DNA of 64,000 nucleotides, taken from contig CM049316.1 in assembly GCA_026874595.1 (NCBI GenBank), positions 54,135,676 to 54,199,675 on the forward strand, read 5' to 3'. This DNA comes from Sipunculus nudus (lineage: Eukaryota; Annelida; Sipuncula; Golfingiida; Sipunculidae). Positions within the stretch are counted from its first letter, which is position 1, and each line of letters opens with the position of its first letter. Shown here piece after piece: positions 1 through 64,000 of the stretch. The notes beneath the pieces are model-generated. The model did no database searches. It was not told where the DNA came from and worked only from the letters and a program-made list of their open reading frames with translations. The position numbers were made by a program, and so were the translations under genes.

Positions 1-2045
1 AAAACTTTGATGAATTGACTTGGTGCCGGAAAAATGACCGTTAATAATGCAGTCCTGTATGAACGAGGGCCCGAATAGAGACATCATATTAATCACAAGC
101 TTGCTTGAAAACATTCTTGTCAAATGAGTCTACTTAAGGCGATAAAACAAAATTTACAAATGGGTCCCTGGCACAGGCCTGTCCTAGATACACTGCGCAA
201 TGACTTGTCCCTTGTACCTACCCTTTCACCGTTAGTGCTTTCTTCCAATCAGAATGTGGCATCTTGGGAAAAATCCTTGGGCAGCCAAGCTTTTAAAATA
301 GATTTTGCTATCTTGCTGGTACCTGTAACTTTATTCTACGGGTCATACGTATCTAAATCAATCCGCAATAGCCCCGGGACTGTATATAAATCAAACTGCA
401 TCGCGTTCCTTAACTTTAAACTTTACATTTATTCTGAGATATTCATGATCTGATTGTAACTGACGGTTTATGGATCGTTTTATGCTTCCGGTACATATCT
501 GCACAGATTTCCTCCATTCCATTGTCGGGTTTTCTGTTACCAGAGGAAGGCTCCAGCGTCCAGATTTCGCTGATTAGTCACAAACTTGAGATTAAAAATG
601 ACCCTGGAATAAAACAGAACATTATTGTGGAATGGTGCCGGCCAAAGATGAGAACACTGTCTCGGGTCTCATACCATTTCTTTTTTAAATTCTGGATATG
701 GTTTGAAAGACTTTCCATTTTTTAAACTTATCCTACTTTGCTAGTTTGATTTTGCATAATATAAGGACGCATGACCGTTCATCCCCTTCATTTGACGCAA
801 AATTCCATAAACCTTTCAGTATAAAACTTCCTGTGAATGTTTGATGACTTACTGACTTTAAAATATATCTATTATTACCCCGAGTCTTTGTGCAAGATAC
901 TTCAACTGATATCATATTCCAGAGTTGCAGTTTGCAAAGACCACATAACGAAACTTTAACATTGATTACACCGATCGACATATTCACATGTGGCCGCCAG
1001 GCTCAGCTTGATTTGTAAATCAAGCAAATGATAAATTGCTAAATGACGATCTTTTAACAGATCTATTAAGCAACGTTTTTGATTTAGTTGTAGCATAAAC
1101 GATGCTCCGTTACACCGGGAAATATTCAACATCACTATATAATTAAAGTGCTTGGCAAAACCACTCCCAGGTGTAGGCATATTTATTAAGTTATCAACAG
1201 TGAGGCTTCAGCAGAGTAAAACATCTGTATCCGCCGTGAGTTAATTTTTGAATAGCACAGGTTTTAAACAGGTATCTGCTAATGGGATTAATGCTGTCAT
1301 TGTTCGTTTAGCTCCTGACACATTATTTAATATAAACAATTTTCAGGAGGCAATTTCCGCAAGCTAAACCTTTGATAAATAATATGCTCGAAGAAGATTC
1401 GATGAAATCCGTCACTTCCATCAGAATAACTTCTGAGCCATACGTTTTGCAACGTGTTTGATTTGAATGGCCAGGTCGTTTTGCGTCTGAATCTGCAAAG
1501 TGTAATATGTGAAATTTAAGTAATTGAGAACGACTGCCACTTATGAACAAAACTGCCGACAGATAATGTAACATATTTGCTTAATTTACGTAACTCTTAC
1601 TGAAAAATCTCCAAGGACAGATCGCATTAGTTGTGAAAAGAGACGGAGACTATATAAAGTGACTTAAATAAGACACAGTAAGTCTATTTTACATGAGATC
1701 CTTTATCAGGAAAGCTTTTATGTTAACGTTTTCCCGAGCATTTTGAGCCAATTTCCTCTCGTGAATTTAACGCAGTGCCTTGAATAATCTCATCGAGGTC
1801 ACATCGGGATTACCTTAAGAAATTATTTACATTAACGCAATTTAATCAACCTTTTTTTTGTCTCCATGACCATGTACATGTGGTTACTCGGAAGAAGACA
1901 CTTTTGGACTTGATTCCTTGACATAGGCTTTAGACTTTTTTTACATAAGGATTGATCCATGGCCTGTTTTTTGGCATTGTCTTTTGAATGAGGATGTAGG
2001 TATCTTTGTGATAAGAATGAAATGTTATTTTTGTCAAGCCTTCTG
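1..2045. other. No recognised feature
   Basis: AT-rich single-copy-looking DNA. Short open frames exist on both strands, but none shows a domain, a signal peptide or exon borders I can support. Confidence 0.5.
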
Positions 2046-2240
2046 GATTTCATGTTTTATATGCACGGGATGAGGAATATATCAAGAGTCTTAACCTGTC
2101 GTTAAGACAGAGCGAATCTCAGAGGTTATAGAACGAGATTTACCATAATGCCATCGAGGCACCGGCGGGGTTCGTACCGGAGACCTTCAGCTCTGAAGTC
2201 CAACGCCTTAACAATTAAGCTACGTCCTACCCCTGGGGTT
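2046..2240 (-). mobile_element. tRNA-derived SINE-like element
   Basis: Read on the minus strand, 2233 down to about 2160 looks like a tRNA head. It has an A-box-like stretch (GTAGCTTAATTGTTAAGG) and a B-box-like stretch at 2167-2178 (GGTACGAACCCC), separated by an anticodon-arm-like GTTGGACTTCAGAGC. The sequence continues for about 110 bases as a non-tRNA body. This is the layout of tRNA-derived SINEs with an internal pol III promoter. The T-arm carries TAC where TTC is usual, so it is a decayed copy and not a functional tRNA gene. I cannot see a clear tail or target duplication, so the body end is approximate. Confidence 0.6.
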
Positions 2241-3720
2241 CAACATTGCGAGGAGTTTAACTCAGACATCAATAGAGTGTTATCAATCTGAAGTTACATT
2301 ATGTTGTTGTATGACTATTTTTTCATTCCTATCAAATTTCCTAATGCCCATGACACACATATTATAACACTATCAATGAAACCCATTCTACTCATACTCA
2401 AGACTGGTGGCACCATCTGCAATCGTTTGGCGTGGCGTCCAACTGTACATGTGCTTTCGGTGAAAATTGATCATATCTCTGGAGTGGTTAAAGGTATTGG
2501 TCTTAAATTGTCTATCCATCTTGGAAAATTTCTCGTACACTAGATAGATGACGCCACCTATCTTCCTGTTTCCGTAAAATAAATTAATGCTCTTTTTCTC
2601 AAGAGAGATTCAACATACTGGCTTCCATATTTGGTGTAAAAAAAAATTGTTTCTCAAGTTGATGATGGAAGATACTATAGTCGCTTGCCAAGTGTAAATA
2701 TATGCCGCTGAAGATTGACCTTTGTCAATGTGACCAAGAAACTTCCTTTCTTTGGATAAATATAACCAGTATAAAACTCGAAACAGTAGTCGGTAATTAG
2801 AGGCCCTTTGTACCCCATAGACTAAACGAAACCAACTTTTTTGTTATCTTCTAAGGTATCTTGTAACACATGTTTGATTTTAACAGAATAAAAAAGGGTG
2901 GCCACACTGTGTATAATGAAAGCCCGCATTACATATATGGCGGCCAATAATAACTTTTTTCCATAGAAGGGCCAAATATAATCAATCTCCACCTGTAATC
3001 GCTACCGTTGTTAATGTCTCGCCTTTGTATACAATCTTGTCCTCTAAGCATTGCTTCCATGCTGTTAAGTTTGTTTTTCATATACACGGACTAAAAAGAA
3101 AAATTCAAACATAAATATAAAAAAACGAAACTCTTTGAGGAAAGGGTTCATTAAAACATGGTATTTTCAATGGAACATTAAGTCCCCGAACGGATGCTCC
3201 TTGTGGTTATACCAAAAAAATATTCTATTTGTGTACTTATACGTGACCCAAGCACTTTGAACGCCAATCAAATTCGCAGAAATATAGCCATGTTATAAAA
3301 AGTGCCCCGGATTTGAGGCTTTAGGCTTATTACTCAGCAGTATGAAAAATATTCAGGACTAACAAGGGTCTAATAAAGAGCTGAAATAAGTCTTAGATCA
3401 TCGAAGTAAAAACGTCCGGCCTATTATAACCAAATAGTCCCTGTCATTGGTTGGTAATGGTCTAGAGTGGGGTCGTGCCCCTACAAGAGGAACTGTCGCT
3501 AGGTTTGGTGATGATTAGGTTACGACGGCAGATGGCACACGGAATTGACTGAGTTATTTATCAATACAAAAACACTTTTCATGTTTATTTATCACGGGAA
3601 GGAGAACAAGAACAAGAAAATTGATCACCTTCTACTCCATCTTAAGGACAGACTGCTCAGTGACAGTTGTCGTGGCTCAGTGTCTCAGAAACATATTCGA
3701 TCTTCAGTTCTTTTGATCTT
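2241..3720. other. No recognised feature
   Basis: AT-rich sequence without a convincing gene, repeat border or RNA. The short frames present show nothing recognisable. Confidence 0.5.
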
Positions 3721-3721
3721 A

Positions 3722-3724
<3 letters not shown>

Positions 3725-3793
<69 letters not shown>

Positions 3794-3852
3794 AAACTGT
3801 GAACATTATTGATGCACTAACGTATCATCATCCAACTGGATAAAAGTGACAT

Positions 3853-3890
<38 letters not shown>
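3725..3890. repeat. Two (TA)n microsatellites
   Basis: A nearly perfect TA tract lies at about 3725-3792 and a second one at about 3855-3890. They are separated by 60 bases of ordinary sequence and followed by a TTAATTATA-rich patch. The small open frame running into the first tract owes its Ile-Tyr tail to the microsatellite. Confidence 0.95.
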
Positions 3891-3897
<7 letters not shown>

Positions 3898-3954
3898 ATT
3901 AAATTATATTTAATTATATAATTATTATATATAACATTTTGTAAAGGGGAAAAA

Positions 3955-4040
3955 CATCCCGGAGCGAACCCATGTCTTTGGCGCACATGTCCGGCGTTCC
4001 TACCGATTCGCTAGAATAGCAAGCTTCGCTAGCGAGACAG
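3955..4040 (-). mobile_element. tRNA-like / SINE head remnant
   Basis: On the minus strand there is an A-box-like TAGCGAATCGG (complement of 4003-4013) and, about 32 bases downstream, a B-box-like GGGTTCGCTCC (complement of 3961-3971). The order and spacing fit an internal pol III promoter. No full cloverleaf can be folded, so this is a remnant of a tRNA-derived repeat rather than a tRNA gene. Confidence 0.4.
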
Positions 4041-4529
4041 TTCAGTCTGTGTATATAACCATATTTAAACATATTAAAAAAGAAAAGCAGGCTGTGGCCA
4101 TTAAATGGCAGCACAACAGGAGAACAAAATTACTTTAGGGACGACATTATAACAGCCCGTCTCGTCCTTTAGTCCTGCTTTTGAGTAAGTATAAATTAAA
4201 TTTGGTGAAGCGTCATACTAAGAAGAATTGGTTCATTGTCCGGCTTAAGAAATGATTAATTGACAAACTTGAAACAAATTAGATATTTCAGTGTTTGAAA
4301 CAAATTAAATACTTCAGTGTTCCCGACTTCATCCGAACGTCATGCTGACAGTATTCTTCGCCCACACAAGATAACACAAATTTTAGAGACAAGATAGTCA
4401 AAGGACAAAATATTCAACTGCCAAAGCGGCCAAATTCTGAACACTACTGAGATCTTCTTATAACAAAATGAAAATTAAAGGAATGGAAAATGTATTATTT
4501 TATCCGTATTCACAATATCCCTGCTTTAA
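4041..4529. other. No recognised feature
   Basis: AT-rich sequence with a short local repeat of GAAACAAATTAGATATTTCAG / GAAACAAATTAAATACTTCAG near 4270-4320. Nothing else is supported. Confidence 0.45.
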
Positions 4530-4976
4530 TTAAGGGACCGAATCACCTAAAAAGCATGTTTAATTAAAAAAAACTGCCAAAATATTCCCTTGAAACCGTT
4601 TGCTTACTCCTGTAAACAAGTGTTAAAAAAAGTTGACCGAGCGCGATCACAGGTGTCAACATAAACACAGCACATAGCACCGTGTGCATCGCTGACCCAA
4701 AACACGTGTCAACCAGGAGATGCCCTGACTGACTTGGCCAAAAATGTAATACATGTTCCCGCTAGCTGAACCATTTGACCTCCGTTATGATAAACATACA
4801 CACGTGGTTTATGTTTACCAAACCACAGAGCCATAACAAGGTGTTAAACAGGCGTATGCGAGGTACTAAGACTGTGTGCTGGTATAGTTTGCTGGAAAAC
4901 TTTTGTATAACCCAAAACTGAACTGATAGTGTGGAAGAAAAGGCATAATATTGCGCCTGATCATGTCCCTTTCACT
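4530..4976 (+). mobile_element. TTAA-flanked MITE, family A, copy 1
   Basis: This copy begins TTAAGGGACCGAATCACC and ends GATCATGTCCCTTTCA, so the ends form short inverted repeats of the AGGGRCNTAATC type. The interior matches the minus-strand copy at 46861-47375 closely. Shared blocks include CCTTGAAACCGTTTGCTTACTC, the run around GCGCGATC, CAGGAGATGCCCTGACTGA and ACATGTTCCCGCT. No coding capacity is seen. TTAA target use is typical of piggyBac-type elements. The left TTAA is intact and the right one is eroded to TTCA. Confidence 0.75.
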
Positions 4977-6705
4977 TTGCATTGTAAGATTTTACATCAG
5001 CTATACATAAAGGAAAGATATATTTTCAGTAACATAATTATCACGTCGCAAGCTATCCGTTATGTATAGTCTGGAATGTCCTATAGAAATGTATGTTTTC
5101 GTCAGCGCTTTCTAATGATTTCTTGAATAAAACGCACCAGGTTTAATGATGACATTTTCCATAGGATTTTCAAGATGTGTGTATAGTGATTATATGTAGA
5201 AGAAATAATTAATACTGTATTTTTGTGGACCCATGATCTTTATTCTCGCTGACTCCTTCCTACCTCCCTTTTATCCTTTCATGATCATCCCTGATTAATG
5301 ACTCCTCGTTCAGATGGTCCAGTGGGATTCAGGCAGGGGCCACCGGGTTAATCTTGGTGCAGGCAGCCAGCTTTTGAAACTCCCTTCACCTGTTTTTGCG
5401 CGATGATAAACACAAAAGCGTGGTTCTGATCAAAGCCATTCTCTCCCTACTATTAATCCCAGTTGATGATTTTAAAATCGAATTGACAGAATAGATTTTT
5501 CTTCTTGTGGCATTTCATTGTCGACCCAACCTGGACATCTAGACCCATTTATGACACACAGAGATGCCGTCACAATGATTTTACTCATACGACCACACGT
5601 TAATCTATATCATTTGAATAGTCACTTCCTGGACGTCATCGTTTTTTCAGGCTCTTCAAATAAGTCAGCGCAATCATATACATTCACATTGTAAGTTTTA
5701 ATTCGCTGTGCTAGTTATTTAATAGAGGTCTAATACCTATTTTGATACTAAATGCATCTGATATTGTTCTTTCCACAAGCTTTCAGGTGCTCAGTCACTT
5801 CTACATATTTATATGTACACAGAATATTAAATGTATTTAGTTGTACGTCTGTCCGTATGAATCTGCAGAAGATATCTAAAAGGTCATGAATCGATTACAA
5901 TGAGAAGAAAACATGCATCTTAATATCAGTAAAAGGTGACATTCTGGAAATGATCCGTGCATGAATATAACTTTGACTGTGGCTCAGGTCTGCTCTATTT
6001 TGTGATATCTATTAGAACTATTTTGAGTTATTTTGTCGGGGCTTCGATTTAAACCAAAAAAAATCCCCAAGAACCAAAATCGAGCCTTTTGGTGCCGTGT
6101 CTGAGTAACCGTCTCTCCCTAAATAACCCATACTCAGGCGGCACTCCACCGGACTTCACAAGAAGTCGACTTTTTTCGCGCCGTCAGACGGCTCCCTTAA
6201 GGTACTGTTGTTTCAATACTCCTGCCCCTGGCGGTATAGGTTAAAGATCAACTCTGGCCACACGGGATGACGATTGTCTTTCAGATTCCTCGCCCATCGG
6301 TTCCTTTCTTAATATTTGATGGCTCCCTGTATACACTGTTTTATAATTCATGTTTCAGTTGATTTCAGGATACCAGGCTTTTTTACTCCTCCAAATTGTA
6401 CATACAGACAATATTAGGAACGTGAACTCAGTAGTTAAAACATATTATTAAAACTGAAATTGTGTAATACTAGACATTAATTTGCCTGTATTTGTATATG
6501 AATTGTTAATAATGATACACAATAAACGTGATACATAAAAACTTTAAGCATGGAGCAATATCCCTTTAAGAATGTTCTTCGCCTCTCTGTAAGACTTGTC
6601 CTGTAGCAAGACCGCAATCATTCATGCACCTATGAAAGAAAGGTTTCTGAACCTTATCCTAGGTTTCTAATGGTTTTGTTACCCTTCAAACCTCACAGAG
6701 TCCTT
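4977..6705. other. No recognised feature
   Basis: Non-coding-looking AT-rich sequence. A small palindrome (GCCGTCAGACGGC) lies at about 6180-6192. No gene, RNA or repeat border is supported. Confidence 0.5.
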
Positions 6706-6709
6706 TCAA

Positions 6710-6961
6710 TTAAATAATATTGCGTCGATAGTTTATAATATCACCAGACACCACTTTTACCTCAATTTGACACTCGACCATTTGCTTGACCATTTTCTCT
6801 GTCGCAGTTATAACCTTTCTAAACATTCTTTTATCAAGAGAGCCCCAGCAGGTCCAGGTACTGGAATTGTGAGTTCCCCCTTGGTCACTGGACTGTGATT
6901 CACCTCTTTTCCCTGCAAACATTTTGGTGAAGTTCGTTTCAGTTACTTGTGACTTTGTCAT
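6710..6961 (-). CDS. Possible small coding exon, unknown product
   Basis: This is an 83-codon ATG-started frame on the minus strand, hydrophilic and rich in Lys, Thr and Ser (starts MTKSQVTETNFTKMF, then AGKRGESQSSDQGG). It shows no domain I recognise. About 66 codons in, a GAG|GTAAAAG sequence resembles a 5' splice site, so the coding part of a real exon could end there. No upstream promoter or downstream acceptor can be assigned. A chance open frame is equally possible, and this is listed mainly as one of the few non-repeat candidates. Confidence 0.2.
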   Translation of the reverse strand: MTKSQVTETNFTKMFAGKRGESQSSDQGGTHNSSTWTCWGSLDKRMFRKVITATEKMVKQMVECQIEVKVVSGDIINYRRNII

Positions 6962-6984
6962 GTATTTGTGATAAACTTCTTCCA

Positions 6985-7080
6985 GTGACCCCAGACACTC
7001 CTCACACAGCGGTTATATACTTCAGTCGTTCCAAAAACCAACAGCAGTCGTTCCTGCAGTGTATATCCGCTCCGTGAGGA
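6985..7080. repeat. Imperfect inverted repeat (hairpin) of a dispersed family
   Basis: CCTCACACAGCGGTTATATAC near 6993 is followed about 30 bases later by its near-complement GTGTATATCCGCTCCGTGAGG. Related sequence (CTGCAGTGTATAACCGCTGTGTGAGGAG) recurs at about 16663-16692 and, more diverged, at 20160-20192. This looks like the end sequence of a small dispersed element. Confidence 0.5.
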
Positions 7081-9160
7081 TTTTATGACCCGTAGGATTG
7101 AAAGTTCTCTGATTTTTTTTTATTTCTAGAATAGAAGTGCCGCCCAAACTAAAAGCGTGACTAAGAAGGCAAAACAAAAATCAGGAATGGTTCTCAGACT
7201 CTTTTTAACAGAAATAAATGCGGGCTGGCAATTTTTATATTCCTTTTTTTTGTATTTTCGACCCAAATATCATAATATCAGGGCAAGCATGATAAAACAT
7301 ATTTTTTTTTGCTAAACATGTAAAAGCATTACAAAACAAAGGTAATTTTATTAAAATTGTATTATTTTATGTTTTTAAAGAAATGTCCCAGCGGCTGTAC
7401 CTTAAAAATCTATACGTTTCTATTAAAAATTAAAATAAAAAAAAATTGATGCGGGGGTTAAAATTGATGCGCGCGGTGCTTGGGAACCATATCTTTTTTT
7501 TGGGGGGGCCTAACTTCTACTTCATGTACATAAATATCTGCTAATTTAACTCCACACCTAGATCAAAATAAAACAATCAGGCCGAAGAACACTATACCTT
7601 TAATCTTGTCATATGTGGCCCAAAGATGTGGGTTAGTTTTTGTCCTTCTTTCTCCAAATAAACTCATTTTTATGGCTATTTCGTGGATAATTGAATGTAT
7701 GCTTCATGATTGTTGGTTTGGAAGGAATAATTTCATGAGTTTTTTTTAGAATATACAATCTTTATAAAAGGTCGTGCATGGTCACAGTAAATCCCATATT
7801 TCTATTAAGTGGTCATATTATACCCATGGCTATATAAAATACAGAAGAATACTGAAAGGAAGAAACTAGACAAAAAAATATATAATGTAAAAAGTAAATA
7901 AAAGAAATATTGTTCATGAAAAGTTAAAACTTTATTGAACTATAAATTGAGCCTCTTTACCCTTGTCCACTCACTCTGCTTTTTCATATCTTATACAACC
8001 TAGACTGCAAATATCCCAAATATAAAATATGAAATACAATATTATGCATTAATACGGGACATAAATTTCTAACCGTAAAGTTGAGTGTCGCAGGAAATAA
8101 ATAATTGCTAGACGTGGTGACAAAAAAAAATGAACTGAATAGCGTACACATCGCATTTCTAGACACAGGAAAAAAAAATTGTCCTGGAACAGATGCTACA
8201 GCGACAAAGGAAAAAAGATGCTGTTGCACTAACTTTAGACCCACCGTAATTTTCTTAAAGTTATGACCTTGCCCATAGCCAGATTATTGTCTCTTTATTT
8301 CTTTGAGTCCATCTATCCTCTTAAACCCCTAGTTTATTGACATGGAGGTACATTTTTTACTTATTCTCACTTCTAGTGGTAAAGCTTTTTAGAACCGTTC
8401 TCTCTCGGTTAATCCTGAGGCAGCCCTACTGACCCTTTTAGAAATTATGTAATAAATTGTCTCACGCAGCCAGTTTTAATACTTATCACTCCGGTTGCGG
8501 GTTTGCCTGATAGTACCACAGAGACTACTCTCTATGACGCCCAGTTACATTATTCATATACTGTGTCTTAAAACAGTTGTAAAATGTGTCTTTTTTTTAC
8601 TGGGTACTTATTTCTATTTAGTTTTATTGTTTCGTAGTCTCCTTAACTATTTTTCTGACAATTTTGTAACCTTAAATTTTTGGTGTTTTGTCTTTGAAAG
8701 CAGTAAAGGGCTATTATTATTGGGATTCTCACACTAAGACTGTGCAGCAGTAAAGTAGTTCATAATTATAGTAAGATCTAGGTAAAACTGGGGAGGAATA
8801 AGAAATGCAAGATCCAAATTTGAGATTTGAAGGTACAGATGACAAATCTTGATACACTATCATTTAAATGTATACAGAAGAAATTAATATTTATAACGCT
8901 AAGCCAAAAAATAGAAAGTAAAATAAAACAGACATAGATGTTTTGATCAAATTCACGTCATTTAAGTTGCTTCAAGGAATATTCGATGAAAGATTATATA
9001 TTCTAAGTTGTATTATTTGTGGGAAAATGATAAGTTATACGTTTATTTATCTGTAATCAAAGACAAATTCTTAATTTAAGTGTAGAAAAATGAGAACTAG
9101 AAATTAATCTCATACCATAAATAATACGATGCATATTTAAACCCTCAAGCTGGAGTCTCT
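7081..9160. other. No recognised feature
   Basis: Very AT-rich with many homopolymer A and T runs. The short frames in this stretch are low complexity (Phe/Leu-rich) and not credible as genes. Confidence 0.5.
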
Positions 9161-9164
9161 TTTA

Positions 9165-9510
9165 ATTTTTTTACTATAATTAATATTACTAGCAATTACC
9201 CGTGCTACGCACGGTTTTGGGCGAGCATTCAGTTCTGATGTCAAAAAGTCTGTCATAGTTTCATGTCTTGGGTGTACAATGTTACTGTCTCTTTGAATCC
9301 GACATTTGGTATAAGTGTTCTGTCTCTGAGTTAACCTTGTGTCGGAGTCTGAATGACCTGGACGAATACGTTCTTGTCCGAATGGTGGAATGTCTTCGGA
9401 CAAACCCGGAGCATATGTATGTCAAAAATCACGGCAAACCGTAGTGTCAGAGGAGACATGTAAATTCACACAAATCGCGTTACGCTATTAATATATAGAT
9501 CCATTATATG
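9165..9510 (+). mobile_element. Dispersed repeat with terminal hairpin
   Basis: The element seems to begin near TTACTAGCAATTACCCGTGC and contains the perfect palindrome CCGTGCTACGCACGG at about 9199-9213. It ends near GCGTTACGCTATTAATATATAGAT. The last 100 bases recur at 11232-11337: GGACAAACCC.GAGCATATGTATGTC, AAAATCACGGCAA, and the same TTACGCTATTAATATATAGAT end. This shows it is a dispersed family. No coding capacity is evident. Confidence 0.55.
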
Positions 9511-11225
9511 CATGGTGTTATGCATAAAACTCTAATTGAAGCCGAGAGGATGGCCGGAGAATTTTCGAAGAATTTGATATGTTAAATAAAATCATATTTA
9601 TATGAAAATATATATTATGCTGAACATCGCCATTTAAAGTTGCCCTCTGCGCCCGTGAATCCGCCAGTAAAGGAACCTGTTATCTTGCATGGTAGTACAG
9701 TAGAGCGCTGAGACGTGATCTCGATTATGGCATAACGCACAAAAACTGAGCACTCACATAGTTGGGCAATCCCGCTGCGCAAAAGTTCGTGGTAGCATTA
9801 TATTATGTGGTACATTTAATGGCTGTATATATTTTTAAATATCACGCACTTTCTGTTTGAAAGCTGAGCTAATGTTTTGCAGTGAGGCAGTCACTGCGTT
9901 CAGGCAGTGTGTTAAACCCGGATCCCACTCCGGATACCGGAACCCAAGAAAAATTTGTAATTCTTAAACTCTCATGGTAATTTGTCCAGATATTTTAGCA
10001 TAATCGTATCTAAAGACATATTTTATTTTATTTTTGGTTAAAACATAAAAAAATAGTCTTTTTTGCAACAAAATTTGATAAAAAAAAGAAACACTTACGG
10101 ACCCTGGGGCACGGACATCACGGATTACACGGACCCCGTTTTCTCGTTGTTTTACCATTTCTTTAGTACATACATGTATTTGACATCACGTTTAGCCATG
10201 ACACATTTGTGATTTATTATTGTGTTTGTATCTGTATTTTTACATTTGTCTCAGTTTTTATTCATAATTTTATATTTATTTCATTTGCGTAGCGTTTTAA
10301 AAAGTATTATAATTTAAAACATTTAAAAATCATTATTTTGGAACCTGTAGTTGCTTGAAATGCAAGTAATCAACAATTCCTTTCGGTATTTATATTATTG
10401 CCAACTTTAAAATTGCATGGTTGTTATGAACGGAGCACGAAACCTGTTGTTATGTGGAAGTGTTCTGATATATCAGTCTCAGGTCCGCTCAACTGTTGGT
10501 GCACATCAAATTAAATCTCCCCCACTGTGTCCGCACTATTATATTTTCATTTAAAATAACAAATATTATATTTAGTGTGTGACATGAGTGCTTTTTTTCT
10601 CCTCTTTTAGTCATAAATAAAAATTTGAGCGGTGGTTACTGGGGTCCGTCAAAATTGAACAGTCGGCAAATTCAAGTAAATGAGGTCCGTCTTCATCGAA
10701 ATATTTTTGTAATTATAAATCTTTCAGTGAATCGGTCATTTACAAATGTGCAACATGTAGGGACTTTGCTCTGTCCTTACATCAACAATAGTGGTGTTTT
10801 TATCGGTAAAAATAATGGAAAATGAGGAAATAGATTTATGGGGTCCGGGGACCGTGGGGTTCGGGTTTTACACACTACCCTGCTTTCAATACCGCTCGGA
10901 AAATTTTCATTCTTTGAAAGATCCCCCTTTTGAGCATTTTCCTCACGCGAGATCTCCTTGTGCACAATAGACCTTTTCGCTGCGCGGAGGTCGCCTTTTG
11001 AGAAGGGATCACCAATGGGGATTATTTCAGGCCGGTCACCGCAAATTTAAGAAAAGCCCAGATAGGGCCCCCGGAGAAAAACTCTGTCCCACCATCAAAC
11101 ACTCTGTGGCCATTGTGTTACCAGGCCCGAAGACACAAAGAAAAGAGGCGCCCGCGGGGAAGCAAATATTAAAATTATTAATTATGCAGGTAATACGCAA
11201 ATATTGCAAATAAAAGGGGGTGGAA
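9511..11225. other. No recognised gene; scattered GGGGTCCG motifs
   Basis: AT-rich sequence. GGGGTCCG or its complement occurs near 10131, 10640 and 10840, hinting at a decayed inverted-repeat element between about 10090 and 10870, but I cannot define its ends. Confidence 0.4.
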
Positions 11226-11227
11226 TA

Positions 11228-11340
11228 CTTCGGACAAACCCAGAGCATATGTATGTCGAAAATCACGGCAATCCGTACGGCGATATCAGCGGAGATACGG
11301 AAAATCACAAAAATCGCCTTACGCTATTAATATATAGATG
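11228..11340 (+). mobile_element. Second, 3'-end-only copy of the 9.2-kb dispersed repeat
   Basis: This stretch matches 9400-9505 over about 105 bases, with scattered differences, up to the shared TACGCTATTAATATATAGAT end. Upstream sequence does not match, so only the 3' part is present. Confidence 0.6.
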
Positions 11341-11599
11341 ATATTATTTTTATGCAACTGTCCTTTTCTCCATATTTGATTCATTTTTCTTTGCCAAAAT
11401 TGGTTGTTCATGTAGCGGCTTAAATTGGAATCTTTCATGATTTGGGCTTTCATCGCATAATGACGGTAAAGGGAGAAAGGTTTTAGAGGTTCTTTTAGAA
11501 GTACAATTTTAGGGGTTGTGTTTTTTTCAGAATGGGTTTCATCCGTAACAAAATTAAGGCGTAGTTCCAAATCGTCAACAACGTTATTAGTATAATAAG

Positions 11600-12140
11600 G
11601 AATTTGATCAAAGCTCTTTTGAAGAGGCAAGGACCTTTATATATGTTCGTTATGGAAGAGACACAAGACTTCTTGTTTCTGTTCGGAGAGGCAAAAGACA
11701 AAATACCTGTTTCTGATGTATAGGCACAAGACAATCTCCCTGTTCTATATGTAGAGGCACAAGACAATCTTCCTTTTCCTAATGAAAAGGGACAAGACAA
11801 TCTTCCTGTCCCAAGACAATCTTACTGTTCCTGATGTAGAGAAACAAGACAATCTCACTGTTCCTGGTGAAAAGGCACGAGACAATCTTATCTTCCTGTT
11901 CTTAAAGTAGAGGCACAAGACAATCTTCCTGTTTCTAATGAAGAGGCACAAGACAAGGCGCACAGTCCTGTCCCTGATGTAAAGCCACAAGACAATCTTC
12001 CTGTTCTCAATGTAGAGGCAAAAGACAAACATTAAAAAACCTACCTTGACCTGATGAAGAGGCATTAAATTAACCCTAATGTTCCTGATTTAACGCTTCC
12101 AGGTAACCCGTCTTGTTCCTGATGAAGATTCAGCCTTCCT
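11600..12140 (+). repeat. Decayed 33-bp minisatellite
   Basis: About 13 diverged units follow the pattern GAGGCACAAGACAATCTTCCTGTTCCTGATGTA (33 bases). Several units have lost or gained a few bases, for example the 24-base unit near 11797 and the insertion near 11893. Read on the plus strand a full unit encodes the 11-residue repeat EAQDNLPVPDV. TAG and TGA codons and frame-breaking indels interrupt any continuous frame. The minus-strand frames over the array (RNRKIVLCLYI-type repeats) are hydrophobic mirror readings. Confidence 0.8.
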
Positions 12141-12255
12141 TCCCGTTGAAGGAAAACCAATACATCTTTCCTGTGTATAACATCATGCTAAGTGATTGTT
12201 ACCAATCTATAGATATTTATTCTTCTGTTTTTAACAACCAGTAGCACTTGTCTGG

Positions 12256-12282
12256 CTCTCTCTCTCTCTCTCTCTCTCTCTC
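12256..12282. repeat. (CT)n microsatellite
   Basis: A perfect CT tract immediately left of the DIRS-type element. Confidence 0.95.
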
Positions 12283-12288
12283 AACACC

Positions 12289-12470
12289 CGTTTTATTACG
12301 TGAATCTTAATGTGAGCGTTATCTGTATTAATGCGAATTTTCTCCGTTAGGAGTTTACGCCAGAGTAAGGCAACAAACTTTCCCTTATTGGGCCTTTTAT
12401 CGCCCATTTCGTCTTATCCTGGTATTATCTAGGTCACCCTTCCGGCCCTAAGATTCACTTTTTCTTCTGG
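12289..12470. repeat. DIRS left inverted terminal repeat
   Basis: The reverse complement of this stretch aligns with 16343-16508 at high identity. The outermost 17 or so bases (ACCCGTTTTATTACGTG) differ from the right terminus but are matched, in complement, by the ICR at about 16238-16258. Confidence 0.85.
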
Positions 12471-14454
12471 CGTCAGCCATGATGGAAATCTGAACCCGCC
12501 TCTGGCGAGTTAACGTCGTCCGTTTGTTGTTCGTACTTTTTAGTTTGCCAACAAAACTGTAAGTATTCTTTATATTTCCCTACGTCCCCTGTTTTGTTCA
12601 GTCTGTGAGTCTATGATACCATTTGGTTTCTCATCCCACTTATTCTGGCTGTCGCTCCGTGCTGATACTTGTCACGGTCCGTGGAACCCCTGTTATTTTT
12701 GTCAAGCGTACTCCATTGACATGTGGGCTTGTTTCAAACACTGCCCCACTCTTGTAACTATTCGGACATTTATCCCATGTCTCCTGTTCATTCTCGGGTG
12801 AATCTGGGGGGGGGGGGGGGCGTCCTCTGATCATCGCGACTCTGTGGTTTGCGGAAACCTTCAGTTAATCCGTCTTGTTTTAACCATGTAAACAACTCCC
12901 GTGCCATGTGGTACTTTCACGTGTCTACTCTTTAAGTACTATTAGCACTAACTCAACCCCGCTTGACTTCGGGTGACTCCGGTCGTCCTTGCAAGTCTAC
13001 AGCCTTATACTGGATCTTTATGTTACTATTTACGGACGGACTTAGACGTTCTGTCTACGTCCGTTCATATTACTTCAATTTGATACGGGTCTGAGGATGT
13101 TCCGGCCTGTGCTGTTTCCGTGTCGACACACACTTCTTTTTCAGTAACGACGCCTTGTCAGCCTCAAGTTTCGTCTGCTGATCGTGCCAGATTCAAGAAG
13201 ATTCCCAGGAGCCGCTGGTCCTGTCTTCACTGCGTCCTCTGCCGTGTATGACTGCGCCCGGTTCTCCCGGGTCCGCCGGCTCCCCGCCGGTTTTTCTTTC
13301 AGGCTGTTCCTGTCAGTTGCTGTTCCAGTGTCGAAGCCCGCTCCCTTTTCATTTTCAGCGTCGTTGGCGTCTCCGGTTCTGTCTACTGGTCATTATGGTT
13401 CTAGGTCTCGCCGGTGCGTTCCGGTTTCACTACTTTTCTCGCCGTCTTATGCCGTTCCGGTAGGCGCGGTGTCTACGTCTGTTCCTGACCAGCAGCCTGC
13501 TCCTGTGTTACGGTATTTTTTCATGATGTGACCCCAGCCTGGTCTTTGACCATTGGTTGGTGGATCACACCGGCGCCCGGCCTGTCGCTTTCGGAAGTAC
13601 TTGCTGCTAGACAAGGAAGCTCGTTCTTTTTGGGTGTCCTGTTCGGACGGCCCGCCGTGTAGACGTCTCCAGACTCAGCCTGCTGCCTGCACGGATACGG
13701 GGTTCTATTGAATCCCGTCACGCTCCAGTTTCTTGCATCCGCACAACCGGCTTGCATGGAATAACCGGAGCAGCCCATCTCCTGAAGAACATCATGCTAC
13801 AGTTCACGGGAATATCTCGACCTCTACAGTTGCTACGGTTCTTCCTGGATCCTCTCCACCTTGGTCTCTGGGGACACCCGATTGTAACCGTGCGCTGTAC
13901 TTCCATCTACAAACCTGGCAGCTGTTCCATCTACTGCTATGAGGATCGAGTCCGGCCTTACTCAACCTTTTGTGCAGGTAAGTCTCTACTCGGCTACAGC
14001 ACATGTCACCGTCCATCCGCTGACTGATCTTGAAGGGCTGGGCAATCAGGCGGCAGGCATACGTTATGCTCTACGCCGTCACGTGCCTCTTATCATTTAC
14101 TCAGGAACCTGTCACTATCACAGATATTGAGAGTCTTCCGCACATGATGGCGCCGAACTCCAACACATTCTCTGTCGTATTTTAGAGACTTGTTTTTATT
14201 TCTTATTCGACGTGCAGGCTGTTTGCGCTATTACGCATCTTCAGGACTGCTTACTTCCGACCTGTCGGGATTACATACAACCTTTCCGGGTTTCCTCCTG
14301 TTTGGAGGGCAACTACGCAACTCGTTCGATCGCGCCCTAGACCGCGCTGATCGGGAAACCCGATTGCGCTCATCTCAACCTTCGTCTAGTACCTCGGTCC
14401 GTCCTATTGGATATGGTTCTGCCCCTGCTAGGCAGTCACTTCCTCGCCTCCGGC

Positions 14455-14530
14455 TTCTGTGGCTCTGTGATAGAGCATTGGTCTCAAAGCCGGGAGATCG
14501 TGAGTTCGAATCTACGCCTGGGTGCTAGAT
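14455..14530 (+). other. tRNA-like segment inside the DIRS element
   Basis: GTGGCTCTGTGATAGAGCATTGG, then CTCAAAGCCGGGAGATCG, then GAGTTCGAATC resembles D-arm, anticodon-arm and T-arm of a tRNA. The B box is good (GAGTTCGAATC), but the T-stem and acceptor do not pair. It is probably a SINE head inserted in the DIRS relic or a chance tRNA-like relic, not a tRNA gene. Confidence 0.4.
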
Positions 14531-14689
14531 TTCAAGGTGCTCGCTCTGCAGGCTTAAAGGGAAGGCCGTGTTTTACTCACAACTGACCCAGTCCCGGCCT
14601 CTGCAGTAGTCCCCGGGCTTGGTTGAAGGCAGGATGTAAAATTAGAGGAATCGTGTAGTCTGAAACGGGATAATATTCTCCAGATACGG

Positions 14690-15250
14690 TGCCAGCTCTG
14701 ACAACGGCTGTGTCCTTCCTGTCCGGCAGTGGGTCTTCGTTCGGGTGCTATCCTTTAGAAGTGATTTTTCCCGGAAATCTATTGTTTCGGTCGGCGCCCG
14801 CCTCCCTGTTCTTTTCGGGCCCATGGCGCCTTTCACTTCGTCCCGTTCGCCCGATGAATTGGACGTTCAAATTCTTCCGTCGTCACAACCGTATCTTCGG
14901 TTTACTTATGGGTCTCCCGTATATCAGTTCCGCGCCCTACCGTTCGGATTGTATGTGACCCGGTGGTTGATAACCATGACCACATGGTCACTCCCACTCT
15001 CCGATACTCTCAGACAAATCGCTCTCAACTACTAAAATCATGGTTTCTTTCATTACTACGGAACCTGGGTGTTTCTCGTCAATATGAAAACCTCCACTTC
15101 CGCCCACCGAGTCTATTCAGTTCTTGGCGTGGTCTTCTTTGTCGTGACAGGGATCGCATCCCTTCCTCGCGAATTTGGGCTCTTATCCGTTCTCGGATTC
15201 GTAAGTTTCCGGCAATCCACCACGTCGACTCTCGTGCGGCTGCCTTCACT
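14690..15250 (+). pseudogene. DIRS reverse transcriptase remnant
   Basis: Plus-strand frames keep a DIRS/Ngaro-like RT block, YLRFTYGSPVYQFRALPFGL, at about 14890-14950. A later block, LGVFLVNMKTSTSAHRVYSVLG-like, spans about 15060-15130 and corresponds to the FLVNxEKSxxxPxQxxxFLG region downstream of the catalytic core. The intervening YxDD-like catalytic segment is missing or unreadable near 14960-15050. Several frameshifts separate the blocks. Confidence 0.7.
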
Positions 15251-15424
15251 CAACTAGTTGGCCCCGTTTATTCCGCTGAGCCGCCTCTATTTCCGTCCTG
15301 TTCATCGCTCTTTTTGGATCAAACCCTTTCAACGTGGGGTCCAATCGTCCCACGTTGCTCCCGCTTCGTCTCGCCTGGTACTTGCTCCGTCCATGGATGG
15401 TTATTCCGTTCCTTATTCAAGGAA

Positions 15425-15735
15425 TCCCTTCTTCCGCGAGATCGAATGCTCCATATTCACGGACGCTTCTCTACTCGGGTGGGGAGCTCACATGACCGAT
15501 CTCCGGATTTCGGCCTCTGGTCCCCCTCCGAGCGTCTCCTTCCCATCACTGTGCTGGAACTCCGGGCAATCCGTCGGACATTCGCTCAATATACATGCGC
15601 TTCTTCGACCGTCATATTGTCGGACGTCACTACGGTGGTGACATATCTCAAAATACAGAGCAGTACCCGGTCTCCCTCACTACTTCGGGAGACATATTGT
15701 TTGAACTATGTATTCCGCTGCGGGCGGCTCTCCGC
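15425..15735 (+). pseudogene. DIRS RNase H remnant
   Basis: FTDASLLGWGAHM at about 15455-15495 is the first catalytic-Asp motif of DIRS-type RNase H. After a frameshift near 15510 comes GLWSPSERLLPITVLELRAI, which holds the Glu helix. SDVTTVVTYL and then STRSPSLLRET (about 15610-15690) hold the third acidic residue and the typical QGGTRSPSL-like stretch. The order and spacing match DIRS polyproteins. It is inactive because the reading frame is split. Confidence 0.75.
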
Positions 15736-16069
15736 GCATGTCATGTTCCCGGCGTCTACACAGGGCGGTGTTACATTCCCTCGGGTCTCTGTAATTCGAT
15801 CTGTTCGTTTTTCCGTCCCCGACGGCCCTCAATCGTCCGCCGAGTATTTCTGTTCACCCCGACAGTCCCGGAAATCTTAGATGTCTTTGTCTTTTTTACT
15901 TCGTGGCGCACAATTGACATACACATGTCTATGAGGTTATCGTGCTGCGTTGTTATCCGTTTTACGTCCGTTTTACGTCCCCGTTTTGGTCACGTTCGCA
16001 TTCTTAAATCGTCAACTCGTGCCAGATTTCTGAAGTCTTCTCGTCCTCGCTTTAATTCCCCTTCTTAGC

Positions 16070-16215
16070 GTCTCGATGTAGTTTTACCACCTTTTGAGTC
16101 TCTTCGCTCGGCTCATCTCCTACATCTGTCGCGCAAAATGGTTTTTTACTCCTCGCTCTGACATCCGCCGGACGACGTTCTGAGCTTCATGACCTTTTGC
16201 TGATTTCGAATTCAC
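16070..16215 (+). pseudogene. Truncated tyrosine recombinase of the DIRS element
   Basis: PPFESLRSAHLLHLSRK lies at about 16089-16140. After a frameshift comes TSAGRRSELHDLL at about 16160-16200, the family's conserved helix with the first catalytic Arg. The HxxR and catalytic Tyr boxes are absent, because the coding part runs directly into the ICR at 16217. The enzyme is therefore a deletion relic. Confidence 0.65.
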
Positions 16216-16216
16216 T

Positions 16217-16320
16217 CAGTAATACAGAAAATGCTCACATTAAGGTTTACGTATTTAAACCCCCATTCCCTCCCCGTGAATTGTGTTTTTCTTTTAGTAA
16301 ACAGATGTGAGCTTTTCTGT
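16217..16320. repeat. DIRS internal complementary region (ICR)
   Basis: The first part (about 16217-16257) is complementary to the left outer end at about 12289-12333. The second part (about 16258-16320) is complementary to the right outer end at about 16487-16548, including a perfect complement over CCCCCATTCCCTCCCCGTGA. In DIRS elements the ICR serves as template for completing the termini and contains the joint of the circular intermediate. Confidence 0.75.
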
Positions 16321-16342
16321 TAACAGCTCTCCCTCCCGTGCT

Positions 16343-16549
16343 CCGAAGAAAAAGTGGATCTTGGGACCGGAAGGGTGACCTAGATAATACCAGAATGAGG
16401 CGGAATGGGCGATAATAGGCCCAATAAGGAAACATTTTGTTGGCTTACTCTGGCGTATAAACTCCTAACGGAGAAAATGCTCATTTATACAGAAAAGCTC
16501 ACATCAGTATACTATCAAAACCACCATTCACGGGGAGGGAATGGGGGAG
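16343..16549. repeat. DIRS right inverted terminal repeat
   Basis: The inner 165 bases are the inverted partner of the left ITR. The outer 40 bases are unique to the right end and are mirrored in the ICR. Confidence 0.8.
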
Positions 16550-16559
16550 GGGGTTGGTT

Positions 16560-16710
16560 CTGGCATGGGGCAAAGAACCAGACCAATGAGAGCTTGTGTT
16601 CCGGTATAATCAAACAACATCAGTGGTCTGGTTACAATTCCTTGCTCTTTGCGCACTCGGGGAGGACTGCAGTGTATAACCGCTGTGTGAGGAGCATGAT
16701 TATATATAAA
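16560..16710 (+). repeat. Fragment of a dispersed repeat
   Basis: Contains the CTGCAGTGTATAACCGCTGTGTGAGGAG block also present at 6985-7080 and, diverged, at 20160-20192. The borders are not clear. Confidence 0.45.
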
Positions 16711-17565
16711 TCCAGTATATGAATCTTACCTTTCGATTATCAGTTCTCAAGACTTAAATAGAACAACGCACCGATGACTCCTCCGACCTGGCACTTACCC
16801 GGGACCTAGCAAAGACTGTGGCAACTGGACCCAGGAAGGAAGCCATACTCCTTGATTCAAAGTCCTTTTTCCAGTAATTCGCCTAATCTGTCTGCTCTAA
16901 TGGGCAAGCAAAACCTGTATGATCACAAGGTTATGGCTTACTTCATCATCTCCACCTATGGTGTCATCCAAATACTGGCCGACTTAACACCCGTAAGGCA
17001 GTAAGGAAAAATGCCATATAAGAACTAATCTTGCGGGAGATTTTTTTTACATAATCTTATGGGATAGGAATAGTACTATTAGGCTAGGAGTTATAGCCAG
17101 AATAAAGACCAAAGGTAAAAAAAAAAAAAAAAAATGCAACAAAATTTCTGTTTGCACAGTGCATTTTCGTAAGGTATGTAGTTTGACATACTAAAAGTCT
17201 ACCAAAATCAACAGATGGGATATAAGAAAATTTTATGTTTTCCTTCTACCTGAAGTCGTGATTTTTTGAAAATATTAAATTTTACATAAATTACAGTACA
17301 AACCGTAATTTTATTAACACTGGTTCCAACCACTGTATTCAAGTAAGCAAAACTTTTTGATTGATAACGTAGGATACTAAAAAGCGTCAAATTAAATATA
17401 TATTTAGGTAAAAAATGTGATTTTAGATGATTTTTTCTTGATAAAAATACCGTATTTATAGGGTCACTTCACAGACATCTCTTTCATCCCTTACATCCTT
17501 CAACATATTGGTGTATGTTACGCTGAGATACATTTTATAATTTCTTGGCTGTGTTTTAAAACAAA
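16711..17565. other. No recognised feature
   Basis: AT-rich sequence with an A18-like run near 17120. No supported gene. Confidence 0.5.
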
Positions 17566-17569
17566 TTTT

Positions 17570-18270
17570 GACAAAATACTGTATTTCTGAAGAGAGTAAT
17601 GGCCGCTTTTGTTCTTAAAGGTTACCCCTACCCCTTGGTGGTTAATCATGTTATACAAGCATTTTAGTCAAGTTGCCAGTAAGGGGTACCTTTGAATGGT
17701 CTATATTATAAATTTTTTTTATGAATTTTTGATTGTAGGGATCCACTGATACTTTTGAGTTGGGTTTTGCTCACGACGACTTTGGGCAACTTTCGTAATA
17801 TGCAAATGAAGGCCGCCATTGTCGATAATTCTATTTTCTTCCATGTCTGAAGAAGTAACCATGATAATTGTGTGAATATTGTGTCTAGACCTAGGTTTTC
17901 ATGGTCAAAGATTCAAATAAAACACTAATAATAACGTTTTACTTTATATTTTAAATTGTAATACGCAAATTAGGGCCGCCATTGACGATAATTCTATTTT
18001 CTTCGATATCTCAAGAACTAACCATGATAATTGTGGGAATATTGTGTCTAGAACGAGGTTTTCATTGTCAAAGATACAAATGAAACCATATTAACAACGG
18101 TTAAGTTCATATTTTACATTTTTAATATGTAAATTAATGCCGCCATTGATGAAAAGTCAACCTTCCTCAATATCTGAAAAGCTTACCATTGTAATTGGTC
18201 GAACATTGTGTCTAAACTTAGGTTTTAATGGTCAAAGATTCAAATGAAACCAGTGGGTTAACTAAAATTT
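17570..18270. repeat. Foldback left arm, three tandem units
   Basis: Units are marked by GCCGCCATTG at about 17811, 17972 and 18139 (periods about 161 and 168). Each also carries a TCTGAA/TCAAGAA..TAACCATGATAATTG block and the TCTAGACC.AGGTTTTCATGG block. Confidence 0.8.
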
Positions 18271-19444
18271 ATTATGCAAATTTTGATGGCATTACATGCA
18301 ATTAAAACATAGGTTTTCATCTTCAAAGATTGTTAAAGATCATCGGAACAAAACTTGATGTTAAGTTTTTTGTATATATAAATTGCACTATTTGGCTAAG
18401 AATGTACTTATTCCCGACAATTTTATACTTTTTTGTAAGATTTTATAAATTTTCCATAAAATCGAGAGTGGCAGCACTGAACACAAAATACCAATTTATA
18501 GATTATCTACTTAACTTGGCCAATATATATGTTATATGGAGAGTAAGTCAAGATATTAGATTTTTTAGATTATTAGGATGTTAGTATATTTTACCATTTT
18601 GCTACTGTTTTGGGTGACATTAGTTTATAAAAAAAACACAATCCCACAGGGACCAGTTATTATCATGATAAATAATGATAGTTGCATGGTTCAGAAACAA
18701 TTATCAGATCAGTCAGCAGTACACTGGAATCTATTCAACCATGCTTTGCTCAAGAATAGTCTTTCAGGGAAAACTAAATAGATATTTTTGCAGATACAAT
18801 GTATGAACCTTACGTTTTTGTTAAAATGATACAGTCGCTGTAAATTTTAAATTCTTCCACCAACAATATATATGGCATATATAACAGGAGATACTCTACG
18901 CTTAGGATTTAAATTAAGTATATATCATTAAAACAGTTATGTACATATAGATTTTATATCAAATTTTTGAAGAGGCAATTAATACTTCTGCTGAAAAGTT
19001 CCGCTGAAAAAAATACTTTGATAAGACCAGGTACACTATCTAATTATATGTCGGCCATAGAGGGCAGTTAATGTGTTAATTCTGGCTTCTGCATGTACAC
19101 CTAAAACAGACAGGTGCACGTACATGCTCTGGTATTTTCTACTTAATTATTCTAAAAAGAATAACCTATACTTAAATACTTTTATAAATACTTTTAAATA
19201 CTTTATAAATTAACGGATAAACTATAGTAGTTAGAGTGTGCATGGACATCAAAATGTGTAATCACAATGATTGGATCGCATTTTGCCATCGTTTCTTCAA
19301 AGGTAAAGACGTTAATCCTCGTATACCAAGATAAACCACTCAGATTAACCACTCAGGGTTAGGGATGACCTTCAAACACAAAAGCGGTAATTTCTCTCTA
19401 CAGAAATAAAGTATTGCGTCAAATTTTTTTAAACAACTTATTTC

Positions 19445-20125
19445 AGTTAACAAAGATTTCACATGGTTTCATTTGATTCTTTGACCATTAAATCCTAGAT
19501 TAGACACAAAGTTCGACCAATTATCATGGTTAGTTTTTCAGATATTGAGGAAGGTAGACTTTTCATCAATGGCGGCTCTAATTTACATATTAAAATTTAA
19601 AATATGGACTTGACCATTGTTAATATGGTTTCATTTGTATCTTTTGCCATGAAAACCTAGGTCTAGACACAATATTCGACCAATTAACATGGTTAGTTCT
19701 TCAGATATCCTCAATGGCGGTCCTTATTTGCATATTAATATTAAAAATATGAAGTTAAACGTTACTATTATGATTTTATTTGAATCTTTGACCATGAAAA
19801 CCTGGGTCTAGACATAATATTCGACCAATTATCATGGTTACTTCTTGAGATATCGAAGAAAATAGAATTATCGTCAATGGCGGCCCTAATTTGCATATTA
19901 CAAAAGTTGACCAAAATCGTCGTGACCACAACCCTACTTAAAAATATCAGTAGACTCCTACTATCACAAATTCATAAAAAAATTATAATATAGACCATTC
20001 AAAGGTATCCCTTACTGGCAACTCTACTAAAATGCTCGTATCCCGTTATTTAAAATTAAGGGGTAGGGGTTACCTTTAAGTACAAGAGCGGCCATATCTC
20101 TCTCCAGAAATAAAGTATTGTTATA
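19445..20125. repeat. Foldback right arm, three tandem units in inverse order
   Basis: The complements of the left-arm unit markers occur as CAATGGCGG at about 19568, 19712 and 19876. The outermost 60 bases complement the left outer end. Confidence 0.8.
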
Positions 20126-20311
20126 GAAAGCAATGCTAAAAACAAAAAAGATCTTGGCTGACTGCTGTGTATAAACGCTGACTGAGGAGCATACATTGCA
20201 TAGAGGGCATCATTGTTTTCTGAAGGAAAGGTTTTTATTTTTAGAACAAATATTACTGTACGTGCCACTTCCTTTTTTCAAAGGAGGTCCGTCAGTGGAA
20301 CTTATCCTCGT

Positions 20312-20791
20312 CTACTGCTACACTAGCTACAGGCCTGTAACGCAAACGTTTCTATTTGTTCTTTCATGTTTGCGTTACAGCTTGTAAGGTGGGGATTGTA
20401 CCCTCTAAAACTTGGTCAGACCTGACCAAAGTGGTCCAGACCATATTGATCGGCTTTCAGTGAGAGGACATGCAAAAACCCCTACATTTTACGCATAATA
20501 CAATTGTGGAGAATCATTTGAAATATAAATTGTAACTAAATTGTTCAGTATGTATGAAAATATTGGCCTGGCAAGGCATGCTGGGAAGGCTAAGGAAAGT
20601 CCTTCAATGGGTGATTTATGAGGGAACCACCTTATTTGGGTGATTTTAGGTGATTTGCATTGATCCCCTGTTAATTTGCATGTTATTCCTTTTTGGGTTG
20701 TGTTCAAATAAGGGGGGGGGGGGACTCTCACCAACAGGTGTTCGGACTCCATTCCTGAATGGAGTCTAAATGTTCGGGCTACTGCTACACT
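20312..20791. other. Candidate insertion flanked by 13-bp direct repeats, with hairpins
   Basis: CTACTGCTACACT occurs at about 20312 and again at about 20779, 467 bases apart, as a target duplication would. Inside are a perfect 13-bp stem (CTGTAACGCAAAC at 20335-20347 with GTTTGCGTTACAG at 20368-20380), an 8-bp stem (TTGGTCAG/CTGACCAA near 20413-20430) and a 10-bp stem near the right end (GACTCCATTC/GAATGGAGTC, 20745-20766). No coding frame is recognisable. Confidence 0.4.
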
Positions 20792-20799
20792 GGACCCCT

Positions 20800-22745
20800 C
20801 AGGTCATGCCTTTGGATATCAAGTGGAACAGTTCCTTGGTTTGCTTTTTCTCGATTTACTTTTTCACTACTGACATCTAAGGTTTTATACTTCGATCGCT
20901 TATAGATATAAAGTTATAAATATAGTTATAGGCATACAAGATATTAGGATATTGTAAGGCAAACAAAACAAGACTAGACAGATAAGAGAAGTAAGGACAA
21001 GATTAGATGAGATCAGATTAAATAGATAGCTAGATTGGCGAGTATTTCATGTAGAAATTGTTTGCGTTGGTAATGTGGTCAGTTTCGTCATTTCCATTTA
21101 AATGAAAGATATACCAGACAGGTGCACATATGGAATAAATGTATGGCATTAGTATATTTATGAAAGCAGTCAGTGTTAATACCTTCACATTCCCATACAA
21201 CCCAGCATTAGCATAACTGAGACAAACAGATGGAGTTGAGAACTCTTGTAGAAGGGTCCAATTAGTTGACTTCACCTATCTATTTTAAAATGCCATTGTT
21301 GTCAAAACACTGTCTCCGAGATGAAAACATTTAATACGGTACCTATCTATTAAGAAGCTTCTTGGGCCTTAGAAAGAGAGTTCTCATGAAAAAAAAGCCT
21401 GTTAGGTTTCTACATTTTTTTCTTTGAGTGTGCTTGAATACCCTTCGATATAGACTGGATTGTTAATATTTCTTCTCGGGGGAACTGAACGTGCTTATCA
21501 CACAGTATCTGAGCCTCTTTCTAGATGGGCTTTGACACCCTCGTCCCCATTAAGTCTGTGGCCGGCCTGATTCCAGACAATATCACCTTCCATGTCCCCA
21601 ATTAATCTGTCACTTCAGGCAAACCAGTGAACCATTCTTATAGTCCAAACCTTTCAGTATCCATGCCCAATATAGGAGGCCGTTCACTGAACACGGAAGT
21701 GGTTGTAATTTTGTATGATATAATTAAGTTATTATTTCTGGGAAAGTTATCAAGAATGTATTTTGCCCTGTAAACATGTCTCCATTCACGTGTCTGTCAT
21801 TAGAATGTAACTCAGGCATGGAAGTTTGTTCAACTAATGTTTTTTTCTCAGAACTTATTGATTGGTGGTATAAACTGTAGAGGGACTGTGGACAGAAATA
21901 ACTTATACGGCTTAATTCGTGCGGTAATCACATGAAAACGAGAAGCGATCCCCCTTTTAAGTACACAGCTATGGCTTAGTATGTTTCCTGACACTTGAGG
22001 GTATAGTTGCTTCAAATATTTATTGGGTTATTTATTTTTTTATATTTTTTATATACAATGTTTTACCAGGGTAATATTCAATCCCCATTAGTGCCAACAC
22101 ACTACTCGTACTTTGGGCACTCAAGGTATAGAGTTCCAGTAAACTTGCTTTCCCGTATTGTTTTATATATAAACAATTAAGACCTGTGCTTGGCCAATGA
22201 ATGTTAAGGGTTTTCGCCGGACCTCCTTAGTGTACTGCGCTCACTCAGTCCTTTTCCAGAGTCCAGAAACACTTAAGGCGATAATGATTAGTCATTTTTT
22301 TTTCGTAAGTATAAGCGCAGTCCTTAATCTTCGACAAATGCCGTTTTGACATATCGCTTTGTTTACATTTATTATCATAATTCGTCGTATACACAAATCG
22401 ACATTAAATAATTGGCGTGTTGAAAATATGAAATTAGTCTCATCCCCTCGATAAAATATATGTCAAAAGCTTGGGGTTCGGTCATTATCCTTGGCGTCTT
22501 TCCATTCCACCAACCTGTTTGTGCGTATTTGGTGTTGATCCGGGTTATAGATTCAGGCACGACATAAACGAATATGCACAGAAGTACAGTCACTTACATG
22601 TTATGCGGTATCCCCTTACTCGCTAATTCACGCATATTATGGCAGAAATCCCTATTAACATCTTAAACACTTATTAACAAATATCATGCATTTAAATCTA
22701 GTGTATAAATAAAGTGTATCATCTATCCCTATTAAAACTGAATAT
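20800..22745. other. No recognised feature
   Basis: AT-rich. One minus-strand frame at about 22375-22590 begins with a hydrophobic run (VLLCIFVYVV) but has no ATG at its head and no recognisable domain. Confidence 0.45.
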
Positions 22746-22754
22746 TTTCGACGT

Positions 22755-23060
22755 TCGGTGTTTAAAGCTATACTTTTAAAACTTAGGGGTTTTAAAAGTG
22801 GTTGAAGAGGGTTTACAGCGTGTCTAAAAAGCAAAACCCTTTAAAACCCCTTCAGGGTTTTCCTTTAAAAGCCTTAATCTATAAAACCTTTTTACGGTTT
22901 TTTCCCAAAAACTCCTTTTACAAGTTTTGATAAACCCTCTAGAAACCCTTATAGTATTATTAAAAATCTTTAAGAATCCTTTTTAATTTATAAAAAAACC
23001 TTTTACCCCCTTTATGGGATCTTAAAACCCTTTTGGAATAATTTTAGAAACCTATTTAAG
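22755..23060. repeat. Cryptically simple AAACCCTTT-rich region
   Basis: The motif (T)TTAAAACCC(C)TTT and its complement recur many times with irregular spacing across about 300 bases. There is no fixed period. It is not a telomeric array, because units vary in length and order. Confidence 0.6.
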
Positions 23061-23076
23061 GGAATAAAACTTATAT

Positions 23077-23692
23077 TACTAGCATTGGTGCAGGCAGTTT
23101 TTTTTCAGTTCTCTGAATTTCATGTTAAACAACATGTTTGCTGTTGTGATAGACTAGATTTAGCAACACAATGTTGGATGTGGTGAACCTTTTAGAAACC
23201 TTTTTAATTCACCAAAAACCTTTTGTTCACCTTTATGACATGTTAAAAACTTCAGAATCATTTCAGAAAAAATAAATATCTTCTGCTGAAAATCGCCAAT
23301 ACGGTGTTTGTTTTCAGCCTGTAATTAAGTCTTAAGCCACAATAAAATGGGCTGCGTCTTCCAAGGTTCCTACTTACAACATTCCTGGATTTTCAACTCG
23401 CAATACATTCTACACATTTTTACTTACAATAATAATTGTTCACATTCTGTCAAGTCTAATTTGGTAAACTCTCTGTTAAATTTGGTTAAAATTCGCTTAA
23501 GAAGGATGCCGCTTTCAAAATAGAACGTCGCCTCTAAGGTTCCTACAGACCCATCCCATCTTGCATCTGTCGCACGATTCTCATATTGCACTACCACATT
23601 GTGTTGTTAACATGGTAAACATGGTATTAACATTCAGAGAACTGAAATATAATAAACTGCCTGAATTTACGCTAGTAGTATCTATTCTGAGA
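23077..23692. mobile_element. Inverted-repeat (MITE-like) element
   Basis: The left end TACTAGCATTGGTGCAGGCAG and the following TTTCAGTTCTCTGAATTTCATGTTAA are mirrored at 23575-23690. The reverse complement of that stretch reads TACTAGCGTAAATTCAGGCAG and TTTCAGTTCTCTGAATGTTAA. The inverted repeats are about 110 bases long with a 400-base interior. No target duplication is certain. Confidence 0.6.
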
Positions 23693-24119
23693 CGGAGAAT
23701 CTTTCTTCATCCACTGTCAATGTAGCTGGCTTCAAAAGCACATGGTATTAGGTTCGATGGGCGTGCACAAAAAAATCACGTGATAATAAAGCCTGTGACA
23801 CAGGGATATATCCGAAAAAATCCGCACGTGCAGGGGGCGTTATTGCCCTCTCGTGACATTTAGAGAAAATATATGGGTATTTGTCAAAATAAAACAGGTT
23901 TAACGCACGAAGTTATGGCTTAAAACCCTTTGCACGTCAGCTGTAAGGTTTATTCAACTGGAAACTTGAGGTGTTAAGGAACACCCTTATGGAAAACCCT
24001 TTCATCTCACCGTGTAGTGATTAGGATAAATCATGTAAACTGCAACTTAAAGTCTGACACCTTTTTCATTGAAAATGAAAAGACAACTTAAAGGATAAGC
24101 AAATGGAGATGATGGTGAT

Positions 24120-24260
24120 AATGATGATGATGCCAACGATTATTTTTAATAGTAGTAGTAGAATTGGTTATAGTAATAATATTATTATTATTATTATTTT
24201 ATAATAATAATGATAATAATAATAATAATAATAATAATAGTGATTATAATAATAATAATA

Positions 24261-24330
<70 letters not shown>

Positions 24331-24335
24331 AGAAT
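24120..24335. repeat. Compound (AAT)n/(ATT)n microsatellite
   Basis: Long AAT runs face ATT runs, forming a near-palindromic simple repeat with interspersed GAT units. Poly-Ile and poly-Asn frames on both strands result from it. Confidence 0.95.
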
Positions 24336-24729
24336 GACGATAAAACCAACAGACTCCTCGACTGGTTTAAAATTGCATCTCAATACTTTTATAGATTTTT
24401 TAGTGTTTATTTCAATGTTGTCCATGAATTACATATAATAAATTATAAACATGATCCACGTTTTTGGCTTTTGTTTAAAGTTTTCTTGCTGCGGGCCTTC
24501 ACGACAATCATGACATAGAATCGGCACGTTTCGACAAAAGACAAAAGATCACGGTATTATGTTTCTTATAACCGACGTTGATTACACATTGTCCCGCAGC
24601 TCCTTTGTGGCCAAACACGTGACTTTCTTTTTCTCTTAGGAGCTATCGCAGCGCCATCACACGCTACGCCAGTTAACTCGGCCCTTGTCAACTCGCACTT
24701 GAAACACCAGTCCAACACAAACCAGCTAA

Positions 24730-27590
24730 GTCCCGCAGATCTTGGGTTTCGAAGGTGATTTTGTCATTAATTATAGTACCCAGATATTTAAATTCTCTCA
24801 CTGTTTCTACATCTGACCATTTATTATTAGAGGTTCGTGGTTTTCATTTTCTATCCTGTAATCTACGATCATTTCCTTCGTTTTATTTACATTAAGTTCC
24901 AAGAAATTACTATTGCACCACGTCACAAACCTTTGTACCTCAAGCCTTTAATCCACATCTGATTTTGATTACAAGGACCAACCAATGCAGTGTTATCTGC
25001 GTACTTGTACAGTTTACAACAGTCAGAAATGGCCCTGCAATCACTAGTATACAACGTGAATCAAATGGGTGATAGAACACATCCCTGAAGAGAGCTCCTG
25101 TGTTAGTATGAATTTCTCTTGTTTAACATGACAAACTGGCTCCTCTTTGTTAAACAAATGGCGCAGGACCATGACGCTCAGCTGAATTCAAAGAGCCTCA
25201 AACAATGGATAAATTAAGTCCAAGAGTACTCAAAATCATGCAATTCGCCATTAGATATAGGTTACAGTGACCTTATTCTACATCCAGCCGCAACCATTTT
25301 TGTCAATCTGATAAATAGAGTGTTAAAATCATGTTCTTTCACACAGCTTGCAAAAAATAGGTCACAGGGACATAATTTCAGGTTTCCAAGTAGATTTTTT
25401 ATGGATCTCCTGAAAGTCATGTGTGAGGATTCTGGGCCTAATGGATACAATGTGTGCCCAATTTGACTCACTGAATGCTTAAAAATCATGCTTTCTCCCC
25501 TCATTCGTAAAATAAAGGTCACCATGACCTAATTTCAGGTTTCCGGGAAGATTTGCGTAAGACCTCCCTGGATATAAAGTTAGAAATTTTTAGGTTTAAT
25601 GGTTACAGTTTGTGCCCTTTTTACAGCCAGACCACTGCATTTTAAGGTCTCAAAAATAGATAAAATATGAAAAAAATAGAACAAATACAGGTGGTGCAAC
25701 CAGTCGGCCGAAACTAATGAATCACTCTATGATCAATATATATACATGGGAAGAATCATGGCGGACAACGCATAAGTTATTAAGATACTGGATCTTTAGT
25801 ATCACTTTTTTTTAATCTTGGGGGTATTTATGATATATGAGAAACAGAGACCTAATTTCAGGTTCCCAAGGAGATTTTTTATAGACCTCCCTGGATGTTA
25901 TGTTAGAGGATTCAAGGTCCAACTGTTACGATTTATACCCTGTTAACAGACAACCGTTTCATTTGAACATCTCAAAAAAAGACCAAAAATGCGTAAAAAG
26001 TCGAAAAAAATTGGATGGTGCCACCAGTCTGCGAGAACTAATGAAACACTCCATGATCAATATGCATGCAAACAGTCATGGCGATCAATGCATTAGCTAT
26101 TCAGATACTGGAGCTTTTGTATCAAATTTTTTTTAATTATTCGGGGGGGGGGGGGGGTACTCATACGAGCCCCATAGCTCAGAGGATATGATTAACAGTG
26201 TCTTAATTTCAAGTTTCCAATCTTTTATGAATCTTCATTGGAGTTCAGTCAAAAGTTTCTAGGTCCAGCAGTTACGATTAGTGCCTTGTTAACGGCCGGA
26301 CGGACGACGGACAAAGAATGATCGCTAAAGGTCAGACAGCTGAGCTAAAAACTATGTATCAAGCGTATAATGAATTGATTGACATTCATATTCATTAGCT
26401 TCTCTAGAAGCACATGTGTTTGTATGGTATTGAAAGCACTTGATAAGTCTATAAATAAGATCTTTGCAAACATGCAATTTCCCTTTCTGGTGGGTACATC
26501 AAGAAATTTCAGAATATCATGAGTTATGAGAATTGTCGGATCTTCGACACTCCAATATAAACAAACTATAGAGGATCATGGTGCTGCTTTATCTGTCTAC
26601 ATAATTCTGTTCTTATTAATTTCTCGACACATTTTATAACGATAGCAGTTAGTGCCGCTTGTCTATAATCATTATATACTTTGGGGTTGTTTTATTAGCA
26701 AGTGGAATAATTTGAAGGTTTTCCAAATGGTCGGTACATACATACCCTGTGTATAGTAAAATCTGGTATAATCGAGTAAACTGGGAGTCTCTTTTTCTGA
26801 CTACATACTTTAGGTATCTTGTTCGTTGATTTGCATATACATGTATCCTGTTCCGAAACAAGTTCGTTTAAAAAAGTTGTGCACACGTCTGAAAATATGT
26901 TTTTGTCAAATCGCCCATAAAACTCGTTCAGTTAATTTCAGTATTCTTCCAGGCTCTCTGGTTCGGGTGAAATGGTTGCTTAACACAGCCAGTCAGGGTT
27001 TTCTAAACCTTTCCATGCTGATTTTGTATAATCACTCTGAAAAAAGGGTCTCTACTTGACGCTTATAGTTTTGTTTACACCTATCAATACATTTCCTAAT
27101 CTCTCTCTTAATATCCTTCAACTGAGAATCATCTTTGCCAAATAAGGATTTCTTTTTCATGTTTAGTAACTCCTCAAGCTCTTTAGTAACCCATGGCTTA
27201 TACTGTTGGTTAACATGTAACTGATTTTTTTAAATATGTGTCCGCACAAAAATTTATGTAACTGTGATTACATCTAGATTATCATCTAGGCATGAGTCAA
27301 ACAGCACTTCCCAATTAATGTTTCCATACAATACTGCATCTCACCACAAGTATCCTGAGCCAACACTTTCACGGTTTTCCTCACCGGTTTACATTGTTTT
27401 AGTTTCTGTTTATACGTAGGCAACATGTGGATAATGTTGTGATTTAATTTCATGGGATCCCCAGTGACCTGTCTCATTATATTTATCCTCTGGCAGAGAT
27501 ATATAACTGCTACTGGCATGGGACTATATAGGCTTATCATACCATGATTATTTATAAATCCGTTCATAAGAACTAAATAGAACAAGCTTT
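24730..27590 (-). mobile_element. Rex1/CR1-like LINE, decayed, interrupted
   Basis: On the minus strand, remnants run in canonical order. The linker comes first (QYKPWVTKELEELLNMKKK and DIKREIRKCIDRCKQNYK, about 27210-27080). A TLTG...ANELNEFYGRFD-like block follows (about 26990-26890), then the RT block KILFIDLSSAFNTIQTHVLL (about 26470-26400). After a 1.2-kb insertion comes NTGA(P)..G, then the active-site block YKYADNTALVG at about 25010-24975, then WCNSNFLELNVNKTKEMIVDYR and REFKYLGTIINDKITF, ending near 24735. The active site reads YADN instead of YADD, so a catalytic Asp is lost. Frameshifts abound. The 3' part after the FKYLGT block is missing. Family assignment is from the RT block style and is inference. 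Confidence 0.8.
25172..26365. mobile_element. Tandem-unit repeat inserted in the LINE RT domain
   Basis: Between the RT blocks ...NMNVNQFIIR (about 26375) and FxxKRSQFVMLNKR (about 25165) lies about 1.2 kb of unrelated sequence. It contains four diverged units beginning with GACMTAATTTCAGGTTYCC-like sequence at about 25370, 25530, 25850 and 26200. It ends with a GGCCGGACGGACGACGGACA block at about 26295-26315. GCTCAGCTG near 25170 and CAGCTGAGC near 26338 are inverted and may be the element's ends. No coding capacity is seen. Confidence 0.6.
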
Positions 27591-27740
27591 TCTACTTAAA
27601 TGGTAACGGTGCAATACCTACGGTTTAAAAGGTAACATATATAAAACACATATATTGGTTAAAATTGCCACAATATCTATATAATGATATCAATAAATGT
27701 CAGTGATATCGATAATCAATCGGTCTACATCCGCCGACAG

Positions 27741-28083
27741 CAACAGCAGTGGCGTCAATTTTTCTTCCAAGGCGGGGGGGGGGGGGGATGACTCGCCGAC
27801 ACACCTACACACATACATATACATATATACTATATATATATATATATATGTACTTTTTGGCGCCTGTATGCCACATTTCAAATATATTTCAATATAATAT
27901 TTCACAGTTAACTCATAAATGGAGCCTGTCTATATTATATTCAAATCTATATTTCATTTACAATATATATATATTTATATATAATTGTCTGAAAAGTAGG
28001 GGGGATGATAACATTGACCATCTCCCCTTTGCAAAAAAGTGTGGGGGGATATATACCCCATCCCCCCTATATTGACGCCCCTG
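27741..28083. mobile_element. MITE with 8-bp target duplication (GGCGTCAA family)
   Basis: The left end CAGTGGCGTCAA is mirrored by TTGACGCCCCTG at 28072-28083. GCCGACAG occurs directly outside both ends (27733-27740 and 28084-28091), giving an 8-bp duplication if six extra bases (CAACAG) belong to the left end. An 8-bp duplication and CAG..CTG-type ends fit hAT-type elements. The interior holds a G15 tract and TA microsatellites. Related sequence lies at 31260-31440 and 45355-45515. Confidence 0.65.
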
Positions 28084-28091
28084 GCCGACAG

Positions 28092-28924
28092 TTAGATTGC
28101 TATGTCAATAAAGATGGTTTGTGCAGACTGCATAGAAAAACCTACCAGTAAGGAGACAGGAGAAATAATAGGTCTGTAGAAAGCACGTGTTCCTCTTATG
28201 ATTAAACGTGTAGATGACTTTACAGAGCTTACATATAAACAAACTGTAATTTGATTCATGATAACAGGTTTTAAAAGGATTATGAAATCGTACAAAAAGG
28301 TCATTTAAGATGTCCCAGATAATAGTGAGGCAGTATAACGCAGATAAATTCAAGAGTCAGACAGATATATTGGCGTCTTCTGAATGTTACTCACACCTCT
28401 TATGATACATTAAAAGTAGCAGAGCGCGCTGGGAATACGTTCAGTAACGTCAAACGACTACATATGCCACATCACAGGATTGGTTGTCCTTTAGTTAGGT
28501 AAAGGCGACACATATAAACCTGAAAATTATAGTGCATATGTACTAAAGGGTCAGACAGGTGTATAATTATAAACTCCTGGCAAATGAACTTGTTGTATAT
28601 TCGTCGTAAGAGAAACACTCCTCGCAGCCTTGTTCCAGATTCGCACCGAGTCTAATTGTCAGCATACAAGTCAGAAAACAAATTGTCGTATGATCGCTAT
28701 TGGGACCTGCTGGTCTAGCCGCAGATTTCCCTAGATGCAACAATTTTACACATAAGTTTGTTTATCTTTCTGATCGGTCTGCTAAAACCATGTGCTCTAA
28801 ACTGATGGCACCTCCATGAACTTGTCGCCGGCCTTCTATTGGTCCCGCGTGGTTACGTACATAAATCTACATGTCTTGGTCACACATTCTCTAACTGAGC
28901 CTCCTGTCTCTGCAGGTGCCTGTC

Positions 28925-28925
<1 letters not shown>
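28092..28925. other. No recognised feature
   Basis: Unassigned sequence between the MITE and the CT microsatellite. No supported gene. Confidence 0.45.

Positions 28926-28927
<2 letters not shown>

Positions 28928-29001
<74 letters not shown>
28928..29001. repeat. (CT)n microsatellite
   Basis: Perfect except for one TTT interruption. The Ser-Leu repeat frames over it are artefacts. Confidence 0.95.
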
Positions 29002-29002
<1 letters not shown>

Positions 29003-29115
29003 GTCGGAACTACATGTACGAACTCACAGGCATATGGCTTATATGTACAGCGTATCACTGACGTATATTACGAATTATCAATTATATCGGATCGACACGT
29101 GCCTGTATCTGATAC

Positions 29116-29117
<2 letters not shown>

Positions 29118-29159
<42 letters not shown>

Positions 29160-29162
29160 TAT
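29118..29162. repeat. (AT)n microsatellite
   Basis: Uninterrupted AT tract followed by an imperfect ATACATATATAT end. Confidence 0.95.
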
Positions 29163-29164
29163 AC

Positions 29165-29875
29165 CTCGCATAATAAGATTGATGTGACACATCCGCATTA
29201 TTTCAAATGTTATTTTGGTCTTATTAGCACGGATGAAACTGACAATTCCCACTTTGTCAGCTTATAAACGCTATGGGCTCTAATGTATTTAACAGTTCCT
29301 TAAATAAATACGAGGTTATTTTTGTTTGGTACCAGAATATACGACAAAGTCAAGGAAACTTGCAAAAGTTGACGTTTATCAATGACCGTAAGACCCTGTG
29401 TACGTTTCCCTTATATCATCCTACAAGTCCGTTGATTCAAGATCAAATTAAAATTTTTGCCGAAGCAATTTCTGTAATATGTTTAAACACAGCAAAATAA
29501 ATATGATAAATATTAAGTATCAGGATGATCTGCAATTAAAAAACCCTGTCTTAAAAAAATGTCCAGTGCCCACATTGCTGTGTTGAATGAATGGTCCGGC
29601 CAGGCTGGGGCACTAGTTGTTTGCCAGCAGTTATTCAAGCAGGCAGTCATTCACTGCCTCCACACATAGATTATCGGTATTAGCGATACCCCGTATTACC
29701 CCAGCCCCTAGCCTATACGCCCTTTCAGTTATATTTGTATTGGTATCATGCAGAAGTAAAAATTAGGAATGAACACATGCAAGGGCCCAACTATAAACAT
29801 TGTTACGGAAGCTAATATAAACAGATCACGTATGCGTGATGAACATCAAATTTTGTAATGGAGATAAAAAATCAG
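29165..29875. other. No recognised feature
   Basis: AT-rich sequence with no supported gene or repeat border. Confidence 0.45.
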
Positions 29876-29879
29876 ATTC

Positions 29880-30597
29880 TGTAACACTAGGCAGCGTGAA
29901 ATGTCTAGGGGACTGAATAAAGAAGTCAGTGGTTTTTTGTTAACAAATAACCATAATTTATTCTTAAAACAACCCTAACATTACAATATACTAAATCAAT
30001 ACAATTATTCAGTAAAACAGCGGTATAACAACAAATCAATACAATCACACAGTAAAATACACAAAGTGCACAGTACCTGGATACCACCACCGTCACAACG
30101 ATAAGTTCTTTAAATGTATACTCTAGGAGAATGACAGTCCAGTGTAAAGCTCTTGTAACAATACAGAAATAAAACTGAAGTCCAAATGCACAAAATCCAG
30201 GAGAAAGTCTGAAGAAAATCTATAATTGGCGCACTCGTTGGATAAGGTCCCAGAAACTGACACACACGCTTCTGCGTCCGCTGGAAATCTTCCCTGCTGC
30301 TCTCCCTCGGCTCTAAAACACAGCCCTTTATATACCTTCACACCCTAAGCCGAGAAGTTTCCACTTCTCGAACAGTCTTAAGGATCTTACACAACACAAT
30401 AAACACGCGTTACAGGAATCATCTAGAAGAACATCGCTGTGTGTGTCTCTACATACCAGGGTCCACACGTGACTCACGACCAGACGAGAAAGCCCAAGGC
30501 TAGCATGACAACGAGAGTTCAACCAGTACGGATTAAAATGCGAATGTAACAAACGGCCCGGCGAGGGTATCACAACACGAGTTACGCCCGTGTCACA
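29880..30597 (-). mobile_element. Solo LTR of an LTR retrotransposon
   Basis: On the minus strand the element begins TGTGACAC (complement of 30590-30597) and ends GTGTTACA (complement of 29880-29887), the imperfect terminal inverted repeat expected of an LTR. A TATA box (TATATAAA, complement of 30327-30334) lies in the middle. A polyadenylation signal (AATAAA, complement of 29957-29962) is about 75 bases from the 3' end, matching a U3-R-U5 order. The flanks show no primer-binding site, polypurine tract or coding sequence, so it is a solo LTR. The 5-base flanks (GATTC and CAATA on the plus strand) do not match, so the target duplication is lost or the ends are a few bases off. Confidence 0.65.
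30327..30334 (-). promoter_or_regulatory. TATA box of the solo LTR
   Basis: GGTATATAAAGGGC on the minus strand, about 265 bases from the LTR start, is a strong TATA-box match in the position of a U3 promoter. Confidence 0.55.
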
Positions 30598-30599
30598 CA

Positions 30600-31250
30600 A
30601 TAAATAAAAGAGCACCTATAACAACATTTCTTTTATTATTTATAAACGGCTTACCCATTTATAAATAAAGACAAACAAAAGTAAACATTAAAAACTAATA
30701 AACAACACTGAAACATGTAAATATTAATTTAAGGCAATCCAACACCCGGTTATAATCGATGTTTTACTCGAATTACTGTGCTGAATTTCAAGTTGATTTT
30801 ACTCACTTGTGTTTATTATGACTAACCAGTAGCTTGAATTATTCTTTAATGTGAGCAGTTCCTATATTAATGCAGCTAAATAGCTTAGGGGAAATTTGAT
30901 CTCTTTCCTGTACGTCTTGCTTAGTTTCATTTATATTTGTTCACAGTTTGTGAGCACATTTTTGATCGATAATGAATATCCATTGAGAACAGCGCAAGTC
31001 ATGGTAGAGAATTAGATGTAAATGTCTGCATCCATTTTGGGTATATATCAAACGTAGACACACGCTTTCGTTTTTCTTTTTTTTTTTGCCCCCCCCCCCG
31101 GGATACGCCACTGACTGGTAACGCCTAAGCATAATGAGAACTTTCCATTGTGTCGTCCGAGATGTATAACTTAAAAGGCTTAGAAAATATAAGGTTTTAG
31201 AAAATTAGGTTCTCAGTTTCCTGTATATATTAATTCTAAATCAGGTTTAG
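30600..31250. other. No recognised gene; one MITE-like end
   Basis: A T-run and C-tract followed by GGGATACGCCACTG at about 31100-31113 resembles the right end of the G/C-tract MITEs (compare CCTGGATACGCCACTG near 46640). No matching left end was found. Confidence 0.35.
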
Positions 31251-31259
31251 ATATAATAT

Positions 31260-31440
31260 ATTTCATATTGAACTCAGAAATTGAACTAAAATTCATAATT
31301 CTAATTATGATATATTTCCTTTCCAATATATAAATATTATTCTCTGAATTTCGGGGGGGGGGGGGGGATGATTACATAGATCACCCCCTTGCTAAAATGT
31401 AGGGGGTATATAAACCCCCCTCCCTATATTGATGCCAATG
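31260..31440. mobile_element. Fragment of the GGCGTCAA-family MITE
   Basis: ATATATTTCC.TTCCAATATATAAATATTAT, a G16 tract, GATGATTACATAGATCACCCCC, TTGCTAAAATGTAGGGGG and CTATATTGATGCC match the right half of 27741-28083 and the stretch at 45385-45515. Confidence 0.6.
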
Positions 31441-31444
31441 GACG

Positions 31445-34000
31445 CTTGTACTTCATGTGCAACCATTTGGCAGAGAACCCATGCTGGTCATGTCTCAGAT
31501 TTGTTCTACAGAGTGGAGACAGAAGTAGCTGAAATAACACGTGTGGTGCATGGAAGTTAGAAGAAATCTGAATGATATCTGACATCCAAGAACTAAAAAA
31601 ATGACAGTACCATATATATTTGTATCCGGACTACGATGGTGCCAGGGAAAGAGATCTTACATTTGGACAGAGAAATGCCCTTAATGTTTTTACCTTTCAC
31701 TAATGTTCCTATTCTGTGTCAGGCATATCACGTACACGGTTTTTATCAGCTGACAGATAATAATGTCTCATCACATTTTGTTCGTGCTTATTGTGACGTG
31801 GGTATGTTTTATATGGCCGAATGATAGTGCAAAATAGAAAACTAGAAATTTGCTTTCCAAGAAAAGTAAGACTCCGCACTGTGGGGTCCCTATTGTGGTC
31901 TGCAGACGGCCGTCACCTCAATAAGTGAGCACACGTTTCAAAATTGCTCTGCGAAAACTGAAATCCGTTGCAGAATTTCATATTGTAAAATTGCCGGCGT
32001 ATACCAGCAGTATTCCAAATAACCACTGGGCACACTCACTCTACTGGTCGCTCGACCGTGATTTGAACAGGCGGGCAGGTGACCTGCGTGGCACAAGAGG
32101 CTGGATCGTGCATAAGGATTTCACATTTGTAAATATTCCTGGAAATCATTTCTGGGTCTAGATCATTAGCCGGACCAACTGCAAAATCTAATCGATTCTT
32201 CATTGGCCTAAAAACCTAAGACCTAAAAATTTCCTGGGATTCCGTTCAAGATTGCGTGAGTTATGCTTTGGACTCACACACACTTAACACACACACACAT
32301 GAACGGGAATGAACACATACCCTCCTAGCGGACGCAATAATGAGATTTGCATACAGTTTCACAAATCACCCAGACAGAGAAATATATTGTCAAGGATTGT
32401 CTATTTCCAGAAGTAACTAATTGAAAATTATTAAAATATAAATCTAGAAACCTGTATTCTTAGGAATGAAAGGCCCCGCCATGTGGGGGAGGGGGTTCTA
32501 TTGTAGGATGGTTCCAAAACCGTGTTTGCATTTACTTATTCGGTCTATATTCACAAGATCATTCGTGCTCAGGTGGTTGTTCATGTGCAAATATTCTCTA
32601 TGACTTTCCTGAATCCGGATTATGTGCACGATCCACACCAATATCAAATCAATTCTTATTGACCCGGTCCCGAAATACCCTGCGAATTTCATGGGATTTA
32701 GTTAAAGATTGTGTGTGTTATGTTATGAACATGAAAACACACACACACACACGAATGCGGATTAACGGCGATACTATACATCTGTCGATCGAGAAAAAAA
32801 GAATATCTCCTGTTGTAATAAAGAGAAACAGCATTGAAATGTTCCGTTTAGCATTTAAATTTCGCGTACATTTATATTTCGCGTACATTTAAATTTCGCT
32901 TACATTTAAATTTCGCGCGAACAATTATCAGTTTCTCTTAAGTTTGCAAAAACAACATGAGCACAAAAATTGTATTTATTTTAGGGATCACGATATAACA
33001 CCCAAGCTCAAATTTTAATAATAAGTAGCTTATATTTAACCAAACTTGAGAAAATCCATATGTCCAATCGGAGAGAATGAAACTTGGTGATTGAACGACC
33101 TCTGTCAGACAGACCAACCCGCGTGACAAATGATTGAAATCAATTTGGGTCGTACGATGAATATTTTAAGAGGCATACTTTCTGCTTAATGAAGAGACAT
33201 AAATTAGCTATGATGGTTTTCGCAAAACAAGTCGATAACATTTAAAAGTTAATTTAACAGTCAATTAGGCCAGCAACTTAATCAATGCCCCAAGCGAAAG
33301 TAAGCAAAAATTAATGGGATGTGCGTGACCAGTTTGGCCACAAACCAACCATACAAATTTAAAAGGGATTCGCGATTCATCTATATATCGACAATTATTT
33401 ATGGCTCTGACAGAAATCAATACAACGATTCATTAAACAGGCATAGTGTTTATAAACTTGTATCAAAGACGCACTAACAGCTTAGCTGATTTTAATATGC
33501 TAAGCTGTGGCGATGGGCCTTTTTCTGTCCTTCTTCTTGTTAGATATCGTTATCAGGGGACACATTTTAATAATTAAATATCCCGCTTGTCCTGATCCTG
33601 TTCTTGAATACGATATTTTACCAATAATAATTACCCAAAACGGGACGATAAGCGAAATACCCATTTTCCCTTGTAACCAACCTTAGTATCTAACGAAATA
33701 GCATAAGAAAAAGATATTATCTCAAAGTAATCAATTAAAAACAAACTTACCCCAATAATGTTATCGCGGTGTCAATAAAATGAACTCTAAGTTATCAAGA
33801 AAAGGACAGCCAGTGAAAACATAAATAAATAATTCTCTCTGTCTAATCTCATTATACGTCAACCAAAAACTTTTTTTCAAGTATGTTCTGCTTTCTAATA
33901 TATCTGCATCCGGATATTTTCAACATCTTTTTTATGATTTAAAACAATTATGCAAACGTGGCAACATTTTGCAGCAGTTCATCTCTTTATACGTCTTCCA
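31445..34000. other. No recognised gene; two small tandem repeats
   Basis: Contains a (CA)n tract near 32735-32750 and four copies of a 17-base unit ATTTAAATTTCGCGTAC at about 32851-32917. No supported gene. Confidence 0.5.
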
Positions 34001-34004
34001 AAGT

Positions 34005-34465
34005 ATCATTTAATTAGTCCTTAATCCCTCTGAAAGCTTCTCTGAATAAATATGTCTTTAGTTTTGATTTGAAAATTTGCACCGTTTGACTAGATCTGAT
34101 GTCCAGAGGAAGAGCATTCCATAAAGAAGGTCCAGCTGCATCGAATGCTCTGTCACCACACGCGGTCCTATATGTTCTTGGACGTGCAAACATGTGGGTG
34201 TCAGCTGACCGTAAGGTTCTTGTTGGTTTCTATGGATGGCTCTGTTCTTTAAGATAGATTTGGCTTTGGTTATGGTGGCTCTTTAAGGTGAACAACAAAA
34301 TTTAAAATTTTATCCTTTGTGCTATAGGGAACCAGTGAAGACAATGTAAAACTGGTGAAATATGGTCATGTTTGTTTTCTCGTAACAATCCTAGCAGCAG
34401 TATTTTGAATTATCTGCAGCTTTCCAGTGATGCCCCTATCTTCGGTTGGAAAATTAAGTTGTAGA
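34005..34465 (-). mobile_element. CR1/L2-like LINE, 3' coding fragment
   Basis: The minus strand encodes the C-terminal region typical of these LINEs. KLQIIQNTAARIVTRK and HDHISPVLHCLHWFPIAQRI come first (about 34425-34310). After a gap come RTYRTACGDRAFDAAGPSLWN, then ALPLDIRSSQTVQIFKSKLKTYLFREAF (about 34175-34030). This is the segment after the RT fingers-palm-thumb region. It is 5'-truncated with small frameshifts, and no tail is clear at the 3' end. Confidence 0.75.
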
Positions 34466-34750
34466 ACAAACATGGTTGCCTCCGCCGGGAGGGTATGCGT
34501 TCATTCCCGTTCGTGTTTGTGTTTATGTGTGTTTGTGCGTGTTTGTTCACAACACAACTCGCGCAATAACAAACGAAATCTCATGAAGTTTCAAGTCCTT
34601 TCGACAATGGGCCTAGAAGAATCGATTAGATTTTGGTGTGCATCCAGCAACTTCTCCGGATTCTGGAGCTTAATTAAAAATATTCACAAATGTACGGTCA
34701 CTAATGCACGAATGAACCTCCGAAACAGGCAAAATGTAAGAGAATGCAGA
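34466..34750 (+). repeat. Dispersed repeat, copy 1
   Basis: GCCTCCGCCGGGAGGGTATGCGTTCATTCCCGTTCG is followed by TTCACAACACAACTCGCGCA, then a TCTCATGAAGTTT block, then AGAATCGATTAGATTTTGGTG, then GCACGAATGAACCT. It matches 55940-56180 in the same order. The overlapping 150-codon plus frame has no recognisable domain. Confidence 0.5.
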
Positions 34751-34759
34751 CAAGGTCCA

Positions 34760-37700
34760 GCTAATGCGCTGAGCAGAGTGGCATATAGCCACCTGTCAAC
34801 GTCACGGTCGAGCGCCCAGCACCTTGGAGTCACGGTGTCCCGTGTGTCCGCAGAGCGTTTTGGAAAAGTGTGCTCTTAGTTTAGCCGCCTGCAGTGAAAA
34901 AACGTCTTGCACCATTAACAAACGACTCTTTCGTCGCCTTCCCATATACAGAGATATGTGGTATTTGACCACGATACGATCCTAATTTCCGGAAAATGCA
35001 GTTTTATTTTCAGTTTCAAGGATGGGGTGACATTAAAACATCAAGGAATTTATGCAATTAGCTTATCATTACAGAATTTTGTCTTTAAAAATGAGATTCT
35101 TGAGTTACTGAGGGGTTTTCTCTCATTAATAGACACAGATCATACAGAGTGCATACATTGGGTGGTGAATATAATTGTACTCTTAGATATATCTATATTT
35201 TTAAAGTCAGACTTGGTGGTTACTCTTAGTACTGAGGTGAGCATCAAACGTTTGGGCCCTACCTTTATAGCGGATGCATGTATCCATTGGGATGCAGATT
35301 TCTAGATTTTGATGGATTTTTCGGAATAATGTTGGCAGAGCGAATTAAGGACTCACCAGTATTATATCCATATTGTTATTATAAAAGTGATTTCAGATTT
35401 TTCTTCTTTCTTGATTAGAAGACGCCAGTTACATAATGCTATAAATGAAATGAACTATATTTTACTATGCTCATAAATTTTTATTAATATAATTTTACTT
35501 GTTGTATGTAAGCCAGTATATTGTCATGTTAGCAGTCAGGCTATTCTTTGTTTAAATCACGTATACTGTCATTTTAGATCCGTACTTTGGCTATATGCAT
35601 TTACTTGTTCATGTATTTGAGTATAATTATGTCTCTTTGCAGGCTCAACATGGTTAACTTTTCCACATTCGTGAAGCTAATGTATCCTGCACATTACCGC
35701 ACAAACCGGTTGGCACTACTTAATAAAACGAAAAATGATTTTATGGCCGATCACCTGCCACTTTGAAAATTAACAACAATGATCATGTGGCTATTTAAAT
35801 TGGTTCTCCGTGTTTTGTTGGTGCGCTATAAAACATACAACCCGAGCCTTTTGATATTTTTCTCTGTAATATAACTGTAAAACTTAAGACATTGGCGGGG
35901 AGGCTGAGCGATAATAAACAGATCATGGTAATTAATCCGTATGAAAAACTCATCATCATCTCCGCCAATTTAAATCCGCCAGGGATCTTTTGCATTAGTA
36001 AAGGAGACGTTAAGCTTTGTTTTAACAAATCTCAGTAATGGTGGAATTAAACGCAGAAGTCGAACAAGGGTAGAATTGTAAGCAGCAGATGCACCTGTGT
36101 GACCATCACTGCTAAATCATGGTGGAATTTCAAATGCAGGGTATTTTTAATTTCGCCTAAGAAAGTTTCAGCTCCTGTTGATGCATTTAACATTTACAAT
36201 TAAAAAATGGAAGTTTCCTAGGATATTTAAAGTTGACGAAACCGGAATTAAAAGACAGGAGATACTGTATCAATAAACTACTAAAGCTGCCTACCACTTG
36301 TATGGACAAGGTGCCGATGCGGATACGTATGCGGATCCGGACGCGGATACTTTTTTATTGTGTGTCCATTATAAAGTTTTTTTCAGCGCGTTTTAAGGAT
36401 TTTCACCTCTTCAAAATGGCACTCAGCACATCCAGATTACAGCTTCTGAACATTCAGGAAAAACCGAGCTAATGTAATCTGTGGGAAAAATGTCCGTCAG
36501 CAAGCAAGGTTCTGTGTTCACTTGTGCGTTTCCGCGTACGTTTCCTTACCCGTGGCCACATATTTAAGTAACAAAAACTGTAACCAATAAACAATTTCAG
36601 CCTTGACATTCATTTAAAGTCATTATGTCATTGTTTAGGGGGGGGGACACCATAACTTGTAACAATAACAAGTTAATAATTAATCATAACATCATTTGTT
36701 CATTTCAGATATCGTTGTTTCTCTCGTTATGGAGAGAAATGTCATTTTGTATTAGTTATGATTATTACTTTAAAGGTCCCTCACTAAGGCAGCATTCTGT
36801 TAAGTGAACACCTGACAACTCGACCCGGCGGGACAATCATTTAAAACGTGAATTAAAACCATAGGTCGACCTGACAAGCGCATTAACGAGAGAACTTAGG
36901 AGATTGATTACATAAGCGCTTCTTGTTTATTTTCTGTGTAAAAAGCAACCAACATTGCAGCAATGAACACACTGACAGGTTTTATTTAAGAAGCGGAAGA
37001 TTTGCTCGTAAATCAGTGGTACATGTGTCTTTATGTATATAGCATACACTAAAATACTAAGCGCGGACGTTTTAGCAGCTATATTCAATATTTGATATTA
37101 TGTAAATATTTCTATATGTTAAAACATCATGTAGCTTGCCACTTCTTATAATTTCAATCTAATTTCAGTGCCTACGGAGTATGTATTTAGGTCTAAAATA
37201 TCGCTGGAAGTTTACTTGACATACATGGTTGCAAGTCTCCATAAATATTATCATAAAATAAGAATAACTTTTTAGACGCTTCAGTGGTAAGATCATTTTT
37301 TGGTGGTAAAAAAGGAAGTACTTTATTGCTACGTTTGACGCCATACTGGTCATTCTGGTATTCTGTTGGAGGTCAATTCAGAAAGGCACATAGTAGAAAC
37401 ATGCACTTATCAATCCTAATCTGAAAATGAACCCATCTTTCGTGGAACTGTCTTAGGCTATACATACAGCTAATTACCACGCATACTCCGGGGAAATCTC
37501 CGAAACCTACCACAAAGGCCAAGAACGTTCCCATAATGCTTTTATCCATGTAGGAAAAGCAGACCAGCCAACAAGGTCATCGTTTGAATCTGCTGATGTA
37601 TGATGTGTACTGAATTATTTTCCCTGCCCAAATCCAGGTCACCTGATTTTTAGTACACGTCACCCCTCAGTGCTGTCGTCTGCCAAAAAAAAAAAATCAA

Positions 37701-38040
37701 GAGACAGAAGAACGGAATTTTGTAATGATGGATTTCCCGCGCAAATACTGGTAAGCTGTCGCCGTGTCGTATGTCCAAAAAATGCCAGCATCATATTTCT
37801 GTCTCATTAAGTAGACTGTATACCGGTTAATACTGAAATATTTATAAGCCCTCAGTGCGTCCAACATGCTGCACAATCATAAAATTGCATTTTCTTTGCG
37901 TTCTTTTCACTAATCTCTGCTTGTCTGCTTTTGTGAAACCTCTGTAAAGTAAGCATCCTGGGTACTGGGCAAAACTACCACTTTATAGAGGTAAAGTGGG
38001 AAGTCCCCACTTGGAGAGGTTCAACTGTATATTCTATACT
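34760..38040. other. No recognised gene
   Basis: AT-rich. A short tandem repeat of GATGCGGATACG-type 12-mers (three copies) lies at about 36313-36350. A G9 run is near 36640. No supported coding exon. Confidence 0.45.
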
Positions 38041-38044
38041 TTTC

Positions 38045-38046
<2 letters not shown>

Positions 38047-38096
<50 letters not shown>
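38047..38096. repeat. (TA)n microsatellite
   Basis: Uninterrupted TA tract. Confidence 0.95.
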
Positions 38097-38098
<2 letters not shown>

Positions 38099-38099
38099 T

Positions 38100-38840
38100 G
38101 CTTATAATGTGTTAATAAAAAACTGTCCCTTAGGAAGACCAGCTCAAATAATAGGACTTCCACACTGATTACTGGTTTTAATAACAGAGTGTGGGCCAAC
38201 ACGTGGCTCATTAGCGCCGCGCGCAGTAACAGATTATATCCTCACACAGGGAATTAAGACGCTGTATTAAGTATGGACTGCAGGCAAAATAAATTATATA
38301 TGATGACGCTCGTAGCGAGATTAATAAAACAGAAAAATAAGGAGTCATACCATCAGACGCGGATATTTTTAAACATCTATTATCTCATCTAGTAATTTTT
38401 AGTGTGGTACAAAAACCATTACTTCGTCATTTTACTGTTTATGGTCGTAAACAAAACCGTTGGCATTATCCGCCTTGGTTAGAACTTTAGCTTTGTAATA
38501 ATGTATCGTGTTTCTCCGTAACTGAAACGCCGGTTATTTATACTGAACAAACATTTTACTACGTAATTATATCTTGAAATTATATGAAGTGAGTTTGAAA
38601 TTTTTCCGTCAGCTGGCGGCTAACAAAAACGAAGAGGAACAGTAAAACTAAAATATGGAAATCTATGCTGTCTAAGGCAATGTGGTGGTAAGACATGAAT
38701 TCTGCATGTGACATAACAAAAGTCATAAAAATGGAATCGTTCGGTAGTTTTTTTCCAGCCTTGATTTATAGCCAGTATTTTCATGCTTCAAATGTGTGCT
38801 ATGTGATATAGGTGAGCCTAAAGCCTAAATATGTTAAGTA
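38100..38840. other. No recognised feature
   Basis: AT-rich sequence without supported gene or repeat. Confidence 0.45.
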
Positions 38841-38842
38841 GC

Positions 38843-39330
38843 CAATAATAATAATAATAATTTATTTGTAACGCTTAAAATCCATGATGATATATTCTCT
38901 AAAACGCTGTTACATAACTAGAATAATTGGCTGATATATTACATTCAGAAGGTTACAGGTTAAATGAGACATCTAAAATCAATATTTCAATTACCTATTA
39001 ATAAACTAAAATGTCCAAACATTTTACAATCAATATATAAAACATTGCATAAAAATGACTAGGCATAACAAAATTTCCATGAATAAATATATATTTAGTT
39101 TACTTTTAAATTCTGAGAGACTTGCAGCTTCTCTTAGAGTACCTGCGTATCCACAGTTTTGGGCCTACAACACTGAATGTCCGATTTATGTACACAGGAC
39201 GATTTGCTAAAAGGCACGATTAGTAGGTTTAAAGCTGCTGACTTAAGGTTTCTTGATGGAGTATAACAATGAATAAGCTCTCGCAGGTAAAGAGGGGGAA
39301 ATATTTATTGCCTTTGAATCTGACTTTTAT
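38843..39330 (-). mobile_element. CR1/L2-like LINE 3' end with (AAT) tail
   Basis: On the minus strand, LPAYLRELIHCYTPSRNLRSA (about 39325-39245), LNLLIVPF, FSVVGPKLW (about 39180-39150) and REAASLSEFKSKLNIYLF (about 39130-39075) form the usual C-terminal segment. A short 3' UTR runs to AAGCGTTACAAATAAATTATTATT at 38843-38875. That is the classic microsatellite tail of this LINE group. The copy is strongly 5'-truncated, as expected from target-primed reverse transcription. Confidence 0.75.
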
Positions 39331-39453
39331 GTTCCATCGAAGTTCGATTGTCGGCCCATGGGCTTATACATATTGATCTGGAAATGGAAGTGGTTCAAAA
39401 TGAGTTTGAGGGTCAAGAGGGATCGGACCCCCTTTTCTGCGGGCGAGCAAAAC

Positions 39454-39876
39454 TTAAAGAGACCTACAAAACATGAGATAACAAAAAAAAAATAGCATCT
39501 TCTCTTTGAAATTTTTTTATCTGCCCAAATAGCGTACTGAAACCGTTGGCGTTCTCCTGTACACGAGTGTTAAAAAGGTGGCCCCATTAACTCAGCGCGA
39601 ACGCAGCCTGTGTTTTTCGTTTTCTTTTCAGGCTTACAACTGATGTTTTACAACCGTGAACGTACATCAGATCATGTTTGGACTTCTCCTTGTTATAATT
39701 TATCGCGCATGCGCGAAAATCGGACTTCCGGTCACACAGCCTTGTTATGGTTAACAGACACATGTGGACCGTTTTTACTCACACGCAGTCTTTTAACATA
39801 ACATTTGTATAAAGCAAAACTGAAATGATAGTGTGGAAGAATAGGCATAACATTGCTTCTAAATATGACCCTTTAA
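39454..39876 (+). mobile_element. TTAA-flanked MITE, family A, copy 2 (deleted)
   Basis: Starts TTAAAGAGACCTAC and ends TATGACCCTTTAA, so TTAA is kept at both ends. The interior shares CTGAAACCGTTGGCGTTCTCCTG, ACACGAGTGTTAAAAA and CAAAACTGAAATGATAGTGTGGAAGAA with copies at 4530-4976 and 46861-47375. Part of the middle is missing. Confidence 0.7.
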
Positions 39877-39879
39877 ATA

Positions 39880-41375
39880 TTAGACATGTACAGCAAGGCA
39901 GAGGGGAATACCTCTATGTGCGCACGGTAATTTAGTCGGCCAGTTATAAACAAAGTAAAATTACTTCGTAATATTCGACTTAGATTTGTGAAAACATTTA
40001 CACCCTGAACCACTTTTCGATTTTACGATTTACAAATGCTGTATTATTGAAAATGTGCAAGCTCAAAGTGCCCTAGATTTGTTCCTGATGATCCTATCAT
40101 TAAAATAAAACCTGCAGGGCCTCTCATCCTTCCCTGATCTATATGTTCCATCTCATGTCGGACATTACCAAGTTTTGGACACAACGTTTAAAATGTCTGG
40201 ATCCGTCATTAAGTAAGACAGCTATTTAAGATGAAAAGTGTTTCTTTAATTATATTACAATGGTCAAATGACATGTTTTGTAAGGTTTAGGAGTATGGCC
40301 GATGTTTAATGATTATATTGCCTATATTGAGAAGCGTTTAAGGTAATATTAAGATCGATACGGTTAATCTGATGGGCCAGGGTGTCTTTAGTAAAGTAAG
40401 TAAAAAGTGTTTAAGGAATGCTACATTTGTTGTATATTATTCCTTGGGATACAGTAAAGCTCAACTATAATACAGACGTAAAAAATGCACAACATATATA
40501 ACGAACCTTGACTTAAGAAATCAAGCATTTGTGCCATTGAAAATGTGATAATAATAATAACAATAATAATAATAATAAACCCGTTTATTCATATTCATTA
40601 TAAGAAAGGTATTATGTCTATGAGATTGAAGGGCATGCTTTCATCGTTATAAAGTTTTGTTTATAAAGTAGTGATTGTATTTATATTTAACTAAATTGAT
40701 GTTATACACGCAGATTCTATGATGATGTCACATTGTGTTACACCACCGGCTTTCTGATTATGCCAATTGATCCGGCAGGCAACAAAACCGAAGCCGTAAA
40801 ATTGACAACAGTTTAAATATCAACAACAAACCCATGTTAACTTATTCTACCAATCTAGTTATACCGTTTTTACATCAAAATGACAATTTATCGTGCGCCT
40901 TGAGCACATGACGTGTTACAGCCCCCCAATAATGCTGTCCACAAAACCTTTATTACTGCCTACTTCATCCCTATCAATTGATCTGACCCTTGATATCATA
41001 AAGTGCGTAAATCTCAATTAACTCCTAAAACTAAATTAACTCATTAAATCAATTATGCAGCGTCTAAGTCATTATTATGTTTGGAGAAAAATAAAAATGG
41101 CAGCTTTCCGGGCTGTATCTCTGCCTTATAGTGTGAACGGGGAGAATTTTCATAGGAATTCGATCAACAAATTGTAAAATGACTGATTAAAATAGGATTT
41201 TAAATAGGACACGAATTAATGAAAAACGTTAGGTAACAATGTTTTGGACCCTCCTAACACCAAAAATCCAATATGGCTGCCATCACTCAAAGCAAACATT
41301 TAGCATGGCGGATTTTATGAAGTTGCCAAGGTATCAATATCACATTCCTTTGGAATATATAAGTTTGTGCTTGCT
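39880..41375. other. No recognised gene; AAT microsatellite at 40550-40580
   Basis: ATAATAATAACAATAATAAT...AATAAACCCGTTTATTC at about 40550-40590 looks like another LINE or SINE tail on the minus strand, but no coding remnant could be read next to it. Confidence 0.45.
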
Positions 41376-41379
41376 TTTT

Positions 41380-41760
41380 CTTTATTTGTATTAAAGGTAT
41401 GAAAAACAGGTAACAAATTTTATGAACCCCCTGACCCTTAGAAATCCAAGATCGCTCCCATTGCCATCTCTGCATAGAGAGAAAACTCTGTAACTATCGC
41501 ATCTAACTGAATGATATGAAAGAATTATTAGGTTAAATGTTTTATTCAATTGCAACTGATCATTAGTTGCCTGAAAGTCACCTGAGGGTAATTAAGTTCA
41601 AGGTCAAAAATATTTACCAACCTTGTATAGCATGAAGCTAGATATCTCGGGCACTGCGCAGTTATATAATATTTTTCAAATAAGCCTGTTTAAATTGTAT
41701 CGTCAATATCTAAAGGTAAACGTGAAGACCAAGGTCAAGTTCGACAGTATCAAACATTCT
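41380..41760 (+). repeat. Dispersed repeat, copy 1 (AAGGTCA-rich)
   Basis: Shares GGTAACAAATTTTATGAA, then CTGAAAGTCACCTGAGGTAATTAAG-like, then GACCAAGGTCAA blocks with the minus-strand copy at 47540-47935. Function unknown. Confidence 0.5.
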
Positions 41761-41893
41761 TTTACGGCCAGAATCACATATTCTTACATATTACATTAAG
41801 AACTGCAAAAACAGAATATTTCGTCTGGGTTCCGCCGCCGCGTTCATTTCCGCAGAACTCCTCTTAGATCACTGGACCGATTTTTCAGAAACT

Positions 41894-44014
41894 TAATAAT
41901 AATAATAATGAATAGTACTTATATAGCGCTGAACTCCAAGATCAGGCTCACAGCGCTTGCATTTTTACACATCAGTTACACAATATATAAATATATAAGC
42001 ACACTCACACACACACACACACACACACCTATAGTCACCCACACACACCCGAGATTACATGTATGGTAAATGTTGCTAATTACAAAATGCCTGCAGAAAT
42101 AGGTATGTTTTAAGATTTGTCTTAAAAGTATTGATAGTGGGGGATTTTCTAAGTTCAGCTGGAAGGGAATTCCAGATCTTAGGGGCAATATAACTGAAAG
42201 AACGTTCACCGACTTTCGTACGGCACTTAGGCAATATTAGAAGACTTTCGTTAGAAGAGCGTAGGGTGCGCACCGGCCGATAAATACATAGTTTTGACGA
42301 GAAGATATGGTGGCAGTGATCCATCAAAATATCTATAAACAAGGACTGCGAGTTTGTATTGTATCCGATGCTGAACTGGCAGCCAGTGGAGTTCCTTAAG
42401 TAACGGCGTTACATGGTCCCTTTTTCGTTTTTTAAGAATAACACGGGCTGCATTATTTTGAAGATTTGTTCTAACGGTAAACCTACCAAAATTGAATTAC
42501 AATAATCAAGGCGTGATGTAATAGTTGCACAGACTAGCCTAGCACAAACGCTGGAGGTTAGGAAACGCCGGATGGAAGCAATACGTCGGAGTTCGAGAAA
42601 AACTGCACGACACACGCTATTAATATGATCATGCATGGAAAGTGTTGATCAATTTTCACACCGAGGTATTTCACAGAAGTCTGGAAAGTGACATTACTAC
42701 CACAAACGCTAAGGGGGGCGTTGTTAATCATCTGAAGACAGGAGTGAGAGCCAACTGGCATAACTTCGGTCTTATCAGTATTCAGTTTAAGTTTGTTGCT
42801 GGTCATCCAAGAGAGGACATCTTCAATACAAATCTGTATACTCAACTGTACAGAACTAAATTGGTCCGGTTCGTTACTTTAAGATAGCTCGGTGTCATCC
42901 GCATACTTATGAAAAGCACAATTATGAGCAGTTATAATATCAGACAAAGGTTGTGAATATAAAGTGAAAAGTACAGGCCCCAACACGGAATCCTGGGGGA
43001 CACCATACAATATAGAGCATGGGTCAGACAATCTACCGTCAACAATAACAGCTTGGCAGCGGTCTCAGATATGAGGAAAACCATGAAAGTACTGTGTCAT
43101 GTATACCAAATGTCAGTTGAAGTCTTTTAAGCAATATTGAATGATCTAGCGTGTCAAACGCCGCGCTTAGGTCTAACAAAGCTATCAGAGAAACGTGGTT
43201 CTTGTCTGTCGCCGTAAGAAGACCATCCAAAACACTTAACACAGCGGTCTCTGTGCTGTGATGCCTTCTGTAAGCCGATTGATGGATTTCAATTAAATTA
43301 TTGTTATGAAGATGACATTGTAACTGCTTTAGAACAATCTTTTCAAGGATTTTTTAAACAAATGGAAGGTTAGAGACTGGCCTATAATTTTTTAAATCAT
43401 TCGGATCTAACCCTTGCTTTTTCAACAGTGGAGTCACTACAGCGTGTTTAAATTGAGACGGAACTGAACCTGTAGAGAGAGACATGTTAACAATTGAAGT
43501 AATCAGTGGAACAATATCATTAATGCACTGCTTCAAAAGAGCCGTGGGCATTGGGTCGAGTGTAGAGCTTTTGGTTGGCGACGCCATTATGATGCTAATG
43601 ATATCCTGATCAGTTACTGGGGCAAAACAGGACAATGAGGGGCCATCGTAAACATTAAATTTAGGGGGCGAACATGCAGCAGAGTCAAGTTCAAGACGAA
43701 TGCGTTCAATCTTCGCCGAGAAATAATCACAAAAGCTGTTTGGGAGGTCACAGCGAGGCAGATGAGTTGGAAGACGTGTCGTTCGAGACTTCCCCAAAAG
43801 TTCACTGGTAACAGAGAACAGCTTCCTGGATGAAGAACTTGTGGAAATCATGTCCATGTAGAACTTGCTCTTCGTACAATGAATTACAGCTTTCACCGCA
43901 GCCCTTTCACTGACGAAAATTTCTCTATGGACAGACTTTATTATTGGGTCACATGTGAACTGGTGCCTTACCATTTTGCGTTGACCTCTGAGCTTTCTTC
44001 TCAGCAGTGCGTCC
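41894..44014 (-). mobile_element. CR1/L2-like LINE, RT to 3' end
   Basis: On the minus strand, blocks occur in the normal order. Linker: KMVRHQFTCDPIIKSVHREIF. Domain 0/1: SSTLDPMPTALLKQCI and VVTPLLKKQGLDPNDLKNYRPVSNLPF (about 43440-43355). RT: LIALLDLSAAFDTLDHSILL (about 43225-43165). Catalytic FHKYADDTELS (YADD at 42894-42905). Then LNTDKTEVMPVGS and VKYLGVKID. C-terminus: ERSFSYIAPKIWNSLPAELR and FKTNLKTYLF (about 42215-42100). The 3' UTR ends with GCGCTATATAAGTACTATTCATT followed by an ATT tail at 41895-41909. YADD is intact, but stops and frameshifts (for example near 43350 and 42640) break the ORF. The 5' part, with the endonuclease, is missing. Confidence 0.85.
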
Positions 44015-44229
44015 CAGGGGCGGATCCAGGATTTAGGAAAAGGGGGGGGGTCCAACCCAGGAGGACTAATGAAAATCCTAAAAAAAAGGTCATCACGTCT
44101 GGAAAAGGGGGGGTCCAGGCCCCAAAATTACGTCTAAAACCCCTTTAAAAAGGTTGCTTCGGGTGAAAAAGGGGGGGGGGGGGGGGGTCCGGACCCCCTG
44201 GACCCCCCCCCCCCCTGGATCCGCTTCTG
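44015..44229. mobile_element. G/C-tract MITE with 5-bp target duplication, copy 1
   Basis: Ends are CAGGGGCGGATCCAGG and CCTGGATCCGCTTCTG, flanked on both sides by CGTCC (44010-44014 and 44230-44234). The interior holds long G and C tracts and no coding capacity. It sits at the 5' border of the LINE remnant. Confidence 0.8.
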
Positions 44230-44234
44230 CGTCC

Positions 44235-44640
44235 ATCTGTGCGGCTGTTTTCACATATTAAACTCTATATCTTCGGACATGTTTGACCGATCAAACTGAA
44301 ATTTTGCACTAGTGTAACTTTTGGGCTAGCTGTATAAAATATAATTAACTGGTGTCGCCACACGCATTTTTGTAAAGCGTGTAACTATTTGTCTGCCTTG
44401 GGTTACTACTCTCTGCAGTAGTTGCACTTATCCACCTGAAATTTTGCATGCGTATACATCTTGGATAGCTTCCTCAATTTTGTGGCGGATGGCGCTACCT
44501 TCATTCCCATTTACGTTGCTGATATCAAGCTTATATCTCAGGACTGATTTGACGTATAGGCCTGAAATTTTACATGACTGTAGATCTTATATCGTTCTAC
44601 AGCTTATACAAATTTTGTTGTTCAGAAACTTAATTTATCT
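44235..44640 (+). repeat. Repetitive segment with CTGAAATTTTGCA-type motifs
   Basis: The motif CTGAAATTTT(G/A)CA occurs at about 44297, 44437 and 44571 with related context each time, suggesting three diverged units of about 135 bases. Family unknown. Confidence 0.45.
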
Positions 44641-44804
44641 CTAAGGGTTGGGAGATGACTCGCATGTGAATGGGAGATGGTGGTTTGGTGTCGGGGTGGG
44701 GGAAAAGGGAGGGGGAGGGGGAAGAATATTCAAGATAGGACAATATTTCAAATATACATATAAGTATAAGATATTTTATTTCAAGTTTATGTTAATTATA
44801 CACC

Positions 44805-44807
<3 letters not shown>

Positions 44808-44850
<43 letters not shown>
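44808..44850. repeat. (TA)n microsatellite
   Basis: Uninterrupted TA tract. Confidence 0.95.
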
Positions 44851-44853
<3 letters not shown>

Positions 44854-44854
44854 C

Positions 44855-45350
44855 TGGGGTCGAAATAACGCCTCCCAGCCAGTGCAACGCAAACATGTGC
44901 ACGGAATGGCATTTTTCGTTTTCCACATTAATAGCTGAGATGTCGTATAACGTATCACGCAAAAATTAAATATTTTACAGGTGGTGTTCCACCGACTCCC
45001 TATATTTTCTATAAACATAGTCTATGATTTCTTATATTCTCCGACATTGAGGTTCTCATCTCTTATATTTTCCTGTTTTGTTTCACTGCACAATCGTGTT
45101 TCTGATACAACAGTATTACTTTTGAAAATATTTAGTCTTTTGGACGCAAGTGTGCATGTAGGATGACATGCAAGATGGCAGAATCAGGTTTACACTGAGG
45201 GAACCGTGACTGAAAGTTTGATATGAATGTAGGATGCACCTTTTGCGGAAAGTTTTTTTTCTGCGGAAAGGCAAACCTATTTAAATGCTGTTCCATTGGA
45301 AAGGTGAAAATTTCAGTGTTTCGATCCCTGATAATATTTCATAATACTCA
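44855..45350. other. No recognised feature
   Basis: AT-rich sequence without a supported gene. Confidence 0.45.
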
Positions 45351-45354
45351 GAAA

Positions 45355-45515
45355 TGAACCAAAAGTCTGTAATTCCAATTATTAATATATTTCCTGTCCA
45401 ATATATAAATAATATTATCATAAAAGCATGGGGTGATTACATTAAACCATCCCCTTTGCTAAAAGGTGTGGAGGATAAATATAGTCTCCCCCCCCCCTAT
45501 ATTGACCCACTTGGG
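45355..45515. mobile_element. Fragment of the GGCGTCAA-family MITE
   Basis: TAATATATTTCCTGTCCAATATATAAATA, GGGGTGATTACATTAAACCATCCCC, TTTGCTAAAAGGTGTGGAGG and CCCCCTATATTGACCC match 31260-31440 and the right half of 27741-28083. Confidence 0.6.
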
Positions 45516-45986
45516 TATGAAGATGATCCGTAATGGTAACAAGGGATGAACGTCTTGAATTTAGGATACAATAGAGGTTCCCTGCTGACGAGGTGTTCAT
45601 ATCATTTACACAGGTAAAGGAGAAAACATTTCAAGCCTTTATCACACGATTGACTTCATATAATTACAAATGTCTTGGATCATTAATCGACGACTACATA
45701 TTTTGAGGCTTACTTTCGCTGTACCCTCCAGAAGCGCATAGGAGCTGACCCTCCCGCCTTTCAAAAGAATCTCCTGGACTAATCTGCAAAGGATAATTAA
45801 TGTTTTATCTAGTGTATAATCTTGTTATTTTGTGTGTGTCTGGGGGGAGTTCTTTATCCTGTTTAACTCTGAGTACTTTCCTTCTTAAAGAATGGCTTAC
45901 ATTCTTCCCATAATATCTCAGGGGAAACTTTCAAGCGGAAGTCTTTTATTTCACGTTACCCGTCAGTACTGTGTATCAGTACGGTT

Positions 45987-46033
<47 letters not shown>

Positions 46034-46500
46034 CACATCGAGGGGGAGAAAATGTTCCTTAAATTGAACCTTCCAAATGCTTCTCCCAAACCCTGAAGCA
46101 GAGCAACAACCACAAATTTTACAAGTGAATGTCGGTTAACTGGCCAAACCCCTTGCAATAATAATATTTGAAGTAGTTGTAATTTTTCAGAAAATTACAA
46201 AAGCAGTATTCACCATAGTATGAATTTGATCAAACTTATTTGTTGCCTCAGGCATATCTAGCTTTACGAAGTGGTCAACCATGCTGCTTGCCAATGCTAC
46301 ACTCGTCTGTGGTTTTCCAATTTATAATTCTAATCATAAATCCTATTATCTCACGAGATGATTAATACACAACACTGACAACTAGAGTTACCATTTTGAT
46401 TGGTTTGACTAAAATATGGAAATGTCTACAGCCTCTAGCTTCTGTTTATTACTCACCGATTCAACAGCGTTACCTTAATTTAAAAACATAATTATCAACA
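45516..46500. other. No recognised gene; (TA)n at 45994-46031
   Basis: Contains one TA microsatellite. No supported coding sequence. Confidence 0.5.
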
Positions 46501-46539
46501 AAATAGAATGATAGTTATAGATATATATCTGTTAGGGAC

Positions 46540-46660
46540 AACGGATCTTAAAGGCACAGGGAAAGGACCAGCCCACCCCCTTCCCCTCCTCCCCCCGCAC
46601 CAACAAACTTACACACTTTGCAACTGCATCCCCACTTCAAAACCTGGATACGCCACTGCC
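46540..46660. mobile_element. Possible MITE relic ending CCTGGATACGCCACTG
   Basis: A C-rich stretch ends in CCTGGATACGCCACTG, resembling the right ends of the G/C-tract MITEs and the stretch at about 31100-31113. A clear left end was not found. Confidence 0.35.
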
Positions 46661-46860
46661 CTTCGATATTACCATAAAAAGCTTCACCAGAGATCTTCCA
46701 TGGTTTCCCATTTCAAAGAAGCTTGGTCCACGTTGCTTCTGACACTATCTCTGTTATACAGCATCAGGAGCCAAAGCTTTTGTCGAAATGTTCAAGGCGG
46801 CTGGAATAGTTTATTATGTCATAATGTATTTTTGTCTATATCAGAATTAACAAGGCTTTT

Positions 46861-47375
46861 TTAAAGGGACATAATCAGGAGCAATATTTTTCCTGTTCTT
46901 TTACACTATCAGTTCAGTTTTGCTTTATACAAAAGTTTCCCAGTAAAACCATTCCTCCACACTGTCTCATTTCCTCGCAAACGACTGCTTAATAGTTAAT
47001 AATACCTTGTTTTAGCCCTGCGTGTTGGTAAACACAGTCTGTTTACCATAACAAGGCCGCGTGACAGGAGGTCCGATTAAGGAGCAACACGCGGTGTTTC
47101 AGCCAGCGGGAACATGTATCACATCTTTTAAGCCAAATCAGTCAGGGCATCTCCTGATTGGCACGTGTTGTGGCTCCGTGCAGCATACGTACGGCCCAAC
47201 GCACTGTGTTTATGTTTACAACTGCGATCGCGCCCGGTTCATTGTTTTTAACATTCGTTTACGGAGTAAGCAAACGGTTTCAAGGCAATTTTTGGCAGGT
47301 ACAGATTTATTTTAAAGGGAAGAAGATATGTTTCGTGTTAATTCTTCATGTTTTATAGGTGATTAGGCCCCTTTA
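46861..47375 (-). mobile_element. TTAA-flanked MITE, family A, copy 3 (fullest)
   Basis: Bounded by TTAA on both sides, with inverted ends AGGGACATAATC (left) and AGGGGCCTAATC (complement of right). It matches copy 1 at 4530-4976 in inverse orientation along most of its length. At about 515 bases it is the longest of the three. No coding capacity is seen. Confidence 0.8.
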
Positions 47376-47539
47376 ATCTTTCTAACTAACACTTACTAGT
47401 TCTAAACGTATTGAGTAAAACTGTTTTTACTTCATATGAGAGAATCAACCATATGTAACATATAACACGAACATCAATTCAATGTCACAAGGTCCAGTTG
47501 AAAGCGAATATACAATATCTTAGTGTAAAATTTTGTTTC

Positions 47540-47935
47540 CTTATTATCGCTCCTTCGACATGTTATTCTGGAAATACAGAGAAAGTTTAATGTTGACCTT
47601 GATTACCTCTGTGACCTTCAGAGAATCAATATATTCTGAAGTCATATGAAAAATAAAGCTAATTATTTGACCGTGTGATTCCTGAGATATGATATTTTTT
47701 ACAATAAAGTAAGGTAAATACTTTTGACCTTGGTCTTGACCTTTAGACATATCGTGATCAGTTACAGCCGTCTATATGCATTTAAAACCATAATAATCTG
47801 AAAAAATAACATTCAGTTTCAGGAAACTATTAGGTTATTAAAGAATTTTCTGTATTTTATTTATAGAAATGGCGGCCACAGGGTTCCGATGGCGTCACAG
47901 GATTCATAAAATTTGTTACCTACATTTTTTCATCA
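47540..47935 (-). repeat. Dispersed repeat, copy 2 (AAGGTCA-rich)
   Basis: The reverse complement shares TAACAAATTTTATGAA, CTGAAGGTCACAGAGGTAATCAAGGTCAA and AGACCAAGGTCAA blocks with 41380-41760, in a partly different order. Confidence 0.45.
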
Positions 47936-48107
47936 ACTTATACCTATACCTAATTTATACTTATACTTTTGAAGTTAAAGCAAGCACTTTCTGAGATTGG
48001 GCATTCGATCCTTTCGGGACTGAGATTTTTTTACAGGATCGACTACACGATTTATTTGACTTTTGAATTATTTGACCGGTACGTCGCTGTCTATGTCCTA
48101 GTTCTTG

Positions 48108-48170
48108 TTGTCTTGCTCCAGCCAATCAGAATGCCTTGTTGTCTTGCTCGAGCCAATCAGAATGCCTTTT
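48108..48170 (+). repeat. 31-bp tandem duplication carrying CCAAT boxes
   Basis: GTTGTCTTGCTC(C/G)AGCCAATCAGAATGCCTT occurs twice back to back. Each copy contains a strong AGCCAATCAG CCAAT/NF-Y-type box. Whether it acts as a promoter cannot be told from sequence alone. Confidence 0.6.
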
Positions 48171-48479
48171 TTTATAGTCGTACTTGTTGGCATTGAGGCC
48201 TATCCGCTACGCGCACGACGGGAGCACAACCTGAATGCCTTCAACATTGCACTGTCTCCGCCGCATCCTTGTCATCAGCTGGCAAGATAAAGTACCAAAC
48301 ACTGCTGTTATGATAAGAGCTGAAATCCCAAGCTTGTACGCCATACTCTAGACTGGCCCAATCCATGAAATAGTTATGACTTAATTGTTGCTTCTGACAG
48401 AGAAATCAAACGTTCCCGCGTTGTATCGCACTTAGTATCGGTACCGCCATCTTGAGGCAACTCATATAACTATAATTTT

Positions 48480-49230
48480 CCTCTCTCTGATCCTCTTATT
48501 TCATGGACTGGTATTCTTGGCCGGTTCCCGGACGGTCAACGCCACACATCACCGCTTCGCTGAACTAAGATCTTTTCCGGTGACGTCAGCAGTGGTCTTT
48601 CCCAGAATCTTTTTCAAAACCATCATGGTTCATTCAGTCATCGCCTATTACGGGCTTCCAAATTGGTTACTAATATTCCCATTTAAAGTGTCTTAATATT
48701 TTAGGCCATCGCTTATGTTGAGTTCGGCAAGACTTAAAACATTTTAACTCTCAGCCCCAGTGTTAATGTTTATCGGACCACCACTCTTGACAGTAGGCGT
48801 AACAAACTCTGGCTCAGCCAATCAGCGCGAGATATTCAGGTGCACACGACCAGCGCGGTCAAAATGTACCGGCAGACTGAAACGATCACGATTCGCGAGT
48901 TGCAATTTGACAGTTAATACATGGGTTCTCACAAATGCCGCCAGCTGCTCTTCTCATCTCGGCAGAGTGAAATTTACTGGACCTGTCGGTACAAAATTGT
49001 TGCGATAGTGTGTACAATAAGCACTTACATTTCGCCCATGGACAGTAATATTCGTTCGGCCGAGATATATCATAGGACACGAAGATCAATGTGTGGACTA
49101 CCTGAATACATGATTCAGTGCGAATGTTACCAAGCGGGTCAAGCTGTGGGACCGCTGTTGGCGTTCTCATAGCAACGATGCCACTCACATGTGGCGTGAC
49201 GGGACTGAAATGCAAATTGAATGCGGGTGA
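48480..49230 (+). promoter_or_regulatory. Possible CpG-richer promoter-like stretch
   Basis: This stretch is richer in CpG than its neighbours. It holds a CRE-like GTGACGTCAG at about 48580-48589 and a CCAAT box in CAGCCAATCAGCGCGAG near 48816. Small frames on both strands are not convincing. There is no TATA box or downstream gene I can link to it, so promoter function is a guess. Confidence 0.2.
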
Positions 49231-49435
49231 ATCGTGAGGTCCTCAAAGAGCCTTGTGACGCCATAATATGCAAATATCAAGGATTCACCATAAGGACTTT
49301 ACAGGGCTTTAGTGATAAAGAGCTGGCACTAAGTTAAGTCGATCGGTACATGGAATCACGTTTTATTTTAAGCAATTTATTAGTAAACGCAAATACTAAA
49401 GCCCAGGCATGGCTAGCCATACTCAAACACAGATG

Positions 49436-49634
49436 CAGTGGCGGATCCAGAGGGGGGGTTTAGGGGGTTTAAACCCCCCAGTCGCGAGAGAAAATTACCT
49501 TTTTTTGCAGTGTTTTCCCCAGTTTTTTTAGGCTAAACCCCTCCGTCAGGTTTTGTGGACCTTTTAAAGGGTATAATTAGTCCCTTGGTGTAACAATAAA
49601 CCCCTCCCTTGCCAAAATCCTAGATCCGCCCCTG
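49436..49634. mobile_element. G/C-tract MITE with 5-bp target duplication, copy 2
   Basis: Ends are CAGTGGCGGATCCAGAG and CTAGATCCGCCCCTG. Flanks AGATG (49431-49435) and AGAAG (49635-49639) agree at four of five bases. It lies within the LINE remnant just before the MRWLRHVVRM block. Confidence 0.7.
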
Positions 49635-49704
49635 AGAAGCATGCGATGGCTCAGACACGTCGTGAGAATGGACGAAGGTTACATCCCCAAGAATCTTCCT
49701 TTAC

Positions 49705-49912
49705 CAGAAGCGGATCCAGAGGGGGCAGGGGGGGGGGGTCCGTACCCCCCTTCCCCCCTTTTTCATCAGAAAAAAAAAGTTTTTTAAGGGCTTCAGACAA
49801 AATTTTGCCGCCTGGACCCCATCTTTTTCAAACCTGAGGACCTTTTTTTAGGGTTTTCATTTGTCCTCCTGGGTTGGACCCCTCCTTTTTCTAAATCCTG
49901 GATCCGCCCCTG
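49705..49912. mobile_element. G/C-tract MITE with 5-bp target duplication, copy 3
   Basis: Ends are CAGAAGCGGATCCAGAG and CCTGGATCCGCCCCTG, with TTTAC directly repeated at 49700-49704 and 49913-49917. It splits the LINE coding sequence between PKNL and YGEL. The interior is a near-palindrome rich in G and C tracts. Confidence 0.8.
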
Positions 49913-50239
49913 TTTACGGTGAACTGGTACAGGGAGCACGCCCCACAGAGAACCAACTCCGCTACAAAGATGTCTGCAAGAGAGACGCCATGGGCATGGA
50001 ACTGAACAACTTTGAAGCCACCGCCTCAGAACGAACACCCTGGAGGCAAACAGTACGTAAAGGTCTCACCAAGTTCCAAGAAACCCTAGCTCAGTAACCA
50101 AAAACCAATAGGCACGAGAGGAAAGCCAAAAGCCAGACATATAGCACAGCATCAGAGTTCCTGTGTACTACTTGTTGGAGAGACTGTTACGAGGCAAGAG
50201 CACAACTCACCGGACACCTGGTCCTAATCTTCGAATAAA

Positions 50240-50695
50240 AGACAAAAAGAATATCCCTAATATCAGGACCGGGAAATCTTTGAAGTATTTTTTGTGTGGC
50301 TTTATCACCCTGAATAACCAGTTGGGCATATATCTGTGCTGGCCTTTTGACCACTGACACGTGATACAATAATTACCATACGGAAAAATGAAAAGAGACT
50401 ACACGGCAGTCTCATGCCAGCTTTAAATTTAATTTTAAATTTTTAGTTAAAGTGTTTATTACTTTAAACATGAAACATTTATATATAACATATACCTATA
50501 CATACTTACCATTTCCCTGACTGACTTTTTTAAATTCACAATTCACCAATGTAACCTCCACCTTAGGGACCTCGATAAATATTTTAGGTGGTCATATGAG
50601 TGGAGTCTCGTATAAAGAGCAAAAAATAATTAGAACCGTGTGGTCCTTATTTTATTTTGAGTGGTTGCTTAAAAGAGATCGTTAGGCGAGGGTTT
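50240..50695. other. No recognised feature
   Basis: AT-rich sequence between the LINE and a compound microsatellite. Confidence 0.45.
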
Positions 50696-50699
50696 ATTG

Positions 50700-50723
50700 C
50701 ATATATATATATATATATAGATG

Positions 50724-50760
<37 letters not shown>

Positions 50761-50767
50761 TGAGAGA

Positions 50768-50809
<42 letters not shown>

Positions 50810-50820
50810 TAGATAGATAG
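50700..50820. repeat. Compound (AT)n(GA)n(GATA)n microsatellite
   Basis: An AT tract passes into a GA tract and then a GATA tract. Frames across it are artefacts. Confidence 0.95.
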
Positions 50821-50924
50821 AAAAACCACGCCGTCAGCTTCGTTCTAACCACATTCACCTGACGATCAGGTTTCATCCCGTTAAACAGACTGTTGTGCAT
50901 TTACAGTGTTGTTTTTCTTCAGCG

Positions 50925-50988
<64 letters not shown>
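50925..50988. repeat. (TA)n microsatellite
   Basis: Uninterrupted TA tract ending at TTGTAACACC. Confidence 0.95.
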
Positions 50989-50991
<3 letters not shown>

Positions 50992-51122
50992 AACACCTAA
51001 ATCATAGGAAAGATTATAGGATGACCGTTGCACCATAGGCTAATTTATAGAAGCAACAATTCAAGCAATTAGACTACTCGGGTTATCGTATTTCTTTTAT
51101 TATTAACCGCCAGGGGCACAAG

Positions 51123-51608
51123 TTGCGCTACCGGCATTATCTGATCTGTAATATCCTAATTTCAAACTATCGCGATATTAATTATCGTCTAATTGCTGTC
51201 GTTTGGCCAAAATTACCTACAATACCAGCCGGTGTTTCACGCCGATACACGATTATTACCAAGAAGAAAACCTGGGATCACTCTGGTTTTATTCTGATGG
51301 TCGCTTCTATCCGCAGTGCTTTATTAATTTATCGTATCATTAGCTTCCTGATCAACAACGGTCCTGTAAATCACTTGCTGTACAATGTCTTATATGACGC
51401 AGATTGTCGTAAAATGAGCGTCTATACTCAGCTGACATCGTTTTCTTTTGTAGTGGATCTCTGTGACTGCATGTTAAGAATCATCACAAATAAGGACGAT
51501 AAAGAAACGAAAATGCTGGAGGCGCAATGTGCATTATTAATGAGAGCAATTTCCGGCAGGAAAAAGTCTGTTTTGAGGGATCATGTGATGCGCCCCGTTT
51601 GTGGATAG
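51123..51608 (+). CDS. Unassigned 161-codon open frame
   Basis: This is the longest open frame outside repeats. Its conventional first ATG is well inside, at about residue 58-60; the open part before it lacks an ATG start. The protein has a hydrophobic middle (GFILMVASIRSALLIYRIIS, FLI), then a mixed C-terminal part with charged and Cys residues (VDLCDCMLRIITNKDDKETK). I recognise no domain. It could be one exon of a host gene, a decayed element ORF or chance. There is no clear acceptor or donor and no neighbour gene to help. Confidence 0.25.
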   Translation: MRYRHYLICNILISNYRDINYRLIAVVWPKLPTIPAGVSRRYTIITKKKTWDHSGFILMVASIRSALLIYRIISFLINNGPVNHLLYNVLYDADCRKMSVYTQLTSFSFVVDLCDCMLRIITNKDDKETKMLEAQCALLMRAISGRKKSVLRDHVMRPVCG

Positions 51609-51699
51609 CCACTTAATTTTAACCATTAATTGCCTATGGTGGTACAATCATTGGCATTTGGGATTGTTTTTTTTAGAATTCATTGACTGTTCAGCCAAC

Positions 51700-52165
51700 A
51701 TTTTATGAGGTCCCTTGCAGTGATGTTATCGAGTCTGCACCCTCCGAGTCCAAGCCCGATTCCGAGTCCCCGAAGTTCGTGTCATGTCCACCTTCTTCGT
51801 GTCTCCATGAGTCATTCGAAACCCGAGTCAAAGTCCGATTCTGTGTCCAATACAAAGCTCCTATTAACAAGAAATTGAAAATGAATATGTGAGATTATTA
51901 AATGTTTTCTTATATAAGCTTACACAAAGTTTTAATTTGAATATTCAATTACATTTGGTCCATGATGCGGAGCTTAATCTTGGTATATGTATAGTCTTTT
52001 TTGTAATATTCTGTTAGTAATTCGCACATATATGTAGAATGTTAAATGGAATTCCTATTTAGTATGTGACAGATTTTTTTTTTATGTTGGACATAAAACA
52101 TCTAACATCTCGAGTCCTAACCCTCGAGTCCGAGTGTAGGTTAATGTCCGGGACCCACAAGTCCA
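51700..52165 (+). repeat. CGAGTC-rich cryptically simple region
   Basis: CGAGTC(C) and close variants (CGATTCC, AAGTCC) recur at about 51730-51845 and again at 52110-52165, separated by ordinary AT-rich DNA. The two clusters may be the ends of one diverged element. Confidence 0.4.
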
Positions 52166-52169
52166 AGTA

Positions 52170-53440
52170 ATTTAACTTTGCCATTTAACGCACATTCCGC
52201 TTCGGGTAACAGCCACAATGTCGTAAAAATTCACCGTATGTCTTCATAGAGGGTCACTGCACTTACAGTTTTCTTTATTATTTTCATTTTTATTGCATTT
52301 ATCATCAATGCGATCCACAAGACAAGAAATGGTTCAAAGATTAAGAAAAGTTTCAGTTTCTGCTTGAAAATCACCAAACTAAAATCCTGTTATTCCTTTT
52401 GGTTCACTTAAAACTAAAGATTCCCTGAACACGAAAACAAAATAAAACATTCAGAAAGGTAAAAGCTTGAAATGAACATCAGTACGGAAACATTTGAAGT
52501 TATGGTGTTTAACACATAGCCTGTATGTTGCGTTTTAAGGTCTACTTGTCATTCCTGGAAACGAAAAAAAATACATACAAATGATTACCGACCGTTGCTA
52601 TGGAAACATTAAGAATCAGATCTGAGATACATCGGTCCAGACGGCATTTTAAAAGAAGAAAATGGACTCTGATTCAAAGGACCTATTATAAAACGTTTAT
52701 CCATTAGCGCTAAATCCGTCCGTTCTATTTCCTGTCCTGGAAGATTTTATTCGGAGCAAAGCATCTTGGGACATTCCGTGTGTTACAGACTGGTACAATG
52801 GTTGTACAAAGGCACACATTACACCGACGTTACTCCGGCCTAATTAGCAATACCTCATAGATTGGCTTTCCGCGATAAATAATGAATCTGCTCATTAGGC
52901 TGGGCTTGTTTGAGGCACAGGTCGCGAGTCCCTTGGTATTTTTCACAGGTCCTTTTCAGGTACTATTCTGAAATGGTTAAAGTGCTTCAATAGGCGGATA
53001 GGCATCCTGGGTTATATAATGAGAGTGATTTAGGCGTATGAAACATGTGGTAGAATTTGGTTGCATGGAACGCTCCACTGGGATGGACAAACCCTACCGC
53101 CAGTTATTCCAGTTGACAGCGTGTCTTTTCACTAAAAGGATTGCGTGGGAATTGCATCCTAGCACAGAGGCCGCTTAATAATCTTTTTTTATTTCTTTTC
53201 CATTTTTTTTTCTTTTGATGCTTGTATTTGGGCTCCATTGAGAAGACTCCAGTTGGTTTAGATTTACTGATTTGATACAAAAGGTTAGCAAGAACGTAAA
53301 CCTTTGAGACTTTAGGCGTTGGGCTTCTGCGCATGTTCATTGTAAACGTTTGCCTTTATTTTTAAAAGCAGATCTGAGTTGCGAGGGTGGTATTTCTTCT
53401 ACCGGAGATATATTATTTTAAATACAAATGCAGATCTGCG
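52170..53440. other. No recognised feature
   Basis: Mixed-composition sequence without a supported gene. Confidence 0.45.
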
Positions 53441-53448
53441 TTTTCTTG

Positions 53449-53481
53449 TTATAATAATAACAATAATAATAATAATAATCT
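53449..53481. repeat. (AAT)n microsatellite
   Basis: ATAATAATAACAATAATAATAATAATAAT. Possibly a LINE tail, but no coding remnant is adjacent. Confidence 0.8.
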
Positions 53482-53760
53482 AATTCCGAATTGATAATAA
53501 TTTTGATAATACCTTAGTCTGAAATGCTTTAATCTAATGTTAAAGCCTGTCCCTTGTAGTTAGAAGAGGCTTAAACAGGGGGTTTGGTTTATTTCAATAT
53601 CAATATTCGATCAAAATGTTTAGCCGATGACCTTCTTAGATCCTCCCAGAGTAATAACTTCGATTACTAATTTTTTTTAGTGCCCCTGTTTACGCTATAT
53701 CTCAACCATGGCATGTTTTCAGATACTGACTTTTGTGTAGAAAATTATTACACCCTTTAA

Positions 53761-54205
53761 GCCGGCCTTCCATCTACCGAATTTTCAGCCGAGTTTTCGC
53801 CAGCATGAAAAATCATTAGGAGCGGTAGATGTGAGGATGCTGTGCGCGGGATTTTTTTTTAAATCTGGCAGGAAAAATTGGCTGCAAAATTCTTGACAAT
53901 GTCAAACATTTCCCACCGGATAAAAATAGATTTTCCGGAAAATTCGGTAGATGTAATGACGGAACCGAAGAAAATCGGCTGATTTACAACCTACCTTTTC
54001 TTCTTTTTTATTATTTCTGACCCCAATAATAATCCTGGAGACGTTATTATAGAAGTGACCAAAAAAGACCGGAGAAATCTGTTGACCTAAAGGATATATC
54101 GGTAAGTGTGCGGGTACTCACCGGCCGGGGAGACTTGTAGATATAACCAGTCGGTTAAAAAGAATCGGTATAAAATAAAAAAAAATCGGTAGATGGACGG
54201 CCGGC
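53761..54205 (+). mobile_element. TTAA-flanked MITE, family B, copy 1 (no array)
   Basis: Terminal inverted repeats GCCGGCCTTCCATCTACCGA (53761-53780) and the complement of 54186-54205 agree at 19 of 20 bases. The left flank is TTAA and the right flank is TTGT, an eroded TTAA. Internal landmarks are GCGGTAGATGTGAGGATGCTGTG (about 53824-53846), then an AAATCTGGCAGGAAAAATTGGC block, and GGCCGGGGAGACTTGTA near the right end. All recur in the copy at 61959-62658. No coding capacity is seen. TTAA use suggests piggyBac-type mobilisation. Confidence 0.85.
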
Positions 54206-54209
54206 TTGT

Positions 54210-55935
54210 GGCAGCGGTTATAAACAGCGTGGGTGTCGCGGATTTGAAACATAGAGTTGGATGCACAATGCGATACCACACTCTCTTCCCTCTAATAACA
54301 ATTCATTGCCCTTTGCCAGCCCTAGTGTAGACACCTCGTAACACTTGCCATCAAAACAAAAGCTAAAGAAATCTGGAACGACTCGAGTGTAAAGTCATAC
54401 AAGAAACAAGTTTTCCCCTTATGTTTTGTTGGACCTTGACCTAATTTCCGAGGTCGTCAACTAGTTAGCATTGTTTGTGAAAGGGATGATTTGATAAAAT
54501 TAAAGAAATGCTAATTTTTCAGCCGTTTCAATTATGTGTATACATATATTATAAGCCGTTGTATGTGGGTTCCCAATGCATAAAAAACGATCACTTCTAA
54601 TTTTAGACCTATTAAAAGATAAATGGTATATGGTGAAACGTAATAGTGATTTAAGCAACATGTGCATCGGACACAACAAAAACGTGTTTACTGAACAATT
54701 TGTTCTTAGTAAAATGGTAACAGGTTACGTTATGAGTTCAGCATAATAACTTATCAATAATCATTTCCCATGGTAATACAGGAACCTGTTTGTCGTAGTT
54801 GTATTCATGGGTTGAGATATGAGTGTAGCTTGTTCAGTGAGGAAAAAAAACAGAGTCTGTCAATTATCAATTAATAACGTTTTGTACCTTAAACCAGGCC
54901 CGTTCTTAGTGATGCTTGACATAGAAGAACACAGCTCTTCCTACATCGCTACATGTTAGCTTAACCTTCATGCTGAAATACGTTATTGTTTTGGGTAATG
55001 TATAACACCATTTCTACATTTGCAGTTAACAGTTAATGAACACATTTTCATTTGCATCTTTATGCATCAGGCGCTATTTTATTATACTCTGGTGACTCTA
55101 AAATGTTATCACAATGGCCCACCTTTGCGTATCTCATCCAACAAACCGTACTAGTGTGCGTTTTTCATATGCTGGTTCAGCTGTTTATTGATTAGGATCT
55201 ACTTAAGTTTTAAACGAACCTCTAATTACCATACGCTTATGTTTGTTGTAAACGTGACTGTGTAGTTAATAAAAAAATAATGCCCAGCTTACATTTACAG
55301 GCCACAGGTAGGCAGGCGCAGGCATGTATTCACCGGGATACACACTTCTATTTCTTTCATAAGATTGTCCCCGTAGCAAATGGTTGTCGTAGACCAACCG
55401 TTAACTGTGTTTATGTACTTTCTGGCAACACCTGGCTACCATGCAGGATAAAAATATCCTTTATAACTTAAAATATTATTTTATCTCTCCGTGTGTTCAT
55501 TGAATCAGTGACCACAATACACAGATCTTCTACGTGAAATTATTGGAAACGATATAGGACGTATGGCAACTGCAGTGCAGAAATCAAATGACCATTGAAA
55601 AGAGTTGTCTAGGATAGAAAGGCATGACGTAATCACCATCGATTGCTAGGTATTGAATGTATGACTTGAGGACAGATTAGTCTTTAAAGATCGTCAATGG
55701 TTCTAAAAGGATTAATTTCGCTTTACTCCACAGCACGAAGGAATAGTGATAAGAGTGGAGTACAAGTTCTATAGGAATTTTCTTTTATTTTGACCAGTGA
55801 TTGAATGTTCGTGCTTGCGGCGGAAGACCACTGACGTTTGATTTCGTTTTACGTTTCATCCGCTACCGTTTCTTAAGATAGCACCTTAAAGGTCTGTTGT
55901 TTAAATTCAATTCTTTTGTTCTTTCTTCTTTTGCC
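54210..55935. other. No recognised feature
   Basis: AT-rich sequence; one 63-codon frame at 55280-55471 has no recognisable domain. Confidence 0.45.
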
Positions 55936-55939
55936 TAGG

Positions 55940-56290
55940 CCAGGAGGCTAAGCGTTCATCTCCGTTCGCTTGTGTATGTGTTTTTCTGGTGTTCACAACA
56001 TAACTCACGCAGTCATGAACAGAATCTTATGAAATTTTTAGGGCATTTTTGATATAGGTCAAAGAATTAGATTAGATCAGAATTTTGAGTTGATCTAGTA
56101 CATAATCCGACTTCAGGGAAGTCATCTACAAGTATGATAAATTAAGCACGAATGAACCTGGGAATATGTACAGAATAAGTGAATGCATACATTGATTTGG
56201 GAGCATCCCACAATAATGATCCTCTTCGTGGTGAAAGCTTGCATTCCTAAAAATGCAGATTTCTAGATTTTATCTTTTTTGTATTTTTAA
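55940..56290 (+). repeat. Dispersed repeat, copy 2
   Basis: AGGAGGCTAAGCGTTCATCTCCGTTCG, TTCACAACATAACTCACGCAG, TCTTATGAAATTTTTAGGGC, AGAATTAGATTAGATCAGA and GCACGAATGAACCTGG match 34466-34750 in the same order. Confidence 0.5.
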
Positions 56291-56294
56291 AATA

Positions 56295-57055
56295 AATACC
56301 ATGTGTTCATTATTTTTAATTCGAGCTTTCTTTTTTTCTACCGGACTTGTAAAGATAAGTCTGATTTACAAATGAGGCTGCTATAAACATAACTGAATAA
56401 ATAATTTTAAACCGACCGACGTCTTATAAATCAAATTTTCATCTTTCAAATGCGACTGTTAATTAAATATACACTAACATCCAACAATGAAGGCACAATA
56501 AGACCAGGCACAACAGCCTCAAGAGCAACACGATTTCAATTGGCTAACACCATCGATTCAGGCTGATTTGATCAAGATCACAACTGCGGTATGTTAAGCT
56601 GATAACGATTTCCGAATTGCCAAGCATGCCAGCTGATCACAGTCATTATGTCTATACTGGATTAAGCGACATTCATGTATAGGTTCCGTGTGATGGATGG
56701 TCGTGCTGCAGACACTTCAGGTAACATAATCTTTAAACTAGAACGTTAAAAGTACAAAAAAGGTAATTGTAAACCCATATATATAACTAGACCCATTACC
56801 GTTTGAATAGGTATTTCTTGAGGAAAGCTCATTAAAATCAACACCGTCACCACATGCGGACATTGATTAATCCGCCTCGTCACTGAATCGTGGCGTGATG
56901 ACTGTGTTCGACCTTCAGTGGAATTAAAACTCTTAACTACATATTGAAACCATATAGTGACATGAAAGAAAAAATGCTTATGTGAAAAATTCAACTCGTA
57001 CAAATATCATTACGTACTGCGTTCGGAAATTAATAAGAAATTTGTTTCAGTCGAA
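56295..57055. other. No recognised feature
   Basis: AT-rich sequence up to the start of the 24-bp array. Confidence 0.45.
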
Positions 57056-57059
57056 GCTA

Positions 57060-59022
57060 GACACAGGTGAGCTGGCATCAAAAGACACAGGTGAACTGGC
57101 ATCACAAGACACAGGTGAGCTGGCATCACAACACTGGTGAACTGGCATCACAAGACACAGTTGAGCTGGCATTACAAGACACAGGTGAACTGGCATCACA
57201 AGACACAGTTGAGCTGGCACCACAAGACACAACCGAACTGGCATCACAAGACACAGGTGAGCTGACATCACAAGACACAGGTGAGCTTGCATCACAAGAC
57301 ACAGGTGAGCTTGCATCAAAAGACGCTAGTGAACTGGCATCACAAGACACAGGTGAGCTAGCATCACAAGACACAGGTGAGGTGGCTTCACAAGACACAA
57401 GTGAGCTGGCATCACAAGACACAGGTGAGCTTGCATCACAAGACACAGGTGAGCTTGCATCAAAAGACGCTAGTGAATTGGCATCACAAGACACAGGTGA
57501 GCTGGCATCACAAGACACAGGTGAGCTGGCATCACAAGGCACAGGTGAGCTGGCTTCACAAGACACAAGTGAGCTGGCATCACAAGACACAACCGAACAG
57601 GCATCACAAGACACAGAAGAGCTGGCATCACAAGACACAGGTGAGCTGACATCACAAAACAGGTGAGCTGACATCACAAGACGCAGGTGAGCTGACATCA
57701 CAAGACACAGGTGAGCTGGCATCACAAGACACAGGTAAGCTGGCACCACAAGACACAGGTGAGCTGGCATCACAAGACACAGGTAAGCTGGCACCACAAG
57801 ACACAAGTGAACTGGCACCACAAGACACAAGTGAACTGGCATCACAAAACACATGTGAACTGGCATCACAAGACACAGGTGAGCTGACATCACAAGACAC
57901 AGGTGAGCTGGCATCACAAGACACAAGTGAACTGGCATCACAAGACACATGTGAACTGGCATCACAAGACACAGGTGAGCTGACATCACAATACACAGGT
58001 GAGCTTGCATCACAAGACACAAGTGAACTGGCATCACAAGACACAGGTGAACTGGTATCACAAGACACAGGTGAGTTGACATCACAAGACAGGTGAGCTG
58101 GAATCACAAGACACAGGTGAGCTGGCATCATAAGACACAAATGAACCAGCATCACAAGACAAAGGTGAACTGGCATCACAAGACACAGGGGAGCTGACAT
58201 CACAAGACACAGGTGAGCTGGAATCACAAGACACAGGTGAGCTGGCATCACAAGACACAAGTTAACTGGCATCACAAGACACAGGTGAACTGGCATCACA
58301 AGACACAGGTGAGCTGACATCACAAGACACTGGTGAGCTGGCATCACAAGACACAAGTGAACTGGCATCTCAAGACACAAGTGTACTGGCATCACAAAAC
58401 ACATGTGAACTGGCATCACAAGACACAGTTGAGCTGACATCACAAGACACAGGTGACCTGGTATCACAAGACACAGGTGAGCTGGCATAGCAAGACACAG
58501 GTGGCCCGGCATCACAAGAAACAGGTGAACTGGAATCACAAGACACAGGTGAGCTGGCATCACAAGACACAGGTGAGTTGACATCGCAGGACACAGGTGA
58601 GCTGGCATCACAAGGCACAAGTGAACGGGCATCACAAGACACAGGTGAACTGGCATCACAAGACACTAGTGAGCTGGCATCACAAGACACAGGTGAGCTG
58701 ACATCACAAGACACAGGTGAACTGGCATCACAAGACACAGGTGAGCTGGCATCACAAGACACAGGTGAGCTGACATCACAAGACACAGGTGAACTGGCAT
58801 CACAGGACACAGATGAGCTGGCATCACAAGACACAGGTGAGCTGACATCACAAGACACAGGTGAGCTGGCATCACAAGACACAAGTGAACCGGCATCACT
58901 AGACACAGTTGAACTAGCATCACAAGACACAGGTGAACTGGCATCACAAGACACAGCTGAGCTGGCATCACAAGACATAGGTGGGCTGACATCACAAGCC
59001 ACAGGTGAGCTGGCATCTCAGA
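57060..59022 (+). repeat. 2-kb minisatellite, 24-bp unit, about 80 copies
   Basis: The unit is ACAGGTGAGCTGGCATCACAAGAC with common variants (GAACTGGC, GAGCTGACATCA, ACAAGTGA, GAGCTTGCATCAAAAGACGC). Three units lack two bases (near 57127, 57656 and 58090), which shifts frame. A multiple-of-three period keeps nearly all frames open. On the plus strand the unit reads GELASQDT (57133-57666 and 58578-59042), but plus-frame stops occur near 58127, 58265 and 58489. On the minus strand it reads MPAHLCLV or SCDASSPV. Related longer blocks, such as the pair at about 57310 and 57460 carrying GCATCAAAAGACGCTAGTGAA, indicate higher-order duplication. A coding role is not supported. Confidence 0.9.
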
Positions 59023-59029
59023 GCTTATT

Positions 59030-60505
59030 TGGTTTACCATGAAAAATCATGAACAGTTTTCTGGTTTAAACAGTTTAAACAAGATCTTGTGTGACTTTTT
59101 TCATCTTTTAAACAGACTGGCGTAAGAAAACAATATTAGAAGTCTAACTAAAGAATAAATGTGCAACTATTAAAGGCTACGTTTCATTAAATTACCTAAC
59201 TGATATCTATGATTTTATATCACTCTCAGTTAACGTATTCCTGGATGGTCAAGACTCAGCAAATAGACAAAACTAGAAGAGTACCGTCATGTTAGCAGGT
59301 GCGATAAGACCTGGATAACACGCTGGAGGACTTCGCCGTCGAGTTAACATTAAGTGGTTCTCGTCTCCGGTGGCTGGGGAACGTTAACGTGAAGATTGTC
59401 AGAGTACATGTGGATGAGCAAAGTAGACACAGGTGGAACAGCGGGATATCAAAACCAGTTATCCGCTTAACCCTTACTATAAATCCTCGAGTATTACATG
59501 TGGGCGAATCGCCACCAAACGGTCAAATCGATGCCGCGCTTTAATTGGTTCGAGCGGGAAGATCCGTGTTAGTGATTGGCTGGGACGGGCACCTCGGCAT
59601 ACTCCGCGGAACAGGGGAGAGGGAAGCCAGGTTTCAAGACAGATGTTTGCATTTACAGGGTATCCGGCTATTCAGCGTGCTTCAGTTTAAACATCCATGT
59701 CGGTTTCAAAAATACTTGTTTCGAAAGAGAAGCTTCATTCCGCACATAGACCTAGGTTCTACTGACGGCAACATGAGATATGTCGACCAGAACAATATGT
59801 TGTGTGTTTAAAAAAAGATGACTACTTTATTCTCCAGATAAACCATCGTGTGCTTCAGATGAGAACTGTTGTAGCCAACAGTACCGGCAGCTTATATAAA
59901 CAGCAGACACAATAGATTATTGACCAGTATGACAGAACTGATCAGAGGACTAGGTGTGAATGTATGCAAGAAAGCAGAAAGCACGCAAATCTTAGGCGCC
60001 ATTTCAGGATTGCACGGAATTCTCCAAGGAAACAACTATTTTAATGTAAGTATAATTTACATAGAATGGTTATAATATAGATCTTGTATACTTAATTCAT
60101 ATTTAGTCGAATAAGGTTGGTGCACAATTAGCCGACAGGAAACAATACGGAAAGTGATAATAAGTGAATTGTCAAATTGCATTTTCTGGCTAATTAACAA
60201 GTGCATTACATCAGATGGGGTTCCTTGTGAAGGGTCATGAGAAATTATGCTAAATTTATGTTGTCAGTTCTTCACAAATTAATAAATGTAGTTGGTCTCA
60301 TCCGATTAGTTTCAACGAATGTTTTTAGGGTTCTTAAGTATGCGATTGACGTCCATTTGCTGGATTGGGAAAAAGCATCTTTGCGTCATTTCGTCAGAAC
60401 GTGAGCATTTCTCATGACTGGTTGACTAAGTTAAAATTGGGTTATCTAAAACGCTACTGACTGCCGTAAGTGCTAGAGTATTGCATCTCTATCTGTCAGT
60501 CTGCC
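59030..60505. other. No recognised gene; CCAAT-like motifs near 59550-59580
   Basis: Inverted CCAAT boxes (AATTGGTTCG, GTGATTGGCTGG) occur in a GC-richer patch at about 59540-59600. The overlapping frames have no recognisable domain. Confidence 0.4.
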
Positions 60506-60506
60506 A

Positions 60507-60510
<4 letters not shown>

Positions 60511-60560
<50 letters not shown>

Positions 60561-60706
60561 GGCACTTGAGTTTTGTGAGTTAACTGTAATGAATAAGATT
60601 TTAAAATTGGCCCGCAATATTCACATCACTGGCTTACGAACTATATTTCCTCCCTTTCTCATTTCCTCTTTCTTTTTTCTCTCTTCCTTCTTACTGTTGT
60701 TCCTGT

Positions 60707-60760
<54 letters not shown>
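60511..60760. repeat. Two (CT)n microsatellites
   Basis: CT tracts at about 60511-60560 and 60711-60759, separated by pyrimidine-rich DNA. The Ser-Leu frame across them is an artefact. Confidence 0.9.
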
Positions 60761-60761
<1 letters not shown>

Positions 60762-60764
60762 GTG

Positions 60765-61565
60765 GTCAATCGTAGGACAAAATGAGCTGCAGACTTAACT
60801 CAATGTCCCTTTTCTCTCCTTTTCTTGTAAAATGGGACACACAAAATGAGATTATTTATTGGGCGAAACCTCACTGAAATATGATATTAAAGTACACCAC
60901 TGCACCTCGACAGGCATAAACAAAGGATAACTTTAAACATTAGTCTGGGCGGACGACCTGTCAACTTAACAGGATAACAATAGATATTAGCACATTACTT
61001 CAAACTACTGTTCAAACTTAAAACTATTATCAACAGGTTGGGGCTGTAAGGGGTTTTAGTCGTTGGTGTTATCCTGAAAGCACAATTTGTTCTTATAAAA
61101 TTTGTACCAAGATCATATGAAGGAGACAATATTTTTGTCCAGGTTGAGGACATCTATTTTAACCAGTCTCATCTAAAACCTTTAGATTACCCTATGGCAT
61201 TTGATTTTTATTTCATTATCGGCTACAAGTCTAAGTTCCATACCCTTTTATTTCCATTAACTCAGTGTAGAACAGCGTTTTTGTATACAGCATATTTGGA
61301 CACTAGGCAACCCAACCCGGAACGCTGTGGTGACACCAGCTATCAACAAGCAGGCTGCATTTCGTACGCCATATTGAGAGCATCTACTTCCTGTAAGTAA
61401 CTAGTTGCCCTAATGGCAACCAAGCTGATCGCTCCTTTTCATGTTTTGCCTGCCTCGAGATGAGATGATTTATTGTCCATAATGGCTTAACTGACGGAAA
61501 ACTAATATTTCAGGTCTCGTCTCTTAATCCCAAATATGGAACAATAATGTGATTATAACTAAAGA
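60765..61565. other. No recognised feature
   Basis: Mixed sequence without a supported gene. Confidence 0.45.
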
Positions 61566-61569
61566 TCTA

Positions 61570-61570
<1 letters not shown>

Positions 61571-61608
<38 letters not shown>
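61571..61608. repeat. (CT)n microsatellite
   Basis: Uninterrupted CT tract. Confidence 0.95.
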
Positions 61609-61609
<1 letters not shown>

Positions 61610-61958
61610 AAACATTAAATCTAAACATACACGAGCCGGGGCGGCTATGGAAATATAAGAATCATGAAAAATGAGCTTTTGGACGAGGCTCTCGTGTCGG
61701 GACAGAGTGGTGGGAGGCTTTATTGTCCGCCGAGGAAGGGAAATCCGGCGGAATTACCATTGAACTGTCTTCCATATAGCGATTTATTATTTCATATCCA
61801 TGACATAGGCGCATTTAGAGAAGTATATAAAAAGGGATATACCATTGGATCTCCTGGAGTGGTCCTATTGGAAAAGGATCCAAAAGGAGCACAGATTCAA
61901 TTTTGTTATGTGATTTATTACTTACATCGCGGCTCATCCTACTACTTTTTGCTATTAA

Positions 61959-62658
61959 GCCGGTCTCCCATCTTCCGAATCTTAAAAGCAGACGGGAAAA
62001 ATTTACAAGTCTCACGGGCCGGCGAGGGCCGGAGAATTGTCGATTTTGCATGCACACCACCAGATTTTTCTGACCATTTTGGTCGCTTTTGGTTCGTCAT
62101 TGGAATGCAATTGTTGTCATGATCGCTGAAATTCGATTCCGTCGTAACCTCTGCCAATTTTTCCTGCCGGATTTAAACAAAAATCCGACAGGCACATTCT
62201 CATATCACCGACCGGCACACTCTCACATCTAGCGACCGGCACACCCTCACATCTACCGGCCGGCACACCCTCACATCTAGCGACCGGCACACCCTCACAT
62301 CTACCGGCCGACACACCCTCACATCTAGCGGCCGGCAGACCCTCACATCTAGCGGCCGGCAGACCCTCACATCTAGCGGCCGGCACACCCTTACATCTAC
62401 CGGCCGGCACACCCTCACATCTACCGGCCGGCACACCCTCACATCTAGCGACCGGCACACCCTCACATCTACCGGCCGGCACACCCTCACATCTACCGGC
62501 CGACACACCCTCACATCTAGCGGCCGGCAGACCCTCACATCTAGCGGCCGGCAGACCCTCACATCTAGCGGCCGGCACACCCTTACATCTACCGGCCGGC
62601 ACACCCTCACATCACCCTCACTCCGGCCGGCAAAAGAATCAGTAGATTCGAGGCCGGC
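61959..62658 (-). mobile_element. TTAA-flanked MITE, family B, copy 2 (with 24-bp array)
   Basis: Intact TTAA on both sides (61955-61958 and 62659-62662). On the minus strand it begins GCCGGCCTCGAATCTACTGA. It then carries the 24-bp array, then GGATTTTTGTTTAAATCCGG and CAGGAAAAATTGGC, near-identical to copy 1 at 53761-54205. After a diverged middle it shares GTCAGAAAAATCTGGTGG and GCCGGCCCGTGAGACTTGTAA with copy 1, and it ends in the complementary TIR. The only major difference is the array, which replaces the single GGTAGATGTGAGGATGCTGTG segment of copy 1. Confidence 0.85.
62195..62625 (-). repeat. 24-bp minisatellite with 192-bp higher-order period, inside the MITE
   Basis: About 17 units of TAGATGTGAGGGTGTGCCGGCCGG (minus strand). 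Unit variants (GCGACCGG, ACCGGCCGG, ACCGGCCGA, CAGACC, CCCTTAC, read on plus) recur in order, so the five-unit run at about 62297-62415 is repeated at about 62489-62607, eight units (192 bases) later. The unit resembles copy 1's GGTAGATGTGAGGATGCTGTG. The Arg/Cys/Gly/Val frames over it are array artefacts. Confidence 0.85.
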
Positions 62659-62662
62659 TTAA

Positions 62663-64000
62663 AGTAATCTTTTTGTAATGCATAAAAAGTTACATTTTTT
62701 TCTGATTTTCAGTCAACCTCGTGCCACAACAAACTTAACAACATATCTATTTGCCTCTTTGTAACCGTGCACTTCCGTCCTATGTTAATTGAAGACGGCC
62801 AGGCGTATGAGAAACGAGGTAATAATTGCTGTTAACCAGGGTAGAGTTGAGCCCGACCAGCGCAGTGTAAAAGTCGTCCTCTTAGAGCTTGGCAGTTGGA
62901 GTCAGATAGATGTCCACCAACTCTCTGTTAAATAAAGGCCTGTAAGTCTGATAGTGACTAATGCCTGTCAAAACTTGTCGCAGCTTTCCCCGCACGTATC
63001 TAGCTTCACTCAGGCCTAATCCCAATCCAATTTTCATGGCCGTTTCCATACAACGTAAACATTTCAACGACTGTTCCGGGCCTGATTAGCTCCGGTTTTT
63101 GCTCCCCTCATTCACAATCAGTTGCCTGAGAAGTCTGCCGTATCCACTGATGTGAAGGCGACATCAATCGGTGGCGAAACGCCATGTAATCCCATTGTTA
63201 ACACAGGACGTAAAAACCGGAGACTGAAACTCTCCCTAACACCAATCTTATCACCGCCGTCAGACTCACAATGAAGCAAACTGGGAATCATAAGAAAAAA
63301 AAAGAATCTAGTTTTCTACCATTTCTATCCATGAAAAAAATATTTGAGTAAAAATATAAATGAGCCCGCCCATGTGTAGTGCTAACCCTAACAGTCTTTT
63401 GTGGCTTTTCCCGCAATATTACCCGTATATCAATCTACCTCTCAACAAACTTCTTACAATTTTTAACGAACCCTGTTATCAAGAAAAAAGCTTTTGATGG
63501 TCATAGAAGATGCACCAACAATACTACTATATCAGCGCTTTATATCCACGCCTGTGTATTCCCTTATACGGTTCATTTTGAAAAACTGTCAGCTGGTGAA
63601 TATTTTGTAATATAATTTTGCAGATTTACTCTAGATGTCTTGTCTGTTATTATATATACAATAGAGGGTTCATATTGCCTGAGGTTTAGCGGCCATCACC
63701 AAATGGTGAGGCACTATCACTTTGTTTATGAATCATGGACATGTCATCAGTTAATCAATTCAGTAACAAGTTTATAGTGGACCTGGTGATATGGTCAGTT
63801 TGTCATGCCGGTCATGGTACGGCATTCATCAGACGATTCACTGACGATCGAAGCATATAAAACTCTGTATTACACCGGAGTATAGTCCTCAAGATGCCGC
63901 CGTTTGAGGTCATCCCCCGGTACTCTGAGATCAATTTAAGATTCATCTTGATGTGTTTCGGAAAAGATAAAATACAATACAATGAATGATACAAATTATA
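62663..64000. other. No recognised feature
   Basis: Mixed AT-rich sequence to the window end; no frame or RNA is supported. Confidence 0.45.

Follow-up and report, generated by a model that had tools for sequence, protein, structure and literature searches.

Two copies of one element in the window

The window (the whole stretch of Sipunculus nudus DNA that was analysed, 64 kb) contains two copies of a short element with inverted ends, of which copy 2 carries a tandem array at the place where copy 1 has a single internal segment. The elements and their shared parts are the following:

61957..62660, minus (copy 1 taken as plus): array-bearing MITE copy 2, 704 nt, ends AAGCCGG... / ...CCGGCTT
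53759..54207, plus: MITE copy 1 of the same family, without the array, 449 nt
61957..61983, plus: left terminal inverted repeat of copy 2, from inverted-repeat pairing
62634..62660, minus: right terminal inverted repeat of copy 2, from inverted-repeat pairing
53759..53785, plus: left terminal inverted repeat of copy 1, 27 nt, 93% complementary
54181..54207, minus: right terminal inverted repeat of copy 1, 27 nt, 93% complementary
53823..53847, minus: the one internal segment in copy 1, corresponding to the array unit when the copies are aligned
62153..62186, minus: conserved block adjoining the array in copy 2, 34 nt, 94% identity to 53849-53882
53849..53882, plus: the same conserved block in copy 1, 94% identity to 62153-62186

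With the TTAA counted in, the arms of copy 2 (61955-61983 and 62634-62662) are 29 nt long and 79% complementary, and the pattern of the terminal inverted repeat, allowing at most three mismatches, was matched three times in the window as against a mean of 0.00 in 100 shuffles. The two copies lie in opposite orientation, which corrects an earlier note. With the array cut to one unit, copy 1 aligned to the reversed copy 2 with a global score of −30 (shuffle background: mean −253, sd 14.7, best −208, n = 200) and an identity of 77% (224 of 291 aligned columns). Aligned to the unreversed copy 2 it scored −177 (shuffle mean −263.5, best −211), and this residual likeness is what inverted ends would give. 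The preliminary description had proposed that the two copies are related, and the ends and internal blocks common to both, together with an alignment far above shuffles, bear this out. It had also placed TTAA on the flanks of both, which is true of both ends of copy 2 and of the left end only of copy 1, where the right flank reads TTGT.

Copy 1 has eight open frames of at least 40 aa (43–71 aa), and a search of these frames for a transposase gave no Pfam match for seven and a match below the cut-off for one; among the five frames of copy 2, four had Pfam matches only below the cut-off and one had none. An Rfam search of the whole window at the gathering threshold returned no match. The element is thus short, ended by inverted repeats, present in many copies and apparently non-coding, i.e., a MITE, a non-autonomous DNA transposon. 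A reading as a Helitron was set aside because the ends of the element are inverted.

The array and its repeated block

The array of copy 2 was resolved into the following parts:

62187..62210, plus: worn edge unit of the array, aligning with the single segment of copy 1 (53823-53847)
62211..62618, plus: 17 tandem 24-bp units, of types ABCBDEEFGCBGDEEFH, the last unit damaged
62236..62421, plus: duplicated stretch, first copy, 186 nt
62404..62613, plus: duplicated stretch, second copy, matching the first at all 186 nt and longer by a 24-nt unit

TRF reported a period of 24 with 17.7 copies and 92% matches over 62191-62613, and the earlier count of about 17 tandem units in place of the one segment of copy 1 is therefore accurate, at 17 plus the worn edge unit. 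When the array was compared with itself at whole-unit lags, the longest exact match was 138 bases at lag 192, followed by 75 bases at lag 168. None of 5000 permutations of the unit order (last unit fixed) reached the 138-base match, and a four-label repeat, judged on the unit labels alone, was reached in 152 of 20000 permutations. In simulations of growth by single units, which represent a simple model, a 138-base match at a lag of at least 120 arose in 23 of 3964 arrays with 6–10 unit types (0/16, 2/270, 18/1545 and 3/2133 for the four mutation rates). The array thus holds a block duplication, either of seven units with one gained or of eight units with one lost. This means that the block repeat previously described 192 bases on is real, while its size is seven or eight units and not clearly eight; the proposed order of growth, by units and then by a block, agrees with the 186-nt repeat, the permutations and the simulations. 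Since the duplicated block is identical at 186 of 186 positions and the two element copies at only 77%, the most recent growth of the array probably postdates the element by far, although gene conversion, as a later homogenisation, could also yield identical blocks. The length of the array rests on one assembly and may depend on it.

The strand of the array folds better than all of 100 shuffles (z −6.5); this fits slippage without proving it, and many repeats that contain palindromic pieces would be expected to do the same. A coding array was also considered, 24 being a multiple of three and several frames being open, and was rejected as Pfam found nothing above its cut-offs.

An old and dispersed family

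The genome that was searched comprises 153 contigs totalling 1.43 Gb. Searching it with copy 1 gave 457 first-look candidates; 40 of these were scored and every one matched, in 47 rows of which seven are weaker second pieces. The 40 include copy 1 and lack copy 2, and the 39 besides copy 1 have 71–83% identity to it. The copy 2 query yielded 30 scored matches, one of them copy 2 itself; the remaining 29 do not extend into the array portion of the query, in a search that skips simple repeats. The family is therefore old and dispersed. No relatives outside the genome were found in the viral contig scans, the genome contig scans or the phage search.

From each search 30 loci were fetched, with copy 2 in one set and copy 1 in the other, and their middle parts were scanned with TRF (score at least 40, period at most 200). 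A 24-bp array was found in 0 of the 29 other loci from the copy 2 search and in 0 of the 29 from the copy 1 search, so the case named beforehand as telling against the proposal, in which the other members all carry arrays at unrelated positions, is not what the fetched relatives look like. One family member (L057:1742-1871) has a 48-bp tandem repeat of 2.6 copies whose unit is unlike the 24-bp one. In two pairs of loci, L040 and L042 (~283 kb apart on contig C3) and L034 and L036 (~816 kb apart on C10), sequence is shared beyond family likeness, and both pairs look like segmental duplications.

A single internal segment in many relatives

The best-kept form of the internal segment is GCCGGCAGCACCCTCACATCTACCG, of 25 bases. 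Its occurrence was counted in the 58 other loci after L036 and L042 had been dropped as near-duplicates (n = 56), where a long match was defined as at least 19 nt with a score of at least 22, the flank background being at most 19. There was one long match in 32 of the 56 loci, none in 24 and two in not a single locus; L053 has two short partial matches close together and no array. In nine of the 24 loci that lack a long match (L037, L039, L040, L041, L053, L054, L055, L057 and L059) the match to copy 1 begins past the segment, and the remaining ones reflect either loss or divergence. For 21 of the 32 segment-bearing loci an element end could be located on the side where one was expected, 37–70 nt from the segment (51–70 nt in 19 of the 21), the corresponding distance in copy 1 being 64 nt. 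One relative (L038) contains the segment exactly, and with at most one mismatch it occurs at 16 places in the genome on seven contigs (reversed control: 0), the nearest two of which are ~440 kb apart.

Most segment-bearing relatives have the 25-nt form, whereas the array units share a common 24-nt form with one base fewer. Alignment of the copies, which had been suggested as a check, makes the segment of copy 1 the counterpart of the edge unit of the array. The claim that an internal segment of the MITE became the array is upheld by its occupying the same place as in copy 1 and by the similar distance to the end in 21 relatives. Because one match is seen in 32 of 56 loci, two in none, and 24-bp arrays in none, one segment per element is most likely the ancestral state and the array of copy 2 the derived one. 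CCG stands directly before the segment in 12 of the 32 relatives. Downstream of the single segment these 32 loci often have ATCCTACCGA, in which a second TACCGA directly follows the segment's own TACCG.

Element ends and target flank

The family ends, read by eye, run AAGCCGGCCTCCCATCTACCGATTTTT, and the element ends are in AAGCCGGCC form. The two bases before AAGCC were TA in 16, TT in 10 and TG in 4 of 36 ends in one set, among which are the four ends belonging to copies 1 and 2, and TA in 11, TT in 9 and TG in 5 of 35 ends in the other, which includes the two ends of copy 1 as well as near-duplicate loci. Both ends could be placed in 20 copies, among which TT stands at both ends only in copy 2 and TA at both ends in three (L005, L030 and L060). 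A genome search for the exact end gave only three matches, preceded once each by TC, TT and TA. Since TT should dominate if TTAA were the target, and TA is commoner in both sets of ends, TTAA is disfavoured as the target of the family, and the preliminary description of it as TTAA-flanked does not hold. Tc1/mariner elements duplicate a TA target on insertion. Judged from these flanks, a TA target appears likelier than TTAA, although only three of the 20 copies have TA on both sides. A MITE with a TTAA target (piggyBac or Kolobok) was rejected, paired TT occurring in only 1 of 20 copies, namely copy 2. Kolobok elements have RR ends, and T2 elements AGGRR ends, next to TTAA according to the description in PMC6004289; a Kolobok or T2-MITE reading was likewise discarded, as copy 2 has GCCGG beside TTAA.

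The array unit and the element ends have GCCGGC and CATCTACCG in common, and all 11 occurrences of CATCTACCG on both strands of the window fall within the two copies. Among 2000 shuffles of each end, as good a match to the unit was given by 6 for the left and 1 for the right end of copy 1, and by 42 for the left and 49 for the right end of copy 2. This likeness between unit and ends may date from early in the family's history. For the repeats of Galileo, it has been proposed that extra binding sites help recognition, as set out in part of PMC3688188. By analogy, there is a slim chance that the array multiplies a motif resembling a transposase recognition site, which could make copy 2 a decoy or a stronger substrate for the transposase; that the motif bearing CATCTACCG binds transposase is a guess.

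Origin of the array

We consider it very probable that, in an old MITE copy, the internal segment multiplied in place to ~18 units and that a block of these was later duplicated. Copy 2 would be an old member of a dispersed non-autonomous family, and the growth of its array most likely followed insertion. The single segment GCCGGCAGCACCCTCACATCTACCG would have been duplicated in tandem in place, minus one base, and slippage or unequal exchange would have multiplied it until it numbered ~18 units. One further duplication would then have copied a stretch of seven or eight of these units, with one unit gained or lost. The first duplication could have been primed by the CCG that stands at either edge of the segment, but since only 12 of the 32 relatives have CCG directly before it, this is a guess. 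The family, its many one-segment members, the repeated block and the lack of a second such array at the stringency used were observed directly; how the events were ordered, that they came later than insertion, and that slippage or unequal exchange drove them, we infer.

The preliminary description had gone further and seen here a transposon acting as the seed of a satellite, a reading under which arrays of the unit would have left the element and spread. The array does sit inside an element and does contain a repeated block, as such a seed might; however, a dimer of the array unit (34 places over two units, at most three mismatches) had 16 matches in the genome, all 16 of them in the one array of copy 2 (control: 0), and a dimer of the ancestral segment (35 bases, at most three mismatches) had none, which makes seeding highly improbable. 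The search for free-standing arrays of the same unit, which had been proposed as a check, found none in the genome at up to three mismatches in 34, a reach at which the genome pattern counts for repeats are lower bounds. At this stringency no second array was found in the 1.43 Gb genome, and none lay outside the element or at many places, by which we would have recognised a satellite; no sign was seen of the array having been spread by transposition. As far as the searches reach, the array is confined to a single place and has seeded no satellite.

Two other histories would make the array older than, or foreign to, the single segment. Unequal exchange can shorten arrays as well as lengthen them, and the ancestral element could accordingly have borne an array that shrank to one unit in copy 1 and the others; this is very unlikely, as all of the 32 loci with one long match would have to have shrunk to exactly one, with no locus keeping two, and as the relatives mostly have the 25-nt segment and the array units the 24-nt form. 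Capture of a pre-existing minisatellite by the element, as has been proposed for miDNA4 in the account given by a review (PMC12628747), deserves scarcely any credence here, since what is repeated is the family's own segment, which sits in copy 2 where copy 1 has it and lies about as far from the end in 21 relatives, and since the dimer search, at up to three mismatches, located no such array elsewhere in the genome. Growth in place from a single segment thus remains our preferred reading.

Comparison with known systems

Tandem repeats derived from internal MITE segments have already been published, as described in parts of the literature on Xmix/Xstir (PMC6004289, PMC12628747) and miDNA4 (PMC12628747, PMC9659126), and further cases are listed in portions of two reviews (PMC6947457, PMC9659126). 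The element miDNA4, a Tc1/mariner MITE of Xenopus (Scalvenzi and Pollet; PMC12628747, PMC9659126), is described there as holding an internal monomer either singly or as an array of variable number, and the S. nudus family resembles it in having an internal segment that is single or in a tandem array. For miDNA4, however, these accounts propose capture of a pre-existing repeat and describe satellite arrays, whereas here there is one array, made of the family's own segment. In the Xmix MITE of Xenopus, the Xstir repeats come from an internal segment (Hikosaka and Kawahara 2004, as reported in PMC6004289 and PMC12628747), and in copy 2, too, an internal segment of a MITE gave rise to tandem repeats. 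According to the same reports Xmix is a T2-MITE with a TTAA target, AGGRR ends and a large repeat family, in contrast to the ends of AAGCCGGC seen here and to the single array, for which no repeat family was found.

Tetris is a foldback element, and Tetris/TIR-220 of Drosophila virilis is described in part of PMC4079207 as having tandem repeats in units of ~220 bp and long terminal repeats. Together with Galileo (PMC3688188, in part) it shares with copy 2 the presence, inside a transposon, of tandem repeats that resemble terminal-repeat sequence. In Tetris and Galileo, however, the repeats lie in long terminal repeats, and those of Galileo hold tested transposase sites, whereas the unit of copy 2 measures 24 bp and any transposase binding by it is a guess. 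MITE-like elements linked with tandem repeats are also reported from bivalves, namely the pearl elements and, in the clam Donax trunculus, tandem repeat-containing MITEs.

The array of copy 2 is thus a new, single-place instance of a published type of event. Its value lies in being a clean early-stage snapshot of a process that is usually described after spread: many relatives hold a single segment, one copy has expanded and undergone a block duplication, and a satellite was not found. This suggests that an array borne by a transposon need not spread.

Other features of the window

A second 24-bp array occupies 57059-59017 and consists of 82 units (78 of exactly 24 nt) with the consensus GACACAGGTGAGCTGGCATCACAA. 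It can be read as DTGELASQ, with four units of other length and three stop-making changes. Kinship between it and the MITE unit was rejected, as shuffles equalled the score in 840 of 2000 and 244 of 2000 cases on the two strands.

A Pfam search of five longer frames of the window gave no match. Among the open frames, a 257-aa one on the minus strand (43354-44127) looks by eye like part of a retroelement protein and has no Pfam match, and a 340-aa one, also without a Pfam match, lies in 12001-16000, a step with a GC content of 0.505 and an AT skew of −0.268, compared with a GC content of 0.343–0.441 in the other 4-kb steps. Tandem repeats with periods of 33, 71 and 85 lie at 11674-12028. Finally, 17575-20120 holds tandem repeats of 145–163 bp within long inverted arms, whose pairs measure 287 nt (86%) and 144 nt (85%), an arrangement like that of a foldback element whose arms carry repeats.
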